NCBI GenBank assembly: GCA_000403295.2
Contig: KE159611.1
Location: 736,767-800,766 of the forward strand
Direction of reading: 5' to 3'
Source: Lachnospiraceae bacterium M18-1
GTDB lineage: Bacteria > Bacillota > Clostridia > Lachnospirales > Lachnospiraceae
DNA: 64,000 nucleotides
The notes beneath the pieces are model-generated. The model was not told where the DNA came from. It was given only the letters and a program-made list of their open reading frames with translations, and made no database searches. The position numbers and the translations under genes are program-made. Shown here in pieces: positions 1-64,000 of the stretch. Position 1 is the first letter of the stretch. Every line of letters starts with the position of its first letter.

Positions 1-287
1 ACTGCTTTTCTTTCATGGTCGCTGTATCCGCGGATCCTGACATGGAGCGGTTCCTCCTCCTCTTTCTCCTCGGACAGCTCTGATTCCGAATACTGCTCCA
101 GTCTTGCCTGATCCTTCCACAGGTTCGTAAGCTTTGCGACAAAAAGCAAGGTTCCGTCAAAAGTCGTGACCTCTACGCGCATTCCGGAATAGGCCGTAAG
201 CTCTGCCAGCTCGTTTTCTTCCGCCTTTTTTTCCGTTTCCTGCGGCTGCTCCTTGCCGCCCTTTCCAAATAGATCAAATAGCCGCAT
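1..287 (-). CDS. Partial protein, N-terminal 95 residues, possibly PilZ-like
   Basis: A minus-strand reading frame starts at an ATG (285-287) behind a strong AGGAGG site (295-300) and runs out of the window. It begins MRLFDLFGKGG, has an acidic/lysine stretch, then a beta-rich segment (MRVEVTTFDGTLLF) and an acidic linker before PLHVRIRGYSD. The short, charged N-terminus with a beta-barrel-like start resembles PilZ/YcgR-type c-di-GMP effectors. Only the N-terminus is visible, so this is a guess supported mainly by the diguanylate cyclase gene ending 24 bp upstream on the same strand. The two are probably co-transcribed. Confidence 0.55.
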   Translation of the reverse strand, partial: MRLFDLFGKGGKEQPQETEKKAEENELAELTAYSGMRVEVTTFDGTLLFVAKLTNLWKDQARLEQYSESELSEEKEEEEPLHVRIRGYSDHERKA

Positions 288-310
288 CTTCCTACCTCCT
301 GACTATAGCA

Positions 311-1228
311 TCACTTTTCATACAGCTGTTTCATCTTCTCGTCAGCCCATATCACCCTGTTGCGTCCATTCTTTTTTGCGTCATACAGCATTGTATCCGC
401 AATTTTCAGATAAGAGGCGTAAGAACTTCCCCACTGCGGAATGACGGTCACGCCTCCGATGCTGACCGTGACCCATTGGGATACGGAAGGATCATGAGGA
501 ATATGTAGATTCTCTATTTCCTGCCGGATTTTTTTCAGATGCGCAAATGCTTTGTCTGAACTGTCGCCCATAAGGATCCCTACAAATTCTTCTCCCCCAT
601 AGCGCGCCAGAAAATCCGTACTGCGGTTTAAATGGGCAGACGCTTTTCTTGCTACCGCGGAAATGACCTTATCTCCGGCCGGATGGCCGAATGTGTCGTT
701 ATATACTTTGAAACGGTCAATGTCAAACATACAGATCGTAAACGGAACCTGCAGACGTACCGCTTCGCTCCATTTCGTAAGGCAGTAGTTCTCATACTGC
801 CGCCTGTTGGCTATTCCGGTCAGCTGGTCGGTCATGGATTGGCGCTCAATCTGCCGCCGATATTGATACAGCTTGACGTGTGTATTGACCCTCGCCTTAA
901 TGATCAATGGGTGAAACGGCTTTGTAACATAGTCCACCGCCCCCAGGATCAGCCCGTACTGCTCATTCTCTATATCAGTAAGACTGGTGATCAGGATGAC
1001 CGGAACATTTTGGGTAATAATCTCCTCCTGCAGTTTTTTCAGCAGCGTAAAACCATCCATCCCCGGCATCACTACGTCCAGCAGGATCAGGGAATAACTT
1101 TCGGCGCTGGCGAGACTGAGTCCCTCTTCCGCCGTATGCGCGGTAGTCACCTCATACTCATCCTCCAGAATGGATTTTAACTGCGCTGCCTGTAAGATAC
1201 TATCATCAACGATCAAAATTTTTTCCAT
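311..1228 (-). CDS. Response regulator with GGDEF domain (diguanylate cyclase)
   Basis: A 305-residue cytoplasmic protein. Residues 1-120 form a receiver domain with the acidic pair D8/D9, phospho-acceptor D51 and conserved K103. Residues 130-300 form a GGDEF domain with an intact GGEEF active site (211-215) and an RSTD sequence at 202-205, five residues upstream, matching the RxxD inhibitory site. By family knowledge it makes c-di-GMP from two GTP and is product-inhibited, with activity set by phosphorylation. The start ATG has an AGGAAAG site upstream. No EAL domain is present. Its histidine kinase is not in the window. Confidence 0.93.
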   Translation of the reverse strand: MEKILIVDDSILQAAQLKSILEDEYEVTTAHTAEEGLSLASAESYSLILLDVVMPGMDGFTLLKKLQEEIITQNVPVILITSLTDIENEQYGLILGAVDYVTKPFHPLIIKARVNTHVKLYQYRRQIERQSMTDQLTGIANRRQYENYCLTKWSEAVRLQVPFTICMFDIDRFKVYNDTFGHPAGDKVISAVARKASAHLNRSTDFLARYGGEEFVGILMGDSSDKAFAHLKKIRQEIENLHIPHDPSVSQWVTVSIGGVTVIPQWGSSYASYLKIADTMLYDAKKNGRNRVIWADEKMKQLYEK

Positions 1229-1734
1229 AAAGATTCTTTCCTTCCTTATAACTTTTTGTAAGCAAATGTCTCTTTACTGTACATGTCAAAAAAACCCCTC
1301 CGCACTCAGAAGGGCATATTTTGATTTTTCAATTCTTCTTCCCTTTGCTGTCCCGAAACCGATGATAGAATACCGCCTCATCTAGATGGACAGCCAAAAA
1401 AATGCTTCTGTATCATGCCAATTTCTGTTGAAATTATACACTGTTCTAGTGTCGTTGACAATACTTATTCAGTAATATTTTCCATCGTTTCTGTAATATT
1501 GGGAAAACAATTTTACTGTTCACACCCTTTGGGTGCTCCAGTAACAGTATCCAGCCCATTTTAAGTCGCCTTCGGCGAGGGGCTGGATATTATGGCAAAT
1601 GTTACTTCATTGGCCGGACGCCGTGCAGCAGGGTGCACGACGCCGTGTGAACTGTAACAAAACAATATCTCTATTACTATTTTCCACTTGACTTCATTTC
1701 CCATCAGTGATATGGTTTATTAAAATTGAACACA
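1229..1734. other. Intergenic, no gene; holds a palindromic element
   Basis: No credible coding frame is present. The main content is the 147-bp palindromic element at 1512-1658. The rest is AT-rich, with the upstream region of the GGDEF gene on the left and the proS leader promoter region on the right. Confidence 0.6.
1512..1658 (+). repeat. Palindromic element family I, copy A (147 bp)
   Basis: The element starts TTTACTGTTCACACCC and ends GTGTGAACTGTAAC, so the ends are inverted repeats. An internal hairpin is built on ATCCAGCCC.../...GGGGCTGGAT around an AGTCGCC/GGCGA core, and a second on CCGTGCAGCAGGGTGCACGACG. Three further copies lie at 29241-29390, 38010-38156 and 52973-53119. No coding capacity. 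Confidence 0.85.
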
Positions 1735-2068
1735 ACAGCTATGACAGGAAATAGTAGGTACTGCGGATCATCAGAGAGAAGGCGGCTGGTGCGAGCCTTT
1801 GTGAAAGAGATACTGAACCGGTCCTGGAGCTGTGGCCTGAACGAACCGCGTTTTAGTAGGCGTCACCGGGATTCTCCCGTTACAGAGATACAGTATCGGC
1901 ATTTCTGTGCCCGTACTGATGAGCGCGGAATTAAGGAACTGCGGAAAAATACAGAAACCATCCTTCGCAATCTGAACCATTCTACAGTTCTTCATCCGAA
2001 TTTAGGTGGTACCGCGGACGCGTGATCGTCCGCCCTAAGCTGATCATTTTCAGCTTGGGGCTTTTTTT
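1735..2068 (+). promoter_or_regulatory. T-box leader (tRNA-Pro sensing) of proS
   Basis: About 330 nt of structured leader precede proS. The conserved T-box bases AGGTGGTACCGCGG lie at 2004-2017, with TGGT able to pair with a tRNA 3' end ACCA. They are followed by a Rho-independent terminator: arms GCCCTAAGCTGA / TTCAGCTTGGGGC and a T run at 2062-2068. The upstream part forms a long stem I, and a GAACCGG loop-like stretch near 1815 could supply a Pro codon as specifier. In this family uncharged tRNA stabilises the antiterminator, so low prolyl-tRNA charging turns proS on. The specifier assignment is inferred from the downstream gene. Confidence 0.9.
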
Positions 2069-2128
2069 GTGTTCAGGTGCGCGTCGGCCTGCTGCGCCGA
2101 TCTATTACAAAACAGGAGGTTATCATTT

Positions 2129-3844
2129 ATGAAGTTAGAAAAGCTTGCAGGGGAACGCTTCCGGGAGCGTCCCTCGGATTGTATCGCTGACAGCCATGCC
2201 CTGATGCTCCGGGGCGGCTATATGAAATATGTGGCAAACGGGATTTTTTCGTCTTATATGCCGCTGAAACGGATCCTCCGGAAGATCGAGCAGATCATCC
2301 GGGAAGAAATGGATGCCATTGACGGGCAGGAGGTCCAGTTTCCGGTAGTCATGCCGGCGTCCCTGTGGCAGGAATCCGGAAGGTATGAAAGTATCGGCAG
2401 GGAGATGGCCCGTTTCCAGGACCGGAGCGGAAACCCGCTTGTGCTCGGCATGACCCACGAAGAAGCCGCGGTCCAGCTGGTGCGGGAATACGGCAAAAGC
2501 TACCTGAAGTATCCGTTTATGGTGTACCAGATCCAGACCAAATTCCGGGACGAAGCAAGGCCCAGGGCCGGATTGATCCGGGTCCGGGAGTTCACCATGA
2601 AGGACGCCTATTCCTTTCATACAAGCCAGGAGGATCTGGAAGCGTATTACGAGAAATGCCGCAGCGCCTACGAACGGATCTACAAACGGGTCGGCCTGCC
2701 GGAGGTCATCTCCGTTGCATCCGATTCCGGTATGATGGGCGGAAGCATTTCCCATGAATTTATGCTCCTGACGCCTGTCGGCGAGGATTCCATCGCCATC
2801 TGCCCGGAATGCGGTTACCGTTCCAATATGGAAGCGGCGGAACATATCATCGAAATGCAGAGGGACGGAGAATCCGCTCCGCTCACCAGAGTACACACGC
2901 CGAATATCCATTCCATTGAAGATGTATGTAGTTTCCTCGGCGCCAGTCCGAAGGATTCCTGCAAAGCGGTAGTTTACCAGCGCAATTCTGACGATCGGTA
3001 TATTGTTATTTTTATCCGCGGGGACCTGGAGGTGAACGAGACAAAGCTGACCAATCATCTGGGATACGAAATCCATCCGGCCGTCATTACCGAAGACTGC
3101 GGACTGCATGCGGGATATATCGGGCCGGTCTGCCCGGGCGGCGATCCGATCGTGCTCTATGACCGTTCCCTGGAGGGCCGAAACAATCTTTCCTGCGGCG
3201 CGAACATCAGCGAGTATCATTATACCGGACTGGATATGGAGCGGGATGTCCCGGACGCAGAATATGTGGATCTGGCAAAAATCCAGGAGGGCGGTATCTG
3301 TCCGTGCTGTAAAAAGCCGGGGATCACTATTTCCCACGGCATTGAGGTAGGCAATATTTTTCAGCTCGGGACCAAATATACGAAGACCATGCATATGACT
3401 TATGTTGACCGGGACGGGGCGTCTGAGCATCCGGTCATGGGCTGCTATGGGATCGGCGTGGGCAGGCTTGCGGCGGCCATCTGTGAAGCCCGTCATGACG
3501 ACCGCGGCCCCATCTGGCCTGCTGCTGTAGCGCCCTGGCAGATCCACCTGTGCGCCGTCCGCTCTGATAACGCAGAAGTCAGGGAATATGCGGATCGGCT
3601 GTATGGGGAGCTGCAAAGCAGAGGAATCGAGGTGATCTATGACGACCGAAATGTCAGTGCGGGAGTCATGTTTGCGGATGCCGACCTGCTCGGGGTGCCC
3701 TGCAGGGTCATCGTAAGCCCCAGGAATATGAAGAAACAGGTGGTTGAGATCACTTCCAGAGATCAGACATTTTCCAGAGAATCCGCTTTGGATTCGGCGG
3801 CAGAGGAGCTGTGCAGGATAGTCAAAGACCCCGCGGCAAGCTGA
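2129..3844 (+). CDS. proS: Prolyl-tRNA synthetase
   Basis: 571 residues if started at the ATG at 2129, which sits 9 nt after AGGAGG; an in-frame upstream extension overlaps the leader terminator and is discarded. This class II synthetase charges tRNA-Pro in the cytoplasm. Visible motifs are the class II motif 2 region (FRDEARPRAGLIRVREF), the glycine-rich motif 3 (GCYGIGVGRLAAAICE) and, between them, a long insertion of about 180 residues matching the bacterial editing domain that removes mis-acylated alanine. The C-terminal part looks like an HGTP anticodon-binding domain (IHLCAVRSDN... VIYDDRN). Length and architecture fit bacterial-type ProRS. Expression is set by the T-box upstream. Confidence 0.96.
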   Translation: MKLEKLAGERFRERPSDCIADSHALMLRGGYMKYVANGIFSSYMPLKRILRKIEQIIREEMDAIDGQEVQFPVVMPASLWQESGRYESIGREMARFQDRSGNPLVLGMTHEEAAVQLVREYGKSYLKYPFMVYQIQTKFRDEARPRAGLIRVREFTMKDAYSFHTSQEDLEAYYEKCRSAYERIYKRVGLPEVISVASDSGMMGGSISHEFMLLTPVGEDSIAICPECGYRSNMEAAEHIIEMQRDGESAPLTRVHTPNIHSIEDVCSFLGASPKDSCKAVVYQRNSDDRYIVIFIRGDLEVNETKLTNHLGYEIHPAVITEDCGLHAGYIGPVCPGGDPIVLYDRSLEGRNNLSCGANISEYHYTGLDMERDVPDAEYVDLAKIQEGGICPCCKKPGITISHGIEVGNIFQLGTKYTKTMHMTYVDRDGASEHPVMGCYGIGVGRLAAAICEARHDDRGPIWPAAVAPWQIHLCAVRSDNAEVREYADRLYGELQSRGIEVIYDDRNVSAGVMFADADLLGVPCRVIVSPRNMKKQVVEITSRDQTFSRESALDSAAEELCRIVKDPAAS

Positions 3845-3849
3845 CCGGA

Positions 3850-4063
3850 GATCAAAATTCTATCGCAGCAAGCTGCGGGGTATTTGGTCTACACTCCGTT
3901 TCGGTCGTTGCTGAACAAGTGCCACTGGCACTTAGCAACCCTCGCGGCAGTCGCCAAATATCCATGCAAGCATGGCTGCCTGGCTCGTTGCTTCGCGGGA
4001 AGAAAGGGACTGGTACACCCATGCGGTGTCTCAGTCCCGATCATCCTGTCCTTAATATCAGCT
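3850..4063. repeat. Composite palindromic intergenic element
   Basis: Between proS and the convergent acetyltransferase lies a stretch rich in inverted repeats. Examples are CGCAGCAAGCTGCG, AAGTGCCACTGGCACTT, CCATGCAAGCATGG and a long hairpin GGGACTGGTACACC/GGTGTCTCAGTCCC near 4006-4040. It is non-coding in all frames as far as I can judge and may act as a transcription terminator for both flanking genes. Confidence 0.55.
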
Positions 4064-4088
4064 AAAAAACAGCCCTTTTAGTTTTTGC

Positions 4089-4655
4089 TTAAATGCCTTC
4101 TCTGGCGCTAAAAATCTTTACCATCCTGTATTCATCCCGATAGCTGCCGTCATCATACTTGAGGGATCGATGATTTTTTCCTGTTTCCTGAAAACCAAAT
4201 CGTTCATAAAGACTTTTCGCCCTGTCATTTCCGTCAACCACTTCCAGCTCCATCTGCTCATAGCCCATTTCTTCCGCCAGAAAAAATGCATAATCCATCA
4301 TCGCCGAAGCAATGCCGAGTCCCCAAAAAGCCTTTTTCAGCGCGATCGCAAATCTGCATCGGTGATAGGTACGGCGCAGATCACCAACGGACAGAACGGC
4401 GCAGTTTCCCGAAATCTCACCGTCCACTTCTGCTATCATCATGAGCTCTCTCGGATGCATGCTTTCCGCTTTTAAGAATTGTTCTTCTGCTTCCACAGTA
4501 AATGTAACCTCATCCGCATTTCTGAGGAGAAAAGGTGTTTCTGACGAGACGGTCCGAAGGCATTCGATCATAGCTTCTGAATCCTCAGCCTCCGCAGGAC
4601 GCAGCGTACATGTGCGTCCATCCTTCAGGTCTATCCGTTTCCGTTCAAATCTCAT
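4089..4655 (-). CDS. GNAT family N-acetyltransferase
   Basis: 188 residues from an ATG at 4655 preceded by AGGAGGAACAG; a longer frame exists but lacks a ribosome site. The fold shows the N-terminal RPAEAEDSEAMIECL strand-helix, a central SVGDLRRTYHRCRFAIALKKAFWGLGIASAMMDYAF segment covering the acetyl-CoA loop (G-L-G-I-A), and the C-terminal VVDGNDRAKSLYERFGFQETGKN typical of GNATs. The form resembles RimJ/RimL or MarR-associated acetyltransferases. The substrate cannot be told from sequence. Confidence 0.88.
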   Translation of the reverse strand: MRFERKRIDLKDGRTCTLRPAEAEDSEAMIECLRTVSSETPFLLRNADEVTFTVEAEEQFLKAESMHPRELMMIAEVDGEISGNCAVLSVGDLRRTYHRCRFAIALKKAFWGLGIASAMMDYAFFLAEEMGYEQMELEVVDGNDRAKSLYERFGFQETGKNHRSLKYDDGSYRDEYRMVKIFSAREGI

Positions 4656-4750
4656 GTTACTGTTCCTCCTTAAAACTTTGATCCTGACAATGAATGCATT
4701 ATACCACAACGGCTATACAAATGGAACTTTTGGTTATTTTTTTATCAGCT

Positions 4751-4830
4751 TTGTCTTAAATATAACAGTATTGTCCTAAAAATAACAAAATTGTCTTTAT
4801 AATAACAAATATTGACAGAAAATTTCTTGT
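4751..4830 (+). promoter_or_regulatory. 20-bp direct-repeat operator array before the hydrogenase operon
   Basis: Three consecutive units of exactly 20 bp begin TTGTC at 4751, 4771 and 4791 and share TTGTCNTNNANATAACA. A fourth degenerate unit at 4811 contains a -35-like TTGACA (4812-4817). Each unit can be read as an 18-bp imperfect palindrome such as TTGTCCTAAAAATAACAA, which has the outer bases of the Rex consensus TTGTTAAN4TTAACAA. The -10 is not clear. A 9-bp inverted repeat TTTCTTGTA/TACAAGAAA (4823-4831, 4846-4854) follows. The operator role is inferred from the spacing and position. Confidence 0.6.
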
Positions 4831-4888
4831 ATGATAATTTATTATTACAAGAAAAATTTATCTGCATACGAAAGGATGAGTAAATAGA

Positions 4889-6721
4889 ATGAGCAGACTA
4901 GAAATCGCTTCGCCTAAGAGAGCAAGGATCGTCATGGAAGAGCTTTACAAGGATCTGGAGCGGAGAATCGAATCAAGCCCTCCGGGGCTGTGCCCGGTGG
5001 ATATGGCCAGGGCATTTCTGGAATTGTGCTATGCGCAGACCTGCGGAAAATGTACCCCCTGCCGGATCGGACTCGGGCAGCTGAACCAATTTATCAAAGA
5101 TGTGCTGGACGGCAATGCCACGATGGACACATTGGACATCATGGAACAGACCGCTCTTTCCATCATGGAATCCGCGGACTGCGCCATCGGTTATGAAGCC
5201 GCCAATATGGTATACAAGGGATTGATCGGCTACCGGGATGATTATGTGGGGCACATCCAGAACGGCCGATGCACCTGCACCTATAACCAGCCTGTTCCCT
5301 GCGTTTCCCTTTGTCCCGCACACGTAGACATCCCCGGCTACATTGCGCTGGTAGGCGAGGGAAGATACGCGGACGCGGTCCGGCTGATCCGAAAGGACAA
5401 TCCTTTCCCGGCCACCTGCGGCTTTATCTGCGAACACCCCTGCGAAGCAAGATGCCGCCGGAACATGATGGATGATTCCGTCAACATCCGCGGGCTGAAA
5501 CGGGTTGCTGCGGATTTTGCGGGAGAGGTGGAGCCGCCGCAATGTGCTCCTTCCACAGGAAAACGGATCGCCATCCTTGGCGGCGGTCCGGGCGGTTTAA
5601 GCGCTGCCTATTATCTGCAGCTCATGGGTCATCAGACCGTGATCTATGAAATGCTTCCCCAGCTGGGCGGTATGCTCCGTTACGGAATCCCCAACTACCG
5701 CCTTCCGAAAGACCGTCTGGACGAGGATATCCAAGCTATCTTGAAGACCGGGGCAGAGGTCCGGCACGGCTTGAAGATCGGACAGGATATCACGATCCAG
5801 CAGCTGCAGCAGGAATATGACGCGGTACTCATTACCATCGGAGCAAGCACAGACAAAAAGCTTGGTCTGGAGGGTGAGGATGCCGAAGGCGTATTATCCG
5901 CAGTCCAGTTCCTCCGGAATGTAGGAAGCAGCAAGATCATGGACCTGACCGGAAAGGAGGTAGCCGTGATCGGCGGAGGAAATGTCTCCATGGACGCGGT
6001 CCGCACTGCCAAGCGGCTGGGCGCAAAAAAAGTCAGCATTGTCTACCGGAGAAGAGTGGCGGATATGACGGCCCTTCCCGGCGAGATCGAAGGCGCAGTC
6101 GCAGAAGGCGTGGAGCTGCAGACCTTAAAGGCCCCCGCCTCTCTGGACATTGACAGCCAGAACCACATCAGGGGGATCTACGTAACGCCCCAGATGGTCA
6201 GCTCCATCAAAGGTGGACGCGCCGGCATCCGCCCCACCGGAGAACCGGATGTGTACATACCCTGCGACGTCCTGGTGGTCGCCATCGGCCAGAACATCGA
6301 GACCGGGCATTTCGAGGAAGCCGGAATCCCGGTAGAACGTGGAAAGATCGTGACCAAGAGTACGGGAGCCTTTGAGCATATGCCCGGCGTCTTTGCAGGC
6401 GGGGACTGTGCCAGCGGCCCGGCATCCGTGATCAAGGCCATCGCTGCCGCAAAAGTTGTTGCCGCGAATATCGATGAATACCTGGGCTTTCACCATCAGA
6501 TATCCTGCGATGTGGAAATCCCGGAAGCAAACCTTCAGGACCGGACGCCCTGCGGCCGCGTAAACCTTACAGAAAGGGAAGCCTGCGTTCGGAGCTGTGA
6601 TTTTGAGGGCGTGGAAAACTGCATGACAGAAACGGAAGCAAAGCAGGAGGCGTCCCGGTGTCTGCGGTGCGACCATTTCGGATATGGAATCTTCAAAGGA
6701 GGCAGAGAAAAAATATGGTAA
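4889..6721 (+). CDS. GltD-like FAD/NAD(P) oxidoreductase with NuoF-type Fe-S domain, hydrogenase partner
   Basis: 610 residues. Residues 40-105 match the C-terminal 4Fe-4S domain of NuoF (CGKCTPCRIG, C52/C55/C58, then C98), but the FMN/NADH domain of NuoF is absent. Residues 125-215 carry the cysteine-rich Fe-S region of GltD (CVSLCPAHVDIPGYI; CGFICEHPCEARCRR). A FAD-binding GGGPGGLSAAYYL follows near 230, an NAD(P) motif GGGNVSMDAVRTAKR near 362, and a C-terminal cysteine cluster (SRCLRCDHFGYG). By family knowledge such proteins pass electrons between NAD(P)H, flavin and Fe-S clusters. It overlaps the hydrogenase gene by 7 bp, so the two are translationally coupled and probably form one soluble complex. 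Which nicotinamide is used is not visible. Confidence 0.88.
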   Translation: MSRLEIASPKRARIVMEELYKDLERRIESSPPGLCPVDMARAFLELCYAQTCGKCTPCRIGLGQLNQFIKDVLDGNATMDTLDIMEQTALSIMESADCAIGYEAANMVYKGLIGYRDDYVGHIQNGRCTCTYNQPVPCVSLCPAHVDIPGYIALVGEGRYADAVRLIRKDNPFPATCGFICEHPCEARCRRNMMDDSVNIRGLKRVAADFAGEVEPPQCAPSTGKRIAILGGGPGGLSAAYYLQLMGHQTVIYEMLPQLGGMLRYGIPNYRLPKDRLDEDIQAILKTGAEVRHGLKIGQDITIQQLQQEYDAVLITIGASTDKKLGLEGEDAEGVLSAVQFLRNVGSSKIMDLTGKEVAVIGGGNVSMDAVRTAKRLGAKKVSIVYRRRVADMTALPGEIEGAVAEGVELQTLKAPASLDIDSQNHIRGIYVTPQMVSSIKGGRAGIRPTGEPDVYIPCDVLVVAIGQNIETGHFEEAGIPVERGKIVTKSTGAFEHMPGVFAGGDCASGPASVIKAIAAAKVVAANIDEYLGFHHQISCDVEIPEANLQDRTPCGRVNLTEREACVRSCDFEGVENCMTETEAKQEASRCLRCDHFGYGIFKGGREKIW

Positions 6722-8457
6722 ATCTTACAATTGACGGAAAGCAGATTTCGGTACAGGAGAATACGACCATTATGGACGCTGCCGCGCAGAACGGAATCCA
6801 TATCCCGAAGCTGTGTTATTTAAAAGATATCAATGAGATCGCGGCATGCCGCGTGTGTGTGGTGGAACTGCAGGGAAAGGAAAAGCTGATCACATCCTGC
6901 AACAATGTGGCGGAGGAGGGCATGGTTATTTTCACCAACAGCCCAAAGGTCCGGAAGCACCGGAAGACCACCGTGGAACTGATCCTCTCCCAGCACGACT
7001 GCCAGTGCGTGACCTGTGCAAGGAGCGGGAACTGCAGCCTGCAGAAAACGGCCAACGACCTGAACATTTTACAGATTCCGTACAGGCAGACGCTGGAGCG
7101 CCAGAAATGGAACCAGTCTTTCCCGCTCATCCGTGATTCTGCAAAGTGTATCAAATGTATGCGCTGCGTGCAGATCTGCGACAAAGTACAGGGGCTTGGC
7201 GTCTGGGATGTGGAAGGGACCGGCTCACGGACCACGGTCAATGTGTCCCGGCTCCGCAGCATCGAAGAGGCGGACTGCGCCCTGTGCGGACAGTGTATCA
7301 CCCACTGCCCGGTGGGCGCGCTGCGTGAAAGAGACGATACGGAAAATGTCTGGGACGCTATTGCCGATCCCGATAAGATCGTTGTAGCCCAGGTGGCTCC
7401 CGCCGTGCGTGCGGCATGGGGAGAACAATTGGGATTGAAGAGCGAAGAGGCCACCATCGGAAAGATCCTGGATGCTTTGAAAAAAATGGGCGTGGACTAT
7501 GCGTTTGACACCACATTTTCCGCAGACCTGACGATCATGGAGGAAGGAACGGAATTTCTCAAACGCTTTACCTCCGGAGAGTTGAAACAGCGCCCCATGT
7601 TTACCTCCTGCTGCCCGGGCTGGATCCGGTTTATCAAAACCCAGTATCCGGACCTGGTCAGATATCTTTCCACCGCAAAATCTCCTCAGCAGATGTTCGG
7701 CGCCGTGATGAAAACGTATTTTGCAGAACAGCTTAAGGTGGCTCCGGAACAGATCTACACTGTCTCCATGATGCCCTGCGTTGCGAAAAAGGCGGAATGC
7801 GAGATGGAGCTGTTCTATGAGGAATACGCGGGACACGATGTAGACACGGTCATTACCACTAGGGAACTGGTAAAAATGATCCGTTCGGCCCACATCAGCC
7901 CGGATACCCTGGAGGACATCCGCGGGGACCGGCCCATGCAGGAAGGCACCGGCGCAGGCGTCATCTTCGGGGCTACCGGCGGCGTGATGGAAGCAGCTCT
8001 CCGAAGCGCTTATTTCCTCCTCAAAGGAAGCAATCCTCCGGCAGAGGCATTTACCAGTGTCCGAAGCCAGGGCTTCAATCAAAACAACGGCGTACAGGAG
8101 GCTGATTTTCAGATCGACGACATCACCGTCCGGACTGCCGTGGTCAGCGGGCTCGGCAATACAAGGGCACTGCTGGATAAGATCCGGTGCGGAGAAGTGC
8201 AGTATGATTTTGTAGAGGTCATGGCCTGTCCGGGCGGATGCGTGGGCGGCGGCGGACAGCCTATCCATGACGGGGAAGAACGTGCCTTTGAGCGCGGAAA
8301 AAATCTGTACTATCTGGATCAGAATGCGGCCTTACGTTTTTCACACGAAAATCCAGATGTACAGACAATGTATGAACGTTATTTCGAAAATCCAAATTCG
8401 CATAAAGCACATATGCTGCTGCATACGGTTCACGAAAAACCGGCGGAACAGCTGTAA
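6715..8457 (+). CDS. hydA: [FeFe] hydrogenase catalytic subunit, group A4-like
   Basis: 580 residues from the ATG at 6715, behind AAAGGAGG. Cluster-binding regions in order: a 2Fe-2S ferredoxin domain (C34, C45, C48, C62), a His-ligated 4Fe-4S (H94, C98, C101, C107), two 4Fe-4S ferredoxin motifs (CIKCMRCVQIC; CALCGQCITHC), then the H-cluster motifs TSCCPGW (C299, C300), MPCVAKKAE (C355) and MACPGGCVGGGGQP (C505, C509). Numbering is very close to Clostridium pasteurianum CpI. It reduces protons or oxidises H2 in the cytoplasm. Linkage to a GltD-like partner is the hallmark of the group A4 (glutamate-synthase-linked) class. The maturases HydE, HydF and HydG are not in this window. Confidence 0.96.
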   Translation: MVNLTIDGKQISVQENTTIMDAAAQNGIHIPKLCYLKDINEIAACRVCVVELQGKEKLITSCNNVAEEGMVIFTNSPKVRKHRKTTVELILSQHDCQCVTCARSGNCSLQKTANDLNILQIPYRQTLERQKWNQSFPLIRDSAKCIKCMRCVQICDKVQGLGVWDVEGTGSRTTVNVSRLRSIEEADCALCGQCITHCPVGALRERDDTENVWDAIADPDKIVVAQVAPAVRAAWGEQLGLKSEEATIGKILDALKKMGVDYAFDTTFSADLTIMEEGTEFLKRFTSGELKQRPMFTSCCPGWIRFIKTQYPDLVRYLSTAKSPQQMFGAVMKTYFAEQLKVAPEQIYTVSMMPCVAKKAECEMELFYEEYAGHDVDTVITTRELVKMIRSAHISPDTLEDIRGDRPMQEGTGAGVIFGATGGVMEAALRSAYFLLKGSNPPAEAFTSVRSQGFNQNNGVQEADFQIDDITVRTAVVSGLGNTRALLDKIRCGEVQYDFVEVMACPGGCVGGGGQPIHDGEERAFERGKNLYYLDQNAALRFSHENPDVQTMYERYFENPNSHKAHMLLHTVHEKPAEQL

Positions 8458-8461
8458 ATCT

Positions 8462-8690
8462 CAGACATAAGCTGCTTTCGCAGCGGATGGGGCTGTACGG
8501 TTGCAATCCGAAGTCACATTTTTATGCAATTTATTGCAACGAAAATGCGACTTCGGATTAGCAGCCTACCTCATTAATGAGTAAAATGTGACTGCGTTAG
8601 CAGCCACAAAAGTGCGAAGCACGGATTTTACGAATGAATGAGGTAGGTTGGATGCTCAAAGAGCATCCAACCGTATAGGTGGCATTTTTT
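8462..8690. repeat. Composite palindromic element and terminator after hydA
   Basis: Outer arms TACGGTTG (8496-8503) and CAACCGTA (8668-8675) enclose nested inverted repeats: TCCGAAGTC...GACTTCGGA, and CCTACCTCATT...AATGAGGTAGG. The last hairpin, GGTTGGATGCTC/GAGCATCCAACC (8647-8672), is followed by a T run at 8685-8691 and probably terminates the hydrogenase operon. The whole is non-coding. Confidence 0.6.
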
Positions 8691-8872
8691 TATCTCTTAC
8701 CGCTCTCCTTTCCGTAGATTTCTTGTTGAAACCCTTTTTTCCATGTGCTACTATATTTTTATTACAGGTCACACCCACCAGTGCCTGTAACTCAGACCGC
8801 ATTTTCAGTAGAAGTAAATAATGGCCTATTTATCTCAAAGGGCTGAATCTAAACACAAGGAGGGCTTGAGAA
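8691..8872. other. Intergenic, no gene seen
   Basis: AT-rich upstream region of the reductase gene. I see an AGGAGG ribosome site (8859-8864) but no confident promoter hexamers. Confidence 0.5.
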
Positions 8873-9877
8873 TTGAAGCGTATACCTTATGAAACAATGG
8901 TAAAAGAATTGAAACGGGTGCTGGTAAAGAAGGGTTTTAACGAGGAGCGGGGCCAGGCGGCGGCAGAGATTTTTGCGCAGAACAGTCTGGCAGGAGTATA
9001 CTCCCACGGCCTCAACCGTTTTCCCAGAGTGGTAAGTTATCTGGAGAAAGGTGAGATCGACCCGGACATTACCGCAACCTGTGAGCTGCGCCTGGGCGCC
9101 CTGGAACGCTGGAACGGACACAGGGGGTTCGGCCCGCTGAACGCGAAGCTGGCCATGGACCGGGCCTGTGAGCTTGCGAAAGAATTTGGCATCGGGATCG
9201 TTGCCCTGGGAAATAACAACCACTGGATGCGGGGCGGCAGCTACGGTTTTCAGGCGGCGGACCAGAACTGCATCGGGATCTGCTGGTCCAATACCATGGC
9301 CAATATGCCCGCATGGGGAGGTATGGACCGGAAGATCGGCAATAATCCCATCATTTTTGCCATTCCCAGAAGCGACGGCCGCCATGTAGTCGTAGACTGC
9401 GCGGTATCCCAGTTTTCCTACGGTAAAATGGAAGACTATCGGTTAAAAGGACTTTCCCTCCCTGTCCCGGGCGGCTACGATACGGACGGCAATCTGACTG
9501 CCGACCCGGCAGAGATTGAAAAGACCTCCCGTGTGCTTCCCATGGGTTACTGGAAAGGCAGCGGTATTTCAATCGCCCTGGATCTGATCGCCACCGTGCT
9601 GACCAACGGCAATTCCGTCAGCAAGATCGGGACCTTTGAAGACGAGGTGGGGCTTTCTCAGGTGATGATCGCCATCGACCCGACTAAGGCAAACAGCGTC
9701 GAACTCACAGACAAGATCGTCAATGACATCATTGCCGATGTCAAATCTTCCCAACCGGTCCAGGATGGCAAGAGCGTATTGTATCCCGGTGAGCGGACAC
9801 TGCAGGCAATACAGGACAATATGGAGCATGGGATTCCGGTCATTGATGAGATCTGGGATTCCGTACTTGCGATGTAA
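8873..9877 (+). CDS. Malate/L-lactate dehydrogenase-family reductase, YiaK-like
   Basis: 334 residues starting at a TTG (8873) 8 nt after AGGAGG; no ATG start fits as well. The protein matches the Ldh_2 family throughout: SLAGVYSHGLNRFPRVVSYL near 42, GNNNHWMRGGSYGFQA near 120 (catalytic His and NADH region), IGNNPIIFAIPR, and MGYWKGSGISIALDLIATVL near 222. Within the family it most resembles 2,3-diketo-L-gulonate reductase (YiaK/DlgD), an NADH-dependent enzyme of ascorbate/gulonate use. No other gulonate genes are nearby, so the substrate is uncertain; ureidoglycolate or malate dehydrogenase activity is an alternative. Confidence 0.87.
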   Translation: MKRIPYETMVKELKRVLVKKGFNEERGQAAAEIFAQNSLAGVYSHGLNRFPRVVSYLEKGEIDPDITATCELRLGALERWNGHRGFGPLNAKLAMDRACELAKEFGIGIVALGNNNHWMRGGSYGFQAADQNCIGICWSNTMANMPAWGGMDRKIGNNPIIFAIPRSDGRHVVVDCAVSQFSYGKMEDYRLKGLSLPVPGGYDTDGNLTADPAEIEKTSRVLPMGYWKGSGISIALDLIATVLTNGNSVSKIGTFEDEVGLSQVMIAIDPTKANSVELTDKIVNDIIADVKSSQPVQDGKSVLYPGERTLQAIQDNMEHGIPVIDEIWDSVLAM

Positions 9878-9918
9878 GATCTACATATTAATAATGAATA
9901 AACCAAGGAGGCCCCTCA

Positions 9919-10530
9919 ATGAAATTTTTTAATTACGACAGCCCGATCATGCAGTTTTTATCCAGGTTAACCGACCTGTTTATCCTGAATTTCCTTTTTC
10001 TGATCTGCTCGATTCCTATTGTCACTATCGGAGCATCGGCAACCGCCCTGTATTCCGTGACTCTGAAAATGGCAAAGAATGAGGAAAGCTACATATTTTC
10101 GTCTTTTTTCCGGGCTTTTAAAACTAATTTCAGACAAAGTACCATCTCCTGGATCATCCTGCTGCTCGCAGGTATTGTTCTCTGGATGGATCATCACGCT
10201 ATTAGTTTCATGGGAGGCTCCTTTCAGCAGATTTTTTCCTTTCTGATGATCGCGGTCTGTATTCTGTTATTATTTCCTGCGATATACATTTTTCCCTATA
10301 TTGCCCGGTTTGAAAATACCATCAAAAACTCGCTGAAAAATTCGTTTATGATCAGTATTGCGCAGCTTCCCTATACCATTCTGCTCCTGGTTGTTCTGGC
10401 GCTGGCCGGTGCATTTACCATATTTATTGATTTCCGGGTCGTTGGATTTACATGGTTTATCATTGGATTCTCAGGAGTTGCTTTACTAAATTCTTTTTTG
10501 CTGCGTCGGGCTTTTTACAAATTCGAATAA
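9919..10530 (+). CDS. YesL/DUF624 family membrane protein
   Basis: 203 residues behind AAGGAGG. The opening MKFFNYDSPIMQFLSRLTDLFILNFLFLICSIPIVTIGAS is characteristic of DUF624/YesL proteins. Four or five hydrophobic helices are visible (about 17-40, 72-92, 103-125, 145-165, 170-190). Members are usually found beside carbohydrate ABC transporters in Firmicutes, with no assigned mechanism. Here it follows the YiaK-like reductase at 41 bp, so both may serve sugar-acid use. Confidence 0.85.
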   Translation: MKFFNYDSPIMQFLSRLTDLFILNFLFLICSIPIVTIGASATALYSVTLKMAKNEESYIFSSFFRAFKTNFRQSTISWIILLLAGIVLWMDHHAISFMGGSFQQIFSFLMIAVCILLLFPAIYIFPYIARFENTIKNSLKNSFMISIAQLPYTILLLVVLALAGAFTIFIDFRVVGFTWFIIGFSGVALLNSFLLRRAFYKFE

Positions 10531-10535
10531 TGGCT

Positions 10536-10562
10536 TAACATTTCCTGTCCAAAGGTCGATAT
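10536..10562 (+). promoter_or_regulatory. Sigma-D (flagellar) type promoter of the protease flagellin
   Basis: TAAC (10536-10539), 15 bp, then GTCGATAT (10555-10562) fits the sigma-28/sigma-D pattern TAAA-N15-GCCGATAA with two or three mismatches. A leader of about 150 nt follows, containing GTCCCGCGGGGAC and GGGGATGTTCC...ATCCCC hairpins and several GGA motifs. Confidence 0.5.
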
Positions 10563-10719
10563 ATTATTTAGTAATATACCTTACAGGGGTGAAGTCTGTC
10601 CCGCAGGAGAATGGGCCGCGGGATACCTCTAGGTATACTCTTGTCGATTATAATCTGTCCCGCGGGGACATGAATTAGGGGATGTTCCTTGAATCCCCAG
10701 ATGAAAAGAGGTGGAATCA

Positions 10720-12591
10720 GTGAGGATTCAGCATAACGTTACCGCTTTGAACGTCCATAGAAATCTGACCGGGAATAACAGTTCCGTAGCCAAGAACCTG
10801 GAAAAGCTCAGTTCAGGATATAAGATCAACCGCGCGGGTGACGACGCGGCAGGTCTTGCGATCTCTGAGAAGATGCGCGCACAGATCACCGGTCTGGATC
10901 AGGCCGTGCAGAACGCGGATGACGGCATATCTCTTGTACAGACGGTGGAAGGTGCTGCCACAGAAGTGCATTCCATGCTCAACCGCATGATGGAACTCTC
11001 CGTCCAGTCTGCAAACGGTACATATACTGCGGAAGAACGGACCATGATGGACCAGGAGATGCAGCAGTTAAAAACCGAGGTCTCAAGGATCGGGAATACT
11101 ACAACGTTTAACGGTATCCGGCTCTTTCCAAATGGAAACCCGGGCGGCACAAAAGAAGCTTTTATGACCACATACGGCCTGACCGTGGATCTGAAAAACC
11201 GGACCTGCGAAGTGGATTACATAGACAGAGCCGGGGCAGTTTCGGCAGGCGGCGGCACAGGGTCAGCCAGAGCCGCTGCTACTCTCGCTGATAAGATCGC
11301 AACAGAGTATTTTCCAAATGCCATCAGTCAGATCCTCACCGCGTTTCCCACATTGGAGACGGCGATCGGGGCTGATAAGATCGGGATGGAACTTCATATC
11401 GGAAATATTGACGGCAAGGGCGGCACGCTTGCTTATGCGCAGTTTTCGTTTTATGCTACCGGCAAGCCAGGAAGCATGCTGATCAAAGTAGACTCTTCAG
11501 ATTTCAATGACGCGTCTATCTCAGGTGCGGATGCTCAGAAGCTGGAATCTACGATCGCCCATGAGCTCATGCACTCTGTGATGCAGTATACCATGACCGA
11601 CCAGATGAGCGGAAGAGGCGGCGCGGAGAAGTTTCCTGAATGGTTTACAGAAGGGACCGCACAGCTCTCAGGCGGCGGATTTCCTACGAACTGGAATGCC
11701 GAGTTGGCGCAGATTGCAAACAATCTTACAAGTGCTGCCGATACTTCACAAGATACAGCGATAGGAAATTATCTAAAAAAGTATACCGTAGCAGGGCGTC
11801 CCTATGGACATGGCTATCTTGCCAGCGCTTATATCGGATATCTTGCCAATGGCGGCGGTGCGGTTACCGGTTCAAATATCGCTGCCGGAATGGATCAGAT
11901 CTTTGGTGAAATTATAAATAATAATTCCAAGCTGTATGATGCAATCTCCAAGCATACAGGCGGAAAGATCAACAGCCTTTCCAGTTTAGAGCAGTTATTC
12001 AGACAGCCTGATGCAGATCTGGTAAAATTTGTACGGGAGCTTGCATTTGCATCGAAAAACGGTGCGGGTTCTGTTATAACCTCCAGCCTCAGCGATGCAT
12101 CTATGATCGGCAATACCGTATCAGGAAACCAGGCATTCTATGTAACGGATGTTGCGACAAAGCCTACCGGCAGCGGAATTGCAAGCACTACCGGCATTCA
12201 GTTAATGGTCGGGAGCGACAATATGGCTGATAATATCATCAATGTGGAGCTCTATCAGATGAATCCGGATTCTCTCGGACTGGCGGATACGAATGTCGCG
12301 GACCAGGAAAGCGCTCTCAGTGCGATCGATGAAGTGAATGACGCGATCGATCAGCTCAGCTCCATACGAAGCTATTACGGTGCGCTTCAGAATCGGCTGG
12401 AGCACACGATATCCAACCTCAGCAACACGGTCGAAAATCTGACCGCATCAGAGTCCCGCATCCGTGACACGGATATGGCGAAGGCCATGATGGAATATAC
12501 GCGCAATTCGATTCTGGTTCAGAGCAGCCAGGCCATGCTTGCCCAGGCAAACCAGCAGCCCTCCTCTGTTCTTCAGCTGCTGAGCGCATAA
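10720..12591 (+). CDS. Flagellin with inserted metalloprotease domain (flagellinolysin)
   Basis: 623 residues from the GTG at 10720, which gives the canonical flagellin start MRIQHNVTALN; another GTG three codons upstream is possible. Residues 1-140 are the N-terminal D0/D1 region (LSSGYKINRAGDDAAGLAISEKM; DGISLVQTVEGA) and residues 525-623 the C-terminal D1/D0 region (ESRIRDTDMAKAMMEYTRNSIL; QSSQAMLAQANQQPSSVLQLL). The hypervariable region between is replaced by about 370 residues with a zincin active site: HELMH at 281-285 (Zn ligands H281, H285 and catalytic E282) and WFTEG at 308-312, whose E311 can be the third ligand. This is the architecture of flagellinolysins, which make the filament surface proteolytic. 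It is a single gene with a sigma-D-like promoter and its own terminator. The substrate is unknown. Confidence 0.92.
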   Translation: MRIQHNVTALNVHRNLTGNNSSVAKNLEKLSSGYKINRAGDDAAGLAISEKMRAQITGLDQAVQNADDGISLVQTVEGAATEVHSMLNRMMELSVQSANGTYTAEERTMMDQEMQQLKTEVSRIGNTTTFNGIRLFPNGNPGGTKEAFMTTYGLTVDLKNRTCEVDYIDRAGAVSAGGGTGSARAAATLADKIATEYFPNAISQILTAFPTLETAIGADKIGMELHIGNIDGKGGTLAYAQFSFYATGKPGSMLIKVDSSDFNDASISGADAQKLESTIAHELMHSVMQYTMTDQMSGRGGAEKFPEWFTEGTAQLSGGGFPTNWNAELAQIANNLTSAADTSQDTAIGNYLKKYTVAGRPYGHGYLASAYIGYLANGGGAVTGSNIAAGMDQIFGEIINNNSKLYDAISKHTGGKINSLSSLEQLFRQPDADLVKFVRELAFASKNGAGSVITSSLSDASMIGNTVSGNQAFYVTDVATKPTGSGIASTTGIQLMVGSDNMADNIINVELYQMNPDSLGLADTNVADQESALSAIDEVNDAIDQLSSIRSYYGALQNRLEHTISNLSNTVENLTASESRIRDTDMAKAMMEYTRNSILVQSSQAMLAQANQQPSSVLQLLSA

Positions 12592-12607
12592 TAGACTGCA
12601 GAAAATA

Positions 12608-12646
12608 AGACAGCTTTCGGGGATTTACTCCGAAAGCGTCTTTTTA
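12608..12646 (+). terminator. Rho-independent terminator after the protease flagellin
   Basis: GCTTTCGG/CCGAAAGC stem with a 9-nt loop, then GTCTTTTTAT. Confidence 0.85.
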
Positions 12647-12688
12647 TCATGCAGGATATCATTTTATTTTAGATAAAGGAGAGATAAT

Positions 12689-13066
12689 ATGGGTATCATC
12701 CAAAAGTTTGAATGTCCTTCCTGCGGGACATCCTGGGAGGTTTTTCTCGGCCATGGTATGGGACACGCACTTATAGAAGATGTGCTGAATGTGTTTCCTG
12801 CAGACATCCAGGAAAAAATCCTTGCAGACACCAGGGAAGAGCAGTTCCCCTCTTTTGAGTTTAATTATCGTCCGGCTGTATGCTGGCAGTGCCGGAAGGT
12901 AGTCTCCGTTCCAGTCATTTATCTGCACCAGAGCGGACATACTTACTCTCCGGACTGCCCGGACTGCGGAGCTTCCGTCATGATCCCGCCGGAAGGGAAA
13001 GAGCTTATCTGCCCTCAGTGCGGAAAAAGCGCGCTGTCGGCAGAAGAAACCGGTAGATGGGATTAA
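12689..13066 (+). CDS. Zinc-ribbon protein of unknown function
   Basis: 125 residues behind AAAGGAGAG. Four CxxC pairs are visible: C9/C12, C65/C68, C90/C93 and C108/C111, enough for two zinc-ribbon sites. The first lies in ECPSCGTSWEVFLGHGMGHA and the last in LICPQCGKSA. No signal peptide or membrane segment. I do not recognise a named family. It sits directly after the protease flagellin but beyond a terminator, so a shared role is not supported. Its stop converges with the threonine aldolase gene 41 bp away. Confidence 0.75.
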   Translation: MGIIQKFECPSCGTSWEVFLGHGMGHALIEDVLNVFPADIQEKILADTREEQFPSFEFNYRPAVCWQCRKVVSVPVIYLHQSGHTYSPDCPDCGASVMIPPEGKELICPQCGKSALSAEETGRWD

Positions 13067-13107
13067 AACATTACGATTCACCGTCAGATAAAAACTCACA
13101 GAAAATC

Positions 13108-14139
13108 TTATCTTGCCAGTGCCTGGTCCAGCGCGGCCAGGTCTTCCTTTGTGGTCGCCCAGCTTGTCACAAAACGGATGACCGTATGGGTCTCATCATA
13201 CTTCTCCCAAAAGCTGAACATAACTTCTTTTTTCAACTTCCGGATCCGCTCATTTTCCAGTATCACAAACTGCTGGTTGGTAGGAGATTTCAGATAGAAC
13301 TCAATCTGCCTGCCTTCCAGTACCTTCTTCAATTCCTCTGCCATATCGATCGCATGGCGGCTGATCTCAAAATACAGATCATCCGTAAAAAGGGTATCGA
13401 ACTGGATCCCCAGCAGTCTCCCCTTTGCCAGCAGAGCCCCTCTTTTTTTGATGGAATTGATAAAATGAGGCGGACGGTTCTGCTTCGTAAATACAACGGC
13501 CTCTCCGCATAGTGCGCCGACCTTTGTCCCTCCGATATAAAATACGTCGCACAGGCGGGCGATGTCCTGCAGCGTCACATCTGTCTGACGGCTCTCCAGG
13601 CCGTAGCCGAGACGTGCGCCGTCCAGAAACAGCGGAATGTGGCTGGAGCGGCAGACTTCCGCAAGGGCTTCTAACTCTGCCTTCGTGTAGAGCGTACCGT
13701 ATTCCGTTGGATGGGAAATATAGACCATGCCCGGAAATACCATATGTTCATAGGTTTCGTCAGCATAAAAGCCGGCTATGTAGTTCCTTAAATCTTCCGC
13801 CGGGATCTTGCCGTCCTTCTGCGGCAGCGCCAGGACCTTGTGTCCGGTATATTCGATCGCTCCGGCCTCATGGACGTTTACATGGCCTGTTGTCGCTGCG
13901 ACCACGCCTTCGTAGTCTTTCAGCATGGTGGAGATGACCGCGGCGTTGGTCTGGGTACCGCCGACCAGAAATTCTATCTCCGCATCCGGGCACCCGCAGG
14001 CCTCCCGGATCTTATTCTTTGCACTTTCGCAGTAATGGTCTGCACCGTACCCGGTGAGCGGTTCCAGGTTTGTCTCCATAAGGCGCGCCAGGATGCCGGG
14101 ATGGGCGCCGGTATTGTAATCATTTTCAAAAGAAATCAT
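13108..14139 (-). CDS. Low-specificity threonine aldolase family protein
   Basis: 343 residues with AAAGGAGGATC before the ATG. A PLP-dependent fold-type I enzyme splitting L-(allo)-threonine to glycine and acetaldehyde. Family marks are the N-terminal FENDYNTGAHPGIL, the cofactor region VGGTQTNAAV (60-68), D173 in FLDGARLGYG and the Schiff-base lysine K206 in YIGGTKVGALCGE. Length is normal for the family. It is the last gene of a minus-strand run of catabolic and transport genes, with 96 bp between it and the TauE-type exporter gene. Confidence 0.92.
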   Translation of the reverse strand: MISFENDYNTGAHPGILARLMETNLEPLTGYGADHYCESAKNKIREACGCPDAEIEFLVGGTQTNAAVISTMLKDYEGVVAATTGHVNVHEAGAIEYTGHKVLALPQKDGKIPAEDLRNYIAGFYADETYEHMVFPGMVYISHPTEYGTLYTKAELEALAEVCRSSHIPLFLDGARLGYGLESRQTDVTLQDIARLCDVFYIGGTKVGALCGEAVVFTKQNRPPHFINSIKKRGALLAKGRLLGIQFDTLFTDDLYFEISRHAIDMAEELKKVLEGRQIEFYLKSPTNQQFVILENERIRKLKKEVMFSFWEKYDETHTVIRFVTSWATTKEDLAALDQALAR

Positions 14140-14235
14140 GGGGGATCCTCCTTTGTATTCATAATAGGTTGCCCTTTGATTTTCTATTGTACCAAATGTA
14201 TTTTTAAGTGTAAAGTATTTATAAAACAGCCAGAA

Positions 14236-14991
14236 TTATATGATCCCGCTCAGCTTGCACCCCGCTATCACGATCGAAAACACCGCCACCCCTTTTTTCA
14301 GCATTCCCTGGTTGATCCGATGCGCATTCTTACTGCCATAATATACCCCCACCGCATGGGCCGCCAGCGCCGTCAGCAGTATGGGCAAGAGCTTTGCCAG
14401 GCTGCACTGCGCAAGATACCCCGCCACTGCCGGAATCCCTATGAAAATGGAATTAAACAGCGCCACGCCCACTGCCGTCCGGATGGAAATGCCGAACACT
14501 ACCAGAAGCGGCATCACCAGTACCGGGCCTCCTGCACCGGACATGGAGCATACCGCGCCGGTCAGGAATCCAAGCAAAAGGGTAAGGGGCAGATTTTTTT
14601 CAATCGAAAACTTCTTTTCCCCGGCTTCCTTTTTGTCCTTCCGCAATAAAATCGATATTCCCGACACCAGCACCACCAGATAAAGCAGCAGTTTCACCTG
14701 CTCTTCGGGAATGATCAGGTTCAGCTTTACTCCCAGGATTGCCCCCGCAAGGCTTCCGGCGCTCAGCCGCAGCCCGAAAGTCACATCCAGGTTTCCCGCT
14801 TTTTTATAATTCCAGGAGCCCAGCACTCCTGACACGATAAATGCAGCAAAGCTGAGCGCCAGCCCTTCCGAAACATTCATTCCCAGGCTGGCCGTGTAGA
14901 ACATGGGGAGCAGAAACCCCGCCACACCGCACAGCCCCACCAGAGCTCCGACCGCCAGATTAGCCGCCGCAGTCAACAAACATATTGCCAT
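14236..14991 (-). CDS. TauE/SafE family membrane transporter
   Basis: 251 residues from the ATG at 14991, behind GGGAGA; a longer frame to 15021 lacks a ribosome site. About eight hydrophobic helices in two related halves, each with a glycine-rich start (GALVGLCGVAGFLLPM and GFLTGAVCSMSGAGGPVLVMPLL), typical of TauE/SafE permeases. These carry sulfonates, sulfite or organic anions, generally outward. The substrate is not visible. The gene follows an amidohydrolase and a DUF3100-type system on the same strand. Confidence 0.9.
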   Translation of the reverse strand: MAICLLTAAANLAVGALVGLCGVAGFLLPMFYTASLGMNVSEGLALSFAAFIVSGVLGSWNYKKAGNLDVTFGLRLSAGSLAGAILGVKLNLIIPEEQVKLLLYLVVLVSGISILLRKDKKEAGEKKFSIEKNLPLTLLLGFLTGAVCSMSGAGGPVLVMPLLVVFGISIRTAVGVALFNSIFIGIPAVAGYLAQCSLAKLLPILLTALAAHAVGVYYGSKNAHRINQGMLKKGVAVFSIVIAGCKLSGII

Positions 14992-15126
14992 AAATAAATC
15001 TCCCTTCCTGTCTCTTATCATGCAAAATCTGCCCGTGCTGCAGAGTCATTCCTGAATTTCCCTGCAACGCGGGCAAATACTGTCCGATCATCCGCTTCTA
15101 TCAATGCCCCTGGCAAAATGATCGGA

Positions 15127-16431
15127 TTACATCTGATCCATATACTTCTTTGCTTCAAACCGGATCCGCTCTTCATCCAGCGTCCGAACCTCCCGGTCTT
15201 CCATCAGGACCTTCCCGCCCACGATCATATCCCGCACATCTCCGGATTCCGCGCACTCGAACATGGTATGCAGCAGATTTCCGCTGGGGATCAGTCTTCC
15301 GGCGTCCAGATAAATACTGATAAAATCAGCCTTACAGCCTTCCGCGATCCTTCCGCACTGCCCGGTCTCGTCAATGGCCGCTGCACCGCCCTCGAAGAGC
15401 ATCCTGAACAGCAGCTCTGCCGGCATGACCTTTGGATTACGGTTGGGGACCCCATGGTAAATGTTCATCAATGACCGGAAAATGCGCATTTCGTTCCACA
15501 GGCTGAGCCCTCCGTGGGCCGCCCCGTCTGTACCGAAGCCCGGAATGATTCCACGCTCCGCAAGGTCCGGCGTGTCCGGTACCGCTTTTCCACAGTTGCT
15601 GAAAGGACAGTGGCAGAGCTTTACGCCCCGTTTTTGGATGATTTCCTTCTCTTCCTCCGACAGGATCAGGCTGTGCGCCCCCAGGAACCGCTCCGAAAGC
15701 ACATTCATTTTTTCCAGATATTCATAAGGACGCATCCCCTCTCTGGCTATGATCCCATCGACTTCTCCCTGATACTCGTTCATATGAGCCTGCAGCATGG
15801 CTCCCCGCTCCCGGGCATGGCCCGCCGCCAGCTCCGTCAGCTCGTGGGAACAGGAATTTAAAGCACGCAGAGAATAATATACCTTCAGATTGCCCTTTCC
15901 ATTCCAGTTCTCGTATAGACGGTCCGTTTCCGCCACCGCCTGCCCCGCATTCATGGCAATACTCTCCGGAAGCCCTTCCTCGTCCATCGTGGAATAGGAA
16001 ATGCATCCTCTCAGGCCGCTCTTCTCATACACCTCTGCCGCCGCGTCCATGTAATAGCTGCCTGCGTCTATAAATGCCGTAGTGCCGGATTTCATCATTT
16101 CCAGAGCAGCCACCTGGGCAGACAGCTTCATTTTCTCCGGATTCAAGGTGCTCTCAAAGGGAAGCATGACCCGGGTCCAGATAATCGGTTTCGCATCCAG
16201 TACAAGCCCTTTCAGGAGCTGCTGGCCGGTATGCATATGGCTGTCGATGAGCCCGGGCATAAACAACTTGCCTTCTCCGGAAATGGTTTTGTCCGCCTGA
16301 TATTCCCTTTCGCCGGTTTCTGTCACTGCCGCGATCCTGCCGTCGGACACTGCAATGTCCATCCCTGTCTTTACGGTTTCATAGTCTGTCATTACAACTG
16401 CATTTTTTATGAAAAGATCACATTTTTTCAT
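15127..16431 (-). CDS. Amidohydrolase family deaminase/hydrolase
   Basis: 434 residues behind AAGGAG. Metal-dependent TIM-barrel hydrolase: H65 and H67 in DSHMHTG, then QAHMNE, AHSLIL and GTDGAAHGG, which supply the remaining metal and catalytic residues of the TrzA/SsnA/SAH-deaminase branch. That branch removes amino groups from purines, SAH or triazines. Seventeen bases separate it from an upstream two-gene DUF3100-type membrane system, so the likely picture is uptake followed by deamination of a purine-like compound. Guanine deaminase, SAH/MTA deaminase and chlorohydrolase are all possible; I cannot choose. Confidence 0.85.
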   Translation of the reverse strand: MKKCDLFIKNAVVMTDYETVKTGMDIAVSDGRIAAVTETGEREYQADKTISGEGKLFMPGLIDSHMHTGQQLLKGLVLDAKPIIWTRVMLPFESTLNPEKMKLSAQVAALEMMKSGTTAFIDAGSYYMDAAAEVYEKSGLRGCISYSTMDEEGLPESIAMNAGQAVAETDRLYENWNGKGNLKVYYSLRALNSCSHELTELAAGHARERGAMLQAHMNEYQGEVDGIIAREGMRPYEYLEKMNVLSERFLGAHSLILSEEEKEIIQKRGVKLCHCPFSNCGKAVPDTPDLAERGIIPGFGTDGAAHGGLSLWNEMRIFRSLMNIYHGVPNRNPKVMPAELLFRMLFEGGAAAIDETGQCGRIAEGCKADFISIYLDAGRLIPSGNLLHTMFECAESGDVRDMIVGGKVLMEDREVRTLDEERIRFEAKKYMDQM

Positions 16432-16447
16432 ATCCGTTTTCTCCTTC

Positions 16448-16894
16448 TCAGATAGCTCCTGTCAATTTCAGTATCAGGGAATCCCACATGCAGGATCCCA
16501 GGAATGTACCTGTCATCACCAGCAGACCCACCACCAGGATCTTCGGTCCCTGTTTGATAAATGCTTTCAGCTGGTCGCCGATAGCCAGCCCCGCGTATGC
16601 CCCGACCATGGTAAACGGAGCCGTAAAGTTGATCTTTGCCGCCGCGTCGATCACAAAGGTCCGGATCGGAGACAGCGGACAGGCGAGCAGCAGGCCGATG
16701 ATCGCGCAGTACGCCACGATGGGGAGTTTCAAAGGAATCACCTTGATGCAGACAACCGCCAGCATGGAGATTGCTACGAGGACCACAAGCCCCGGAAGAG
16801 AATCCAGGAATCCCACATCATGCCCGATAAAATTTGCAAGGCCCGTTCCGCACGCACCGACCACTAATAAAAATAACCATTCTATGTATCTCAT
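16448..16894 (-). CDS. Small membrane subunit next to DUF3100 protein
   Basis: 148 residues behind GAAGGAGG. Four hydrophobic segments (about 5-20, 33-53, 58-75, 118-140) and a loop GAYAGLAIGDQLKAFIKQGPKI. No signal peptide. It lies 63 bp after the DUF3100 gene and 16 bp before the amidohydrolase gene. The size and pairing suggest the second half of a split transporter, as in LysO/DUF340-like pairs. That is inference; I do not recognise a named family. Confidence 0.8.
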   Translation of the reverse strand: MRYIEWLFLLVVGACGTGLANFIGHDVGFLDSLPGLVVLVAISMLAVVCIKVIPLKLPIVAYCAIIGLLLACPLSPIRTFVIDAAAKINFTAPFTMVGAYAGLAIGDQLKAFIKQGPKILVVGLLVMTGTFLGSCMWDSLILKLTGAI

Positions 16895-16957
16895 TCTAAA
16901 TCCTCCTTCATTTCGTCTATTACCGCAGGATAAAATACTACAGTCTTTCTGATATCA

Positions 16958-17803
16958 TTATTTTGTTTCTTTTGATCTTACAAACTTTCCAAGCTTTGGC
17001 TCTAATATGCAGTACAGCCGGTCGCAGAGCGGAATTGCCAGGAACATATTGATATAGATTCCGGTGATTCCCGCCATAGTCTCTCCCACGCTTGCCAGCG
17101 TCTTGATGGTCTCCGCCGATTCCGGATACATGGCGCACAGGGAGGCGCTGGAGCTGGCCATCATGATTCCTGCTCCCACACCCGATGCAAGCCCCAGGGC
17201 CTCTGGATGAAACAGTCCCGTCATTGCCACTGCTGAAGCCAGGATCCCGAAGTAAATGGTTCCGATCATGCCGCCTACGATATAAATAGAAAGGCTTCCT
17301 CTTGCCTCCGCCGAATCTGATCCATAAATGTTGTTGATCAATGCCATATGGTATTCCCGGTTGATCGAAAAACAGGCTCCCACGGCTTCCCGCTTCATAC
17401 CCAGCAGGATAGCAACAGGCAGTGCCAGTACGATGGCAAATAGATTTCCAAATCCATGGAGCAGTACCGCCGGCCCCGCACTGAGAATGGTCTCGATGTT
17501 TGCCCCGGCCGTAATTCCCAGCTTTGCAATAAACGGAGCAATTCCTACTACTACCAGCTTTGACGCCGCCTTGACCTGCTCATTTTTTACGATCTTGAGT
17601 ACCTCCGGCCCGCTGAGCACGCCTAAGATAATCGCGTAAAAAATCGGAAATAAGATAAACATCCCTTTCCCCACCGGAATCTGAATCTGACCGATACTGT
17701 CCGCGATCAGAATAAATACAAATGCCAGCAGATATACCTTCCATTCCACCTTAATCCTCTGCCCCAGTGATTCGTAAGCAAAGCTTTCTTTCTGTTTCTT
17801 CAT
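16958..17803 (-). CDS. DUF3100 family membrane protein
   Basis: 281 residues from the ATG at 17803, behind CAGGAGG; the frame opens further upstream without a ribosome site. Eight or nine hydrophobic segments are visible, beginning VYLLAFVFILIADSIGQI. The LLGMKREAVGACFSINREYHMALI and GVGAGIMMASSSASLCAMYPE segments are typical of DUF3100. Function of the family is not established; the even hydrophobicity suggests a carrier. First gene of the unit with the small membrane subunit and the amidohydrolase. Confidence 0.83.
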   Translation of the reverse strand: MKKQKESFAYESLGQRIKVEWKVYLLAFVFILIADSIGQIQIPVGKGMFILFPIFYAIILGVLSGPEVLKIVKNEQVKAASKLVVVGIAPFIAKLGITAGANIETILSAGPAVLLHGFGNLFAIVLALPVAILLGMKREAVGACFSINREYHMALINNIYGSDSAEARGSLSIYIVGGMIGTIYFGILASAVAMTGLFHPEALGLASGVGAGIMMASSSASLCAMYPESAETIKTLASVGETMAGITGIYINMFLAIPLCDRLYCILEPKLGKFVRSKETK

Positions 17804-17994
17804 CTTGATTACCTCCTGTTCCCGTAACCGGCTTTTACAGCTCTGCGGGCCGACAGCCCTTTTATTCTCCCCATGTCTGCACAAGTCCGGTTTAAAATTG
17901 AATGTACACGTTTGTTGTTAAAATGATTCTATCGAAAATCAGACTCTAAAAACAGGACAAATGAGGGTTTTTTGGAAATTTTTTGAAAAAACAG

Positions 17995-18021
17995 TAATCA
18001 ATTTTTAAGTTTGAACGATAT
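17995..18021 (+). promoter_or_regulatory. Sigma-D type promoter of the short flagellin gene
   Basis: TAAT (17995-17998), exactly 15 bp, then AACGATAT (18014-18021) against TAAA-N15-GCCGATAA. The same layout is seen before the protease flagellin gene. Confidence 0.5.
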
Positions 18022-18130
18022 GATATATATAAGAGTCATTTTCTTTAAAAATGGTTCATTTTGAAAATTACAAGCCGTGCAGACAGCAGGCTTTGCCAGA
18101 TTATCATTATCTTAAAAGGAGGAATCTATC

Positions 18131-18904
18131 ATGAGCGCAATTTCTGGAATTAGTACAACATCCCCATATTTATATGGGCATATCGCAAGCGGAAACCGGT
18201 TAATGTCCGCGGCTGACGGCGCTGCCGAACTGGCCATCACCGAGAAGGAGAATGCGCAGATCACGGGTATCAATACCGGCACAAAGAATCTGAATGACGG
18301 GGTCAGCCTGCTTAAGACCTCGGATTCTGCCCTGGGCAGTATCACAAGTTCCCTTCAGAGGATGCGTGAGCTTGCGCTCCGTGCTTCCAGCGGTATTTTG
18401 AATGATGCAAACCGCACGGATATCCAGAGGGAGGTCGATCAGTTAAAAGAGCAGATTAATCTGGTTGCAAATCAGACCAATTTTAACGGACGCAGTCTGC
18501 TGGACGGCAGCCAGAACAAAGGGATCGAACTGGTGGGTGACGCGAACGGCGGCTCTATCAACATTCACAATTCCATCAATTCCACGCTGGACGCACTTGG
18601 ACTGGCAGATTTTGACGTAACAAAGGATTTTGACATTCAGGATATCGACAAGGCCCTGGATAAAGTTACCGGAGACCGCAGTACCCTGGGTGCACAGTAC
18701 AATAAGCTGGAATACGCGATTGATTATAACGGATATGCTTCCGAGAATCTGACAGCTTCCAAAAGCCGTATGGGAGATACGGATGTTGCGAAAGCTTTGA
18801 TGCAGCTGCAGCATCAGCAGACACTGCAGAGCATTTCCATGATGCTTCAGAAGCGGAACATGGCCCAGAAGGGACAGCAGACACTGGGGCTGCTGCAGTT
18901 CTAA
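18131..18904 (+). CDS. Short flagellin-like protein lacking the usual D0 N-terminus
   Basis: 257 residues behind AAAAGGAGG. D1 signatures are present: NRLMSAADGAAELAITEKENAQITGI, LNDGVSLLKTSDSAL, and the C-terminal LTASKSRMGDTDVAKALMQL with a Q/M-rich tail ending QKGQQTLGLLQF. The start MSAISGISTTSPYLYGHIASG is about 18 residues shorter than a standard flagellin D0 helix and lacks the MRIN/MRIQHN start. The middle (about 130-190) is a small variable region. It could be a minor filament subunit, or a flagellin-related junction or cap protein. A sigma-D-like promoter precedes it. Confidence 0.85.
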   Translation: MSAISGISTTSPYLYGHIASGNRLMSAADGAAELAITEKENAQITGINTGTKNLNDGVSLLKTSDSALGSITSSLQRMRELALRASSGILNDANRTDIQREVDQLKEQINLVANQTNFNGRSLLDGSQNKGIELVGDANGGSINIHNSINSTLDALGLADFDVTKDFDIQDIDKALDKVTGDRSTLGAQYNKLEYAIDYNGYASENLTASKSRMGDTDVAKALMQLQHQQTLQSISMMLQKRNMAQKGQQTLGLLQF

Positions 18905-19042
18905 ACAGATTACTTCGATCAGAACTGCACGCCGCAGACTTGCCGCTGCTTCTCAGTTTTAGATCTTTACAAAAAATGATTTTCCTGGTTCTTTCTGAAC
19001 ATAAACAGTGCTTGAAAGGGCATACGCGGGAGGTACCATTTC

Positions 19043-19759
19043 ATGACGTTAAGTGAACTGGAAAAAGAAGTGCCGGAGTTGACAGACTATACAAAAACTA
19101 TGCCTGCTGAGCTCCGGCAGCTTGCCCGTGTAAAGGTGCATCCTCCGGGCGGACTGATCCATCAGAAGGACAGTGAGCTCCGATATCTGGGGATTGTTGC
19201 CAAAGGTGAGAACCGGGTGATCAATGAATTTGAAAACGGCAAGATCTATATGATCGAGACCAACAAAGCTATTGATTTTATCGGTGAGGTTGCGCTGCTG
19301 GCCAACAAGCCGGAAGCCTCTGTCACCATCGAAGCCCTGACCGCCAACACCGTGGTCTATATCCCGCGGAAGGATGCGGAAAAGTGGGTCAATTCTGATA
19401 CGTACATCCTCCGTAAGATGGCGGAACGTACCGCATTCAAGCTGTATCGTTCCTCCTATAATAACGGCTTAAAGCTTTACTATCCGCCCATGTTCCTTGT
19501 GGCGGATTATCTTGTGCGGCTTTATGAGCAGGTATTTCCGGAAGTATCCTCTGAAAAACCAAAAAATCCCCGTCCGGTGACGCTGCAGAAGACACGTGAG
19601 CGGCTTGGGGAAGAGCTGGGCATGAACATCAAAACCCTGGACCGGACCATCCGCTCCATGCATAAGGATGGGTATTTTTTACTGATAAAGGGGAAGATTA
19701 CGTTTGGGATAGAAGAATATCTGCAGATGAAGGAATATCTGAATACGGCGAAGGGGTAA
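19043..19759 (+). CDS. Crp/Fnr-family transcriptional regulator
   Basis: 238 residues behind GGGAGG. Residues 25-130 match a cyclic-nucleotide-binding beta-roll (LIHQKDSELRYLGIVAKGENRVI; IDFIGEVALLANKPEASVTIEALT), though the phosphate-binding cassette is not canonical. Residues 150-235 form the C-terminal helix and winged HTH, with recognition region LQKTRERLGEELGMNIKTLDRTIRSMHKDGYF. No four-cysteine Fnr cluster. The ligand and targets are unknown. It lies between the short flagellin gene and an ECF sigma factor. Confidence 0.88.
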   Translation: MTLSELEKEVPELTDYTKTMPAELRQLARVKVHPPGGLIHQKDSELRYLGIVAKGENRVINEFENGKIYMIETNKAIDFIGEVALLANKPEASVTIEALTANTVVYIPRKDAEKWVNSDTYILRKMAERTAFKLYRSSYNNGLKLYYPPMFLVADYLVRLYEQVFPEVSSEKPKNPRPVTLQKTRERLGEELGMNIKTLDRTIRSMHKDGYFLLIKGKITFGIEEYLQMKEYLNTAKG

Positions 19760-19849
19760 ACCCTTCTCTTTTTTGTCCCGCATCACCTCCAGATACACGG
19801 CCTTCTTTCCCCGTATGGTTCATTGTCATAGATTCGCGGTCTCTTTTAC

Positions 19850-19889
19850 ACTACTGCAGTAGTTATTCTTTTGCACTACTGCAGTAGTG
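19850..19889. promoter_or_regulatory. Twin palindromic operators
   Basis: Two near-identical perfect palindromes lie 25 bp apart centre to centre: ACTACTGCAGTAGT (19850-19863) and CACTACTGCAGTAGTG (19874-19889). They lie in the 337-bp gap between the Crp/Fnr-type gene and the sigma factor gene, which otherwise shows nothing. They look like paired dimer-binding sites for a repressor. Which protein binds is unknown; the TACT/AGTA core is somewhat like BlaI/CopY-type sites. Confidence 0.5.
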
Positions 19890-20096
19890 TTTATTTGTCA
19901 AGAAAATTGAAAATACTTGAAACTTTTCCCCTGTTTTTTTTATCTAATAAGTATCAATCGATTGAACAGTAATAAAGAGAAATGTAAATAAATACAGAAA
20001 ATGCCAGCCACAAAGAAGCACCATTCGAATGTTTTTCCAATTTGCGCAGGAAATTATTCGTAAGTGCCTAATGATATTAAGAAAGGACCTAGAGAA

Positions 20097-20621
20097 ATGA
20101 CAGATATGACAGGGCTTGTGAGAAAGGCGCAGGCAGGGGATAAGGAGGCTTTTGTAGATTTAATCGAAAGCTGCAAGCAGGGGTTATATAAAACAGCGAT
20201 CGCGATGCTGCGCAATGATGCGGATGCGGCGGATGCGATCCAGGACGCCGTACTGAACAGTTATGAAAATTTGCAGGCCTTAAAGAAACCGCAGTTCTTC
20301 AAAACATGGATTACGAGAATACTGATCAATCAGTGCAACCGTATATTAAAGGGCCGCGGGAATATCGTTTCTATCCATGAACATCCGGAACTGGAATATG
20401 AAGGTCCGGATACATCAGGAAAGGCGTTTATAGAATTGCTGAACAAATTAGAAGAACAGTACCGTATCGTATTATATCTGTTCTATGTAGAAGAATTTAG
20501 CATCAAGGAAATCAGCTCTATCCTGGATATGAATGAAAATACAGTAAAAACCAGGTTATCCAGAGGGCGCGGTAATTTTCGGAAATTATATATAAGGGAA
20601 AATCAGATCTCCTGCTGCTGA
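20097..20621 (+). CDS. ECF-type RNA polymerase sigma factor
   Basis: 174 residues from the ATG at 20097, 9 nt after AAAGGA; an in-frame upstream start at 20064 has no ribosome site. Region 2 is visible in AIAMLRNDADAADAIQDAVLNSYENL (about 32-57) and region 4 HTH in EFSIKEISSILDMNENTVKTRLSRGR (about 138-163). By family knowledge it directs RNA polymerase to stress or envelope promoters. The following gene encodes a single-pass membrane protein of the anti-sigma type, 41 bp downstream. Confidence 0.93.
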   Translation: MTDMTGLVRKAQAGDKEAFVDLIESCKQGLYKTAIAMLRNDADAADAIQDAVLNSYENLQALKKPQFFKTWITRILINQCNRILKGRGNIVSIHEHPELEYEGPDTSGKAFIELLNKLEEQYRIVLYLFYVEEFSIKEISSILDMNENTVKTRLSRGRGNFRKLYIRENQISCC

Positions 20622-20662
20622 ATAGGAGGATGAAAATTGATCAGAAAAGAAGAGGTGTAAAG

Positions 20663-21799
20663 ATGGGTAATTATGAAAGAAATTTTATAGAAAAAATGAG
20701 AGAAGAAATCGAGATTTCGGATTTGGTAAATGATAAGCTGGAAGAAAGTTATGGCAAGATTCGCCAGGGAGAGGTAAAGATGAAACAGAGAGGTTTTAAA
20801 TCAAACAGAAACAAATTTTACAGAAATTTTGCAGCAGCCGCAGCGGCTATGTGCATGGTGGCCGGATTATCCGGGATATTCTATGTGAATCCTGCATTGG
20901 CGCAGGACATCCCGATCCTGGGAAATGTGTTCGGGCGTCTGCAGGAATTGAGAACGAATAGTGAATATCCGGATAAGGACAAAACCGCATATGAAAATAT
21001 CAGCGAACACGCCGTGCCGGTTCAGGAGGCCGGAAATTCCGCAGAAAATGAAATAGGCCTGATGACAGTTTCCGACGCATACTGCGACGGATATGATATG
21101 TATTTTACACTTTCCCTTCGGATAGAAGATGAGGAGCTGAAAACGGCCGACTATATCATGCCTATGCATCAGAATCCGGAGGACGATTCTCTTTATGAGG
21201 GAGGGACATACACGATCGATCAGAAGCAGGTATGGCCTTCAGAGATCTCAGCGCTTCGAAAAGCAGAAGACGGAGTATATGTAGGGTTATGCCGGATTTC
21301 ATCCATAAATCAGGAAGATCTGTCTTTTGAAGGAAAGATGACGGTAAGTGCAGACATTAACGGACTGAGAGCGCACAAGGAATCCGGTCTGGGTGTTATG
21401 GATGCGTTCCAGGAGACAAAAGGAGACTGGAGCATGAAGTTTGATGTTGAAACAGATACCTCTTCTAACCGTGCAGCGGAGCCCAATGCGCAGGGCAATG
21501 GGATCATCGTGCAGAAGGCTGTCCAGACTCCCAGCAATATGCATGTGACCTGTTATGTTCCTGCGGAACTGGCAGAGAAAAATCCGACATTTGTCCTGTT
21601 AGACGGAAGCGGAAACCGTGTCATGATGGAAGTCGCAAAGATGAATACACAGGAAGACGGCAGCCAACTCCAGGAAATGATATTCAACACATCCCAGGCA
21701 GACCAATTTGTAATGCAGGTATTTGATAAGAATGCAGTGGGAGACGGAAACGGCGAAGTTCCGTTGATCACGGAGATTTCATTCTCGATGGGGGAATAA
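20663..21799 (+). CDS. DUF4179-type anti-sigma factor, membrane-anchored
   Basis: 378 residues when started at the ATG at 20663 (AGAGGTG 6 nt upstream). An ATG at 20630 is only 1 nt after its GGAGG and is less likely. A cytoplasmic N-terminal part (about 55 residues) is followed by one membrane helix (AAAAAAMCMVAGLSGIFYV) and a long extracellular domain starting ALAQDIPILGNVFGRLQEL, the usual DUF4179 pattern. The partner is the ECF sigma gene just upstream. It should hold the sigma factor inactive until an envelope signal is sensed. Confidence 0.87.
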   Translation: MGNYERNFIEKMREEIEISDLVNDKLEESYGKIRQGEVKMKQRGFKSNRNKFYRNFAAAAAAMCMVAGLSGIFYVNPALAQDIPILGNVFGRLQELRTNSEYPDKDKTAYENISEHAVPVQEAGNSAENEIGLMTVSDAYCDGYDMYFTLSLRIEDEELKTADYIMPMHQNPEDDSLYEGGTYTIDQKQVWPSEISALRKAEDGVYVGLCRISSINQEDLSFEGKMTVSADINGLRAHKESGLGVMDAFQETKGDWSMKFDVETDTSSNRAAEPNAQGNGIIVQKAVQTPSNMHVTCYVPAELAEKNPTFVLLDGSGNRVMMEVAKMNTQEDGSQLQEMIFNTSQADQFVMQVFDKNAVGDGNGEVPLITEISFSMGE

Positions 21800-21843
21800 A
21801 TGATTTTCTGCCTGTGCTGCTCCAATCCGCATAATTCTTAAAT

Positions 21844-21885
21844 CCCTGTGCAGAGATTTTCCACTCTGCACAGGGATTTTTCTGT
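21844..21885 (+). terminator. Strong Rho-independent terminator after the anti-sigma gene
   Basis: CCCTGTGCAGAG/CTCTGCACAGGG, 12-bp perfect stem with an 8-nt loop, followed by ATTTTTCTG. Confidence 0.93.
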
Positions 21886-21920
21886 AAACGATCCACTTCA
21901 TTGTATATTCGTTCCGTATG

Positions 21921-23999
21921 TTATCTGCGTTTTGCTGCTGCCAGCCCCGCAGCAGAAACAGCCGCGAGCACGATCAGCCAGCTGACAGCCGTACTGTCAC
22001 CTGTCTTTGGAGATTCCTGTTTGTTCCCCTGTACCTGGGACGGGTCTTTGGACGGCTTCTGGGTTGGGTCCTGGGATGGCTTTTGTTCTGTTCCGTCTGA
22101 CGGATCGTCCGGTGTTTCTGACGGATCGTCCGGTGTTTCTGATGGATCGTCTGGTGTTTCTGACGGATCCTCTGGTCTTCCTGCAGGTGTATCCGGTTTT
22201 CCGGAAGGGTTCCCAGACGTCTGCTTCTCGATCGTCAATGAAGTCTGCGCCAGCCCGTCTGTAAAATAGATTGCGACCGTATGTTTTCCGGCTGCCAGTG
22301 TTTTGACATATTCCGGCTTTAACGTAATAATGGTAGAACCGGACGCAGCGGTATAATTTTCTTTGGCTGTTTCAGTCCCATCCACCGACACACTGACAAA
22401 TTTGCTGAAATCACCGTCCGCCCTGATGGTCACGCTCTTATTGGCTCCGGCCGCGATCGTCTGATCCGCACCCTCAATGACCGCGATCACCGGCAGGGGA
22501 TTCAGCGCCGCAATTGCCGCTTCGATCGCCGCCGCGTATCCGTCCACGACATCCTGCTCCCGAACGTCCTTTCCCCGGACAACTGCATTGACCGCCGCTT
22601 CTACGGTATCAAAATTGGTATAATTCTTCTTATTTAATGCTTCTGCCTTTGCGATCGCCTCATCCACCGCACTGTAATCTGCGTCCAAAAAGGTGACCTG
22701 TCCATTAGAATTACTACTCTCTATTTTATCATAAGAAGGTACTCCGTTGGAGGTGATAACGCCGCCGATGTAGATATTATTTCCGGAAGCAATACTTCCT
22801 GCTCCGATTTCTGTCGTACCTCCGTTAATCGTGATATCGTCTCTGACGTCGATTCCGATTATACCGGAAGCGCCCGGAGAGACTACCTTCGAATCGTTAA
22901 ATGTCAGATTTCCGTTTACAAGGATTCCGCCTCTCGTACCCTCTGATTTTGATTCCACTTCCGAGCCTGCTATTTCGAGATTCCCGTCTGCGCAGTAAAT
23001 ACCTACATCCGCTTTCGATACTGCTTCTATAACAGAATCTTTGATCACAGAATTTTTATCCACAAAGAAAGCCGACCAGTAACCTTTTGCAGTCACATTT
23101 GAAGAATCTTCGATCATCAGATCACTACAACGAATACTGTTTGTACCTGTAGATTCCGCATTGACTGTAGAATCGGAAATAGTGATATTTGTATTTGCTC
23201 CCAATGCCAGTCCGCTGTTTGCGATTGCTGATACATCCGATCCATTCCGGATTTCCAGGCTATTACAGGATACCGCAGATATATCTGCAGTCTCAATCGT
23301 AAGACTGCTGCCAGAAATAAGCAGTCTGCCGTCGCCTATACCGACCCCCATATCCACGTTTTTCATAGTAACACTTGAATTGTCAGATATCGTAAATGAA
23401 TCTGCTCCGGATGCATTAATTCCTGTACTCGTAGGGTAAGTATCATGAACATATTCCATATCGATCGTTATCCTGGAATTGCTGATCAGGTTTCCGCCCC
23501 CGCGAGTCTCTACCGCATAGCCGCTGACCGCTGTATTTAAACCTCTGACTTGGATCTGGATGTCTGTATCCTGAACGGTCAGCCCGCCGCTCTCAATACT
23601 GATTCCCCGGCAGGCGATCACTGGATTCTGATTTTTAGCTGCATAGACAGCAAGGCTGCCGCCGTTCCCTTTTATACGAAGCGCAGTGCGGCTCCAGATT
23701 CCTATACAAGCCTCGATCGTGTTCTGTCCGGCCAGTTCCACAGTGACTCCCTGTTCCTCAATTTGAATCCCGTACAGAAGATCATTTCCGGTAATGGACG
23801 CATTATTCAGCGTAAGTATTTTTGTACCTGGATCATATTTCGCCGTACCGCCTCCGCACTGTACGGTATGGTCTGGTGCTTGAAGTATATCTATTCCACC
23901 TACTTGGATCCCGCCTTCTGCAGATACCGTTGCCGGCTGTAAAATCCACATAAAACATACTGCCAGAAACAAACAGAGTAATTTTTTCTTTGCACCCAT
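21921..23999 (-). CDS. Cell-wall-anchored surface protein with sortase signal
   Basis: 692 residues from the ATG at 23999, behind AGGAAAGG. A signal peptide is visible (MGAKKKLLCLFLAVCFMWILQPATVSA). Residues 30-440 contain short repeating beta-strands of the N-S-x-I-x-I-x type (GNLTFNDSKV, DDITINGGTTEI), which suggest a right-handed beta-helix. A spacer with VDEAIAKAEALNKKNYTNFDTVEAAVNAVV and an Ig-like X2-type domain follow. A PDDPSET repeat wall-spanner leads to the C-terminal anchor SPKTGDST, a hydrophobic helix and KRR. The anchor differs from LPXTG but follows the same plan. Probably an adhesin or carbohydrate-active surface protein; no catalytic site seen. Confidence 0.85.
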   Translation of the reverse strand: MGAKKKLLCLFLAVCFMWILQPATVSAEGGIQVGGIDILQAPDHTVQCGGGTAKYDPGTKILTLNNASITGNDLLYGIQIEEQGVTVELAGQNTIEACIGIWSRTALRIKGNGGSLAVYAAKNQNPVIACRGISIESGGLTVQDTDIQIQVRGLNTAVSGYAVETRGGGNLISNSRITIDMEYVHDTYPTSTGINASGADSFTISDNSSVTMKNVDMGVGIGDGRLLISGSSLTIETADISAVSCNSLEIRNGSDVSAIANSGLALGANTNITISDSTVNAESTGTNSIRCSDLMIEDSSNVTAKGYWSAFFVDKNSVIKDSVIEAVSKADVGIYCADGNLEIAGSEVESKSEGTRGGILVNGNLTFNDSKVVSPGASGIIGIDVRDDITINGGTTEIGAGSIASGNNIYIGGVITSNGVPSYDKIESSNSNGQVTFLDADYSAVDEAIAKAEALNKKNYTNFDTVEAAVNAVVRGKDVREQDVVDGYAAAIEAAIAALNPLPVIAVIEGADQTIAAGANKSVTIRADGDFSKFVSVSVDGTETAKENYTAASGSTIITLKPEYVKTLAAGKHTVAIYFTDGLAQTSLTIEKQTSGNPSGKPDTPAGRPEDPSETPDDPSETPDDPSETPDDPSDGTEQKPSQDPTQKPSKDPSQVQGNKQESPKTGDSTAVSWLIVLAAVSAAGLAAAKRR
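22096..22179. repeat. 21-bp tandem repeat, four units, in the surface-protein gene
   Basis: Units begin at 22096, 22117, 22138 and 22159; the first two are identical and the last two differ at a few bases. In the protein they give repeated SETPDDP heptapeptides in the wall-spanning region, a typical site of length variation. Confidence 0.9.
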
Positions 24000-24337
24000 T
24001 CTAGTATTCCTTTCCTGTATAGCATAAATTAATATAGTATCCGCAACCCTTTTCACATACCTTCTTTACGCCGTATAGTAAAATTCGCCCGCTAAAAAGT
24101 CCGCTTCCCATGCTGAGGTCATTTTTTGAAGGTCCGTACCAATAAGTTGCATCGTTGACATATATTATGGCACGAAGGATCGTAAAATCAGCCAGCAAAG
24201 GAAGTAAAACCTTTTGACGGGCGAATCATAATATCGGGTCAGTAAAATATAAAATTTGCTGCTTAGGTTTAGTTTACTATAACTTTTGAAAATATACAAT
24301 AAAAATTTTTCCGGCTGCGATATACGGGGCGATATCA
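24000..24337. other. Intergenic between surface protein and two-component genes
   Basis: No gene is supported. It is the divergent upstream region of both flanking genes; the response regulator promoter lies at its right end. Confidence 0.5.
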
Positions 24338-24366
24338 TTGATAAGTAAAGTGAAATACGTTATAAT
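24338..24366 (+). promoter_or_regulatory. Sigma-A type promoter of the two-component operon
   Basis: TTGATA (24338-24343), 17 bp, TATAAT (24361-24366), 34 bp before the response regulator ATG. Confidence 0.75.
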
Positions 24367-24399
24367 AGTAACAATCTTTTCAGGAAAGGTTCGAATGGT

Positions 24400-25092
24400 A
24401 TGTATTGTAAAGATGTGAAAAAAGGGAAGCTTTTGATCGCCGATGACGAGCCGGGAATCCTGCAGCTCATCCGGGATTATTTTGAAATGCAGGACTATCA
24501 GGTCATTGAAGCCGCCAACGGGTACGAGGTGCTGGAAAAGCTTTCCTTCGGGCCGGATCTGATCCTGTTGGATGTTGGGATGCCCATGCTGGACGGATTT
24601 GAGGTATGTGAACGGATCCGGGCCCACGTATCCTGCCCCATTCTTTTCCTGACCGCCAGGATCGAGGAAACGGACCGGATCCGGGGATTTCTCTCCGGCG
24701 GCGACGACTATATCCTGAAGCCCTTCAGCATCGACGAGCTGGGTGCAAGGGTAGATGCCCATCTGCGGCGGGAGCGCCGCAGAAAATCCGAAGGAACCGT
24801 GAAAATATTTGACCGGCTTGCCATCCATTATGAAGAAACAGGAGTCTATTATGGGGAGCAGCCGATCACATTTACAAAGACGGAATATGGTATCCTGGCC
24901 TTTCTGTCGCTGCACCCCATGCAGGTCTTCAGCAAGGAGCAGCTCTACGAAAAGGTCCGCGGCTTTGACGGAAATGCCGACAGCAGCATTGTCACAGAGC
25001 ATATCCGCAGGATCCGCAAAAAGCTTGCGCAATACACAGACCGGGGATATATCGAAACCGTATGGGGGGTGGGGTACCGATGGATTGGTTAG
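24400..25092 (+). CDS. OmpR/PhoB-family response regulator
   Basis: 230 residues behind AGGAAAGG. Receiver domain residues 10-122 with D15/D16, phospho-acceptor D58 (LILLDVGMP) and K108-like KPF; C-terminal winged helix 135-230 ending RGYIETVWGVGYRWIG, typical of OmpR DNA-binding domains. The stop overlaps the start of the kinase gene by 13 bp. With the following ABC genes the order (regulator, kinase, ATPase, permease) is that of antimicrobial-peptide or lantibiotic-response loci in Firmicutes. Confidence 0.95.
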   Translation: MYCKDVKKGKLLIADDEPGILQLIRDYFEMQDYQVIEAANGYEVLEKLSFGPDLILLDVGMPMLDGFEVCERIRAHVSCPILFLTARIEETDRIRGFLSGGDDYILKPFSIDELGARVDAHLRRERRRKSEGTVKIFDRLAIHYEETGVYYGEQPITFTKTEYGILAFLSLHPMQVFSKEQLYEKVRGFDGNADSSIVTEHIRRIRKKLAQYTDRGYIETVWGVGYRWIG

Positions 25093-26306
25093 AAGAACAG
25101 ACAGAAAAACTGCGCATCTATATCCGGAATCTTTCCTTCCGTAAAGCAATGATCGCGTATATCCTGGTGCTCGCCGCGGCTGTGTGCGGGCTGTCTTATC
25201 TTACGATGATCTTCTGCTGGCATTGTGAGATGGGCATCTGGGAAAGGCTTGGAAAAACCGAGAGCCTGCCTTTGATCGTGTATCAAAAAGGACTGCTGTG
25301 GAGTTATCAGCACCATTTTTTATATACGGCAGACGAGCTCTCCCTTTTGTGTTTCGATTTTCTCCGGGTATGGTGCCCGCTGATCTATGCATTTCCCGGC
25401 ATGATTCTGGCCATTTTTTTATTTTATCGAAAGCGGCTTGCGCGCCCCGTGACGATCCTGGAGGACAGCGTAGAAAATATACGCAGGAACAACCTGGATT
25501 TTCATGTGTCCTATGACTGCCGGGACGAACTGGGAATGCTCTGTGATTCTGTGGAAGCGATGCGCCTGGAGCTGCTCCATGACAAGGAGGAAATGTGGCG
25601 GCTCATGGAGCGGCAGAAGGAATTAAACGCAGCATTTGCCCATGACCTCCGGACCCCTCTTACCGTCCTGCGGGGATATACGGATCTTCTGGCGAGATAT
25701 GTCCCGGAAGGGAAGGTCAGCCAGGAAAAGCTACGGTCCACACTGGAACTGATGACGGAGCATCTGAAACGGCTGGAAGACTACAGCCGCACCATGAAGG
25801 GAATCCGCAGTATTGAGGAGATTCCGTTTTCCCCGGAAAGAATCACATTTCAGAGTATGGACAAGAAGATAAAAGAAGTGGTCGTTGCGTTAAACCAGGT
25901 ACGGGATGTGAAGATCCTTTATACAAAAAGTATGCCGCCCCGGGATTCTCTTTATTTGGACGACAGTCTGGCTATGGAAGTGCTGGGAAATATGCTTTCC
26001 AACGCCATCCGCTATGCCGGGAAACAGATCGAGGTCCTGTCCGATTATGACGAGGGCAACCGGGAATGGATCCTGACTGTCCGGGACGACGGCCCCGGAT
26101 TTTCCGAGGAACAGCTGGACAAGGCGCTGAAGCCGTATTACAAAGAAACAGAAGACGGCGTACCGGATGAGCATTTCGGCATTGGCCTGCACATTTGCCG
26201 GGAACTGTGTAAAAAGCATGGCGGCACGCTGAATGTGGCAAACAGCATTTGGGGCGGAGCGGTCGTGACCGCTTCGTTTCTGGCCGGGACACCCCAAGAA
26301 CCGTGA
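25080..26306 (+). CDS. Membrane sensor histidine kinase
   Basis: 408 residues from the ATG at 25080. Two membrane helices (about 25-45 and 98-118) bracket a short external loop of about 50 residues. A HAMP-like segment follows (VTILEDSVENIRRNNLDF). The phospho-acceptor is H188 in FAHDLRTPLTVLRG. The ATPase domain has NMLSNAIRYAG (N box), VRDDGPGFSEEQL (G1) and GIGLHICRELCKKHGG (G2). Partner is the overlapping response regulator. The small sensor loop and the adjacent ABC exporter suggest envelope or peptide sensing. Confidence 0.94.
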   Translation: MDWLEEQTEKLRIYIRNLSFRKAMIAYILVLAAAVCGLSYLTMIFCWHCEMGIWERLGKTESLPLIVYQKGLLWSYQHHFLYTADELSLLCFDFLRVWCPLIYAFPGMILAIFLFYRKRLARPVTILEDSVENIRRNNLDFHVSYDCRDELGMLCDSVEAMRLELLHDKEEMWRLMERQKELNAAFAHDLRTPLTVLRGYTDLLARYVPEGKVSQEKLRSTLELMTEHLKRLEDYSRTMKGIRSIEEIPFSPERITFQSMDKKIKEVVVALNQVRDVKILYTKSMPPRDSLYLDDSLAMEVLGNMLSNAIRYAGKQIEVLSDYDEGNREWILTVRDDGPGFSEEQLDKALKPYYKETEDGVPDEHFGIGLHICRELCKKHGGTLNVANSIWGGAVVTASFLAGTPQEP

Positions 26307-26521
26307 ATCCGTGTATTCTAAAGATGAGAAACCCATCTGTTTTCCAGGCAGGCAGTTCAAAAAGACGGTACAATAATTGTTTGTAAGTTCCTAAAAGAAT
26401 CTTCATTTTTTGTAGGGAAATTATAGACATTTTCATCGTATCCTGTTCTTATCAGGCAGGAAGCAATCATGTAATGATGCACTGTCTGAAAACAAGAAAA
26501 AGCAGGATTAGGAGGATCTTT

Positions 26522-27418
26522 ATGGCTGCAAGGATCAGGATAGAAAATCTCAATCAATACTACGGAAAAAAACAGGCTTTGAAGGATGTCAATCTCACCA
26601 TTGAAGCCGGGATGTTCGGCCTTCTGGGACGGAACGGGGCCGGAAAGACCACGCTGATGAAAGTGCTGGCAACCCTGCTTCCCAAATCGGAAGGGCAGAT
26701 CACTATCTGCAACAGGCCGGTGGAGCATGCCAGGGAAGTGCGGAATATCACAGGATATCTGCCCCAGGAATTTTCCATGTACCCAAACATGAGCGTTTAT
26801 GAAGCAATGGATTATCTGGGCGTGCTCTCCGGACTTCCGAAATCTCAGCGGAAGCAGCGGATCCCCGAGCTTTTGGAGCGGGTGAACCTGCAGGACGACC
26901 GGCGGAAAAAGGTCAAAGCGCTCTCCGGCGGCATGAAGCGGCGGCTGGGCATTGCCCAGGCCATCCTGCACGATCCGAAGGTGCTGATCGTGGATGAGCC
27001 CACGGCAGGACTGGACCCGGAGGAACGTGTCCGGTTCCGCAACCTTTTGTGTGAGATCGCGGAGGGACGGATCGTCATCCTTTCCACCCACATCGTGGGG
27101 GATATCGAGGCAACCTGTGAAAATATCGCCGTTTTGGACCGGGGCGAGATCATTTACCAGGGAACGGCTGCAGAACTCATCAGCCAGGCAGAAGGCTGCG
27201 TGTACCAGGCAGAGATCAGCAAGAGGGAGCTGGAAGACTTGAAAAAGCGCTGTACTGTGACCAGCATGCTCACACTGGGGAATAACGTCATGGTACGGTT
27301 TCTTTCCGCGGAGAAACCTTTTGCGTCGGCAAAGCTCTGCGACGCGGGCGTGGAGGATGCGTATATGTATCTGATGCAGGGAAGAGGAGGTGAAGCCGGA
27401 TGTTCGGACAGCAATTGA
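26522..27418 (+). CDS. ABC transporter ATPase (bacitracin/lantibiotic-type)
   Basis: 298 residues from the ATG at 26522, 5 nt after AGGAGGA. Walker A GRNGAGKTT, Q loop LPQEF, signature LSGGMKRRLGIAQAI, Walker B VLIVDEPTAGLDPEE and switch histidine in ILSTHIVGDIE are all intact. The C-terminal 80 residues are a CcmA/BcrA-type extension. It drives the two membrane proteins encoded next, the first of which overlaps its 3' end by 19 bp. The gap of 215 bp after the kinase gene shows no clear promoter. Confidence 0.94.
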   Translation: MAARIRIENLNQYYGKKQALKDVNLTIEAGMFGLLGRNGAGKTTLMKVLATLLPKSEGQITICNRPVEHAREVRNITGYLPQEFSMYPNMSVYEAMDYLGVLSGLPKSQRKQRIPELLERVNLQDDRRKKVKALSGGMKRRLGIAQAILHDPKVLIVDEPTAGLDPEERVRFRNLLCEIAEGRIVILSTHIVGDIEATCENIAVLDRGEIIYQGTAAELISQAEGCVYQAEISKRELEDLKKRCTVTSMLTLGNNVMVRFLSAEKPFASAKLCDAGVEDAYMYLMQGRGGEAGCSDSN

Positions 27419-28650
27419 TCAAAGAATGCCGCCAGACCGCCAGAAGCCTGATCTACTGGCTGATCGTCCTTGTGCTGATCTTCAACTTCGCTACACAGCT
27501 TGGAGAAATAGAGATCGACGCAGAGCCCCGGAAAGGGCAGGAGGAATACGGCTACAAAGTCAGCAGCGATAAAACAGATATCATGAAATCCACGCTTGGA
27601 GGGCTGGTGCAGGAGTATGCGCAGGGCAGCTATGTCACCTATCCCATCGGTTTCTATAAAAGAGTCACTCTCAATGAAGAAAAAGAACGGCAGATCGGAG
27701 AAATCGTGCGGGAAACCACCGGGATCTCCGGCTCGGAAGAGGCACAGGAACTATTGAAGGACTGGTATGAATCCCAGATTTCCGCTGCAGGAGGCAGCCA
27801 GGAGATCATGATGAAAAAACTGGAAATAACCCCCTCTGCCGGCCTGTCCTATGACCGTTTTACCGAACTGATGGACCAGACCGATCAGATCCTGGGCGGC
27901 GGTTCCAGCTACGGAAAAAACGACCGGGAAAGCAATGCGCTGGTCCCCAGGACCTATGAGGACGCGCTGGAAGAATATCGGGAGCTGACGGAAAAGGACC
28001 GGCTGACCGGAGGCTACGCAAGGCTTTTTTCCGATTATATGGGGATCTTTTTGGCACTTCTGCCCGCATTCCTGGCCGTGGCAAGAGGGCTGCGTGACCG
28101 GCGCTCCGGCATGCAGGAGCTGATCTATTCCAGAAAATGCTCCTCCCTTGTAGTCATTGCCAGCCGGTATGCGGCCATGCTGGTCATGCTAATCCTTCCA
28201 GTACTGCTGATCTCCCTGTTCCCGCTCTCCCGGTGTATGAATTATGCCTCCGGAGCCGGTATTTCCGCAGATGCATCTGCCTTTGTAAAATATACCTTTG
28301 GCTGGCTGGCTCCGACGATCATGACTGCCGCCGCTGTCGGGATGTTTTTTACGGAACTGACCGATACGGCGCTGGGGATCCTCGTGCAGGGAGCATGGTG
28401 GTTCTTTACATTATTCAGCGGAGTAAACACCCTGAAAGGGGGGATGTACGGCTGGAATCTGATTCCCCGGCACAATACAGAACTGAACTGGAGCGGATAT
28501 CAGAACGGTTTCGCACAGCTTGCGGCAAACCGGATCCTGTATGTGCTGCTGTCATTCGTGCTGATCGCGCTTACAATCTTGATCTATGATCAAAAGCGGA
28601 AAGGACGGTATCGTTTTTCATGGAAAAATATTGGCAGATTGAAAAAATAA
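27400..28650 (+). CDS. ABC-2 type membrane protein, first permease
   Basis: 416 residues. One N-terminal helix (SLIYWLIVLVLIFNFATQL), a hydrophilic domain of about 170 residues, then five or six helices from about 205 (MGIFLALLPAFLAVARG) to the end (ILYVLLSFVLIALTILIYD). This is the topology of ABC-2 exporters with a large extracellular loop. It overlaps the ATPase gene by 19 bp and the next membrane gene by 31 bp, so all are made together. Confidence 0.88.
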   Translation: MFGQQLIKECRQTARSLIYWLIVLVLIFNFATQLGEIEIDAEPRKGQEEYGYKVSSDKTDIMKSTLGGLVQEYAQGSYVTYPIGFYKRVTLNEEKERQIGEIVRETTGISGSEEAQELLKDWYESQISAAGGSQEIMMKKLEITPSAGLSYDRFTELMDQTDQILGGGSSYGKNDRESNALVPRTYEDALEEYRELTEKDRLTGGYARLFSDYMGIFLALLPAFLAVARGLRDRRSGMQELIYSRKCSSLVVIASRYAAMLVMLILPVLLISLFPLSRCMNYASGAGISADASAFVKYTFGWLAPTIMTAAAVGMFFTELTDTALGILVQGAWWFFTLFSGVNTLKGGMYGWNLIPRHNTELNWSGYQNGFAQLAANRILYVLLSFVLIALTILIYDQKRKGRYRFSWKNIGRLKK

Positions 28651-29240
28651 ATTTAAAATACCATGTCTCCATGCATATTCTCGTATGCGTGCTGCTGCTC
28701 GTTGTTTCGCCGCTCCTCATGGGGGTGGCGAACCTCTCGGCGGAGGATACGGCGAAGGTACTGGAACGGTATGCTGCGCTGACAGGCATTGTCATGATCA
28801 CCCCCGTATTTCTGCCTGAGCAGGACAAAAACCTTCGGGAACTGGTATGTGCAAAATATGTGGACAGCGCGAAAGTTTATCTGGTGCGTTTTCTGGGAAA
28901 TGTACTGTTGCTTGCGTTTCTTCTGGGGATTTATATTTATATGCTGCGCTTGAACCAATGCAGCTTCCCGGCGGTAAGATATTTCCTGGGAACCCTGGCG
29001 GAAATGCTGTTCCTGGGCGCGGTGGGACTTAGTTTTTACGCCCTGGCCGATAACCTTGTGGCAGGGTATATGGCAGCAATGGTCTATTATATCACTGCGG
29101 TCGGGAGCGGGGATAAGTTTCTGAAGTTATTTTACCCGTTTTCCATGTCCGAGGGAAGCTATGTGGAAAAATACTGCCTGTTCGCGGGAGCGGCGGCGCT
29201 GACGGCGGCGGGAATGTTTCTGCGGTGCAGAAGAAAGTAA
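28620..29240 (+). CDS. ABC-2 type membrane protein, second permease
   Basis: 206 residues, six hydrophobic segments (about 14-34, 50-66, 85-110, 118-140, 145-165, 178-198). No known catalytic motif. Translation is coupled to the first permease gene by overlap. It probably completes a heteromeric exporter controlled by the upstream two-component system. The stop TAA is followed immediately by palindromic element copy B. Confidence 0.82.
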   Translation: MEKYWQIEKINLKYHVSMHILVCVLLLVVSPLLMGVANLSAEDTAKVLERYAALTGIVMITPVFLPEQDKNLRELVCAKYVDSAKVYLVRFLGNVLLLAFLLGIYIYMLRLNQCSFPAVRYFLGTLAEMLFLGAVGLSFYALADNLVAGYMAAMVYYITAVGSGDKFLKLFYPFSMSEGSYVEKYCLFAGAAALTAAGMFLRCRRK

Positions 29241-29390
29241 GTTACTGTTCACACGGCGTCGTGCACCCTGATGCACGGCGTCCGGCCAATAAAGTTACAT
29301 TTGCAATAATATCCAGCCCCTCGCCGTCAGGCGACTTTTAATGGGCTGGATGCGTTACAGTTCGCGGCCGGTTGGGCCGTGAACTGTAAC
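29241..29390 (-). repeat. Palindromic element family I, copy B (150 bp)
   Basis: GTTACTGTTCACACGG... to ...GGGCCGTGAACTGTAAC, in the opposite orientation to copies A and D judged by the order of the internal GCACGGCG and ATCCAGCCC hairpins. It starts at the base after the permease stop codon and may also serve as the operon terminator. Confidence 0.85.
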
Positions 29391-29606
29391 AAAGTAATAA
29401 ATATCTATCAAAGGAATGCTAGGGGTGTTTCATGAAGAAAAATAAATAAGCGGCAGAGTATAGGATTTATCGAGGGTAAAAGCTGCTATACAGAGTAGCT
29501 CTTACTCTCGACTTTTTGCTATTGTAGAGGTATAATATCTTTAAGTATAGGTGTGATATACCTATATTTAAAAGTAGAAAATCAAGGTGTTTGAAAGGAG
29601 GATATT
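29391..29606 (+). other. Leader region of the ISAs1-like element
   Basis: No gene. It contains a long imperfect hairpin (about 29470-29512; TCGAGGGTAAAAGCTGCT / AGTAGCTCTTACTCTCGA), a TATAAT at 29531-29536 and a good AAAGGAGG before the next gene. Confidence 0.5.
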
Positions 29607-30188
29607 ATGCCAAAAACAGGAAAAACATATCCGGATTGGGTACAGGAATATCGGACCAGAGGTACCACGGTCAAGAAAAAAGGAGAGAAGTATTATCTTT
29701 ACAAACGGACATCAAGGCGGGTTCCCGGAAAAAAATATCCACAGCCTGTAGATACTTATATTGGAGTGATCACTCCAGAGGGAGTTCTTAGATCAGATAA
29801 GAAGAAAGTCACACTGACGGATGCAACCGTAAAGGAGTTTGGATTTTCCAGAGCGGTCGAGATCTTGTGTCCACAAAGCTGGAAAGAACCATTGGGGAAA
29901 GCTTGGAGGGAAGTTTTGGATTTCATCATCCTTAAAGAGTCAGCAGAATCCTATATAGCCACTGAACGAGGGACTATAGATGTATTGGATCCCCATATAC
30001 AGTACGGCGCTCAGAAAAGTTCCCTGATACGCCGGATGCAGAAGGAATCCGGTGCAGATATGAAAGACTTAAAATGTCTGTTGACGATATATCTGATTTA
30101 TATGGACGGGAATAAGATTGTATCCAAAATATCGGATGGACAGCGGGAAATCCTAGAACGTTTCCATATTAATTTGGAGGTTGATTAA
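29607..30188 (+). CDS. IS accessory protein upstream of ISAs1-type transposase
   Basis: 193 residues, basic N-terminus (YRTRGTTVKKKGEKYYLYKRTSRRV) and a segment PVDTYIGVITPEGV that resembles the N-terminal DNA-binding part of IS4/IS1634-type transposases. Its stop overlaps the TTG start of the transposase frame by 8 bp, in a different frame, so the second protein is probably made by reinitiation or a frameshift. ISAs1 elements usually have one gene. The function is inferred only from position and this resemblance. Confidence 0.65.
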   Translation: MPKTGKTYPDWVQEYRTRGTTVKKKGEKYYLYKRTSRRVPGKKYPQPVDTYIGVITPEGVLRSDKKKVTLTDATVKEFGFSRAVEILCPQSWKEPLGKAWREVLDFIILKESAESYIATERGTIDVLDPHIQYGAQKSSLIRRMQKESGADMKDLKCLLTIYLIYMDGNKIVSKISDGQREILERFHINLEVD

Positions 30189-31461
30189 AGCAGCTTTTCT
30201 AGTCAGGCCGTTGGCAGCATATTTCAGTGAAATGCCGGATCCACGGTGTAACCGGAAGCATAAGCATAGCCATGTGGAGATCCTATTGCTCATAGTCGTA
30301 GGGTTTCTGGCAGGGAAAACCTCTCTGCGGCGTATCGTAAAATGGGCAAAAAGGAATCAGGAAAAACTGAAAAAATACCTGGCGCTGAAAAACGGCATCC
30401 CATCGCTTTCTACATTTTCCAGGATTGCCTGCGGAATCGATGAGGAACTGCTGTCCTTGGCATTTACTGACTGGATTGGAAGTATTTTAAGTACAAGAGG
30501 GATACATATCGTAATTGACGGGAAGGCGCTAAGGGCAGCAACGGAAAAGATAAAGGATAAGAAAGCCCCATACATTTTAAATGCCATGGATGCCGCAACC
30601 AATCTGGTGATTGCACAGATCCCGATCCCAGAGAAAACAAATGAGATGACAGCAATACCAAAACTGCTGGAAATCCTTGATATAACAGGGAGCACAGTCA
30701 CGATAGATGCGATTGGGGCGACAGAAACCATTCTGCGTATGATAGAGGAGAAAAAAGGGTATTTCGTACAACAGATAAAAAAGAACTGTCCGGCAACTTA
30801 TCAGGAGATACAGAATATTTTTGAGGGACTTGAGGAAGAAAAAGCGGCAGACCCAGAAACATTTGCAAAGGAAAATACGGAACGCTATAGTGAATACAGC
30901 AGCTGTGAAAAGAACAGGGAACGCGTGGAGTATCGGGACGTCAAGTGCTACACAAATGATTACGCGATCAGAAAGATACGGGAAGAGCTGCCTTTTATAT
31001 GCAGCGTTGCTTCAAGCTACCAGGTGCGGATACCAAAAGAGAAAGATGCAGACGGGAACGATGTGACTCCGGATAAGGAAACCTTCTTAAAGCAAGGGAG
31101 CAGGAAATGCCCAAAGCCCACAGAAGGAGATAAGCTTACAGATCAAATACAAAAAGTTGGCCTAGTATCTAATCATACTTTGACGGCGGAAGAGATTGCG
31201 CGATACAAAAGGGACCACTGGCGGATCGAGAACTGTCTGCATCATGTTCTGGATGAGGATTTCCTGGAAGATAAATGTACAGCAAGAAAATCCAAGAATG
31301 TTTTATCTGTATTAAGGAAGACGGCATATAATATCATCCGACTTATGCAGATAGATGCCCGAGAAGACAGAGAATTTGTAATCGACGTGATTGATGAGAT
31401 AACAGAAGATTTTTCGGCTGCACTAAAATGGATTTTTGATCCAATACCAAGCTTTTATTAA
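30181..31461 (+). CDS. ISAs1-family transposase
   Basis: 426 residues from a TTG. N-terminal YFSEMPDPRCNRKHKHSHVEILLL is the family's DDE-associated domain. Catalytic regions: IVIDGKALRAA (first D), TIDAIGAT (second D) and HWRIENCLHHVLDEDFLEDKC (E). Length is slightly above the usual 370-380 residues. The reading frame is intact, so the element may be active. Confidence 0.92.
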   Translation: MIKAAFLVRPLAAYFSEMPDPRCNRKHKHSHVEILLLIVVGFLAGKTSLRRIVKWAKRNQEKLKKYLALKNGIPSLSTFSRIACGIDEELLSLAFTDWIGSILSTRGIHIVIDGKALRAATEKIKDKKAPYILNAMDAATNLVIAQIPIPEKTNEMTAIPKLLEILDITGSTVTIDAIGATETILRMIEEKKGYFVQQIKKNCPATYQEIQNIFEGLEEEKAADPETFAKENTERYSEYSSCEKNRERVEYRDVKCYTNDYAIRKIREELPFICSVASSYQVRIPKEKDADGNDVTPDKETFLKQGSRKCPKPTEGDKLTDQIQKVGLVSNHTLTAEEIARYKRDHWRIENCLHHVLDEDFLEDKCTARKSKNVLSVLRKTAYNIIRLMQIDAREDREFVIDVIDEITEDFSAALKWIFDPIPSFY

Positions 31462-31720
31462 AAGAGTACCTTGATTTATCAAAAAAAGGAAATAGAACGA
31501 TAGGGGGGCTTTGTGCGCTTTTTCGTGGTAATGACTGCTGAAAAACCAAAAAAAGCTATACTATAGATTATATTTTACCTTATAATTTGGGAAATAGTTT
31601 ATGAAGCTTCGTGAAACAGCCCTAAAGGAATGCTTCCAAGAATTGAATTTTCAACGCCTATATGTTAAAATATTTTCGAAAAAAATAAAAGACTATATAT
31701 TGCGTTGGAGGGGGATCTTC

Positions 31721-33748
31721 ATGAAACGACTTAACAATCAAAAGCTTGCGACACGCATCAGTATCATCACGACTGCGATCACCCTGGCAGGAATGCTGTT
31801 GCTGTGGCTGATCGTGTCTACCAATGCAGCTTCCATGGTCAAGAACGACATTACTAACCAGATGACAGATGCCGTAGAATCCAGGGCTGCGATCATCAAT
31901 GACTATGTGAGTTCCGCGGAAGAGTACATGACCGCCTTTGCGCTGGGCAACGAAGTCCATGACCTTTTGAATGACCCGGAGGACCCGGATCTGCTGAAAA
32001 AGGCGCAGGAGTATACTGAGGATTTTGCCGAAGTGAAAGGTATTTTCGAAGGATTGTATATCGCCACGCCGGAGACTTATGTCCTGACGCACACCTCTGA
32101 GGGCGCCATTGGGATGACCACCCGGACAGGCGATTCGCTGGAGACGTTCCGCGATACGATCCTTTCCCGCCAGGAACTGACTAATCTGGGAATTATGAAA
32201 TCCCCGGGAACAGGCAGCATGATCCTGTCTATGTACTATCCGATCTATGACGGCCAGAAGTGTATTGGCTATGTAGGCGCCGGTGTTTACGCCAGCCATC
32301 TGATGGATGCGCTTCTGAATCTTAATATCAAGGGACTGCCTGACAGCGAATATGTGTTTTTAAATGCGGAAACCGGCGTGTATCTTTATCATGAAGATGA
32401 AGAGCTGCTGAATACGGAGACTGAAGACAGCGGATATCAGGCCATCATCAGCCGGATCAAAAAGGACGGCAGCACCCAGGCAGGTACATATTCTTATAAA
32501 GATGAAAAAGGCGATAAGCAGCTCGTCGTTTATAAATATCTGAAAGACCGCGGATGGATTTTTATGGTCCGGGACAGCGAGGCGGAGGTCTACGGATCTG
32601 TGACGCAGATCCGTGCAGTCGTAGGACTGCTCTGTGCTGCCGTAGCGGCTGCCGTGATTTTTGTGACTGTACTGATCCTCCGACGGGTGGGCTGGGAACT
32701 CATGGTCATGGAAAATGCCATCGGCCGCCTGGGCAACCTGGATCTGTCGGCTGACCGTGAACTGGACAGATTTTTCGGAAGGTCGGATGAGATTGGTCTG
32801 ATCGCACATACGATCCATCATGTGTGCGGCTGTCTGCGCAAGACGATCGAAGATGTAGCACGGATCCTCAAGGAGATGGCGGATGGCAATCTTGCCGTGG
32901 ATGTGGCCAAAAATGAAGATTATTATATCGGCGATTTCCAGGTATTGGCCGAAAGCCTGAAGACCATCCGTGCCGACCTGACTAATGTCATGCGGAACAT
33001 TTCCCAGATTGCGGGCCAGGTAGATACCAGCGCGGATCAGGTCTCTACCGGCGCGCAGACACTTTCTCAGGGGACTCTGGAGCAGTCGATTTCCATTGAA
33101 GGGCTTGTGTCAAATGTAACTACCATTACCACCCAGATCCAGGACAGCGCAGTCCGCTGCGGCGATGCCAGCGAGCTGGTGGATAAGGCGACGGGATTTG
33201 CGGATGAAGCGGATGCGAAAATGCAGCAGCTTACCGAAGCCACGAAAAATATCGACCGGTCCTCCAACCAGATCGGCACTATCATCAAGACCATCGAGGA
33301 CATTGCATTTCAGACCAATATCCTTTCGCTGAACGCATCCATCGAGGCAGCCCATGCAGGGGAAGCAGGGAAGGGATTTTCCGTTGTTGCGGATGAGGTC
33401 CGGGACCTTGCCAAAAAGTCCTCAGAGGCTGCGAAGAATACGGGTAACCTGATCGGCCGATCCATCGAGGATGTAAAGACGGGGACAGAATCCACCCATG
33501 ACGCGGTTTCCGCTATGAAAGTCATTCATGACTGCATCCAATCGATCAAGGAGCTGATGGATGAGATCGCGGCCGCCAGTGTACAGCAGTCGGAAATGAT
33601 CGCTTCGGTCGAAAAAGGAATCCGTGAGATCTCCGGAGTGGTACAGACCAATTCCGCTGCCGCTGAGAAGAGCGCGGCGGTTTCCGAGGAACTGTCCACC
33701 CAGGCAAAGACGCTGAACAGCCTGCTGGGGCAGTTTCGGATCAAATAA
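31721..33748 (+). CDS. Methyl-accepting chemotaxis protein
   Basis: 675 residues from the ATG at 31721, behind GGAGGGGG; the open frame extends 40 codons upstream without a ribosome site. Helix 1 at about 15-35, an extracellular dCache-like sensor domain (36-300; e.g. GVYLYHEDEELLNTE), helix 2 at about 301-323, a HAMP region and the signalling hairpin tip IEDIAFQTNILSLNASIEAAHAGEAGKGFSVVADEVRDLA. It signals through CheA/CheW to flagella, in line with the two flagellin genes here. The ligand is unknown. The IS lies just upstream and may separate it from its original neighbours. Confidence 0.94.
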   Translation: MKRLNNQKLATRISIITTAITLAGMLLLWLIVSTNAASMVKNDITNQMTDAVESRAAIINDYVSSAEEYMTAFALGNEVHDLLNDPEDPDLLKKAQEYTEDFAEVKGIFEGLYIATPETYVLTHTSEGAIGMTTRTGDSLETFRDTILSRQELTNLGIMKSPGTGSMILSMYYPIYDGQKCIGYVGAGVYASHLMDALLNLNIKGLPDSEYVFLNAETGVYLYHEDEELLNTETEDSGYQAIISRIKKDGSTQAGTYSYKDEKGDKQLVVYKYLKDRGWIFMVRDSEAEVYGSVTQIRAVVGLLCAAVAAAVIFVTVLILRRVGWELMVMENAIGRLGNLDLSADRELDRFFGRSDEIGLIAHTIHHVCGCLRKTIEDVARILKEMADGNLAVDVAKNEDYYIGDFQVLAESLKTIRADLTNVMRNISQIAGQVDTSADQVSTGAQTLSQGTLEQSISIEGLVSNVTTITTQIQDSAVRCGDASELVDKATGFADEADAKMQQLTEATKNIDRSSNQIGTIIKTIEDIAFQTNILSLNASIEAAHAGEAGKGFSVVADEVRDLAKKSSEAAKNTGNLIGRSIEDVKTGTESTHDAVSAMKVIHDCIQSIKELMDEIAAASVQQSEMIASVEKGIREISGVVQTNSAAAEKSAAVSEELSTQAKTLNSLLGQFRIK

Positions 33749-33789
33749 GCATATCGTATATACTCAGGACAGCTTTATCTGACTCTCAG

Positions 33790-33846
33790 TATAATATCCC
33801 GCACTCCGCCGGAGAACCTTGGACGGCAGTGTGGGATTTTTTAAAA
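33790..33846 (+). terminator. Rho-independent terminator after the chemoreceptor gene
   Basis: ATCCCGCACT...AGTGTGGGAT with an inner CCG...CGG stem, followed by TTTTTTAAAAAAGG. The GH31 ribosome site follows directly. Confidence 0.8.
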
Positions 33847-33862
33847 AAGGAGGTTTTGACTC

Positions 33863-36115
33863 ATGAAATTTACATCAGGTTATTGGCTAATGCGAAAGGA
33901 GATCACCCCGCTCTATGCCGTGGAATATTCGGACCACCGTGTTTTTGGTACGGAGCTTGCGGTTTATGCGCCGTCAAAGCATATCGGAGACCGGGGCGAT
34001 ACCCTGAACCTGGGGATGCTGACCGTTTATATCAGCAGTCCTATGGAGGATGTGATCAAAGTATCTGTCCGGCATTTTGAAGGCGCTGCCTGCCGGGGGC
34101 CGTTTGCAGAGGTTCGGCAGACAGATCCGCAGGTTCAGATCGAGGAAACAGATACGGAACTCATTTACAGGAGCGGACATACCAGCGCGGTCATCGACAA
34201 GCGGCCCTCGTCCTGGGGAATCCGTTTTCTGGACGGAGACCGGGTGCTGACAGAGACCAGTTACCGGAATATGGCATATATGCAGAACCTTGATACAGGC
34301 AGAAATTATATGGTAGAGCAGCTTGCTCTGGACGTAGGAGAATCTATCTATGGGCTGGGGGAACGGTTCACGCCCTTTGTGAAAAACGGACAGACTGTGG
34401 ATATGTGGAACGAGGACGGCGGGACGGCCAGCGAGATTGCCTACAAAAATATTCCCTTCTATATTTCCAACAAAGGCTACGGCGTGCTGGTGGACAACGA
34501 AGGGGATGTTTCCTTTGAGATCGCCAGTGAAAAAGTGGAGCGGCTGCAGTTCTCCGCGGAAGGGGAACGGCTGGATTACTATGTGATCAACGGCTCCAAT
34601 CCAAAGCATACGGTGAGCAGGTACACGGAACTGACCGGAAAGCCTGCGCTGCCTCCGGCCTGGTCTTTCGGGCTGTGGCTGACCACCTCATTTACCACGG
34701 ATTACGATGAGGAGACTACTTCCAGCTTTATCCAGGGAATGGCGGACCGGAATATCCCGCTGCATGTGTTCCATTTTGACTGCTACTGGATGGAAGCTTA
34801 CGAGTGGTGTAACTTTACCTGGGACGCGAATACATTTCCGGATCCAAGGGAAATGCTGAGGCGGTATCATGACAGGGGCTTAAAGATCTGTGTCTGGATC
34901 AATCCCTACATCGGACAGAAATCTCCGCTGTTCCGGGAAGGTATGGAACATGGATACCTTTTGAAAAAATCGAACGGCGATGTGTGGCAGACGGACCTGT
35001 GGCAGGCGGGTATGGGAATCGTAGATTTTACCAATCCGGCGGCTGTCATCTGGTATCAGGAAAAGCTGAAAGCTCTGCTGGATATGGGTGTGGACTGTTT
35101 CAAAACAGACTTCGGCGAACGGATCCCTGTCAGGGATATTGTATATTTTGACGGCTCGGATCCTGTGAAAATGCACAATTATTATCCTTTCCTTTATAAT
35201 AAAGCGGTATTTGAACTTCTGGAGCGGGAACGCGGCGCAGGGGAAGCCGTCCTGTTCGCCCGCTCCGCAGCGGTAGGCGGCCAGCAATTCCCGGCCCACT
35301 GGGGCGGCGACTGTTCTGCATCCTATCCGTCCATGGCGGAAACGCTGCGGGCAGGCTTATCCCTGGCCTGCGCCGGCTTTGGATTCTGGAGCCATGATAT
35401 GGGCGGGTTTGAAAATACGGCTTCCGCGGATGTGTATAAGCGGTGGTGCCAGTTTGGAATGCTCAGCTCCCACAGCCGGCTCCATGGCTCCGGCTCCTAC
35501 CGTGTGCCGTGGCTGTTTGACGACGAGGCCTGCGAGGTGCTCCGTAAATTTGTAAAAGTAAAATGCGCCCTCATGCCTTATCTGTACCGGCAGGCAGTAA
35601 AAGCCCACGAGGAAGGCATCCCCATGATGCGGCCCATGTTTCTGGAATTTCCGGAGGATCGGACCTGCAAGACACTGGACCTGCAGTATATGCTGGGAGA
35701 TTCCCTGCTGGTAGCGCCAGTGTTCAGGAGTTCCGGCGAGGTGGAATATTATCTGCCGGATGGAAAATGGTACAATCTGCTGACTGAGGCTCAGGCGGAA
35801 GGCGGCAGATGGCATAAGGAACGGTTTGATTATTTTTCGCTTCCGCTGATGCTGCGGCCGGGGACGATCCTTGCGGTCGGCGCCCACATGGATCGTCCGG
35901 ATTATGAATTTTGTGAAGGGGTAAAGCTGATGGTATATCTGCCCGAGGACCACGGAAAGGCAGAAACTGATGTCACGGACCTGGAGGGACGTGTGGTGAT
36001 GCACGTGTATGCGCACAGAGAAGGCGATACCGTGACGGTCCGGGTAGACAGTGAGTATCGGGATTACCAGATTCAGGCGATCGGCGGGGAAGCTCTGAAG
36101 GTTGTGGAAATCTGA
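33863..36115 (+). CDS. yicI: GH31 alpha-xylosidase
   Basis: 750 residues behind AAAGGAGG. N-terminal galactose-mutarotase-like beta-sandwich, then the (beta/alpha)8 barrel with the nucleophile D416 in CFKTDFGERIP and the acid/base D483 in HWGGDCSASYPSMAETLRAGLS, positions that match E. coli YicI (D416, D482) almost exactly. C-terminal beta domains complete the fold. No signal peptide, so it acts in the cytoplasm on imported isoprimeverose-like xylosides, removing alpha-linked xylose. No sugar transporter is adjacent. Confidence 0.94.
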   Translation: MKFTSGYWLMRKEITPLYAVEYSDHRVFGTELAVYAPSKHIGDRGDTLNLGMLTVYISSPMEDVIKVSVRHFEGAACRGPFAEVRQTDPQVQIEETDTELIYRSGHTSAVIDKRPSSWGIRFLDGDRVLTETSYRNMAYMQNLDTGRNYMVEQLALDVGESIYGLGERFTPFVKNGQTVDMWNEDGGTASEIAYKNIPFYISNKGYGVLVDNEGDVSFEIASEKVERLQFSAEGERLDYYVINGSNPKHTVSRYTELTGKPALPPAWSFGLWLTTSFTTDYDEETTSSFIQGMADRNIPLHVFHFDCYWMEAYEWCNFTWDANTFPDPREMLRRYHDRGLKICVWINPYIGQKSPLFREGMEHGYLLKKSNGDVWQTDLWQAGMGIVDFTNPAAVIWYQEKLKALLDMGVDCFKTDFGERIPVRDIVYFDGSDPVKMHNYYPFLYNKAVFELLERERGAGEAVLFARSAAVGGQQFPAHWGGDCSASYPSMAETLRAGLSLACAGFGFWSHDMGGFENTASADVYKRWCQFGMLSSHSRLHGSGSYRVPWLFDDEACEVLRKFVKVKCALMPYLYRQAVKAHEEGIPMMRPMFLEFPEDRTCKTLDLQYMLGDSLLVAPVFRSSGEVEYYLPDGKWYNLLTEAQAEGGRWHKERFDYFSLPLMLRPGTILAVGAHMDRPDYEFCEGVKLMVYLPEDHGKAETDVTDLEGRVVMHVYAHREGDTVTVRVDSEYRDYQIQAIGGEALKVVEI

Positions 36116-36146
36116 GCGGTGTAAGAGATAGAGATTCTCACATTCC

Positions 36147-36929
36147 TTAAAGCAGCCCCAGCAGTTCCGCATGAATCCGTCCGTTTGTGGATACGATGCT
36201 TCCGCCCTTCCGCGGGCTTGGCGGATTGCCGTCAAAATCGCTGACCCGGCCTCCCGCCTCCCGGACAAGGAGAACTCCCGCCGCATAATCCCACGGATTC
36301 AGATAAGGCTCGAAAAAACCGCCCTGCCGTCCGCAGGCAGTGTACGCCAGCTCCAGCGCGGCGGAGCCGATCCTGCGGATATCCTGACACTGATCGAATA
36401 CACGGCGGAATCTGGCAAAATTGGCATCTGCCAGTTCCCGCCGGTAAGCGTAAGTCCCTAGCGCGATGATCGTCTCGGAAAGTGTTTCCGACTCTGATAC
36501 GTGGATGGGCCGGCCGTTGAGAAAGCTGCCCTTCCCTTTTTCCGCAGAATACAGTTCATCATGATAGGGATTATAGATGATGCCCATCACGATCTCGTCC
36601 TGCCAGCAGAGCGCCAGGGAAACGGCGCTGTGCTGGTAGTCGTGGATCAGGTTGGTGGTCCCGTCCACCGGGTCCAGGATCCAGAAGCTGTCCCCGGTCA
36701 TTTCCTGCAGCCCGGTCTCCTCCCCGAGAAACTGGATATCCGGGGCAAGGGCATACAGCTTATCTTTCAGATAATCCTGTACCGCGAAGTCGACCTGAGT
36801 CACATAATCGGCCCGGCCCTTTTCCTTCACGTGTCCGGCCATCTCCCGGTTTTCGATCAGCTCCTTTGTGGATTTTACCAGGTCGATCACCTGCTGTATA
36901 TCTGGTTTTGAATGTATCTGTCGATTCAT
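36147..36929 (-). CDS. Inositol-monophosphatase-family phosphatase
   Basis: 260 residues from the ATG at 36929, 8 nt after AAAGGAGA. Metal-binding motifs: GEETG (E and following residues), DPVDGTTNLIHDY (Mg-binding D-P-x-D-G-T) and the C-terminal NPWDYAAGVLLVREAGG. It removes phosphate from myo-inositol-1-phosphate or related small phosphates (CysQ, histidinol phosphate). The cysQ role is possible given sulfur genes 1.3 kb away but is not shown by the sequence. Converges with the GH31 gene. Confidence 0.92.
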   Translation of the reverse strand: MNRQIHSKPDIQQVIDLVKSTKELIENREMAGHVKEKGRADYVTQVDFAVQDYLKDKLYALAPDIQFLGEETGLQEMTGDSFWILDPVDGTTNLIHDYQHSAVSLALCWQDEIVMGIIYNPYHDELYSAEKGKGSFLNGRPIHVSESETLSETIIALGTYAYRRELADANFARFRRVFDQCQDIRRIGSAALELAYTACGRQGGFFEPYLNPWDYAAGVLLVREAGGRVSDFDGNPPSPRKGGSIVSTNGRIHAELLGLL

Positions 36930-37078
36930 ATATCTGTCTCCTTTCATCCTGCTGTTCCAGGTCTTCCGGCCGCTGACGGGGAAGAAATGAACAGGCACAG
37001 CACTAAAGCAGCTGAAAGTATTCGTTGTTTCAATTTTATCTCTTTCTCATTCTTAGTTTTAAATAATTTGTAATATGG

Positions 37079-37594
37079 CTATTGCGCTCTTTTATGATAT
37101 TTCCAAAAGTCAATGGTCTCCTGAAGATCCGCTTCATCCTCAAAAAGCTCCAGCTCCTTCGCTGTCTCAATTGCAAAATCTACATAGGCATTTGCCCTTG
37201 CGGTGATCACATGCCCGTCATTGACAATATCCAGATCCGACGATTGTGTGGATTCCAAACTGTCCAATATCCCCGCATGAGCCAACAGATCCACTCCGGC
37301 ACAGATGCCGCCGATCAGGATCTTGCGGCTTTTCAGCTCCTGCAGATATGTCCGGACTTCATCCGTATCAATAAAGGTAATATCTCCTCCCGGGACGATA
37401 AAGCTGCGGATCTGCTGTGGATCCACATCCTTCAACGCCATGTCCACATTGACAGAATACCCTTCCGTCGCCCGGACCGGCTGTCCGTCAAGAGAACAAT
37501 AGATAATCTCGCACCCTGTCAGGCTCATAAAATAATTCAGGATCACGATCTCGAAAAAACAGCTTGTATCATATAGTAGAAATACATCCTTCAT
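37079..37594 (-). CDS. DJ-1/PfpI family protein
   Basis: 171 residues. The nucleophile-elbow cysteine is C98 in IGGICAGVDLLAHAG; the acidic residue upstream (D9 or E15) matches the family glutamate only loosely. SFIVPGG near 64-70 is the usual strand-turn. Members act as glyoxalases, amidases, chaperones or transcription-factor parts; no HTH is present here. No partner gene is evident. The upstream region (to 37684) has no gene. Confidence 0.85.
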   Translation of the reverse strand: MKDVFLLYDTSCFFEIVILNYFMSLTGCEIIYCSLDGQPVRATEGYSVNVDMALKDVDPQQIRSFIVPGGDITFIDTDEVRTYLQELKSRKILIGGICAGVDLLAHAGILDSLESTQSSDLDIVNDGHVITARANAYVDFAIETAKELELFEDEADLQETIDFWKYHKRAQ

Positions 37595-37684
37595 AGATTG
37601 CCTCCAAGTCCGGGGAGCCTCTCAACAACCTCCCGGTATTCATAAAATTTGTCAATATAAATATCCACGATCCTGCGACAGAAT

Positions 37685-37879
37685 GTTACTATTCACAGTC
37701 AGATAAAAAATGGCAGTCAGATTCGTCAAGCGCAGCTTGTAAGAAGCTGATTGACAGTTTTTATCTGACTGGAATCAGTCACTTCACACACATAAGCAAA
37801 AAATCAAGATGCACCGCATCGGCAGACAGCTTTGCTGGCTGTTTTTGCGCATGTGAGTGAAATGACTGTGAATAGTAAC
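37685..37879. repeat. Palindromic element family II (195 bp) with perfect 17-bp ends
   Basis: GTTACTATTCACAGTCA at the left is the exact inverse of TGACTGTGAATAGTAAC at the right. Inside are further inverted repeats (CAGATAAAAA...TTTTTATCTG and GCAGACAGC...GCTGGCTG). The end bases resemble family I (GTTACTGTTCACAC). No coding capacity. Confidence 0.85.
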
Positions 37880-38009
37880 GACAGAATTGCTTTATGAGCT
37901 CACCGTCATGCCAGATACATCTGCTATGGGTATAATCATTATACTACTTGATGGGGAAATAATTGTCAAGTGGACTTGTCCGGCGACGAAACTCATAAGA
38001 ACGCTGGTG

Positions 38010-38156
38010 GTTGCTGTTCACTCCTGGACCGTGCACTACGCTGCACGGTCACAGGCAGTACAGTACTGGGGCTGGAATCCGGCCTCTTGCCGTAAGGCAA
38101 CTTTCAATAGGCCGGATTCGTTGCTGTGAGCACCCGGCGAGGGTGTGAACAGTAAC
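38010..38156 (-). repeat. Palindromic element family I, copy C (147 bp), more diverged
   Basis: GTTGCTGTTCACTCC... to ...GGGTGTGAACAGTAAC. Orientation is as copy B: the GTGCACTACGCTGCAC hairpin comes first and the GCTGGAATCCGGCC...GGCCGGATT stem second. It is 131 bp from the family II element, so the gap 37595-38243 is mostly repeats. Confidence 0.8.
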
Positions 38157-38243
38157 CGCTGGTGTTAACTGACCTTTCTATGTTTTTATCTGGAATTAAT
38201 CCTATTTACAAATCCAAGATAGCAGGCATATTATCCCCTCATT

Positions 38244-39557
38244 TTAATCTTCCTGTTTCACCGCCTCAAACGCCGCTTCCAGCGCCGCGATCAGGTCCTC
38301 TGCCTTTTCAATCCCAATAGAAAGCCGGATCGTATTCGGCCGGATCCCCTGTTCCGCAAGCTCCTCCTCTGTGCTCTGGCTGTGGGTCGTCGTTGCCGGG
38401 TGGATCACCAGGGATTTCACGTCCGCCACATTTGCCAGAAGGGAGAAGATAGCAAGGTTGTCAATAAATTTCTGTGCCGTCTCTGCGCCCCCCTTGATCT
38501 CAAACGTAAAGATTGAGCCGCCCCCATTGGGAAGATATTTCTGATATAATCCGTAGCTGGGCTCACTTGCCAGCGACGGATGATGCACCGCCTCTACCTG
38601 GGGATGCTTCGCAAGGTACTCCACGATCTTCAATGCGTTGCTCACATGACGCTCTACACGGAGCGACAGAGTTTCCAGTCCCTGAAGGAAGAGAAACGCA
38701 TGGAACGGGGAAAGTGTCGCGCCGGTATCCCGCAGGAGCACCGCGCGGATGTAGGTCACGAAGGCTGCCGCCCCCGCCGCGTCGGAAAAGGATACTCCGT
38801 GATAGCTTGGATTCGGTTCCGAGATCCAGGGGTATCTGCCGGATGCCTTCCAGTCAAAATTTCCGCTGTCCACGATCACGCCGCCAATGGCTGTGCCATG
38901 GCCCCCGATAAATTTTGTCGCGGAATGGATCACAAGGTCTGCCCCATACTCAATCGGGCGGATCAGGTAGGGCGTCGCAAATGTAGAATCCACGACCAGC
39001 GGGATCTGATGCTTATGCGCCGTTTCAGCCAGCTTTTCCAGGTCAACCAGGTTGGAATTCGGATTTCCCAGCGTTTCCACAAAGATTGCTTTTGTATTTT
39101 CCTGGATTGCCGCCTCGAAGGAGCCTTCCTCCTCCGGGTCCACAAAGGTTGCGGTCACACCGTTGGTCAGCGGAAGGGTGTGGGCCAGCAGATTATAGGT
39201 TCCGCCGTAGATCGTCTTGGACGCCACGATATGCTCCCCTGACTTTGCCAGCGCCTGAAATGTATAGCTGATCGCCGCCGCGCCGGATGCCGCCGCAAGT
39301 GCCGCCGCACCGCCCTCCAGGGACGCGATGCGCTGTTCAAAAATATCCTGGGTGGGATTGGTCAGTCTTCCGTAAATATTTCCCGCGTCACGGAGTCCGA
39401 AGCGGTCCGCCGCATGCTGAGAATCATGGAATACGTAAGAAGTGGTCGCGTAGATGGGTACCGCCCTTGCGTCTGTGACCGGGTCCGCCTGCTCCTGCCC
39501 GATATGCAGCTGCCTTGTCTCAAATCCCCAATTTTTCGAATCTTTTATATCTGACAT
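38244..39557 (-). CDS. metY: O-acetylhomoserine sulfhydrylase / Cys-Met PLP enzyme
   Basis: 437 residues. Cys/Met metabolism PLP family: N-terminal FETRQLHIGQEQADP, YGRLTNPTQDIFEQRIASLEGG, D190-S191 (VVDSTFATPYLI) and Schiff-base lysine K215 in HSATKFIGGHG. Length about 430 with the long insertion at 215-260 is typical of MetY rather than the shorter MetB/MetC. It joins sulfide to O-acetylhomoserine to form homocysteine. It lies 186 bp after cysK on the same strand, with an 86-bp palindromic element between them. Confidence 0.93.
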   Translation of the reverse strand: MSDIKDSKNWGFETRQLHIGQEQADPVTDARAVPIYATTSYVFHDSQHAADRFGLRDAGNIYGRLTNPTQDIFEQRIASLEGGAAALAAASGAAAISYTFQALAKSGEHIVASKTIYGGTYNLLAHTLPLTNGVTATFVDPEEEGSFEAAIQENTKAIFVETLGNPNSNLVDLEKLAETAHKHQIPLVVDSTFATPYLIRPIEYGADLVIHSATKFIGGHGTAIGGVIVDSGNFDWKASGRYPWISEPNPSYHGVSFSDAAGAAAFVTYIRAVLLRDTGATLSPFHAFLFLQGLETLSLRVERHVSNALKIVEYLAKHPQVEAVHHPSLASEPSYGLYQKYLPNGGGSIFTFEIKGGAETAQKFIDNLAIFSLLANVADVKSLVIHPATTTHSQSTEEELAEQGIRPNTIRLSIGIEKAEDLIAALEAAFEAVKQED

Positions 39558-39586
39558 TTTTATTGTCCTCCTTGATCTATTTTTGT

Positions 39587-39672
39587 GTTACTGTTAAAAA
39601 TTTACAATCAGGTCTTTACGATCGTGCCTGGTGAATCTGACTGTCCATTTTTATGTGATTGTAAATAGTAAC
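39587..39672. repeat. Short palindromic element with family-like ends (86 bp)
   Basis: GTTACTGTTAAAAATTTACAATCA at the left and TGTGATTGTAAATAGTAAC at the right are imperfect inverted repeats. It lies in the metY-cysK gap and could form an attenuating hairpin on the minus-strand transcript. Confidence 0.55.
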
Positions 39673-39743
39673 ATTTCGGTAATCATTTTAGCATATCCGT
39701 TTTTATTTGTCTCGTACTTTATTACATTAATGTAACAAATTTC

Positions 39744-40673
39744 TCACGAAAACAACGGTGTTGAATAATATCTGTCCCCGGAATCCGGCAACAGCGTCAC
39801 GATCACTTTGCCTTCATTCTCCGGCCGCTTTGCCAGTTCAATGGCTCCATGCAGCGCGGCGCCGGAAGAAATCCCGACCAGGATGCCCTCTTTTTTCGCA
39901 AGCAGCTTTGCCACGGCAAAGGCATCTTCATTTTTAGCCCTGAACACCTCATCGTATACGGAAGTATTCAATACTTCCGGTATAAATCCCGCACCGATCC
40001 CCTGGATCTTATGCGCCCCCGCTTTCCCTTCCGACAATACAGGGGAATCTGCCGGCTCCAGCGCCACAACTCTGATATCCGGGTTTTTCTCCTTCAGGTA
40101 CTCACCGACCCCTGTAACCGTACCGCCGGTTCCTACCCCTGCAATGAAAATATCCACCTTTCCGTCCGTATCCCTCCAGATTTCCGGCCCTGTCGCCGCT
40201 TTGTGGGCTGCCGGGTTCGCCGGATTTATGAACTGCCCGGGAAGAAAGCTGCCCGAGATCTCTCCCGCAAGCTCCTCTGCCTTTTCAATGGCTCCTTTCA
40301 TCCCTTTCGCGCCGTCCGTCAATACAAGCTCCGCGCCATACGCCTTTAAAATATTTCTCCGTTCTATGCTCATGGTCTCGGGCATGGTAAGGATCACCCG
40401 ATAGCCCTTCGCAGCCCCGATCGCTGCCAGGCCAATGCCTGTATTTCCCGATGTTGGCTCGATGATGACAGATCCTTTTTTTAATAGCCCTTTGTCCTCT
40501 GCGTCCTCCAGCATCGCCTTCGCGATCCTGTCCTTTACACTTCCCGCCAGATTCAGATATTCCAGCTTCACCAGGACCGTTGCCCTCAATCCAAGCTCCT
40601 TTTCCATATTCACGACCTCAACCAGCGGAGTATTGCCAATCAATCCGAGTGTACCTTTGTAATAAGCTGCCAT
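39744..40673 (-). CDS. cysK: Cysteine synthase A (O-acetylserine sulfhydrylase)
   Basis: 309 residues behind AGGAGAG. PLP lysine K47 in [15 protein letters not shown], substrate loop [12 protein letters not shown], glycine-rich phosphate cup [12 protein letters not shown], and [15 protein letters not shown] near the C-terminus. It makes cysteine from O-acetylserine and sulfide. With metY and the divergent Rrf2 regulator it forms a compact sulfur-amino-acid locus. Confidence 0.95.
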
Positions 40674-40736
40674 TTTACTCTCCTTTCCTGGTCCTTAAAG
40701 AATTTCTTATTTTTTCCTCTATGGATCATTGAATGC

Positions 40737-40770
40737 ATATTACTACTATTTACCTACTATGTCAATAGGT
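40737..40770 (-). promoter_or_regulatory. cysK promoter overlapping an inverted-repeat operator
   Basis: On the minus strand TTGACA (40765-40760), 17 bp, TAATAT (40742-40737). An inverted repeat ACCTA/TAGGT (40752-40756 and 40766-40770) overlaps the -35 and spacer, a place where a bound repressor would block polymerase. The Rrf2 protein encoded divergently is the natural candidate. Confidence 0.65.
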
Positions 40771-40783
40771 TTATATGTTGTTA

Positions 40784-40812
40784 TTGAAATTTTTTCCAAT
40801 TGACTCTATAAT
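40784..40812 (+). promoter_or_regulatory. Promoter of the Rrf2-family gene
   Basis: TTGAAA (40784-40789), 17 bp, TATAAT (40807-40812), 27 bp before the start codon with GGAGG between. It lies 14 bp from the operator-like repeat of the cysK promoter. Confidence 0.8.
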
Positions 40813-40839
40813 TTAGGAAAAGATTGGAGGTATATTTCT

Positions 40840-41247
40840 ATGATCTCAACAAAAGCCCGCTATGCACTCCGGGTCATGGTCGATCTTGCACAGCACCGGG
40901 AAGAGGATTATATTCCGTTAAAAGAAATCGCGAAACGGCAGGAAATCTCCGAAAAATATCTGGAGATCATTTTAAAAATACTCGTAAAGGGAAATATTTT
41001 GAAGGGACTCCGCGGAAAGGGCGGCGGCTACAGGCTGACTCGCTGCCCCGGAGAATATACCGTGGGTGAAATCATAGAACTGACGGAAGGCCCTCTCGCC
41101 CCGGTTGCCTGCCTGATGCCGGATGCGGAAGCCTGTCCCCGGAGCGAAGGCTGTATTACTTTGCCATTATGGAAAAAGTACGATACGCTGGTTCATGATT
41201 TTTTTTATGGGATCACATTGGAGGATCTGATAGAAGGGCATTTGTAA
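40840..41247 (+). CDS. Rrf2-family transcriptional regulator (CymR/IscR type)
   Basis: 135 residues. N-terminal winged HTH (STKARYALRVMVDLA; LKEIAKRQEISEKYLEIIL; GKGGGYRLTRCP). Three cysteines, C91, C99 and C105, sit where IscR binds its Fe-S cluster, with spacing 7 and 5 rather than 5 and 5. CymR of Bacillus lacks this cluster and works with CysK. Divergent placement from cysK suggests control of sulfur amino acid genes; whether the signal is Fe-S state or cysteine status cannot be told. Confidence 0.9.
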   Translation: MISTKARYALRVMVDLAQHREEDYIPLKEIAKRQEISEKYLEIILKILVKGNILKGLRGKGGGYRLTRCPGEYTVGEIIELTEGPLAPVACLMPDAEACPRSEGCITLPLWKKYDTLVHDFFYGITLEDLIEGHL

Positions 41248-41282
41248 GGAAGCAGGTTACGAATGTCCGCCGGCCCATGCAA

Positions 41283-41320
41283 AAAGGCGGAGAATCCTAT
41301 ACATTCTCCGCCTTCTTGTC
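41283..41320. terminator. Bidirectional terminator between rrf2 and surface-protein gene
   Basis: AAGGCGGAGAAT/ATTCTCCGCCTT, 12-bp perfect stem, with T/A-rich flanks on both sides; it sits between two convergent genes. Confidence 0.85.
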
Positions 41321-41347
41321 TATTATCGTCTCAAAACTCTATCGATA

Positions 41348-44300
41348 TCAATTCTTCTTTTTTCTTACATAAATTACGGTCATTACACCGAATGCCGCTG
41401 CCGCCAGAAGTACATACAGCATGATCGGCAAATTGTCGCCGGTCACAGGGCTGTTCGCCTGAGTACCGGAAATGTTCGGCGCGCTGCCGCTTCCGCCGTT
41501 GCTGCTGTTTCCGCTTCCATTGCTGACTCCGCCGCTGCTTCCATTTCCGCTTCCGCCATTGCTTCCGCTTCCGTTTCCACCGTTACTTCCGCCGCCATTT
41601 CCGCCGTCCCCTGCAGAATCGTCCTTCACATCCTTCCAGCCTACAGCAATCGGTGAAAGTCCATTTACCTTAAAGGTGATCCCGCTATTCGTATTAGCCA
41701 CTTCCGGATATTCCACATCTCCTGCCTTATACCCATTCATATCCTCGGTAAACATATGCGCTGCCGTAAAGTGATGTGTCTCTCTGCCTGTACCGGACGG
41801 ATAAGGCAGGGTAACTGACAGGCCGTCAGCCGGGAAATTATCTTTCGTCACCTTTTCCCAGCCTGCTCCGTTGATATTGGCCAGAAGCTCCACATCATAG
41901 ATCACCAGATCCGACTCTGCAATTGAACTGTCCTTCTCCCGGATCTTCAGTTTCATCTCCGTTTCGATCTTGCCCGGCGTATTCAAATGCTCCTGATTCA
42001 GGAAGGCATCCGGCACCTTGGAAATACCGCTCTCCACTTCGATTTTAAATTCATTTCCGTCCACAGGCTCCTGGGGGATGTCCTGGACTGCGCTGATCCG
42101 CCCCATGATCTCCGGCAAAGCCCCGGGCATAGTATAATTTTCTTTTCCATTTCCTTCAAGGACCGCTTCATCCTGAGCGTTCTTCCAGGACAGAGCCACC
42201 TTCTGGCTGCCTTCTGCCGCTGTCTCATAGACACCGGACAATTTTTCTGCCGGACAGTCAAACAGGACAAGCTTCGCATCCTTTTCCAAAATGCCTTCCA
42301 GCTTCAATTCACCGAAAAGGGTCGCCTCCCGGTCCTTGATCTGATCCAGCCGGTCCGCCGCTTCCAGAGCACTCACATCCCATGCCAGCGCCTTTGGCGA
42401 AACCGTAAGCTGATAGGAACTGCTTACTTCCTCATAGTTCCCCACTGCCGAAGCCGTGGCTGTGATCACTGCGCTGCCTGCCTTCTGAATCCGAACCAGA
42501 CCCGTCCTCGTATCAACCGATGCCACCGAAGGATCTGAACTGCTGTAGCTGACAGACGAACCTTCCGCCGCCCCTTTGGCTGTCATGGTAAAATCCGCGT
42601 CTCCGTAAGTCACCGTCTTGGTTTTTACTGGGAATGCAAAATCCTTCTGCACTTCCATGCCTGTCATAGACACAACAATCTTATCCTCAATCTTTCCGGT
42701 ATTGGGATTATATATCTCCAGAGTCATCCTCTCGCTGTTTGCCAGAAGGCCTGTCACGATTCGATTACTCTGATCCTCATACTGGTAAATTTTCCCCGGT
42801 ACCTTGTCTGATGCCGGGTTAAAGGAATAGACCGAATTTCCTACATTAAAGTATAGCACTCCTTTGGAACAGGAAAGTCTGGAAAAACTCACAGCATACT
42901 TGGGCCATCCGCTTCCCAGATTTTCGATATCAAGTTTTGCAACCTGAGTCTCATTTCCATTCGCATCTCTTTTCATCAGTGACGCTCCGCTACATATATT
43001 CTCATTATTAATAACCGTTTCTTTTTTGAGATAATATGAACTTCCATTCACCGCATAAATCGCAGATTCCGTTATGGGCGCAGTCTTATGCCAGGAATTA
43101 TCATATCTTGTGTCCGTACATGTAACGTTATTGGCATCCCAGGTACGATCTTGAGCTTTACTCCTCATGGCACTATCGCTGAGCAGGAAATACTCATGCT
43201 TTACATAACCGGTCTCCCCTGTCTGGCTGGCGGCAGTTGCGTCATCATATGTAAGATCCGCATGATACCAGCTGCCGTTCAGTTTTACATAATTCCAAAT
43301 ATGATTCATAGTCTGGCTCTTGCAATACTCCACCTCGATCCCCGCTTCTTTCAGCAGGGCGGCGTATGCAAGAGTATACCCCTGGCAGACTCCGATGCCA
43401 TTTACCAGAGCTTCGTATGCATTTCTCTTTTCTATCCCCAGATTGTTGTTTGCATTCTGGTCATATACCATATGCTGCACCAGATAGTCATGCAGCGCGG
43501 TCGCCTTCTGCTCATCAGTCATATTATTTCCAATAACTTCGGAAAATACATTGTTGATCGCGGCTCTATATTCTGCGACGCTATTTTGATTATACTGCGA
43601 GTTATATGTGAATGTACACTTCTGAACGATCCCGTCAGGCGATGTATAATAAGTCCCATCCAGTACATAAAACAGATCCGGATTATCTTGCGCCACATCC
43701 GGCCAGATCTTCCCCCAGTCATTGCTATTAAGGTTATAAGCAGATAAATCCACTTCTCGGTCCCAGTTGACCATTGCCGTCGTCATCGCATTCCACGCAG
43801 CTTCTATCTGCTGGTCCGTTGCCAGCGGCATGATCAATGTTGTAAAATATTCCAACAGCTTCTTCAGCTCTTCCTCCGCTCCCGGGAGCATTGCTTTCTG
43901 TTCAGCTTCCAGGTTTTCATAAGCATCAAATGCCTTCTGGATCTGCTCATAGGCCGCCTTTAACGCTTCCTGGTCAAATGCTTTCAACTCTTCCAATGAC
44001 GGAAGTTCTTTGATCAATTCTTCCACCCGGGCTGCCTCCAAATCTGCCAAACTCCCTGCAGACTCATTTTTATCTTTATCTGTTGAATCCAGGTCTTTTG
44101 ACTCAGTATCCTCCGGTTCCGTATTTTCTGATTCTATGCTCCCGTTTTCATCCGGCTGTGCTTCCAGATACCTGCCTTTGCAGGCCGACACATCTTCCCT
44201 GCACAGGGAGCAGTCATCCGACTTTGTCTCTTCCGTACATGCAAGCACGCAGACACATTCGGATTGGTCAGTTTTGTCTTCTGTCAAGCCGATGACTGTG

Positions 44301-44431
44301 CCCGGGAATTGTTCCCCTTCTGTTCCCGCTGCTGACACAGTTACCCGCAAATGATCCATCATTCCGCCGATGAATCCAAAAACAAGAAAAAATACCATTA
44401 CTCTTTTAGCATTTTTCTTCCATTTTGTCAT
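41348..44431 (-). CDS. Surface protein with transglutaminase-like domain and sortase signal
   Basis: 1027 residues. A signal-anchor start (KRVMVFFLVFGFIGGMM), an acidic cysteine-containing segment (CVCVLACTEETKSDDCSLC), a coiled-coil-like stretch (120-195), then a transglutaminase-like domain with the triad C347 (GVCQGYTLAYAALL), H near 374 (MNHIWNYVK) and D near 389 (HADLTYDD). A Big2-type Ig domain (TKTVTYGDADFTMTAKG; SVSYSSSDPSVASVDTRTGLV) follows. A Gly/Asn/Ser-rich spacer leads to SPVTGDN, a hydrophobic helix and RKKKN. Likely a wall-bound enzyme or binding protein; such triads can be protease- or cross-link-like. Activity is not proven. Confidence 0.88.
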   Translation of the reverse strand: MTKWKKNAKRVMVFFLVFGFIGGMMDHLRVTVSAAGTEGEQFPGTVIGLTEDKTDQSECVCVLACTEETKSDDCSLCREDVSACKGRYLEAQPDENGSIESENTEPEDTESKDLDSTDKDKNESAGSLADLEAARVEELIKELPSLEELKAFDQEALKAAYEQIQKAFDAYENLEAEQKAMLPGAEEELKKLLEYFTTLIMPLATDQQIEAAWNAMTTAMVNWDREVDLSAYNLNSNDWGKIWPDVAQDNPDLFYVLDGTYYTSPDGIVQKCTFTYNSQYNQNSVAEYRAAINNVFSEVIGNNMTDEQKATALHDYLVQHMVYDQNANNNLGIEKRNAYEALVNGIGVCQGYTLAYAALLKEAGIEVEYCKSQTMNHIWNYVKLNGSWYHADLTYDDATAASQTGETGYVKHEYFLLSDSAMRSKAQDRTWDANNVTCTDTRYDNSWHKTAPITESAIYAVNGSSYYLKKETVINNENICSGASLMKRDANGNETQVAKLDIENLGSGWPKYAVSFSRLSCSKGVLYFNVGNSVYSFNPASDKVPGKIYQYEDQSNRIVTGLLANSERMTLEIYNPNTGKIEDKIVVSMTGMEVQKDFAFPVKTKTVTYGDADFTMTAKGAAEGSSVSYSSSDPSVASVDTRTGLVRIQKAGSAVITATASAVGNYEEVSSSYQLTVSPKALAWDVSALEAADRLDQIKDREATLFGELKLEGILEKDAKLVLFDCPAEKLSGVYETAAEGSQKVALSWKNAQDEAVLEGNGKENYTMPGALPEIMGRISAVQDIPQEPVDGNEFKIEVESGISKVPDAFLNQEHLNTPGKIETEMKLKIREKDSSIAESDLVIYDVELLANINGAGWEKVTKDNFPADGLSVTLPYPSGTGRETHHFTAAHMFTEDMNGYKAGDVEYPEVANTNSGITFKVNGLSPIAVGWKDVKDDSAGDGGNGGGSNGGNGSGSNGGSGNGSSGGVSNGSGNSSNGGSGSAPNISGTQANSPVTGDNLPIMLYVLLAAAAFGVMTVIYVRKKKN

Positions 44432-44761
44432 TCATTTTTTCTCCTGTCTGTTTTGTTCCTGTATGTTTTCTCGTCTTTACTTTAATTTTTCCAGCCGTGC
44501 GGACGATCACATACAGTTTCGGCATTCACTTTCTTTCTGCCGGAATCTTATTATACAGACGGATAATTTGTTATACAAGTGCTGTAACAAAAATTCTTCT
44601 TGTAATGTTTTCCATTTATGTAATTGGTTCTCATACAGTTATCTATCCAGCCCCTCACCGAAGGCGATTAAAAATAGGCTGGATTATTACTGGAGCCCTT
44701 GCAGATGAGTATGAAGCCTACAGGCAAAGGACTAAATATTTTTCCATTCTAAAAGTCCCCC
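44432..44761. other. Intergenic; upstream region of surface protein plus a partial family I element
   Basis: No gene. At 44645-44688 ATCCAGCCCCTCACCGAAGGCG...AGGCTGGAT matches the central hairpin of family I elements, without the outer ends. It borders the ATPase remnant. Confidence 0.5.
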
Positions 44762-45636
44762 TTACTTCATTGATATGAGAACTTTTTTCAAATCAATGTA
44801 TGATTTATAAGCAGGCACGGTTCCTTTTAGGAAATCACTATCATATACCTCACTTTTCTTAATATCATTTCTTTTTAAAATACCAGATAAATTTTCTGCC
44901 GCAATTCCTCCAATATTTCTTACAATATAAATGCCATCATTTCTCTTAAATTCATCTAATATCTCTGAATAATGAGTTGAAAACACAAGGGTTGCCCCAT
45001 TTTTATTTACTTTTTTATCCATAAAAAAACGAACTAATGTCGACACAATTTCTTTATTAAAATGATTTCCTCTTTTTCATAGAATTTTAATCTGATATCA
45101 ACTTTTTTTCCTTCCGGTGTACAATATAAATATTCGATACTTGGATCCAAAAAAGTCAAAATCTCTTTCGGATACTTCCCTAAAACATTTAACATATTGT
45201 GATCCGTAAACTGAGACATATCACATAAAAAGAAGTTTGTACCCTGTTTTTTATTTAATGCTAATATAATACTAACATCTTCCAATAAATACTCTTCATT
45301 TTGATTTCTTCTCGTTCTTAATTCCGAGTCATTAAATACAAAAATGCCTTTCTTTGTTTTCACTTTATTAATCTCTTTTTCCCATAAATACTCCTCAGCA
45401 ATGACCAGCCTTCCACTTCCATCAACTTGATTAACCTTTTTTTCAATAACAGACTGCAGTTTATTTACAATGCCTTCATGATAAAAGTAAGTAGTAATAA
45501 CCACTTTTTGTTCCTCATTTAAATCATCAATATGCATGTAATGATCCAACAAAAGGATTCCAAACATGGTTACCAGATAATTACACAATAGCAGTCCATA
45601 TATGCCGTTATTTCCTGCGGAATGATATTTCTCCAC
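44762..45636 (-). pseudogene. Decayed AAA15/AbiLi-like ATPase, second copy
   Basis: Two minus-strand frames (45636-45034 and 45046-44762) are together homologous to the intact ATPase at 46510-47667, but diverged. The N-terminal 50-60 residues including Walker A are missing or scrambled (begins GNNGIYGLLLCNYL). At about 45060 the sequence jumps from FYEKEE directly to NHFNKEIVSTLVRFF, an out-of-frame deletion of about 42 codons that removes the signature and Walker B regions. The C-terminal part (GATLVFSTHYSEILDEF) remains. It is a non-functional relic of the same kind of module and is AT-rich like the intact copy. Confidence 0.85.
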
Positions 45637-45775
45637 CGATGTTTAAAAGTTGATACTGAAGAATTTTTACCTGCCAGACCTGGGCGATCAAGCCCTCACT
45701 AAGTCAACAGTAAGCTTTCTGTAATGCCTGCGCTTGATTTTCATTTGTTATATCTTAACTAAATAACATTGAGCC

Positions 45776-45902
45776 TCACATCCTCCGCTTCCATTCCATC
45801 ACCTTACAAAACACCACTGCCGCAACCGTACTCACCGCCGTCGCCGCGATCGCCGGTCCCACGATTGCCGTCGGATTCACGCTCCCGTACTGGCTCCGGT
45901 AC
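45776..45902 (-). pseudogene. Duplicated 3' end of spmA (42 codons)
   Basis: The minus strand encodes YRSQYGSVNPTAIVGPAIA... ending in a TGA at 45776-45778, matching the C-terminus of SpmA (47815-47938) at roughly four bases in five, with most protein residues kept. Upstream identity stops abruptly after CTGGCTCCGGTA. This is a displaced or foreign spmA 3' end, not part of a longer gene. Confidence 0.88.
45876..45901. repeat. 26-bp identical segment, distal copy (attachment-site-like)
   Basis: Identical over 26 bp to 47913-47938 and located exactly where spmA homology ends. The two copies bracket about 2.0 kb carrying the ATPase and TOPRIM-like genes. It could be the core of an integration site, or a strongly conserved coding stretch that marks a crossover. 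Confidence 0.6.
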
Positions 45903-45979
45903 GGTTGTGTCAAGCTAAGACTAAAAAATTTGATGGTTACATATTTTTTAACCAGTAGATGAGTAGGTTGAAAAATTTA

Positions 45980-46498
45980 TTATTTTTGTTTTAATAGATC
46001 CCATAAGGTCATTTCTTTTCTACGAATTTTTGATATCCGTCTATATTCATGCAACGCATTTATTAAGATATTTATATCAGAAAAATATTCATAAATAAAA
46101 TCATAACTTTTTACTTTGCTATATTTCAAAGCACGCTTACAATATGTACTTGGTTTCTCTCCTGAATTTTTAAAATCTTTGTATCTGTCTTCATTACATA
46201 TTATAAGCATTTCAATTTCAGGAGCTGTAACTACATTTATAACATCTACCTTCTTTTCATATGCTTTGCGTAGCTTAAAATTTTCATTTCTTGAATCTAA
46301 AATTCGATAAACTGTTATTTTTTCGGAAAAGCCTTTCTTTAGGTACTTTTCTTCAAAATCTCTTCCTCGTCGGCATTTTAACACTTCTTCTTCAATTAGA
46401 TCTTCTCTCTCAAAAACTAAGCTATGGTTGTCCAGTAATAAATCTAATATCGCGTGTTCGGCACCGCCTTCGCATATACATGCTAAATATTTTGCCAT
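45980..46498 (-). CDS. TOPRIM/RloB-like protein paired with an AAA ATPase
   Basis: 172 residues with AGGAGG before the ATG. The N-terminal LACICEGGAEHAILDLLL carries a TOPRIM-like E-G-x-x-E pattern, followed by YRILDSRNENF and VVTAPEIEMLIICN, which could supply the later acidic residues. This size and order next to an ATPase resembles AbiLii or RloB proteins of phage-defence pairs. The family match is by eye only. It is 11 bp downstream of the ATPase gene in the same operon. GC content is clearly lower than that of spmA and neighbours, a sign of transfer. Confidence 0.65.
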   Translation of the reverse strand: MAKYLACICEGGAEHAILDLLLDNHSLVFEREDLIEEEVLKCRRGRDFEEKYLKKGFSEKITVYRILDSRNENFKLRKAYEKKVDVINVVTAPEIEMLIICNEDRYKDFKNSGEKPSTYCKRALKYSKVKSYDFIYEYFSDINILINALHEYRRISKIRRKEMTLWDLLKQK

Positions 46499-46509
46499 TT
46501 TAAAGCCTC

Positions 46510-47667
46510 CTATCTTAATGATATTAGCGCTTTTTTCAGAGCAATATAAGATTCATAAGCAGGTACGGTTCCCTCAAGAAAATCACTATCGTATATCTCA
46601 CTTTTTTTAATATCATTTCTTTTCAAAATACCAGAAAGTTTTTCGGCAGTAATCCCATCTTTGTTTTTTGTAATATAAATACTGTCGTTCCTTTCAAATT
46701 CATCTAGCAATTCTGAATAATGAGTTGAAAAAATCAGAGTTGCCCCTTTTTTATTGACTTTTTTATCCATGAAAAATCGTATTAATGTTGAAACAATTTC
46801 TTTGTTAAAATGATTTTCTAATTCATCTACAATCAAATATCCCCCTTCCAAAAATGAAAATACTGCCCCCATAAATACACTCAGACCTTTTATTGTACCT
46901 GAAGAAAGATATCTGTTAAGTGCTAACGGACTATTTAACGTTAGCTCTTCTTTTTCATAAAATTTCAATCTGATATCAACTTTTTTTTCAGTTGGTTCAC
47001 AGCTAAGGGTTTCGATGCTAGGATCCAAAAAAGTTAATATTTCTTTCGGATACTGGCCTAAAAAATTCAACATATTATGATCTGTGAAATCTGACATATC
47101 ATATAAGGAAAAATTCGTGTCTTGTTCTTTATTTAAAGCAACTATAATACTAACATCTTCTATTAGATACTGTTCATTTTTATTTCTTCGGATTTTTACT
47201 TGGGCATCATTAAAATCATAAAGTCTTTTTTTCGTTTTTATCTTATGAATTTCTTTTTCCCATAATGTTTCATCTATAATTACAAATTTTGTATTGCCAT
47301 CAATAGCATTTCTTTTTCTTCCTACTATTGTTTCCAATTTATATACAATGCCATTATGATAAAAATAAGCAGTAAAAATCATATTTTGTTTACTATCTAA
47401 GTCGTCCAAAAATTTTTTAGAGGAAATACTATTAATAGGTTCATTATTTAATAATCCTATAGCAAAAGAAATCAATTTTAGGATTGTTGTCTTACCAGAT
47501 GCATTAATCCCAATAAAAGATAATGTTGGACTTGTATAAACATTAGAAAACACATTGAACATTTGTTCTCTGGCATCATTGTCTACTCTTTGTTGTGCAA
47601 CGAAGTCCACATCTAAAGTATTTTTTAAATTTTGTAAACCTTTTATGGATAGTTTTAAGATTTTCAT
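46510..47667 (-). CDS. AAA15-family ATPase (AbiLi/RloA-like), intact copy
   Basis: 385 residues. Walker A GINASGKTT (53-61), an ABC-like signature region LSSGTIKGLSVF, Walker B GGYLIVDELENHF and switch histidine in GATLIFSTHYSELLDEF; these are the features of COG1106-type ATPases. Members pair with a TOPRIM or RloB-type effector in abortive-infection and other defence operons. No membrane segment. AT-rich. A decayed paralogue lies 0.9 kb downstream. Confidence 0.82.
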   Translation of the reverse strand: MKILKLSIKGLQNLKNTLDVDFVAQQRVDNDAREQMFNVFSNVYTSPTLSFIGINASGKTTILKLISFAIGLLNNEPINSISSKKFLDDLDSKQNMIFTAYFYHNGIVYKLETIVGRKRNAIDGNTKFVIIDETLWEKEIHKIKTKKRLYDFNDAQVKIRRNKNEQYLIEDVSIIVALNKEQDTNFSLYDMSDFTDHNMLNFLGQYPKEILTFLDPSIETLSCEPTEKKVDIRLKFYEKEELTLNSPLALNRYLSSGTIKGLSVFMGAVFSFLEGGYLIVDELENHFNKEIVSTLIRFFMDKKVNKKGATLIFSTHYSELLDEFERNDSIYITKNKDGITAEKLSGILKRNDIKKSEIYDSDFLEGTVPAYESYIALKKALISLR

Positions 47668-47812
47668 GTCCTTCCCCTTTTTTCCACGTTATTTACGTTT
47701 TTATTATGTTATTATATATACTTTTTTGTGTTATTTCAACTATTATTTCCGATATTTTTGTAATTATACTGATTTCCTATAAAGGGGAATTTTTTAAAGA
47801 AAGCAGGGAATT

Positions 47813-48427
47813 CTACGTTCCCCGCTTCCTATCCATCACCTTGCAATACACCACCGCCACCAATGTACTCACCGCCGTAGCCGCAATTCCCGGCCCCACA
47901 ATCACCGCCGGGTTCACGCTCCCGTACTGGCTCCGGTAAGCAATCACATTCACCGGAATCAACTGTAAGGAGGAAATATTGATAATCAAAAACGTACACA
48001 TCTCATTACTGGCAATTCCCTTCTTTCTCACCGGTCCCGGAAGTCTACCCCGCCTCCTGTCGTCCTCCAGCTTTGATAGCTCTTCCATCGCCCGTAATCC
48101 CGCCGGGGTAGCCGCCCACCCCAGCCCCAGGAAATTAGAGATAAAATTCACTGCAATATGCTCCTTCGCCGGATGTCCCTCCGGAATCCCGGGAAATAAA
48201 AACTTCAGCAGCGGCCCCATTTTCTTAGACGCAAGCTCGATCACTCCCGCCTTAGTCGCAATCTCCATCATGCCAACCCAAAAGGACATCACTCCCATCA
48301 TCGTAATACAAAGCGTCACAGCCTCCTTCGCGGAATCCAGCGCCTCCTTGGTAACCTCCGGCATCTTCCCGTTAAACGCGCCGAAAATAATCCCGACAAT
48401 GATCATACCAGCCCAAAGATAATTCAT
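47813..48427 (-). CDS. spmA: Spore maturation protein A
   Basis: 204 residues from the ATG at 48427, behind GGGAGGGG; 13 bp after the DUF885 gene. Nucleoside-recognition (Gate) fold: NYLWAGMIIVGIIFGAFNG, SFWVGMMEIATKAGVIELASKKMGPLLKFLFPGIPEG and NFISNFLGLGWAATPAGLRAMEEL are characteristic. With SpmB it is needed for dehydration of the spore core. The last about 100 bp may come from an incoming module, since a second, different spmA 3' end lies 2.0 kb downstream. spmB is separated and on the other strand. Confidence 0.93.
   Translation of the reverse strand: MNYLWAGMIIVGIIFGAFNGKMPEVTKEALDSAKEAVTLCITMMGVMSFWVGMMEIATKAGVIELASKKMGPLLKFLFPGIPEGHPAKEHIAVNFISNFLGLGWAATPAGLRAMEELSKLEDDRRRGRLPGPVRKKGIASNEMCTFLIINISSLQLIPVNVIAYRSQYGSVNPAVIVGPGIAATAVSTLVAVVYCKVMDRKRGT
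47913..47938. repeat. 26-bp identical segment, proximal copy inside spmA
   Basis: Lies within spmA, about 100 bp from its stop; twin of 45876-45901. Beyond its right edge the two sequences have nothing in common, which fixes this as the edge of the duplication. Confidence 0.6.
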
Positions 48428-48440
48428 AGCCCCTCCCTTA

Positions 48441-50354
48441 TCATTTCTCCTCACATTTCCCCATGTATTTTTCCACCAGCTCAAACGGCGCCGGACCTGT
48501 CATCAGCACATCCTTATGAAATTCCTTCTGGGAAAATCCCGTACCCTTTTTGGCCGCATACTCCTTTTTCAATTCCAGAAATTCTACATACCCAATATAA
48601 TATTTCGCATAATTGCCCGGAGAGCCAAGCACCAGATCATATATACGGTTCACGGTATTCACATCCTGGATTCCATAATTAGAGAAAAACGCCAGTGTAT
48701 CCACCCGGCTCCATCCATCATAATGGATCCCGATATCCGCCAGTGTATACAGGCCAAGGATAATAGAACTGTTTTTCTGCAAAATGGTAGCCTGCTCCTT
48801 TGTGATCGGCGCCAGATAGTAGCTGCACATCTCTGCATAGGTCGCCCAACCCTCGACATAGCCGCCGGTATTAAACATACTGCGCACCGGATCCGGATCG
48901 GTCCCCGCATAATACACATTCTGGTACAAATGTCCCGGAAATCCTTCATGAGCAAGCGTCGTAAACAGCGTCAGCGGATTCCCCATATGCGCCTGATTGA
49001 CATAAATCACATTTTCCTCATAACTGTCGATCGCCGGAATCATATAAAAAGCAGGACTCAGATTTCCTTGCAATGCCTCGGGCACATACTTTACACTGAC
49101 CGTAGTATCTGGCGCCGTTGGAAATGTCTTCGCAATCTCCTTTTTCAGTCCATTTAAAATACTGACCGGATTTGTGGTATCCATAGCCGCCGCCTCATGC
49201 GCCTGCTCCGGATTCCCGATCAAAGCCGCAGCTTCCTGAGATACATTTTCTTCCGCTGCTTTTTCATCTTGAACCGCAGTTCCTTCCTCCTGAGCATTTC
49301 TTCCCTTTTGCACCATATTCCTCATACTTTCATTTTCCGTAATCCCCAGCACCCGTTCCATAGCCTCCAAATCCTCCACGATCTGTCTCTTCGTCAGATC
49401 TTTCATTTCCGGCACCGAACGTTCGGATCCTGTAGACACTTTTACAACCTGCTCATAATACTCCTTCCCTTCCGGAAAATAACACAGCCCCTGTTCGTTT
49501 ACTCCTGTCCCCATCAGCGTCTGGACCGACGTACTCAGCTTCGAATACGCCGGAAGCACATAACTGCTGAGCATCAGCGCATTCCTCTGAATATAAATAC
49601 TTTTCTCCTTCTCACTCAGCCCCTTCACCTGCTCAATACGGTCCACAAAGGTAGTGATCAGATAATTACTTTCCCCCATATTCATAAAAACCTTGCACTG
49701 CTCAATGACCTGCAGCGCTGCAGCGTCCGACATAAACAGCCCTGCATCCGACTTTGCCTGCTCAAATGCGATCAATGACTGAAAATAATCCGGCGTTATC
49801 TTCATAAGTTCCAGATAGATATCCACATCCTCCCGGTCATAAAACTGATATTCCGACAGCAGTACCGGAAGCTGCGTATGGATTCCGCTTACCAGTCCCA
49901 AAGGTTCCTCATACAATGTAAACTCTGCATTCTCCTTCAGCCGTTCCATATAATAATCCAGCACATCAAAAGTAAGCCTGTTTGTGACCGACAAATTCTC
50001 CTGATCAAATTCCTCCATTGCACGCCGGATATTTTCCACGGAAACCAGCGCCATATTCTGATCCGTTTCAAATGTCCCAAATGTCACCGGCGTTTCCCGG
50101 ATTCCAAATTCCTCCGGATTCCGCAGAGTATAATGAAGGCTGACCGTATTAGACGCTGTTTCCTGACAGAACAGCTCATTCGTAAACTTTTCAAATGCCC
50201 GGTTTGTTTCCTCCGGTGTCTGTTTCTGGCATCCCGGCAAAAAAATAGAGAGCAAAACCCCGGCAAATAAGAGAAAAGCAAGCCTGACTGATTTTCTCCC
50301 CATAAGAATACTGAACTTCGTCTGATCAGATATGTATTTTTGAAATATCGACAT
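48441..50354 (-). CDS. DUF885-family lipoprotein, putative metallopeptidase-like
   Basis: 637 residues from the ATG at 50354, behind GGAGTG. An internal ATG at 50303 gives a more usual lipoprotein signal (MGRKSVRLAFLLFAGVLLSI) but has no ribosome site. The lipobox FLPGC predicts attachment to the outer face of the membrane. The HEGFPGH motif in TLAHEGFPGHLYQ is the zincin-like signature of DUF885 proteins, with ADIGIHYDGWS further on. These are probably peptidases; the substrate is unknown. It sits between the split spmA and spmB genes. Confidence 0.88.
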   Translation of the reverse strand: MSIFQKYISDQTKFSILMGRKSVRLAFLLFAGVLLSIFLPGCQKQTPEETNRAFEKFTNELFCQETASNTVSLHYTLRNPEEFGIRETPVTFGTFETDQNMALVSVENIRRAMEEFDQENLSVTNRLTFDVLDYYMERLKENAEFTLYEEPLGLVSGIHTQLPVLLSEYQFYDREDVDIYLELMKITPDYFQSLIAFEQAKSDAGLFMSDAAALQVIEQCKVFMNMGESNYLITTFVDRIEQVKGLSEKEKSIYIQRNALMLSSYVLPAYSKLSTSVQTLMGTGVNEQGLCYFPEGKEYYEQVVKVSTGSERSVPEMKDLTKRQIVEDLEAMERVLGITENESMRNMVQKGRNAQEEGTAVQDEKAAEENVSQEAAALIGNPEQAHEAAAMDTTNPVSILNGLKKEIAKTFPTAPDTTVSVKYVPEALQGNLSPAFYMIPAIDSYEENVIYVNQAHMGNPLTLFTTLAHEGFPGHLYQNVYYAGTDPDPVRSMFNTGGYVEGWATYAEMCSYYLAPITKEQATILQKNSSIILGLYTLADIGIHYDGWSRVDTLAFFSNYGIQDVNTVNRIYDLVLGSPGNYAKYYIGYVEFLELKKEYAAKKGTGFSQKEFHKDVLMTGPAPFELVEKYMGKCEEK

Positions 50355-50511
50355 AGACACTCCAAAACGTTTCTTTAATTCATATCTATGCCCGCGAAAA
50401 TTTGATTATTCTGTTGAGACAAACTATATTTTTCAGAAACGTAGTTCTGTTCTAAACCCCCCTGCCGCCATCATAAAAATTATAGAACATCTTTCGAAAA
50501 TGAGGTTTCCC

Positions 50512-51033
50512 ATGCAGCTTTTCCTCTACATATCCGATTTCATCGTCCCTTTCCTGATCCTTGCCATCATTGCATATGGTATCCTGCAGGAAGTCAATGT
50601 ATACGATACATTTATCATCGGCGCGCGGAATGGTTTTCTCACCGTCATCAAAATCATGCCCACCCTTATCGGCCTGATGGTAGCTGTAGGAATCCTGCGC
50701 GCCTCTGGATTTTTAGACTTCATCTCCCGGATCATCGGACATTTTACCACCCGTATCGGATTTCCCGGTGAACTGGTTCCCCTGTCCATCGTAAAAATGT
50801 TTTCCTCTTCCGCAGCCACCGGACTTCTACTGGATATCTACAAAGATTCCGGCACAGACTCCCTGTGCGGACGGATCGCCTCCATCTCCATGTCCTGCAC
50901 GGAGACCATTTTCTATACCATGAGCGTTTACTTCATGACCGCAAAAGTCACAAAAACCCGCTATACCCTGCCAGGCGCCCTGATCGCAACCCTAGCCGGG
51001 CTGGCCGCAAGCGTTTTCCTTGCAATGCAGTAG
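50512..51033 (+). CDS. spmB: Spore maturation protein B
   Basis: 173 residues when started at MQLFLYISDF (50512), with GAGG 6 nt before; an in-frame ATG at 50500 lacks a site. Partner of SpmA, same nucleoside-recognition fold: YISDFIVPFLILAIIAYGILQEVNVYDTFIIGARNG, GMVAVGILRASG-type helix, FSSSAATGLLLDIYKDSGTDS and SCTETIFYTMSVYF. The usual spmA-spmB operon is broken here: spmA is on the opposite strand with the DUF885 gene between. Confidence 0.93.
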   Translation: MQLFLYISDFIVPFLILAIIAYGILQEVNVYDTFIIGARNGFLTVIKIMPTLIGLMVAVGILRASGFLDFISRIIGHFTTRIGFPGELVPLSIVKMFSSSAATGLLLDIYKDSGTDSLCGRIASISMSCTETIFYTMSVYFMTAKVTKTRYTLPGALIATLAGLAASVFLAMQ

Positions 51034-51159
51034 TTATCCCCTGTGCGTACGGTTCACGGCCTGGTCGAGTAGACGTGCCCCTTACGAGGCACGCCCCTCC
51101 CAGAACCGGACGTGCGGCTTTCCCGCATCCGGCTCTTTACAAAACTAATTATTCGACAA

Positions 51160-52459
51160 TTATCTTGCATACACGTTTACATAGATTCTTGGCGTTGCTA
51201 ATGGATGTACCTTTAGCATGTCATTGAATCCTTCCCAGTTATAGCTTTTCTTCTGGCTTCTGCGATTCAGCCATTTAAACAGGCTTTTCATCATCTGATA
51301 CCGGAAGTTGCTCAAACTCTGGATGTTGTCCGTGATTCCGTAGTAATGGTAGTAACCTACAAGTATCTCATTCAGTTTCTTTATTATGGCTTTTAGAGGT
51401 TTTGTCCTCATATCCCGAATCAGACGGTGTACTTCTTTGCATTTCTTTGTAAATTTCTTCCTGCTGGTTTTCCTCTTCACCCGGAATTTACCGTTCCTGC
51501 CATGAGAACAGTAATGTGTAAAACCCAGAAATGTGAAGGTTTCCGGCTTCCTGCCCTTCCTTGCGCATCTTTCCTGTGCATATCTGCCAAACTCTATGAG
51601 CCTGCTCTTGCTTTCCTCCAGGGTCATTCCGAAGTGTCCCATCCTACCTTTCAGATGTTTATAGAATTCTTCCGCTTCTTCCTTATATTGGAAGCATGCC
51701 ACAAAATCGTCAGCGTAAACCACCAGTCCCCCATATCCTTTCAGCTTCGGCTCTACACATTCCTTGAACCACCATACCAGGACGTAGTGCATATAGATAT
51801 TCGATATCACGGGGGGAACAGACCGAACCCTGTTCAGAACCCTCTTCTGTTTCCTCGTATTGGTAGTTCTCTATGATTCCTGCTTTCAGCATCCGCCTTA
51901 CCAGTCTTATGATATTGGGGTCTTTGATTCGTGATTCTATAAATCTGATTGCCCATTCATGGTCTATATGGTTGAAAAAGCTCTTGATATCTGCATCCAG
52001 AACATAGTTCGTCGGCCGCATTTCCAGCATCACATTTAATTTCCGGATTGCCTGATGACATCCTCTCTTTGGGCGGAATCCCATCATTTCGTCATAGAAA
52101 TGGGGCTCGAATACCGCCTCCAGTATCCGCCTTAATGCTTCCTGTACCAACTTATCTTCATAGCAATAGATGCTTAGCGGTCTGGTCTTTCCGTTTTCCT
52201 TTGGTATTTCCACAAGCCTTGCCGGCTGTGGCTTATACGATTTCTTCTTCAGCCGTTCCACCAGTCTCTCAAGATTTTCTTCCAGATTCCGGCTGTATTC
52301 CTCTTTGGTAACCCCATCGATTCCTACCGCCTTATCTCCATCCATTTTTACATGACAATCTTTTAACAGCTCTTTGTCAATCAGATGTCCGATGGACGTA
52401 AATACCATGTCCGGATTTTCGCTTGACAGTTGTGATATTCTCGCCAATTTCGTTTCCAT
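51160..52459 (-). pseudogene. Group II intron reverse transcriptase/maturase, +1 frameshift
   Basis: Starts at the ATG at 52459 behind AGGAGG. The first frame holds RT blocks 0-4 (KAVGIDGVTKEEY; IPKENGKTRPLSI; GFRPKRGCHQAIRKLN; DADIKSFFNHIDHEW) and runs into QGSVCSPR. The second resumes at VISNIYMHYVL and carries YADDFVACF and the maturase X domain. The break is at a run of six G on the plus strand (51811-51816); five would restore one frame. No endonuclease domain is present after X. It could be a real mutation, a sequencing error at a homopolymer, or slippage. Confidence 0.9.
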
Positions 52460-52534
52460 TGTTCCTCCTATCTCTGGGTATAGACAATGTTTCCTCTTTG
52501 ATATGGTTTTGCATAGCAGGGATGTGAGGCACAT

Positions 52535-52970
52535 CCCTCTCTCCGCTTCCCTCCAGTGGCATTACCCACCTTCCTCGGTACTATCGGGCTATCCGACTAC
52601 CTGTCTCCCTTTTGCTGCACTCCTTCGTTGATTCGCATACCGCCCTCTTACACTGAAAGACGGAGGACACAGGTTCTCCCACAGTTGACGCAATGTCATT
52701 GTATAGCATGACTGGCGTTCCAACACCGCAGTGTTGTGTGAAATCTCACCATAACGATATTCACACATATTGCCTTCCGCACAGTAAACAACGTCGGCAC
52801 ACTGAACCTGTGATTTCGGTGCTAAATTCGCCCTGTAGCCCTACTACCTAACTTCCTACGCTTAGTCTGATATTGTTACCAATACAGACTCAAGGTTCGC
52901 TACTGGTGGTGTGGTTGGCACCTTGCCAGATGGGATTCCCACCCATTAAACATTGCGCCCTTCTGGGCGC
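52535..52970 (-). ncRNA. Group II intron 5' ribozyme domains I-IV
   Basis: About 440 nt between the intron 5' end and the maturase start have no gene and hold the intron's catalytic RNA, starting with GTGCGCCC and a GGTGGGAATCCC-type stem. Confidence 0.75.
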
Positions 52971-52972
52971 AC

Positions 52973-53119
52973 TTACTGTTCACACCCTAACCGGGCGTTC
53001 ACAGCAACGGCATCCAGCCCATTGAAAAGTCGCCTGCCGGCGAGGGGCTGGATGCCCGCCCCATCGCTGAATTGGCCGAATGCCGTGCAGCAAGTGCACG
53101 ACACCGTGTGAACAGTAAC
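52973..53119 (+). repeat. Palindromic element family I, copy D (147 bp)
   Basis: TTACTGTTCACACCC... to ...GTGTGAACAGTAAC, same orientation as copy A, with CATCCAGCCCATTG.../...GGGGCTGGATG hairpin. The group II intron starts at the adjacent base. Confidence 0.88.
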
Positions 53120-53278
53120 AGTATCCTTCTTGTCTAACAACATTTAATATGATAAAATGAATCTATCAATATGAAATGTACAGATACTATATGCGGGCCC
53201 GGTGAACCGCCAATTTCCGCCGCCCGGCACTATATCCGATAAGATATACCTCGAAAAACAAAAGGAGGACTCCCACGA

Positions 53279-53944
53279 ATGTCCAGCATAACATTAAATA
53301 ATCTCAACAAGACCTACCCAAACGGATTTCTTTCCGTAAAAAATGTCTCCTTATTTATAGAAGACGGAGAATTTGTTACATTTCATGGTCCCAGCGGCTG
53401 CGGTAAATCCACGATACTCCGCATGATCGGCGGTCTGGAAGAGATCACTTCCGGCGAGATTTATCTTGGAGACCTCCTGCTGAACGAGGTACTCCCCCGG
53501 GACCGCCGCCTTGCCATGGCATTTCAAAACTATGCGCTTTACCCTGGACTCAATGTATATGAAAATATAAGTCTTGGTCTCACTCTGCGGGATTTTCCCA
53601 AAAATATCATCGATACCCGTGTAAATTCTGCCGTAGAATTTTTAAAAATCTCACATATATTAAATAAAAAAATCCGCTCCATCACTGAAACGGAAAAACA
53701 AAAAACAGCCCTCGCCAGGGCCATCGTATGCCATCCCAAAGTCTTTCTCGTAGATGAAGATTTTTCCAGGGGAAATCCCCGCCGTCGCGTGGAAATGCTC
53801 CGGGACGTCCTGCGTATCAACCATGAATTAAAAATCACCACCCTCTATATCACCAATGATTATCAAGAGGCAGTAAACCTTAAGAAAAAAATCGTATTTA
53901 TGAAAGACGGAGAGATCATCCCGGCTGAGGAATATTTGAGCTGA
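53279..53944 (+). CDS. Orphan MalK-like ABC ATPase with degenerate catalytic motifs
   Basis: 221 residues behind AAAGGAGG. Walker A (GPSGCGKST, about 37-45) and the Q-loop region AFQNYALYP are intact and MalK-like. The signature LSGGQ is replaced by ITETE (SITETEKQKTALARA), the D-loop is lost (VDEDFSRGNPRR for VDEPLSNLD) and the switch histidine is asparagine (TTLYITNDYQEA for THD). The C-terminal regulatory domain of MalK is absent. It should bind ATP but hydrolyse it poorly, if at all. No permease is nearby. It could be a regulatory or scaffold protein, or an ageing gene; its frame is fully open. Confidence 0.85.
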   Translation: MSSITLNNLNKTYPNGFLSVKNVSLFIEDGEFVTFHGPSGCGKSTILRMIGGLEEITSGEIYLGDLLLNEVLPRDRRLAMAFQNYALYPGLNVYENISLGLTLRDFPKNIIDTRVNSAVEFLKISHILNKKIRSITETEKQKTALARAIVCHPKVFLVDEDFSRGNPRRRVEMLRDVLRINHELKITTLYITNDYQEAVNLKKKIVFMKDGEIIPAEEYLS

Positions 53945-54009
53945 GCATGCCGGAAACGATGATTTTAAGATCTATACTTGGTCTGCCCGTCCGGATCCAA
54001 AGATTTCAT

Positions 54010-54066
54010 CAGTATCAGCAGCATGAAATACCTTGACATTCCATGCCGCTGATACCGATTTTTTAT
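54010..54066 (+). terminator. Rho-independent terminator after the orphan ATPase
   Basis: ATCAGTATCAGCAGCATG.../...CATGCCGCTGATACCGAT followed by TTTTTTATC. Confidence 0.8.
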
Positions 54067-54155
54067 CTGCCGTCTCCATCGTGTTCCACTCAAAAGATAT
54101 ATAGAGTGATTCTACTTTGACAATCGTTCAAAACCATCTTACAAGTTTTCTTATT

Positions 54156-55007
54156 TTATATTGTGCTATGAATCAAAGAATGATAAATCTCCCGCTTCGG
54201 AATCCCCCGGTCTTTCGCCGCCTGCTTCATAGCCTCTTTGCGATCCATCCCCTGATCCAGGTACATCTGCACATGTTCCTCAATGCCCATCCCCTCCCAG
54301 CGGGATCTTTTTTCTTCGTCAACCTCTTCCCGGCTTTTTCCGGCGATTACAAGCACACATTCCCCCTTCGGTTCATTTGCCTCATAATAAGCCGCCGCCT
54401 CCCCCAGAGTCGTAAGAAATGCCGTCTCATGCCGCTTTGTCAGTTCCCGGCACACTGTCGCCGGCCGCATTTCACCCAGGCGCCCCGCAAGCAGCTTCAG
54501 CGTTTTCACCAGCCGATGAGGCGCCTCATATAAGATCATCGTCCGGGTCTCCCGCTCCAGCTCTTCCAGAACCTGCAGACGTTCCTTCTTATCAGAGGGA
54601 AGAAATGCCTCAAAAGCAAACCGTCTCGTCTCCCGCCCTGAAAGAGTCAGCGCCGTGATACACGCAGCCGGACCCGGAAGCGAAGTCACAGAAATCCCTG
54701 CCTCATAACACATTTTTACCAGCTCTTCCCCCGGATCCGAAATTCCCGGCGTTCCCGCATCCGTCACCAGCGCGATACTCTCTCCGCCCAGAATCCTTTC
54801 CACCAGCTTCCTGCCCTTCTCAAACTTGTTATACTCATGATAACTGGTCATGGGCGTCTGTATTTCAAAATGATTCAAAAGCTTGATGCTGTTGCGGGTA
54901 TCCTCCGCCGCGATCAGATCCACTTCCTTCAAAGTCCGGACGACCCGAAAAGTAATATCCTCCAGATTCCCTATGGGAGTCGCACATAAATATAACATTC
55001 CCGCCAT
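54156..55007 (-). CDS. rsmI: 16S rRNA (cytidine(1402)-2'-O)-methyltransferase
   Basis: 283 residues from the ATG at 55007 (AGAGGTG upstream; a GTG two codons earlier is possible). Tetrapyrrole-methylase fold: LYLCATPIGNLEDITFRVVRTL, EDTRNSIKLLNHF, ALVTDAGTPGISDPGEELV, SLPGPAACITALTLSG. With SAM it methylates C1402 of 16S rRNA. Last gene of the holB-ricT-trmN6-rsmI cluster. Confidence 0.95.
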   Translation of the reverse strand: MAGMLYLCATPIGNLEDITFRVVRTLKEVDLIAAEDTRNSIKLLNHFEIQTPMTSYHEYNKFEKGRKLVERILGGESIALVTDAGTPGISDPGEELVKMCYEAGISVTSLPGPAACITALTLSGRETRRFAFEAFLPSDKKERLQVLEELERETRTMILYEAPHRLVKTLKLLAGRLGEMRPATVCRELTKRHETAFLTTLGEAAAYYEANEPKGECVLVIAGKSREEVDEEKRSRWEGMGIEEHVQMYLDQGMDRKEAMKQAAKDRGIPKREIYHSLIHSTI

Positions 55008-55071
55008 AATCACACCTCTTCTAAAACAGCTGCCATAAATATTCTCTTCCAGGCAGAAATGCCGGGGCCAA

Positions 55072-55827
55072 TCAATACATCACCACCGGCGGTTCGATCG
55101 TCACTCTCGATTTTCCGCCTTTCATCCCTTCGATCAGCACCATGGTCGGCTCCTTGTCCACATAAGGATGCACAAACTGGATCCGCTTCGGTTCAATCTT
55201 ATATTTACACATCATATTCAGAATTTCCACCAGGCGGAACGGCTTATGTATCATATAAAATCTCCCCTTGCTCTCCGGCAGTATCCTGGAGCTTTCCCGC
55301 AGGATATCCTCCAGTGTGCAGAACACTTCATGCCGGGCGATCGTCCTGGCATCCGACATATTTTTCAGTCCGTGCTGCCCCCGCATATACGGAGGATTTG
55401 TCGTAATCACGTCAAAAGAGGCCGTTTTGAAAATCTCCGCCGCCTCTTTGATATCACCTGTTACAATATCGACTTTTTCCGAAATCCCGTTATACTCTAC
55501 GCTGCGCCTTGCCATGTCCGCGCTCTCCTCCTGGATCTCAAGCCCGGTAAAATGCGCTCCCTCTGTCTTAGCTTCCAGCAAAATAGGGATCACTCCAGTT
55601 CCTGTGCCTAAATCCAGCACACGCTCCCCCTTCTTCACCTTCACAAAATCTGTCAAAAGCACCGCGTCCACACCAAAACAAAATCTCTCCGGATCCTGGA
55701 TGATCATATATCCGCTGAGCTGCAGATCATCCAGGCGTTCCCCGGATTTCAAACATGTACCCACCATTTCTTTTCCTGTTGCCCCTCGCCCGGCGTCACC
55801 TGTTTGTATCAAACATGTATCTGTCAT
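55072..55827 (-). CDS. trmN6: tRNA1(Val) A37 N6-methyltransferase family protein
   Basis: 251 residues; its ATG overlaps the stop of ricT by 4 bp (ATGA). SAM-binding LDLGTGTGVIPILL and the N6-adenine catalytic motif NPPY (TTNPPYMRGQHG) are clear, with the YfiC-type start ERFCFGVDAVLLTDF. It probably methylates A37 of a tRNA. Operon with ricT and rsmI. Confidence 0.93.
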   Translation of the reverse strand: MTDTCLIQTGDAGRGATGKEMVGTCLKSGERLDDLQLSGYMIIQDPERFCFGVDAVLLTDFVKVKKGERVLDLGTGTGVIPILLEAKTEGAHFTGLEIQEESADMARRSVEYNGISEKVDIVTGDIKEAAEIFKTASFDVITTNPPYMRGQHGLKNMSDARTIARHEVFCTLEDILRESSRILPESKGRFYMIHKPFRLVEILNMMCKYKIEPKRIQFVHPYVDKEPTMVLIEGMKGGKSRVTIEPPVVMY

Positions 55828-56702
55828 TCCTTTTCCAGCTCCCCAAGCTCCTTCAGCTCTTCCTTGGATATCTTCTGCTTTTTGCGCCTCGGTTTAAAAC
55901 GAAGATCGTCCACGTGGTATTCCCGGATCTCCTTCTCGTCATTTTCCAGATTCACAACCACCTTCACCAGCTTACGAAGAACACTCAGGGAATGCACGGT
56001 TCCTTTCAGTCCGTCTGAAGTTGTCACACTGTCCCCTACGGACGGAAGATGACGGTTCAGTTCCTCATAAATCTCCTGCTCATTGGTCAGGCAGCACATC
56101 AGCCTGCCGCATACCCCGGAAATCTTCGTCGGATTCAGGGAAAGGTTCTGTTCCTTTGCCATCCGGATCGACACCGCCGAAAATTCCGACAGATACGTAC
56201 TGCAGCACAACGATCTGCCGCAGATTCCGATGCCGCCCCGGATCTTTGTCTCATCCCGCACCCCGATCTGTCTAAGCTCGATCCTGGTACGGAACACAGA
56301 AGCCAGATCCTTTACCAGATCCCGGAAATCAATCCGTCCGTCCGCAGTAAAATAAAACAGTACCTTATTATTGTCAAATGTATATTCCGCATCGATCAGC
56401 TTCATTTCCAGCCCATGCTTCTGAATCTTCTCCTGGCAGATCTGAAATGCTTCTTTTTCCTTTTCCTTATTCTTTTCCACAGTACGCCTGTCCTGATCCG
56501 TTGCAAGCCGGATCACAGACTTCAAAGGCTGAACTACCTCTTCATCGTTGACATCCTTGGGACCGCTGACTACCCATCCATATTCCACACCCCGGGCAGT
56601 CTCAACAATCACATAGCTTCCCTGCTCAATCTGAAACTTTCCCGGCGAAAAGAAGTAAACCTTCCCCGCCGTCCGGAAGCGCACGCCAATCACTTTTGTC
56701 AT
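55824..56702 (-). CDS. ricT: PSP1-domain protein RicT (YaaT)
   Basis: 292 residues. PSP1 domain with the cysteine motifs CGRSLCCSTYL and CGRLMCCL that in Bacillus help bind Fe-S clusters in the RicAFT complex, which affects RNase Y action and sporulation. C-terminal tail is highly basic (RFKPRRKKQKISKEELKEL). Lies between holB and trmN6, the conserved Firmicutes order. Confidence 0.94.
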   Translation of the reverse strand: MTKVIGVRFRTAGKVYFFSPGKFQIEQGSYVIVETARGVEYGWVVSGPKDVNDEEVVQPLKSVIRLATDQDRRTVEKNKEKEKEAFQICQEKIQKHGLEMKLIDAEYTFDNNKVLFYFTADGRIDFRDLVKDLASVFRTRIELRQIGVRDETKIRGGIGICGRSLCCSTYLSEFSAVSIRMAKEQNLSLNPTKISGVCGRLMCCLTNEQEIYEELNRHLPSVGDSVTTSDGLKGTVHSLSVLRKLVKVVVNLENDEKEIREYHVDDLRFKPRRKKQKISKEELKELGELEKE

Positions 56703-56741
56703 ACTTTCTATTCTCCTTAAAATGCAAAATCTTAATCTTAT

Positions 56742-57737
56742 CTAATTTTCTTTAATTGTCAATAACAGCAGTTCTATGGTAAGTTCAAAATTTACATTTG
56801 CTTTCAGCCGGGCCTTTGCAGTCTCAAGAGCATTCAGGATGATACCAATTCCCTCATATGAACTCTTGCTCGCCCGCTCCTTAATATACTTCAGCTGGTC
56901 GGAAAAAACGACCCTGTCCACACTCAGCGTTGCCTTATATATCAGTACATCCCGATACCAAATTGAGATCATATCAAAATAATCATTGATATCCAGCTTA
57001 AATTCCGAACACTTTTTCACAGCCTCAATCAGTTCCGCTGTCTCCATCTCATTGATATCACGCAGCAAATGCACGATTTCTTCTTTAATATCATTAAAAT
57101 GCTCAGAACTGGCAAGTGAGATTGCCTTTCCCATATTTCCCTGTGCAAATGCGGCACAGATATCTGCTTTATAATCCGGAATCTCCATCTGTTCCATCAA
57201 ATACTTTTTTATCAGCTGATCCTTGATATTGCGGAGCTTTAAGATCACACATCTGGACCGGATCGTAGGAAGCAGTATTTCCGCATTTTCTGTCAAAAGG
57301 ATAATGACCGCGTACTCCGGCGGCTCCTCAATTGTTTTCAGAAGCGCATTCTGCGCCTGCACGCTCATCTTGTCCGCATGCGGAACAATATAAATCTTAT
57401 ACTTGCTGGAATACGGCCTGATAACAATATCATTATTCAGCTGTGTCCTGATTTCTTCCACGCCGATCGTGTTCGGCTTCTCGTGTCTGATAAAAATGAT
57501 ATCCGGATGATTACCGCTCATCGCCTTTCTGCAGGAATGGCACGTACCACAGGCATCTCCTTCAGAATCCCGATTCTCGCACTGCAGATCCATTGCAAAA
57601 AAATCCGCCAGAAGCCGTTTTCCGGATCCCTTCTCTCCATTCAAAATATATGCATGAGAAACCTGATCTGAAGCCGAAACATTTTCTATATACCGGATGA
57701 TATTCTTATGTCCGACAATTTCCTTAAACCCACTCAT
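56742..57737 (-). CDS. holB: DNA polymerase III delta' subunit
   Basis: 331 residues. Clamp-loader AAA+ fold: NGEKGSGKRLLADFFA (P-loop), a zinc site CENRDSEGDACGTCHSCRKA, VPHADKMSVQAQNALLKTIEEPP (Walker B-like and sensor 1) and a C-terminal helical domain. Delta' is the wrench of the clamp loader and does not need to hydrolyse ATP. First gene of the cluster; 258 bp upstream are AT-rich without a gene. Confidence 0.95.
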   Translation of the reverse strand: MSGFKEIVGHKNIIRYIENVSASDQVSHAYILNGEKGSGKRLLADFFAMDLQCENRDSEGDACGTCHSCRKAMSGNHPDIIFIRHEKPNTIGVEEIRTQLNNDIVIRPYSSKYKIYIVPHADKMSVQAQNALLKTIEEPPEYAVIILLTENAEILLPTIRSRCVILKLRNIKDQLIKKYLMEQMEIPDYKADICAAFAQGNMGKAISLASSEHFNDIKEEIVHLLRDINEMETAELIEAVKKCSEFKLDINDYFDMISIWYRDVLIYKATLSVDRVVFSDQLKYIKERASKSSYEGIGIILNALETAKARLKANVNFELTIELLLLTIKEN

Positions 57738-57995
57738 TTTATCACCTGCTGTCTTTTATCTTTTCATGTAAAAAATGATCGCATCATTCATCTCCGCACG
57801 GGAAATATCTATAAAATATCCATACTGAACAATGACTGCGAATTAACTTATCTCATACCTTTTTCCCTTATCTGCCCTATCAGTATAACATATAATTCCT
57901 TATTAACATACTTTTTTATAAATTTTGTGAAAAAAATAATGGAAATTGTGAAAAACAGCAATAAACTATCCTGATAACTTCATTTGTATTTTTTC

Positions 57996-58613
57996 TTAAC
58001 ACTTATGAAATCCCCCGCTGATACTTTTTATATACTGGAAAATCTCTTCTACACATTCCTCAAAATCTACATTCTGAAATCTTTTTTTTATCCCCCTTGT
58101 TTTCAGGTTTTCTTCTGAAAAATCTTCAGAATCTGCCAAAAATCTTCTGCACATCTCCGTATATTTCGGATTAAACTGCCGGCGCTCCCGTTCCACCGCC
58201 CTCGAAAGTCTCAGTCCATCTTCTACCTCAACATAGATGGGAACTACATTTTCTAATCCAAAATATGTCGTCATTGCCGCATAAGATTCTAAAGTCCCGA
58301 TTGCAAGATAATGGAATTTCTCCAGATCAATCTGCCCGTCATCTGCAGTAAAATATTTCCAAATACCGCATATCGTATCATAAGACCGCAGCTCGATCAC
58401 TCGTTTCTTCTCCTGCATTCCACGCAAAAATTCCTCATTTACAAAATGATATTCCACACCTTCTGTCTCGTTTTCCCGAATCGGCCTTGTGGTATATAAT
58501 ACAATATCCTTCAAACCAGGAATTTTCTTTTTTAACTCCTTAAAAATGGAATCTTTTCCAGAAGCGCTTTTTCCCATGATATAATAAATTTTTCCCACTT
58601 TTTTCTTCCTCAA
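57996..58613 (-). CDS. Guanylate-kinase-like protein
   Basis: 205 residues from a TTG 6 bp after the decarboxylase stop; an ATG at 58577 is the alternative. P-loop GKSASGKDS, then YTTRPIRENETEGVEYHFVNEEFL, which is the GMP-binding region of Gmk. The lid and C-terminal part are shortened and unusual (ERERRQFNPKYTEMCRRFLADSEDF). It may phosphorylate GMP, or be a specialised paralogue, since the canonical gmk normally lies with rpoZ. Coupled to the decarboxylase gene. Confidence 0.82.
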   Translation of the reverse strand: MRKKKVGKIYYIMGKSASGKDSIFKELKKKIPGLKDIVLYTTRPIRENETEGVEYHFVNEEFLRGMQEKKRVIELRSYDTICGIWKYFTADDGQIDLEKFHYLAIGTLESYAAMTTYFGLENVVPIYVEVEDGLRLSRAVERERRQFNPKYTEMCRRFLADSEDFSEENLKTRGIKKRFQNVDFEECVEEIFQYIKSISGGFHKC

Positions 58614-58619
58614 TCCATA

Positions 58620-60488
58620 TCATCTATATGTTTTTATCTTCCTGTCATAATTCAGCCCTTCTATTTCAAAGCCCATATCCTTATATTTCTGTAGAAGTGC
58701 TATAACCTCTTCCGATATTTTTTCTCCTGGAACGATCAAAGGAATACCTGGGGGATATAAATATGCAAATTCCATAGATATCCTCCCTGCACACTGCTCC
58801 CAGGGCAAAACACGGATTTCCTGCATATCTATTTTATCCATAGATTCCATTTCTGCACAAGTAAAAATTTGTTCCAGTCTTGGAAGTCCTATAGGTGACT
58901 GACTGAGATTTTTCCCTTCCTTATCATTCATATCAATCTGTTCCAACTCTAAAATTCCCATAGAGACCTGACTGAGATTTTTTTCATCCTTATCATTCAT
59001 ATCAATCTGTTCCAACTCTAAAATTCCCATAGAGACCTGACTGAGATTTTTTTCATCCTTATCATTCATATCAATCTGTTCCAACTCTAAAATTCCCATA
59101 GAGACCTGACTGAGATTTTTTTCATCCTTATCATTCATATCAATCTGTTCCAACTCTAAAATTTCTATAGATGCCTGACTGAGATTTTTTTCATCCTTAT
59201 CATTCATATCAATCTGTTCCAACTCTAAAATTTCTATAGATGCCTGACTGAAATTCTTTCCCTCATTCAAAATATTTCCAAAGGAATAGTTTTCCTCTTC
59301 CAATTCATTATCAATCTCAGACAAAGCCCGGATAAGCCTCTGAAACCCTTCTTTCGTATCTCCGACCGAAGTCATTGCCAGTACATAACTCCCTGCGGCC
59401 ATCTCCATCTGTAAATGATATTTATTCAAAAGTATCTCATATAATTCTCTTCCAAAATACTTTGTATTTTTAACAGAAATAACAATTTTTGAATAATCAA
59501 AGTTTTCTGTCTCTAAAATCTGCAGATGCCGCAATTTCTTCAATTGCACTCTGGTTTCTTTCAACATTTCAACATATTTATCAAAATCATCAGCCATATT
59601 CCCACTCTTCAGCCACTGTACGCATGAATCAATCCCCGCCATCAGTACATACGATGGACTGCTGCTCTGAAGAATATGAAGATACTTTCTGATTTTTTCT
59701 CTGTCTGCTATATTCCCATTCATATGGATCAATGCCGTCTGTGTCAGAGAAGGGAGCGTCTTGTGTATACTGTGGATAACTACATCAGCCCCTTTTGTAT
59801 TTGCATTTTTGGGAAAATAAGTATGAAATCCAAAATGTGCACCATGTGCTTCGTCCACAATTAAAGGAATATCATAAGAATGCACTATTTTGGCAATCTT
59901 TTCTATATCCGAAACCACACCGTCATATGTAGGAGATGTAATCACCACAGCCTGGATTTTCTTCCTTTCGCCATGCAGATCTTTCTGGTTTTCCGTTATA
60001 GCTTCCTTATCTATATAGTCAGGGTCAGTTTCAAATAAGTATCTGTCCCTATCTAAGATGTCCTGTACATCCTTTGGATTTATTTGACCATTTAACTCCT
60101 GTTCCTTATAAAATAACGGATATACATATTCAGGTTCTAATTCATTCATATATACTGCATGATATACTGATTTATGGCAATTTCTTGCCATTAAAATCCG
60201 ATCGCCCCGCCGTGTGCATCCCAGGATTGCACTCAATATTCCAACTGTACTTCCATTGATCAAAAAATGAGTCTCTTCTCCATGAAATACTTGTGCTGCC
60301 CGTTCCTGTGCCTTCTTTAGCATCCCTTTTGCATGATGCAGATCATCAAACCCCTCTATTTCCGTTATATCAATTTCATATGGAAGTCCAACTCCCGTCA
60401 AATTCTTATTCCTCTTATGCCCCGGCATATGAAATCCATAATGATCAGAATGAGAATATTCTCTCAATTCTCCATACAAGTTTTTCAT
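58620..60488 (-). CDS. Orn/Lys/Arg decarboxylase with in-frame repeat insertion
   Basis: 622 residues behind GGGGAAG. Fold-type I PLP decarboxylase: YGFHMPGHKRNKN, FLINGSTVGILSAI, VDEAHGAHFGFH and the PLP lysine in VIHSIHKTLPSLTQT. Family members of this branch have about 480 residues; the excess is an inserted acidic array of 23-residue repeats at about 409-523 between the large and C-terminal domains. It makes a polyamine or cadaverine from a basic amino acid; the substrate cannot be told. Operon with the Gmk-like gene and the holB cluster. Confidence 0.92.
   Translation of the reverse strand: MKNLYGELREYSHSDHYGFHMPGHKRNKNLTGVGLPYEIDITEIEGFDDLHHAKGMLKKAQERAAQVFHGEETHFLINGSTVGILSAILGCTRRGDRILMARNCHKSVYHAVYMNELEPEYVYPLFYKEQELNGQINPKDVQDILDRDRYLFETDPDYIDKEAITENQKDLHGERKKIQAVVITSPTYDGVVSDIEKIAKIVHSYDIPLIVDEAHGAHFGFHTYFPKNANTKGADVVIHSIHKTLPSLTQTALIHMNGNIADREKIRKYLHILQSSSPSYVLMAGIDSCVQWLKSGNMADDFDKYVEMLKETRVQLKKLRHLQILETENFDYSKIVISVKNTKYFGRELYEILLNKYHLQMEMAAGSYVLAMTSVGDTKEGFQRLIRALSEIDNELEEENYSFGNILNEGKNFSQASIEILELEQIDMNDKDEKNLSQASIEILELEQIDMNDKDEKNLSQVSMGILELEQIDMNDKDEKNLSQVSMGILELEQIDMNDKDEKNLSQVSMGILELEQIDMNDKEGKNLSQSPIGLPRLEQIFTCAEMESMDKIDMQEIRVLPWEQCAGRISMEFAYLYPPGIPLIVPGEKISEEVIALLQKYKDMGFEIEGLNYDRKIKTYR
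58921..59265. repeat. 69-bp tandem repeat, five units, inside the decarboxylase gene
   Basis: Units start at 58921, 58990, 59059, 59128 and 59197. The three nearest the 3' end encode SQVSMGILELEQIDMN, the two others SQASIEILELEQIDMN, so each half spreads from its own parent. A degenerate sixth unit (58850-58920) lies next to them. All keep the frame. Confidence 0.95.
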
Positions 60489-60670
60489 ATACTTCCCCTT
60501 TACTTTTTCTTCCTAATATTTGCTTGAATCATATCATTTTGTTTATAAAAAGAGAACATACTTTTTGTGAAAGCCCTCTATTTTCGGCGTTGTTCAATGA
60601 TTTTGTGTATTACCTGTGTATGATTCAGTATATTGTAACACAGGAAATGTTGAGCACGCTGAACTAATCA

Positions 60671-60800
60671 TTTACAAATGAACAAAACAATGTTATAATC
60701 TTAAACATAAAAGGAGTAACCGCCCACAAAGTGGTTGACCTCCGTTATAGGGTTATAATCCTACCTGCACGGCCAAGTACAAGGTAGGATTATTTATTTT
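60671..60800 (+). ncRNA. Candidate antitoxin RNA with its own promoter
   Basis: Promoter TTTACA (60671-60676), 17 bp, TATAAT (60694-60699). The predicted RNA of about 90 nt from about 60706 contains the hairpin CCGCCCACAAAGTGGTTGACC and ends at the stem ATAATCCTACCT/AGGTAGGATTAT (60755-60793) with TTTATTTT. It runs toward and overlaps the 3' end of the small toxin gene on the other strand, as in type I systems. Confidence 0.7.
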
Positions 60801-60889
60801 CGCTTGTTGTTCCTATCAATATAGGCAAGCAGCGCTATCAGGAACGTACCACCCAGAAATAGCAGGGTTAAAACTTCGTATGTATCCAT
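60794..60889 (-). CDS. Small holin-like toxin peptide (type I TA candidate)
   Basis: 31 residues: MDTYEVLTLLFLGGTF followed by LIALLAYIDRNNKRK, with GGGAGGTGG 5 nt before the ATG. One membrane helix with a charged, lysine/asparagine-rich tail matches the putative holin-like toxin family (Hol-Tox) of Firmicutes. Longer frames here are not needed. Its stop codon touches the hairpin shared with the antisense RNA. Expected to act at the inner membrane. Confidence 0.8.
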   Translation of the reverse strand: MDTYEVLTLLFLGGTFLIALLAYIDRNNKRK

Positions 60890-61068
60890 CTGCACCACCT
60901 CCCCTCTTTTCCAAGTGTAGGGAGGTTTTCCACCTTGTAACACGATTACTCCATGGTAAGATTCTACCATATATGTTCCCTTCTGACAACTCATATAACG
61001 TCCATATAGCCATGAAAAAAGCAGTAGCAAGGATTTCCACGGCTACTGCTTCCATTTGTGTATATGGG

Positions 61069-61293
61069 CTACTCCGCTTTTAGTAGATCAATTGCATTCA
61101 ACAATAATTCTATTAACTCCTGATTCCCCTTGTTGGCTGCCAGATCCACGGATACCGTTTTCTCCATGTGTATCCCCTCATCATTTGACCATGACGGCCT
61201 GGATACTGACAGGCGCATATTTTCTCGGTATAACCTCGATTCACCGCCCTGGACTTTGGCAAACTCAGGCTGCTCCTTTTCATAAAATTTCAT
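61069..61293 (-). CDS. Small phage-type protein, unknown function
   Basis: 74 residues from the ATG at 61293, behind AGAGGTTG; overlaps the end of the sigma-like gene by 14 bp. MKFYEKEQPEFAKVQGG opens it and ANKGNQELIELLLNAIDLLKAE closes it. No domain is recognised. Likely part of the prophage remnant. Confidence 0.65.
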   Translation of the reverse strand: MKFYEKEQPEFAKVQGGESRLYRENMRLSVSRPSWSNDEGIHMEKTVSVDLAANKGNQELIELLLNAIDLLKAE

Positions 61294-61738
61294 TTTCTTC
61301 AACCTCTTTCTTCTTCCCATGCAGGAAGCTGCTGTATCTCTTATCGAATTCCGCAAGCGCTTTTTTATGTACATCAAGCACGAAATTATATGACCGCCCC
61401 ATTTCCTGGGATGCCTGCTTTATGGTCTTGCCCCGAATGTAGACTTTAAATAGCACCTGCATATAATTTACATCATGCATATGCCGGATCATCTTCATGA
61501 TGTTGTTTTCCCTTTTCCAGAGAACAGAATACAGCCTGTCGATCTCTTCGTCCAGGCTTCTGGCATTCGTCACGCCGTCACCCACCATATCGGCCGTTGT
61601 ACTGGTCTGAACTTTGATACGGTCTACTGGTACGGTGATAGATGAAGCCCTTTCCAGAAAATATTGCTTGGACTCCTGAAGCTGTGCGATCTCCCTCTTT
61701 ATCGAATGCGGACTTCCTAAATACCTCTGTGCTTTCAT
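61280..61738 (-). CDS. DUF1492/ArpU-like phage sigma-related regulator
   Basis: 152 residues from the ATG at 61738, behind GAGGGT. Helical N-terminus (IKREIAQLQESKQYFLERA) and a C-terminal sigma-region-4-like HTH (VLFKVYIRGKTIKQASQEMGRSYNFVLDVHKKALAEF). Such proteins control late genes in Firmicutes phages. Here it is left in a broken prophage. Confidence 0.78.
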   Translation of the reverse strand: MKAQRYLGSPHSIKREIAQLQESKQYFLERASSITVPVDRIKVQTSTTADMVGDGVTNARSLDEEIDRLYSVLWKRENNIMKMIRHMHDVNYMQVLFKVYIRGKTIKQASQEMGRSYNFVLDVHKKALAEFDKRYSSFLHGKKKEVEENEIL

Positions 61739-61756
61739 GCCGCTACCCTCTTTCAT

Positions 61757-61906
61757 TCAGAATCTTTTCCAACTTCGAAGCCATTCACCGATCATAAATG
61801 TAAGGTGTCTGGTTTCCTTTTGCCGTTTGCGCTTACTCTTTGAAGCACGCTTGATCGCAATCCCTGCAGTCGGATCCGTATAACCTTCGCTGTTTTTATA
61901 TTTCAT
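61757..61906 (-). CDS. Small basic phage-type protein
   Basis: 49 residues from the ATG at 61906, starting MKYKNSEGYTDPTAGIA and rich in K/R in its middle. It lies 18 bp before the DUF1492 gene. Short proteins with this start are often seen beside ArpU-type genes in clostridial phages. No function is assigned. Confidence 0.6.
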   Translation of the reverse strand: MKYKNSEGYTDPTAGIAIKRASKSKRKRQKETRHLTFMIGEWLRSWKRF

Positions 61907-61981
61907 GCTGCTTAAACTCCACCTTCCAAAAATGCCCCGGACAATCGGAGGAAAGAAAGCCCGGAGCACCTTTATCAATAA

Positions 61982-62808
61982 TTAGACTGTTGCCACATTC
62001 TCCTGGTAATAAATAGCCTTGGCTTTATTATCCAGTACAAAAGCATCATAGCAGATCCGACCCTCTACCAATGAACCACTGATACCCGGCGGATCCTGAT
62101 GAATCTTATAATCTTCCAGTTTTGTAGGCGCTACCGTTGCGCATGGATGGACGATCATGAATCCAAAATTATCCGGAAGCCTGGAAGCCGGAACCTTGAT
62201 TACGCTGGCCCCGTCCAGATTAGCAATGACACCTTTCACTCTCATGTCATTGCCGATGTCTGTCTCCATTGTGATATTCCTGCACTGCTTCATCAGCAGG
62301 TAAACATCTGGTGTTACTGTAATAATACGCCCGGTTTCCGGCGCTTCTGCATTATCCAGTTCAGCATTTCCTTTGATGATCTCCAGATAAATATTCTCTT
62401 TGGTCAGCGTGACAGCCTCCGGCTTATGCCCCGCCTTGGCACACATCACGCTGTAGGTATAAGAATCCACTTCCGGAATAACAACCTCACGCTGCTGCCT
62501 TGCCAATGCAGATGCCCCCTGTAACTGCTGCTTTGTCTCATCAGTATCCAGTTTATCAATCGCAAATGTGAACGAGCGATCTTTTGTCAGTGTCATTTCT
62601 TCCGTAGTAGCATCAAGCCCCTGGATCTGGCCATACCGGGAATTATTCTCACCTGTACCGGCCCTGTCGTAGTCGTTCATAGTTGCCGTAGTTACCTTAT
62701 ACACTTTAATAGTGTGCGCCCCTGTCCAGTCAAAATCATTGTTTGTCAGGAGCGACTTTTTACTTTCCGCTGTAAATTTTTCATCAACATACGGTTCAAA
62801 TTTTGTTG
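61982..62808 (-). pseudogene. Phage major capsid protein, 5' end lost
   Basis: The frame is open from about 62808 through KFEPYVDEKFTAES, TNNDFDWTGAHTIKVYKVTTATMNDYDRAG and on to the stop at 61982. It has the N-terminal arm and long E-loop expected of HK97-like capsid proteins of Firmicutes phages. There is no start codon in front: the reading begins inside the end of the scaffold fragment. Only about 10-15 N-terminal codons seem missing. Not expected to be made unless from an internal GTG (62704). Confidence 0.75.
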
Positions 62809-62963
62809 CTCAATTCTTCTTCCCTTTTATTCAATGCAGATTCATTGCTTGCTTTTGCTTCCGCCAGCCTTTTGCTGACAATAGCATTTACCTGCTCTTG
62901 TGTAAAGGTCTTTTCCTGCTGTGTCTCCGGCGCAGTCCCGTTTGTGTTCTGATTATCCATCAT
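62796..62963 (-). pseudogene. Phage scaffold protein fragment fused to capsid gene
   Basis: 55 residues from an ATG at 62963 behind GGGAG. QEKTFTQEQVNAIVSKRLAEAKA is typical of the N-terminus of DUF4355 scaffolding proteins, which usually have 180-200 residues. After LSNKI a TGA falls where the sequence enters the capsid reading frame, so a deletion joined the two genes out of frame. Confidence 0.8.
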
Positions 62964-63009
62964 AATAAAATTCTCCCTTCCGTTTTACGTCCCAGGTGGA
63001 CTATTTAGC

Positions 63010-63040
63010 AAATAAAAAAACACCGATAAATCGGTATTCT
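63010..63040 (-). terminator. Terminator on the minus strand after the tRNA cluster
   Basis: ACCGAT/ATCGGT stem with a TTTTTTT run on the minus strand; it would stop transcription coming from the rRNA-tRNA operon before the prophage remnant. Confidence 0.7.
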
Positions 63041-63050
63041 AATTCATAAA

Positions 63051-63142
63051 GTATACCCAAGGGCACCCCATCATGGCCATACGGCCGTTTCACAATGTAT
63101 ACCCAAGGGCACCCCATCATGGCCATACAGCCGTTTCATAAT
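63051..63142. repeat. 46-bp tandem duplication
   Basis: Two units (63051-63096, 63097-63142), GTATACCCAAGGGCACCCCA..., differing at two or three bases, in the gap between the prophage remnant and tRNA-Phe. Each contains a GGCCATACGGCC inverted repeat. Confidence 0.88.
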
Positions 63143-63178
63143 ATATAGCTACTTAACTAATTTTTTACATAAAAAAAA

Positions 63179-63251
<73 letters not shown>

Positions 63252-63272
63252 ATATGACTTATGTAGCCATGA

Positions 63273-63347
<75 letters not shown>

Positions 63348-63377
63348 ATATTCAATTATATGTTCCTTTTAGAACAA

Positions 63378-63450
63378 AGCCGATGATCGGACTCGAACCG
63401 ATAACCTGCTGATTACAAATCAGCTGCTCTGCCAATTGAGCCACATCGGC
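63378..63450 (-). tRNA. tRNA-Thr (TGT)
   Basis: 73 nt, acceptor GCCGATG/CATCGGC, anticodon TGT in CTGATTTGTAATCAG. CCA not encoded. Confidence 0.97.
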
Positions 63451-63542
63451 AAGCTAACTGCTTGCACGTCATTACATTGTACCCATAATGGGTACATGTA
63501 ATTCCTCATGCAAATTATCTATATAACAAGCCTTTCGGCTGA

Positions 63543-63624
63543 TGGATGGAGGTGGATTCGAACCACCGAAGCAACTTGCAACAGATTTACAGTCTGCCCC
63601 CTTTGGCCACTCGGGAATCCATCC
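63543..63624 (-). tRNA. tRNA-Tyr (GTA)
   Basis: 82 nt with a long variable arm (class II), acceptor GGATGGA/TCCATCC, anticodon GTA in CAGACTGTAAATCTG. CCA not encoded. Confidence 0.97.
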
Positions 63625-63636
63625 AATTTTTCTAAA

Positions 63637-63709
63637 TGGGGCCTATAGGGCTCGAACCTATGACCCTCTGCTTGTAAGGCAGATGCTCTCCCAGCTGAGC
63701 TAAGACCCC
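63637..63709 (-). tRNA. tRNA-Val (TAC)
   Basis: 73 nt, anticodon TAC in CTGCCTTACAAGCAG, acceptor GGGGTCT/AGGCCCC. CCA not encoded. Confidence 0.97.
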
Positions 63710-63714
63710 ATAAA

Positions 63715-63788
63715 CGACCCAGAAGAGACTCGAACTCTCGACCTCCGCCGTGACAGGGCGGCGCTCTAACCAACTGAGCCACTGGGCC
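63715..63788 (-). tRNA. tRNA-Asp (GTC)
   Basis: 74 nt, discriminator G, anticodon GTC in CGCCCTGTCACGGCG, acceptor GGCCCAG/CTGGGTC. CCA not encoded. Nearest to the rRNA. Confidence 0.97.
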
Positions 63789-63879
63789 ATATATTTAATT
63801 AGTGCACCTTCAAAACTACACACGAAGAAACCATTATCTATATCCTATCCTTACTGCTCTCTCAAGCATCAACCACCTC

Positions 63880-64000
63880 TTGGTTATGCCCTCGACCTAT
63901 TAGTGACGGTCAGCTCCATACATTACTGCACTTCCACCTCCGCCCTATCTACCTCGTCGTCTTCAAGGGGTCTTACTGAATTATCTTCATGGGATATCTC
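63880..64000 (-). rRNA. rrl: 23S rRNA, 3' end (partial)
   Basis: The minus strand reads GAGATATCCCATGAAG...AGTAAGACCCC...GGTAGATAGG...GTGGAAGTGCAG...CTAATAGGTCGAGGGC, the conserved 3' end of 23S rRNA. It continues beyond the window. The 91 bp to tRNA-Asp contain no 5S gene. Confidence 0.95.

What the first reader, a model, noticed from the sequence alone, without database searches (positions are those of the whole stretch)
44762..48427. Stacked ATPase/TOPRIM modules on duplicated spmA 3' ends with an identical 26-bp boundary
Seen: going leftward, intact spmA, ATPase, TOPRIM-like gene, then a second and different spmA 3' end with its own stop codon (45776-45902), then a decayed ATPase copy. 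The two spmA ends are about 80 percent identical, keep the protein sequence, and share a perfect 26-bp segment (47913-47938 and 45876-45901) exactly at the point where homology stops. The gene pair is AT-rich. Inference: each module carries its own replacement of the spmA C-terminus and enters at that segment, pushing the older end and older module downstream, so spmA stays intact. This would make a sporulation gene 3' end an integration site for small two-gene defence cassettes without a visible recombinase.
Basis: partly seen in the sequence, partly recalled or inferred. Interest (0 to 1): 0.86.

Follow-up and report, generated by a model that had tools for sequence, protein, structure and literature searches.

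The report
Defence-gene cassettes stacked at spmA
In gut Lachnospiraceae, small swappable DNA cassettes carrying anti-phage-type genes sit at one fixed spot near the end of a sporulation gene, each bringing a replacement gene end so that the gene stays whole; this suggests a way for bacteria to trade immune genes between species.

Summary
The window's spmA carries a replacement 3' end (codons 164-204), then an AbiL-like ATPase and a TOPRIM-like gene; an older spmA end lies 2,037 bp downstream. With 8 of 80 spmA loci, nine arrays hold 1-4 extra spmA ends, sharing one edge at codon 164 and directly preceded by one near-invariant 27-bp end motif, R. R, not the 26-mer (mostly conserved coding sequence), is the hallmark. 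The window's cassette is 99.2-99.4% identical in three genomes whose upstream spmA is only 70-73% identical, at different array positions. Eight of nine cargo types match PADLOC defence models (one by similarity only). R variants also end cassettes at an S8-protease gene with the same gene-restoring layout, abut several other genes, and lie near tandem triplets of large serine recombinases (3 of 7 triplet loci found by recombinase similarity, plus two found through R). Best reading: recombinase-less cassettes moved in trans by a serine-integrase-triplet family, resembling SCC and Dehalococcoides ssrA islands but compact and at protein-coding gene ends. The spmA-specific helper and excised circles were not found or could not be tested; homologous recombination also reshapes the first spmA end.

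The parts
47939..48427 (-). spmA codons 1-163, the resident part (X) of the target gene
   Evidence: 70-79% identical to the hosts of near-identical cassettes; 85.7% to nearest relative L024
47813..47938 (-). live spmA 3' end (Y'), codons 164-204 and stop, brought by the cassette; nt 61-123 identical to the internal cassette copy L018.3, nt 1-60 85% to it
46510..47667 (-). AbiL-like ATPase, 385 aa (Pfam AAA_21; PADLOC AbiLi 1.5e-32)
45980..46498 (-). [not shown]
45902..45928 (-). 27-bp cassette end R (TTTTTTAGTCTTAGCTTGACACAACCG on the minus strand)
45776..45901 (-). displaced older spmA 3' end (Y), codons 164-204 and stop
44758..45529 (-). decayed second ATPase copy of an older unit (75-79% nt identity to the intact one)
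44732..44753 (-). short match (91% of 22 nt) to the start of the TOPRIM-like gene, possible remnant of the older unit's partner gene
   Evidence: family D12; short two-copy families can be chance

Best explanation
The window holds one intact and one decayed unit of a modular array of site-specifically integrating cassettes. A cassette is [target-gene 3' end Y'] - cargo - [27-bp end R]. Shown: units are near-identical in distantly related hosts, in different orders, with a fixed left edge (spmA codon 164) and right edge (end of R); each unit supplies an spmA end; R-type ends also delimit cassettes at other genes, and some lie beside tandem triplets of large serine recombinases. Inferred: a serine-integrase triplet not encoded in the cassettes recombines the intact-gene site X|Y with the R|Y' junction of a circular cassette, giving X|Y'-cargo-R|Y, so that spmA stays whole and older units move downstream. 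The reverse reaction between X|Y' and any downstream R|Y would excise a circle holding whatever lies between, which would explain capture of new cargo. Inferred: the cargo (ATPase plus TOPRIM-like protein) is an OLD/AbiL-like anti-phage system.
For: 16 R|Y junctions in 9 arrays with R column identity 0.98 against 0.55 further upstream; reversed-pattern control 0. Cassette 99.2-99.4% identical over 2.04 kb in hosts with 70-73% identical upstream spmA, at positions 1, 1, 3 and 3 of the arrays. L003.1 (after host spmA) and L018.3 (after an R) are identical from nt 1 to 254. The HipA/HIRAN-like unit keeps its right edge exactly at the end of R in spmA (L004) and beside an integrase gene (G005). 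Window displaced end is nearer L024's native end. Same gene-restoring layout at an S8-protease gene. R near serine-recombinase triplets: L122, L125, L130, L132, L164; recombinase remnants behind R in G311. Published serine-recombinase systems with this logic: PMC3146451, PMC6222049 (passages).
Against: No recombinase in or near the spmA arrays and no triplet with exactly the spmA-type R was found in 12 + 6 + 397 genomes searched. Two of the five triplet loci with R were found through R itself; of seven found by recombinase similarity, four show no R in the stretch held. Triplet elements known in Streptococcus disrupt their targets rather than restore them. Some first-position ends are chimeric, which homologous recombination would also give. 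The displaced-end test fails for L016 vs L015. No excised circle was tested, and the half-site size argument is recalled.
Confidence: 0.7

Rival explanations
1. One ancestral R|spmA junction, then spread and reshuffling by ordinary homologous recombination between the ~125-bp spmA ends (and flanking spmA), with no site-specific enzyme acting on these arrays today.
For: Chimeric first-position ends: window nt 27-60 (9 mismatches to every other copy, then 0.2-0.4%), L016.1 vs L018.1 18 mismatches in nt 15-103. No recombinase in the arrays. The same NsnABC-like cargo occurs with codon-164 ends (L011) and codon-107 ends (L012) at 91.1%.
Against: L003.1 keeps the cassette's own end from nt 1. Unrelated cargo types all end in the same R. 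R variants delimit cassettes at S8, parB and other genes. A cassette with an exact R end sits beside a non-spmA gene in G005.
Confidence: 0.2
2. Integron-like: a tyrosine recombinase acting in trans recombines R as an attC-like site.
For: Array logic resembles integrons: 33 of 34 cargo ORFs of at least 120 aa are co-oriented with spmA, one fixed entry site, shuffled cassettes.
Against: The R-adjacent recombinases are serine recombinases (Pfam for L122; by sequence similarity and ORF reading for the others). The tyrosine integrases seen beside R are target genes (L119; L125 and L132, read by eye). R has no tested attC-like fold.
Confidence: 0.03
3. Plain tandem duplication of spmA end plus module inside one lineage, inherited vertically.
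For: The two ATPase copies in the window are related (75-79%).
Against: 99.3% cassette vs 70.1% host gene identity between window and L003, and different neighbours and order in other genomes.
Confidence: 0.01

Closest known systems
Dehalococcoides ssrA genomic islands (PMC3146451; passages read)
   Same: Tandem islands behind one gene, each boundary a repeat of the gene's 3' end; a conserved 15-bp motif adjacent upstream of each repeat; CcrB-like serine recombinase; some islands lack the integration module
   Different: Target is tmRNA with a 20-bp repeat; sixteen of the islands carry an integration module and their cargo includes dehalogenases; here 41 (spmA) or 39 (S8) codons of protein-coding gene, 1.3-4.9 kb units, mostly defence-type cargo, no recombinase inside
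SCC and Enterococcus cassette chromosome (PMC6222049; passages read)
   Same: Large serine recombinases insert islands at the 3' region of a conserved gene (rlmH), leaving the gene intact (rlmH intactness recalled); variable cargo; composite elements
   Different: ECC carries ccrAB and is over 20 kb; att repeats of about 50 bp; here units are recombinase-less, a few kb, and bring ~125 bp of coding end
ICEs with triplets of serine integrases (PMC4701971; passages read)
   Same: Three tandem serine recombinases in one orientation; short direct repeats; several target genes including traG
   Different: Integration disrupts the target gene; elements are autonomous conjugative elements; no gene-restoring end described in the passages seen
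CIMEs and tandem accretion (PMC5704250; passages read)
   Same: Elements without integration and transfer genes that keep attL and attR and stack in tandem behind a resident gene end
   Different: Described as decayed ICE/IME remnants; here near-identical compact units circulate between species
gin element in gerE of Bacillus cereus (PMC5595907; passages read)
   Same: Serine-recombinase element (three recombinase genes) in a sporulation gene
   Different: Splits gerE and excises during sporulation; here spmA is never split
AbiL / OLD-type ATPase plus TOPRIM systems
   Same: ATPase matches PADLOC AbiLi at 1.5e-32; partner model is nearest to PH0156 and to OLD TOPRIM domains
   Different: Partner matches no PADLOC model at E<=0.01; defence not tested

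Membership tests
SCC-like / ssrA-GI-like serine-recombinase islands at a gene 3' end | Unit bounded by the target gene's 3' end and a repeat of it, at one fixed edge | tested here: met
   16 junctions in 9 arrays
SCC-like / ssrA-GI-like serine-recombinase islands at a gene 3' end | Target gene restored by the incoming 3' end | tested here: met
   Live spmA ends are open in all 9 arrays; pN/pS 0.195
SCC-like / ssrA-GI-like serine-recombinase islands at a gene 3' end | Serine recombinase encoded in at least some elements with the same ends | tested here: inconclusive
   R variants lie beside serine-recombinase triplets, but none with exactly the spmA-type R was found and none lies in the 80 spmA loci
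SCC-like / ssrA-GI-like serine-recombinase islands at a gene 3' end | Recombinase-dependent excision as a circle | not testable with these tools
   needs reads or experiments
CIME (cis-mobilizable element) | No integration or transfer genes but both ends kept | tested here: met
   No serine recombinase by tblastn at E<=1e-8; no integrase or transfer gene seen in the ORF lists (part of the output was cut)
Integron gene cassette | attC site and IntI tyrosine integrase | not tested
   No IntI or attC search was run
AbiL system | AbiLi ATPase | tested here: met
   PDLC02335 E 1.5e-32
AbiL system | AbiLii partner | tested here: inconclusive
   No PADLOC match at E<=0.01; TOPRIM-like fold only weakly supported

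The most novel reading that the evidence does not exclude
A recombinase-in-trans cassette platform of gut Clostridia, functionally parallel to integrons but built on large-serine-integrase triplets: a 27-bp half-site plus a target gene's own 3' end make any intervening DNA a portable, gene-restoring cassette, and conserved genes (spmA at three separate codons, an S8 protease) serve as docking ports where defence systems (or, at S8, other genes) are captured, stacked and traded between species.
Probability: 0.45. Interest if true: 0.9.

Novelty: new variant of a known kind. Interest (0 to 1): 0.8.

Why it matters
It gives exact edges for small defence systems that often have none, names a sporulation gene as a docking port, and links the ends to a recombinase family, so that mobilisation in trans can be tested directly. 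Scanning for R plus a gene end could list cassettes across Firmicutes by position rather than by homology, including unknown systems. It also shows how a host gene can take repeated insertions without being lost.
Full report
OBSERVATION. The features are at the stated coordinates. On the minus strand: spmA 48427-47813, ATPase 47667-46510, TOPRIM-like 46498-45980, a 27-bp motif 45928-45902, a second spmA end 45901-45776 (codons 164-204 and stop), and a decayed ATPase 45529-44758. The 26-bp identity is exact and unique in the window.

THE EDGE IS SHARED BY OTHER GENOMES. L006's tblastn match began at codon 162 and was read from the shared edge; L011's second end is truncated after 14 codons; L002's has a stop at its fifth codon. 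With the window that makes 16 junctions. They share the 27 bp before the spmA end, with column identity 0.98 over -27..-1 against 0.55 further upstream. I call it R. A degenerate R pattern hits 16 times in 1.38 Mb of these 80 loci: 15 before codon 164 and one (L002) before codon ~97; the reversed pattern hits 0 times. In genus samples R is present in 7 of 12 (one of them, G411, not at a recognisable spmA end) and 3 of 6 genomes. In a 397-genome family sample 6 genomes have R within two mismatches, other target genes included. The 26-mer itself is conserved coding sequence: exact in 3 of 69 array-less and 4 of 8 array-bearing spmA genes (3 of 80 genes with gapped alignments were dropped).

CASSETTES MOVE BETWEEN SPECIES. 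The window's 2,037-bp unit is 99.3, 99.4 and 99.2% identical to L003.1, L016.3 and L018.3, while spmA codons 1-163 of the window are 70.1, 71.0 and 72.8% identical to those hosts. The unit is first in the window and L003, third in L016 and L018. L003.3 and L016.2 are 99.4% identical over 1,984 bp. A HipA/HIRAN-like unit (PADLOC PDC-M03A/B) at spmA in L004 is 99.2% identical over 1,096 bp to a copy at a contig start in G005 whose R abuts a tyrosine-integrase gene in antisense. Mismatch maps: L003.1 and L018.3 are identical for the first 254 nt although one follows host spmA and the other an R, so exchange was at the edge. The window's Y' has the same 9 mismatches in nt 27-60 to each other copy and then 0.2-0.4%, and L016.1 vs L018.1 has 18 in nt 15-103, so some first-position ends were partly replaced by other, presumably host, sequence.

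DISPLACED ENDS AND EMPTY-TYPE SITES. The window's nearest relative among the 80 loci is L024 (85.8% over 7.7 kb of flank). L024's native spmA end is 89.4% identical to the window's displaced end and 83.7% to the live end, a difference of 7 of 123 nt; nt 61-123 of the live end are identical to the internal cassette copy L018.3. The same test with L016 and L015 gave no support: L015's native end is nearest to L016's fourth end (82.1%), not to its last (76.4%). L019 has one spmA end, and the flank after the last end in L002 continues collinearly with it (74% over 3.0 kb); in L008 the same flank (77% over 1.9 kb) starts about 1.1 kb after the last end. Live ends have pN/pS 0.195 (36 pairs) and displaced ends 0.250 (105 pairs; L011's truncated end dropped).

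OTHER TARGETS, SAME ENDS. An R variant precedes spmA from codon ~97 in L002 and G361; another precedes codon ~107 in L012 and L060 (a further copy in L060 is followed by other sequence) and a residual spmA end in L048. In G176 and G311 ten R copies precede an S8-protease C-terminus; 7 of the 10 keep a 39-codon frame ending in a stop at the same place, and an S8 gene with that C-terminus heads the G176 array (its 5' part was not examined). Cargo there is not mainly defence (ORFs read by eye). A parB-type array in G188 and G006 has non-coding left ends. Further R variants abut aldo/keto-reductase-like genes (recognised by eye) and tyrosine-integrase-like genes (by eye).

RECOMBINASE LINK. The only viral contig with a degenerate R match, L122, encodes three tandem large serine recombinases (Pfam Resolvase plus Recombinase); the third ends at 5381 and the R core starts at 5388. 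Seven further recombinase loci were found by similarity to its third recombinase (L123-L125, L130-L133). Three of these seven have an R-type end downstream: L125 and L132 within about 100 bp, and L130 1.25 kb beyond, after a 363-aa ORF; L123, L124, L131 and L133 show none in the stretch held. L164 was found through its R. At up to 2 mismatches the loose R pattern has background (46 matches vs 10 for the reversed control in 13 genomes). Recombinase remnants sit behind R|Y' in three G311 units, and a recombinase-like piece without a Pfam match behind the parB end in G188. No serine recombinase was found in the 80 spmA loci or the window (tblastn E<=1e-8). Published triplet ICEs disrupt mutT, traG and hsdM (PMC4701971, passages).

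MECHANISM. R is about the length of a large-serine-recombinase half-site, and the start of Y sits where the other half-site would be (sizes recalled). I infer X|Y x R|Y' -> X|Y'-cargo-R|Y, as in SCC (PMC6222049, passages) and Dehalococcoides ssrA islands, where a conserved motif also precedes each gene-end repeat (PMC3146451, passages). Recombination between X|Y' and a downstream R|Y would excise whatever lies between, a simple way to make new cassettes. Homologous recombination acts in addition. Stacking of integrase-less elements behind a gene end is known as accretion of CIMEs (PMC5704250, passages).

VERDICT. What is new is the compact, recombinase-free, gene-restoring cassette form at protein-coding ends, its defence-type cargo, and an end motif that ties it to serine-integrase triplets. 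The enzyme acting at spmA and the excised circle remain to be shown.

Noticed in passing
L111, L112 (G176:C21) and L113-L116 (G311): Arrays of the same architecture at an S8-protease gene, with cargo that by eye is not mainly defence (regulatory, membrane, metabolic genes).
   Followed up: partly
L117 (G188:C6), L120 (G006:C150): R-ended units next to a ParB-like gene end, carrying a zeta-toxin-like gene and a TOTE-primase/helicase protein; left ends are non-coding.
   Followed up: partly
L119 (G005:C2:1323-1346): Cassette end abuts a tyrosine-integrase gene in antisense; the adjoining TACC-N8-TACGG also occurs at the spmA site, so it may be a secondary site (contig starts inside the cassette).
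   Followed up: partly
L018:15995-17434: A transposase-like gene (by eye) inside a spmA unit, the only minus-strand ORF of 120 aa or more among the units.
   Followed up: no
L074:10916-12033: DUF1016-like gene directly behind spmA, followed at once by a spmA fragment from codon 183, without an R motif.
   Followed up: no
window 51160-52534: Two overlapping minus-strand ORFs that read by eye as a frameshifted group II intron reverse transcriptase.
   Followed up: no
L122:54-296, L125:1462-1710: A small DUF6870-type ORF sits just before the serine-recombinase triplet (Pfam for L122; L125 by eye); DUF6870 matches also occur behind R in G311 units.
   Followed up: partly
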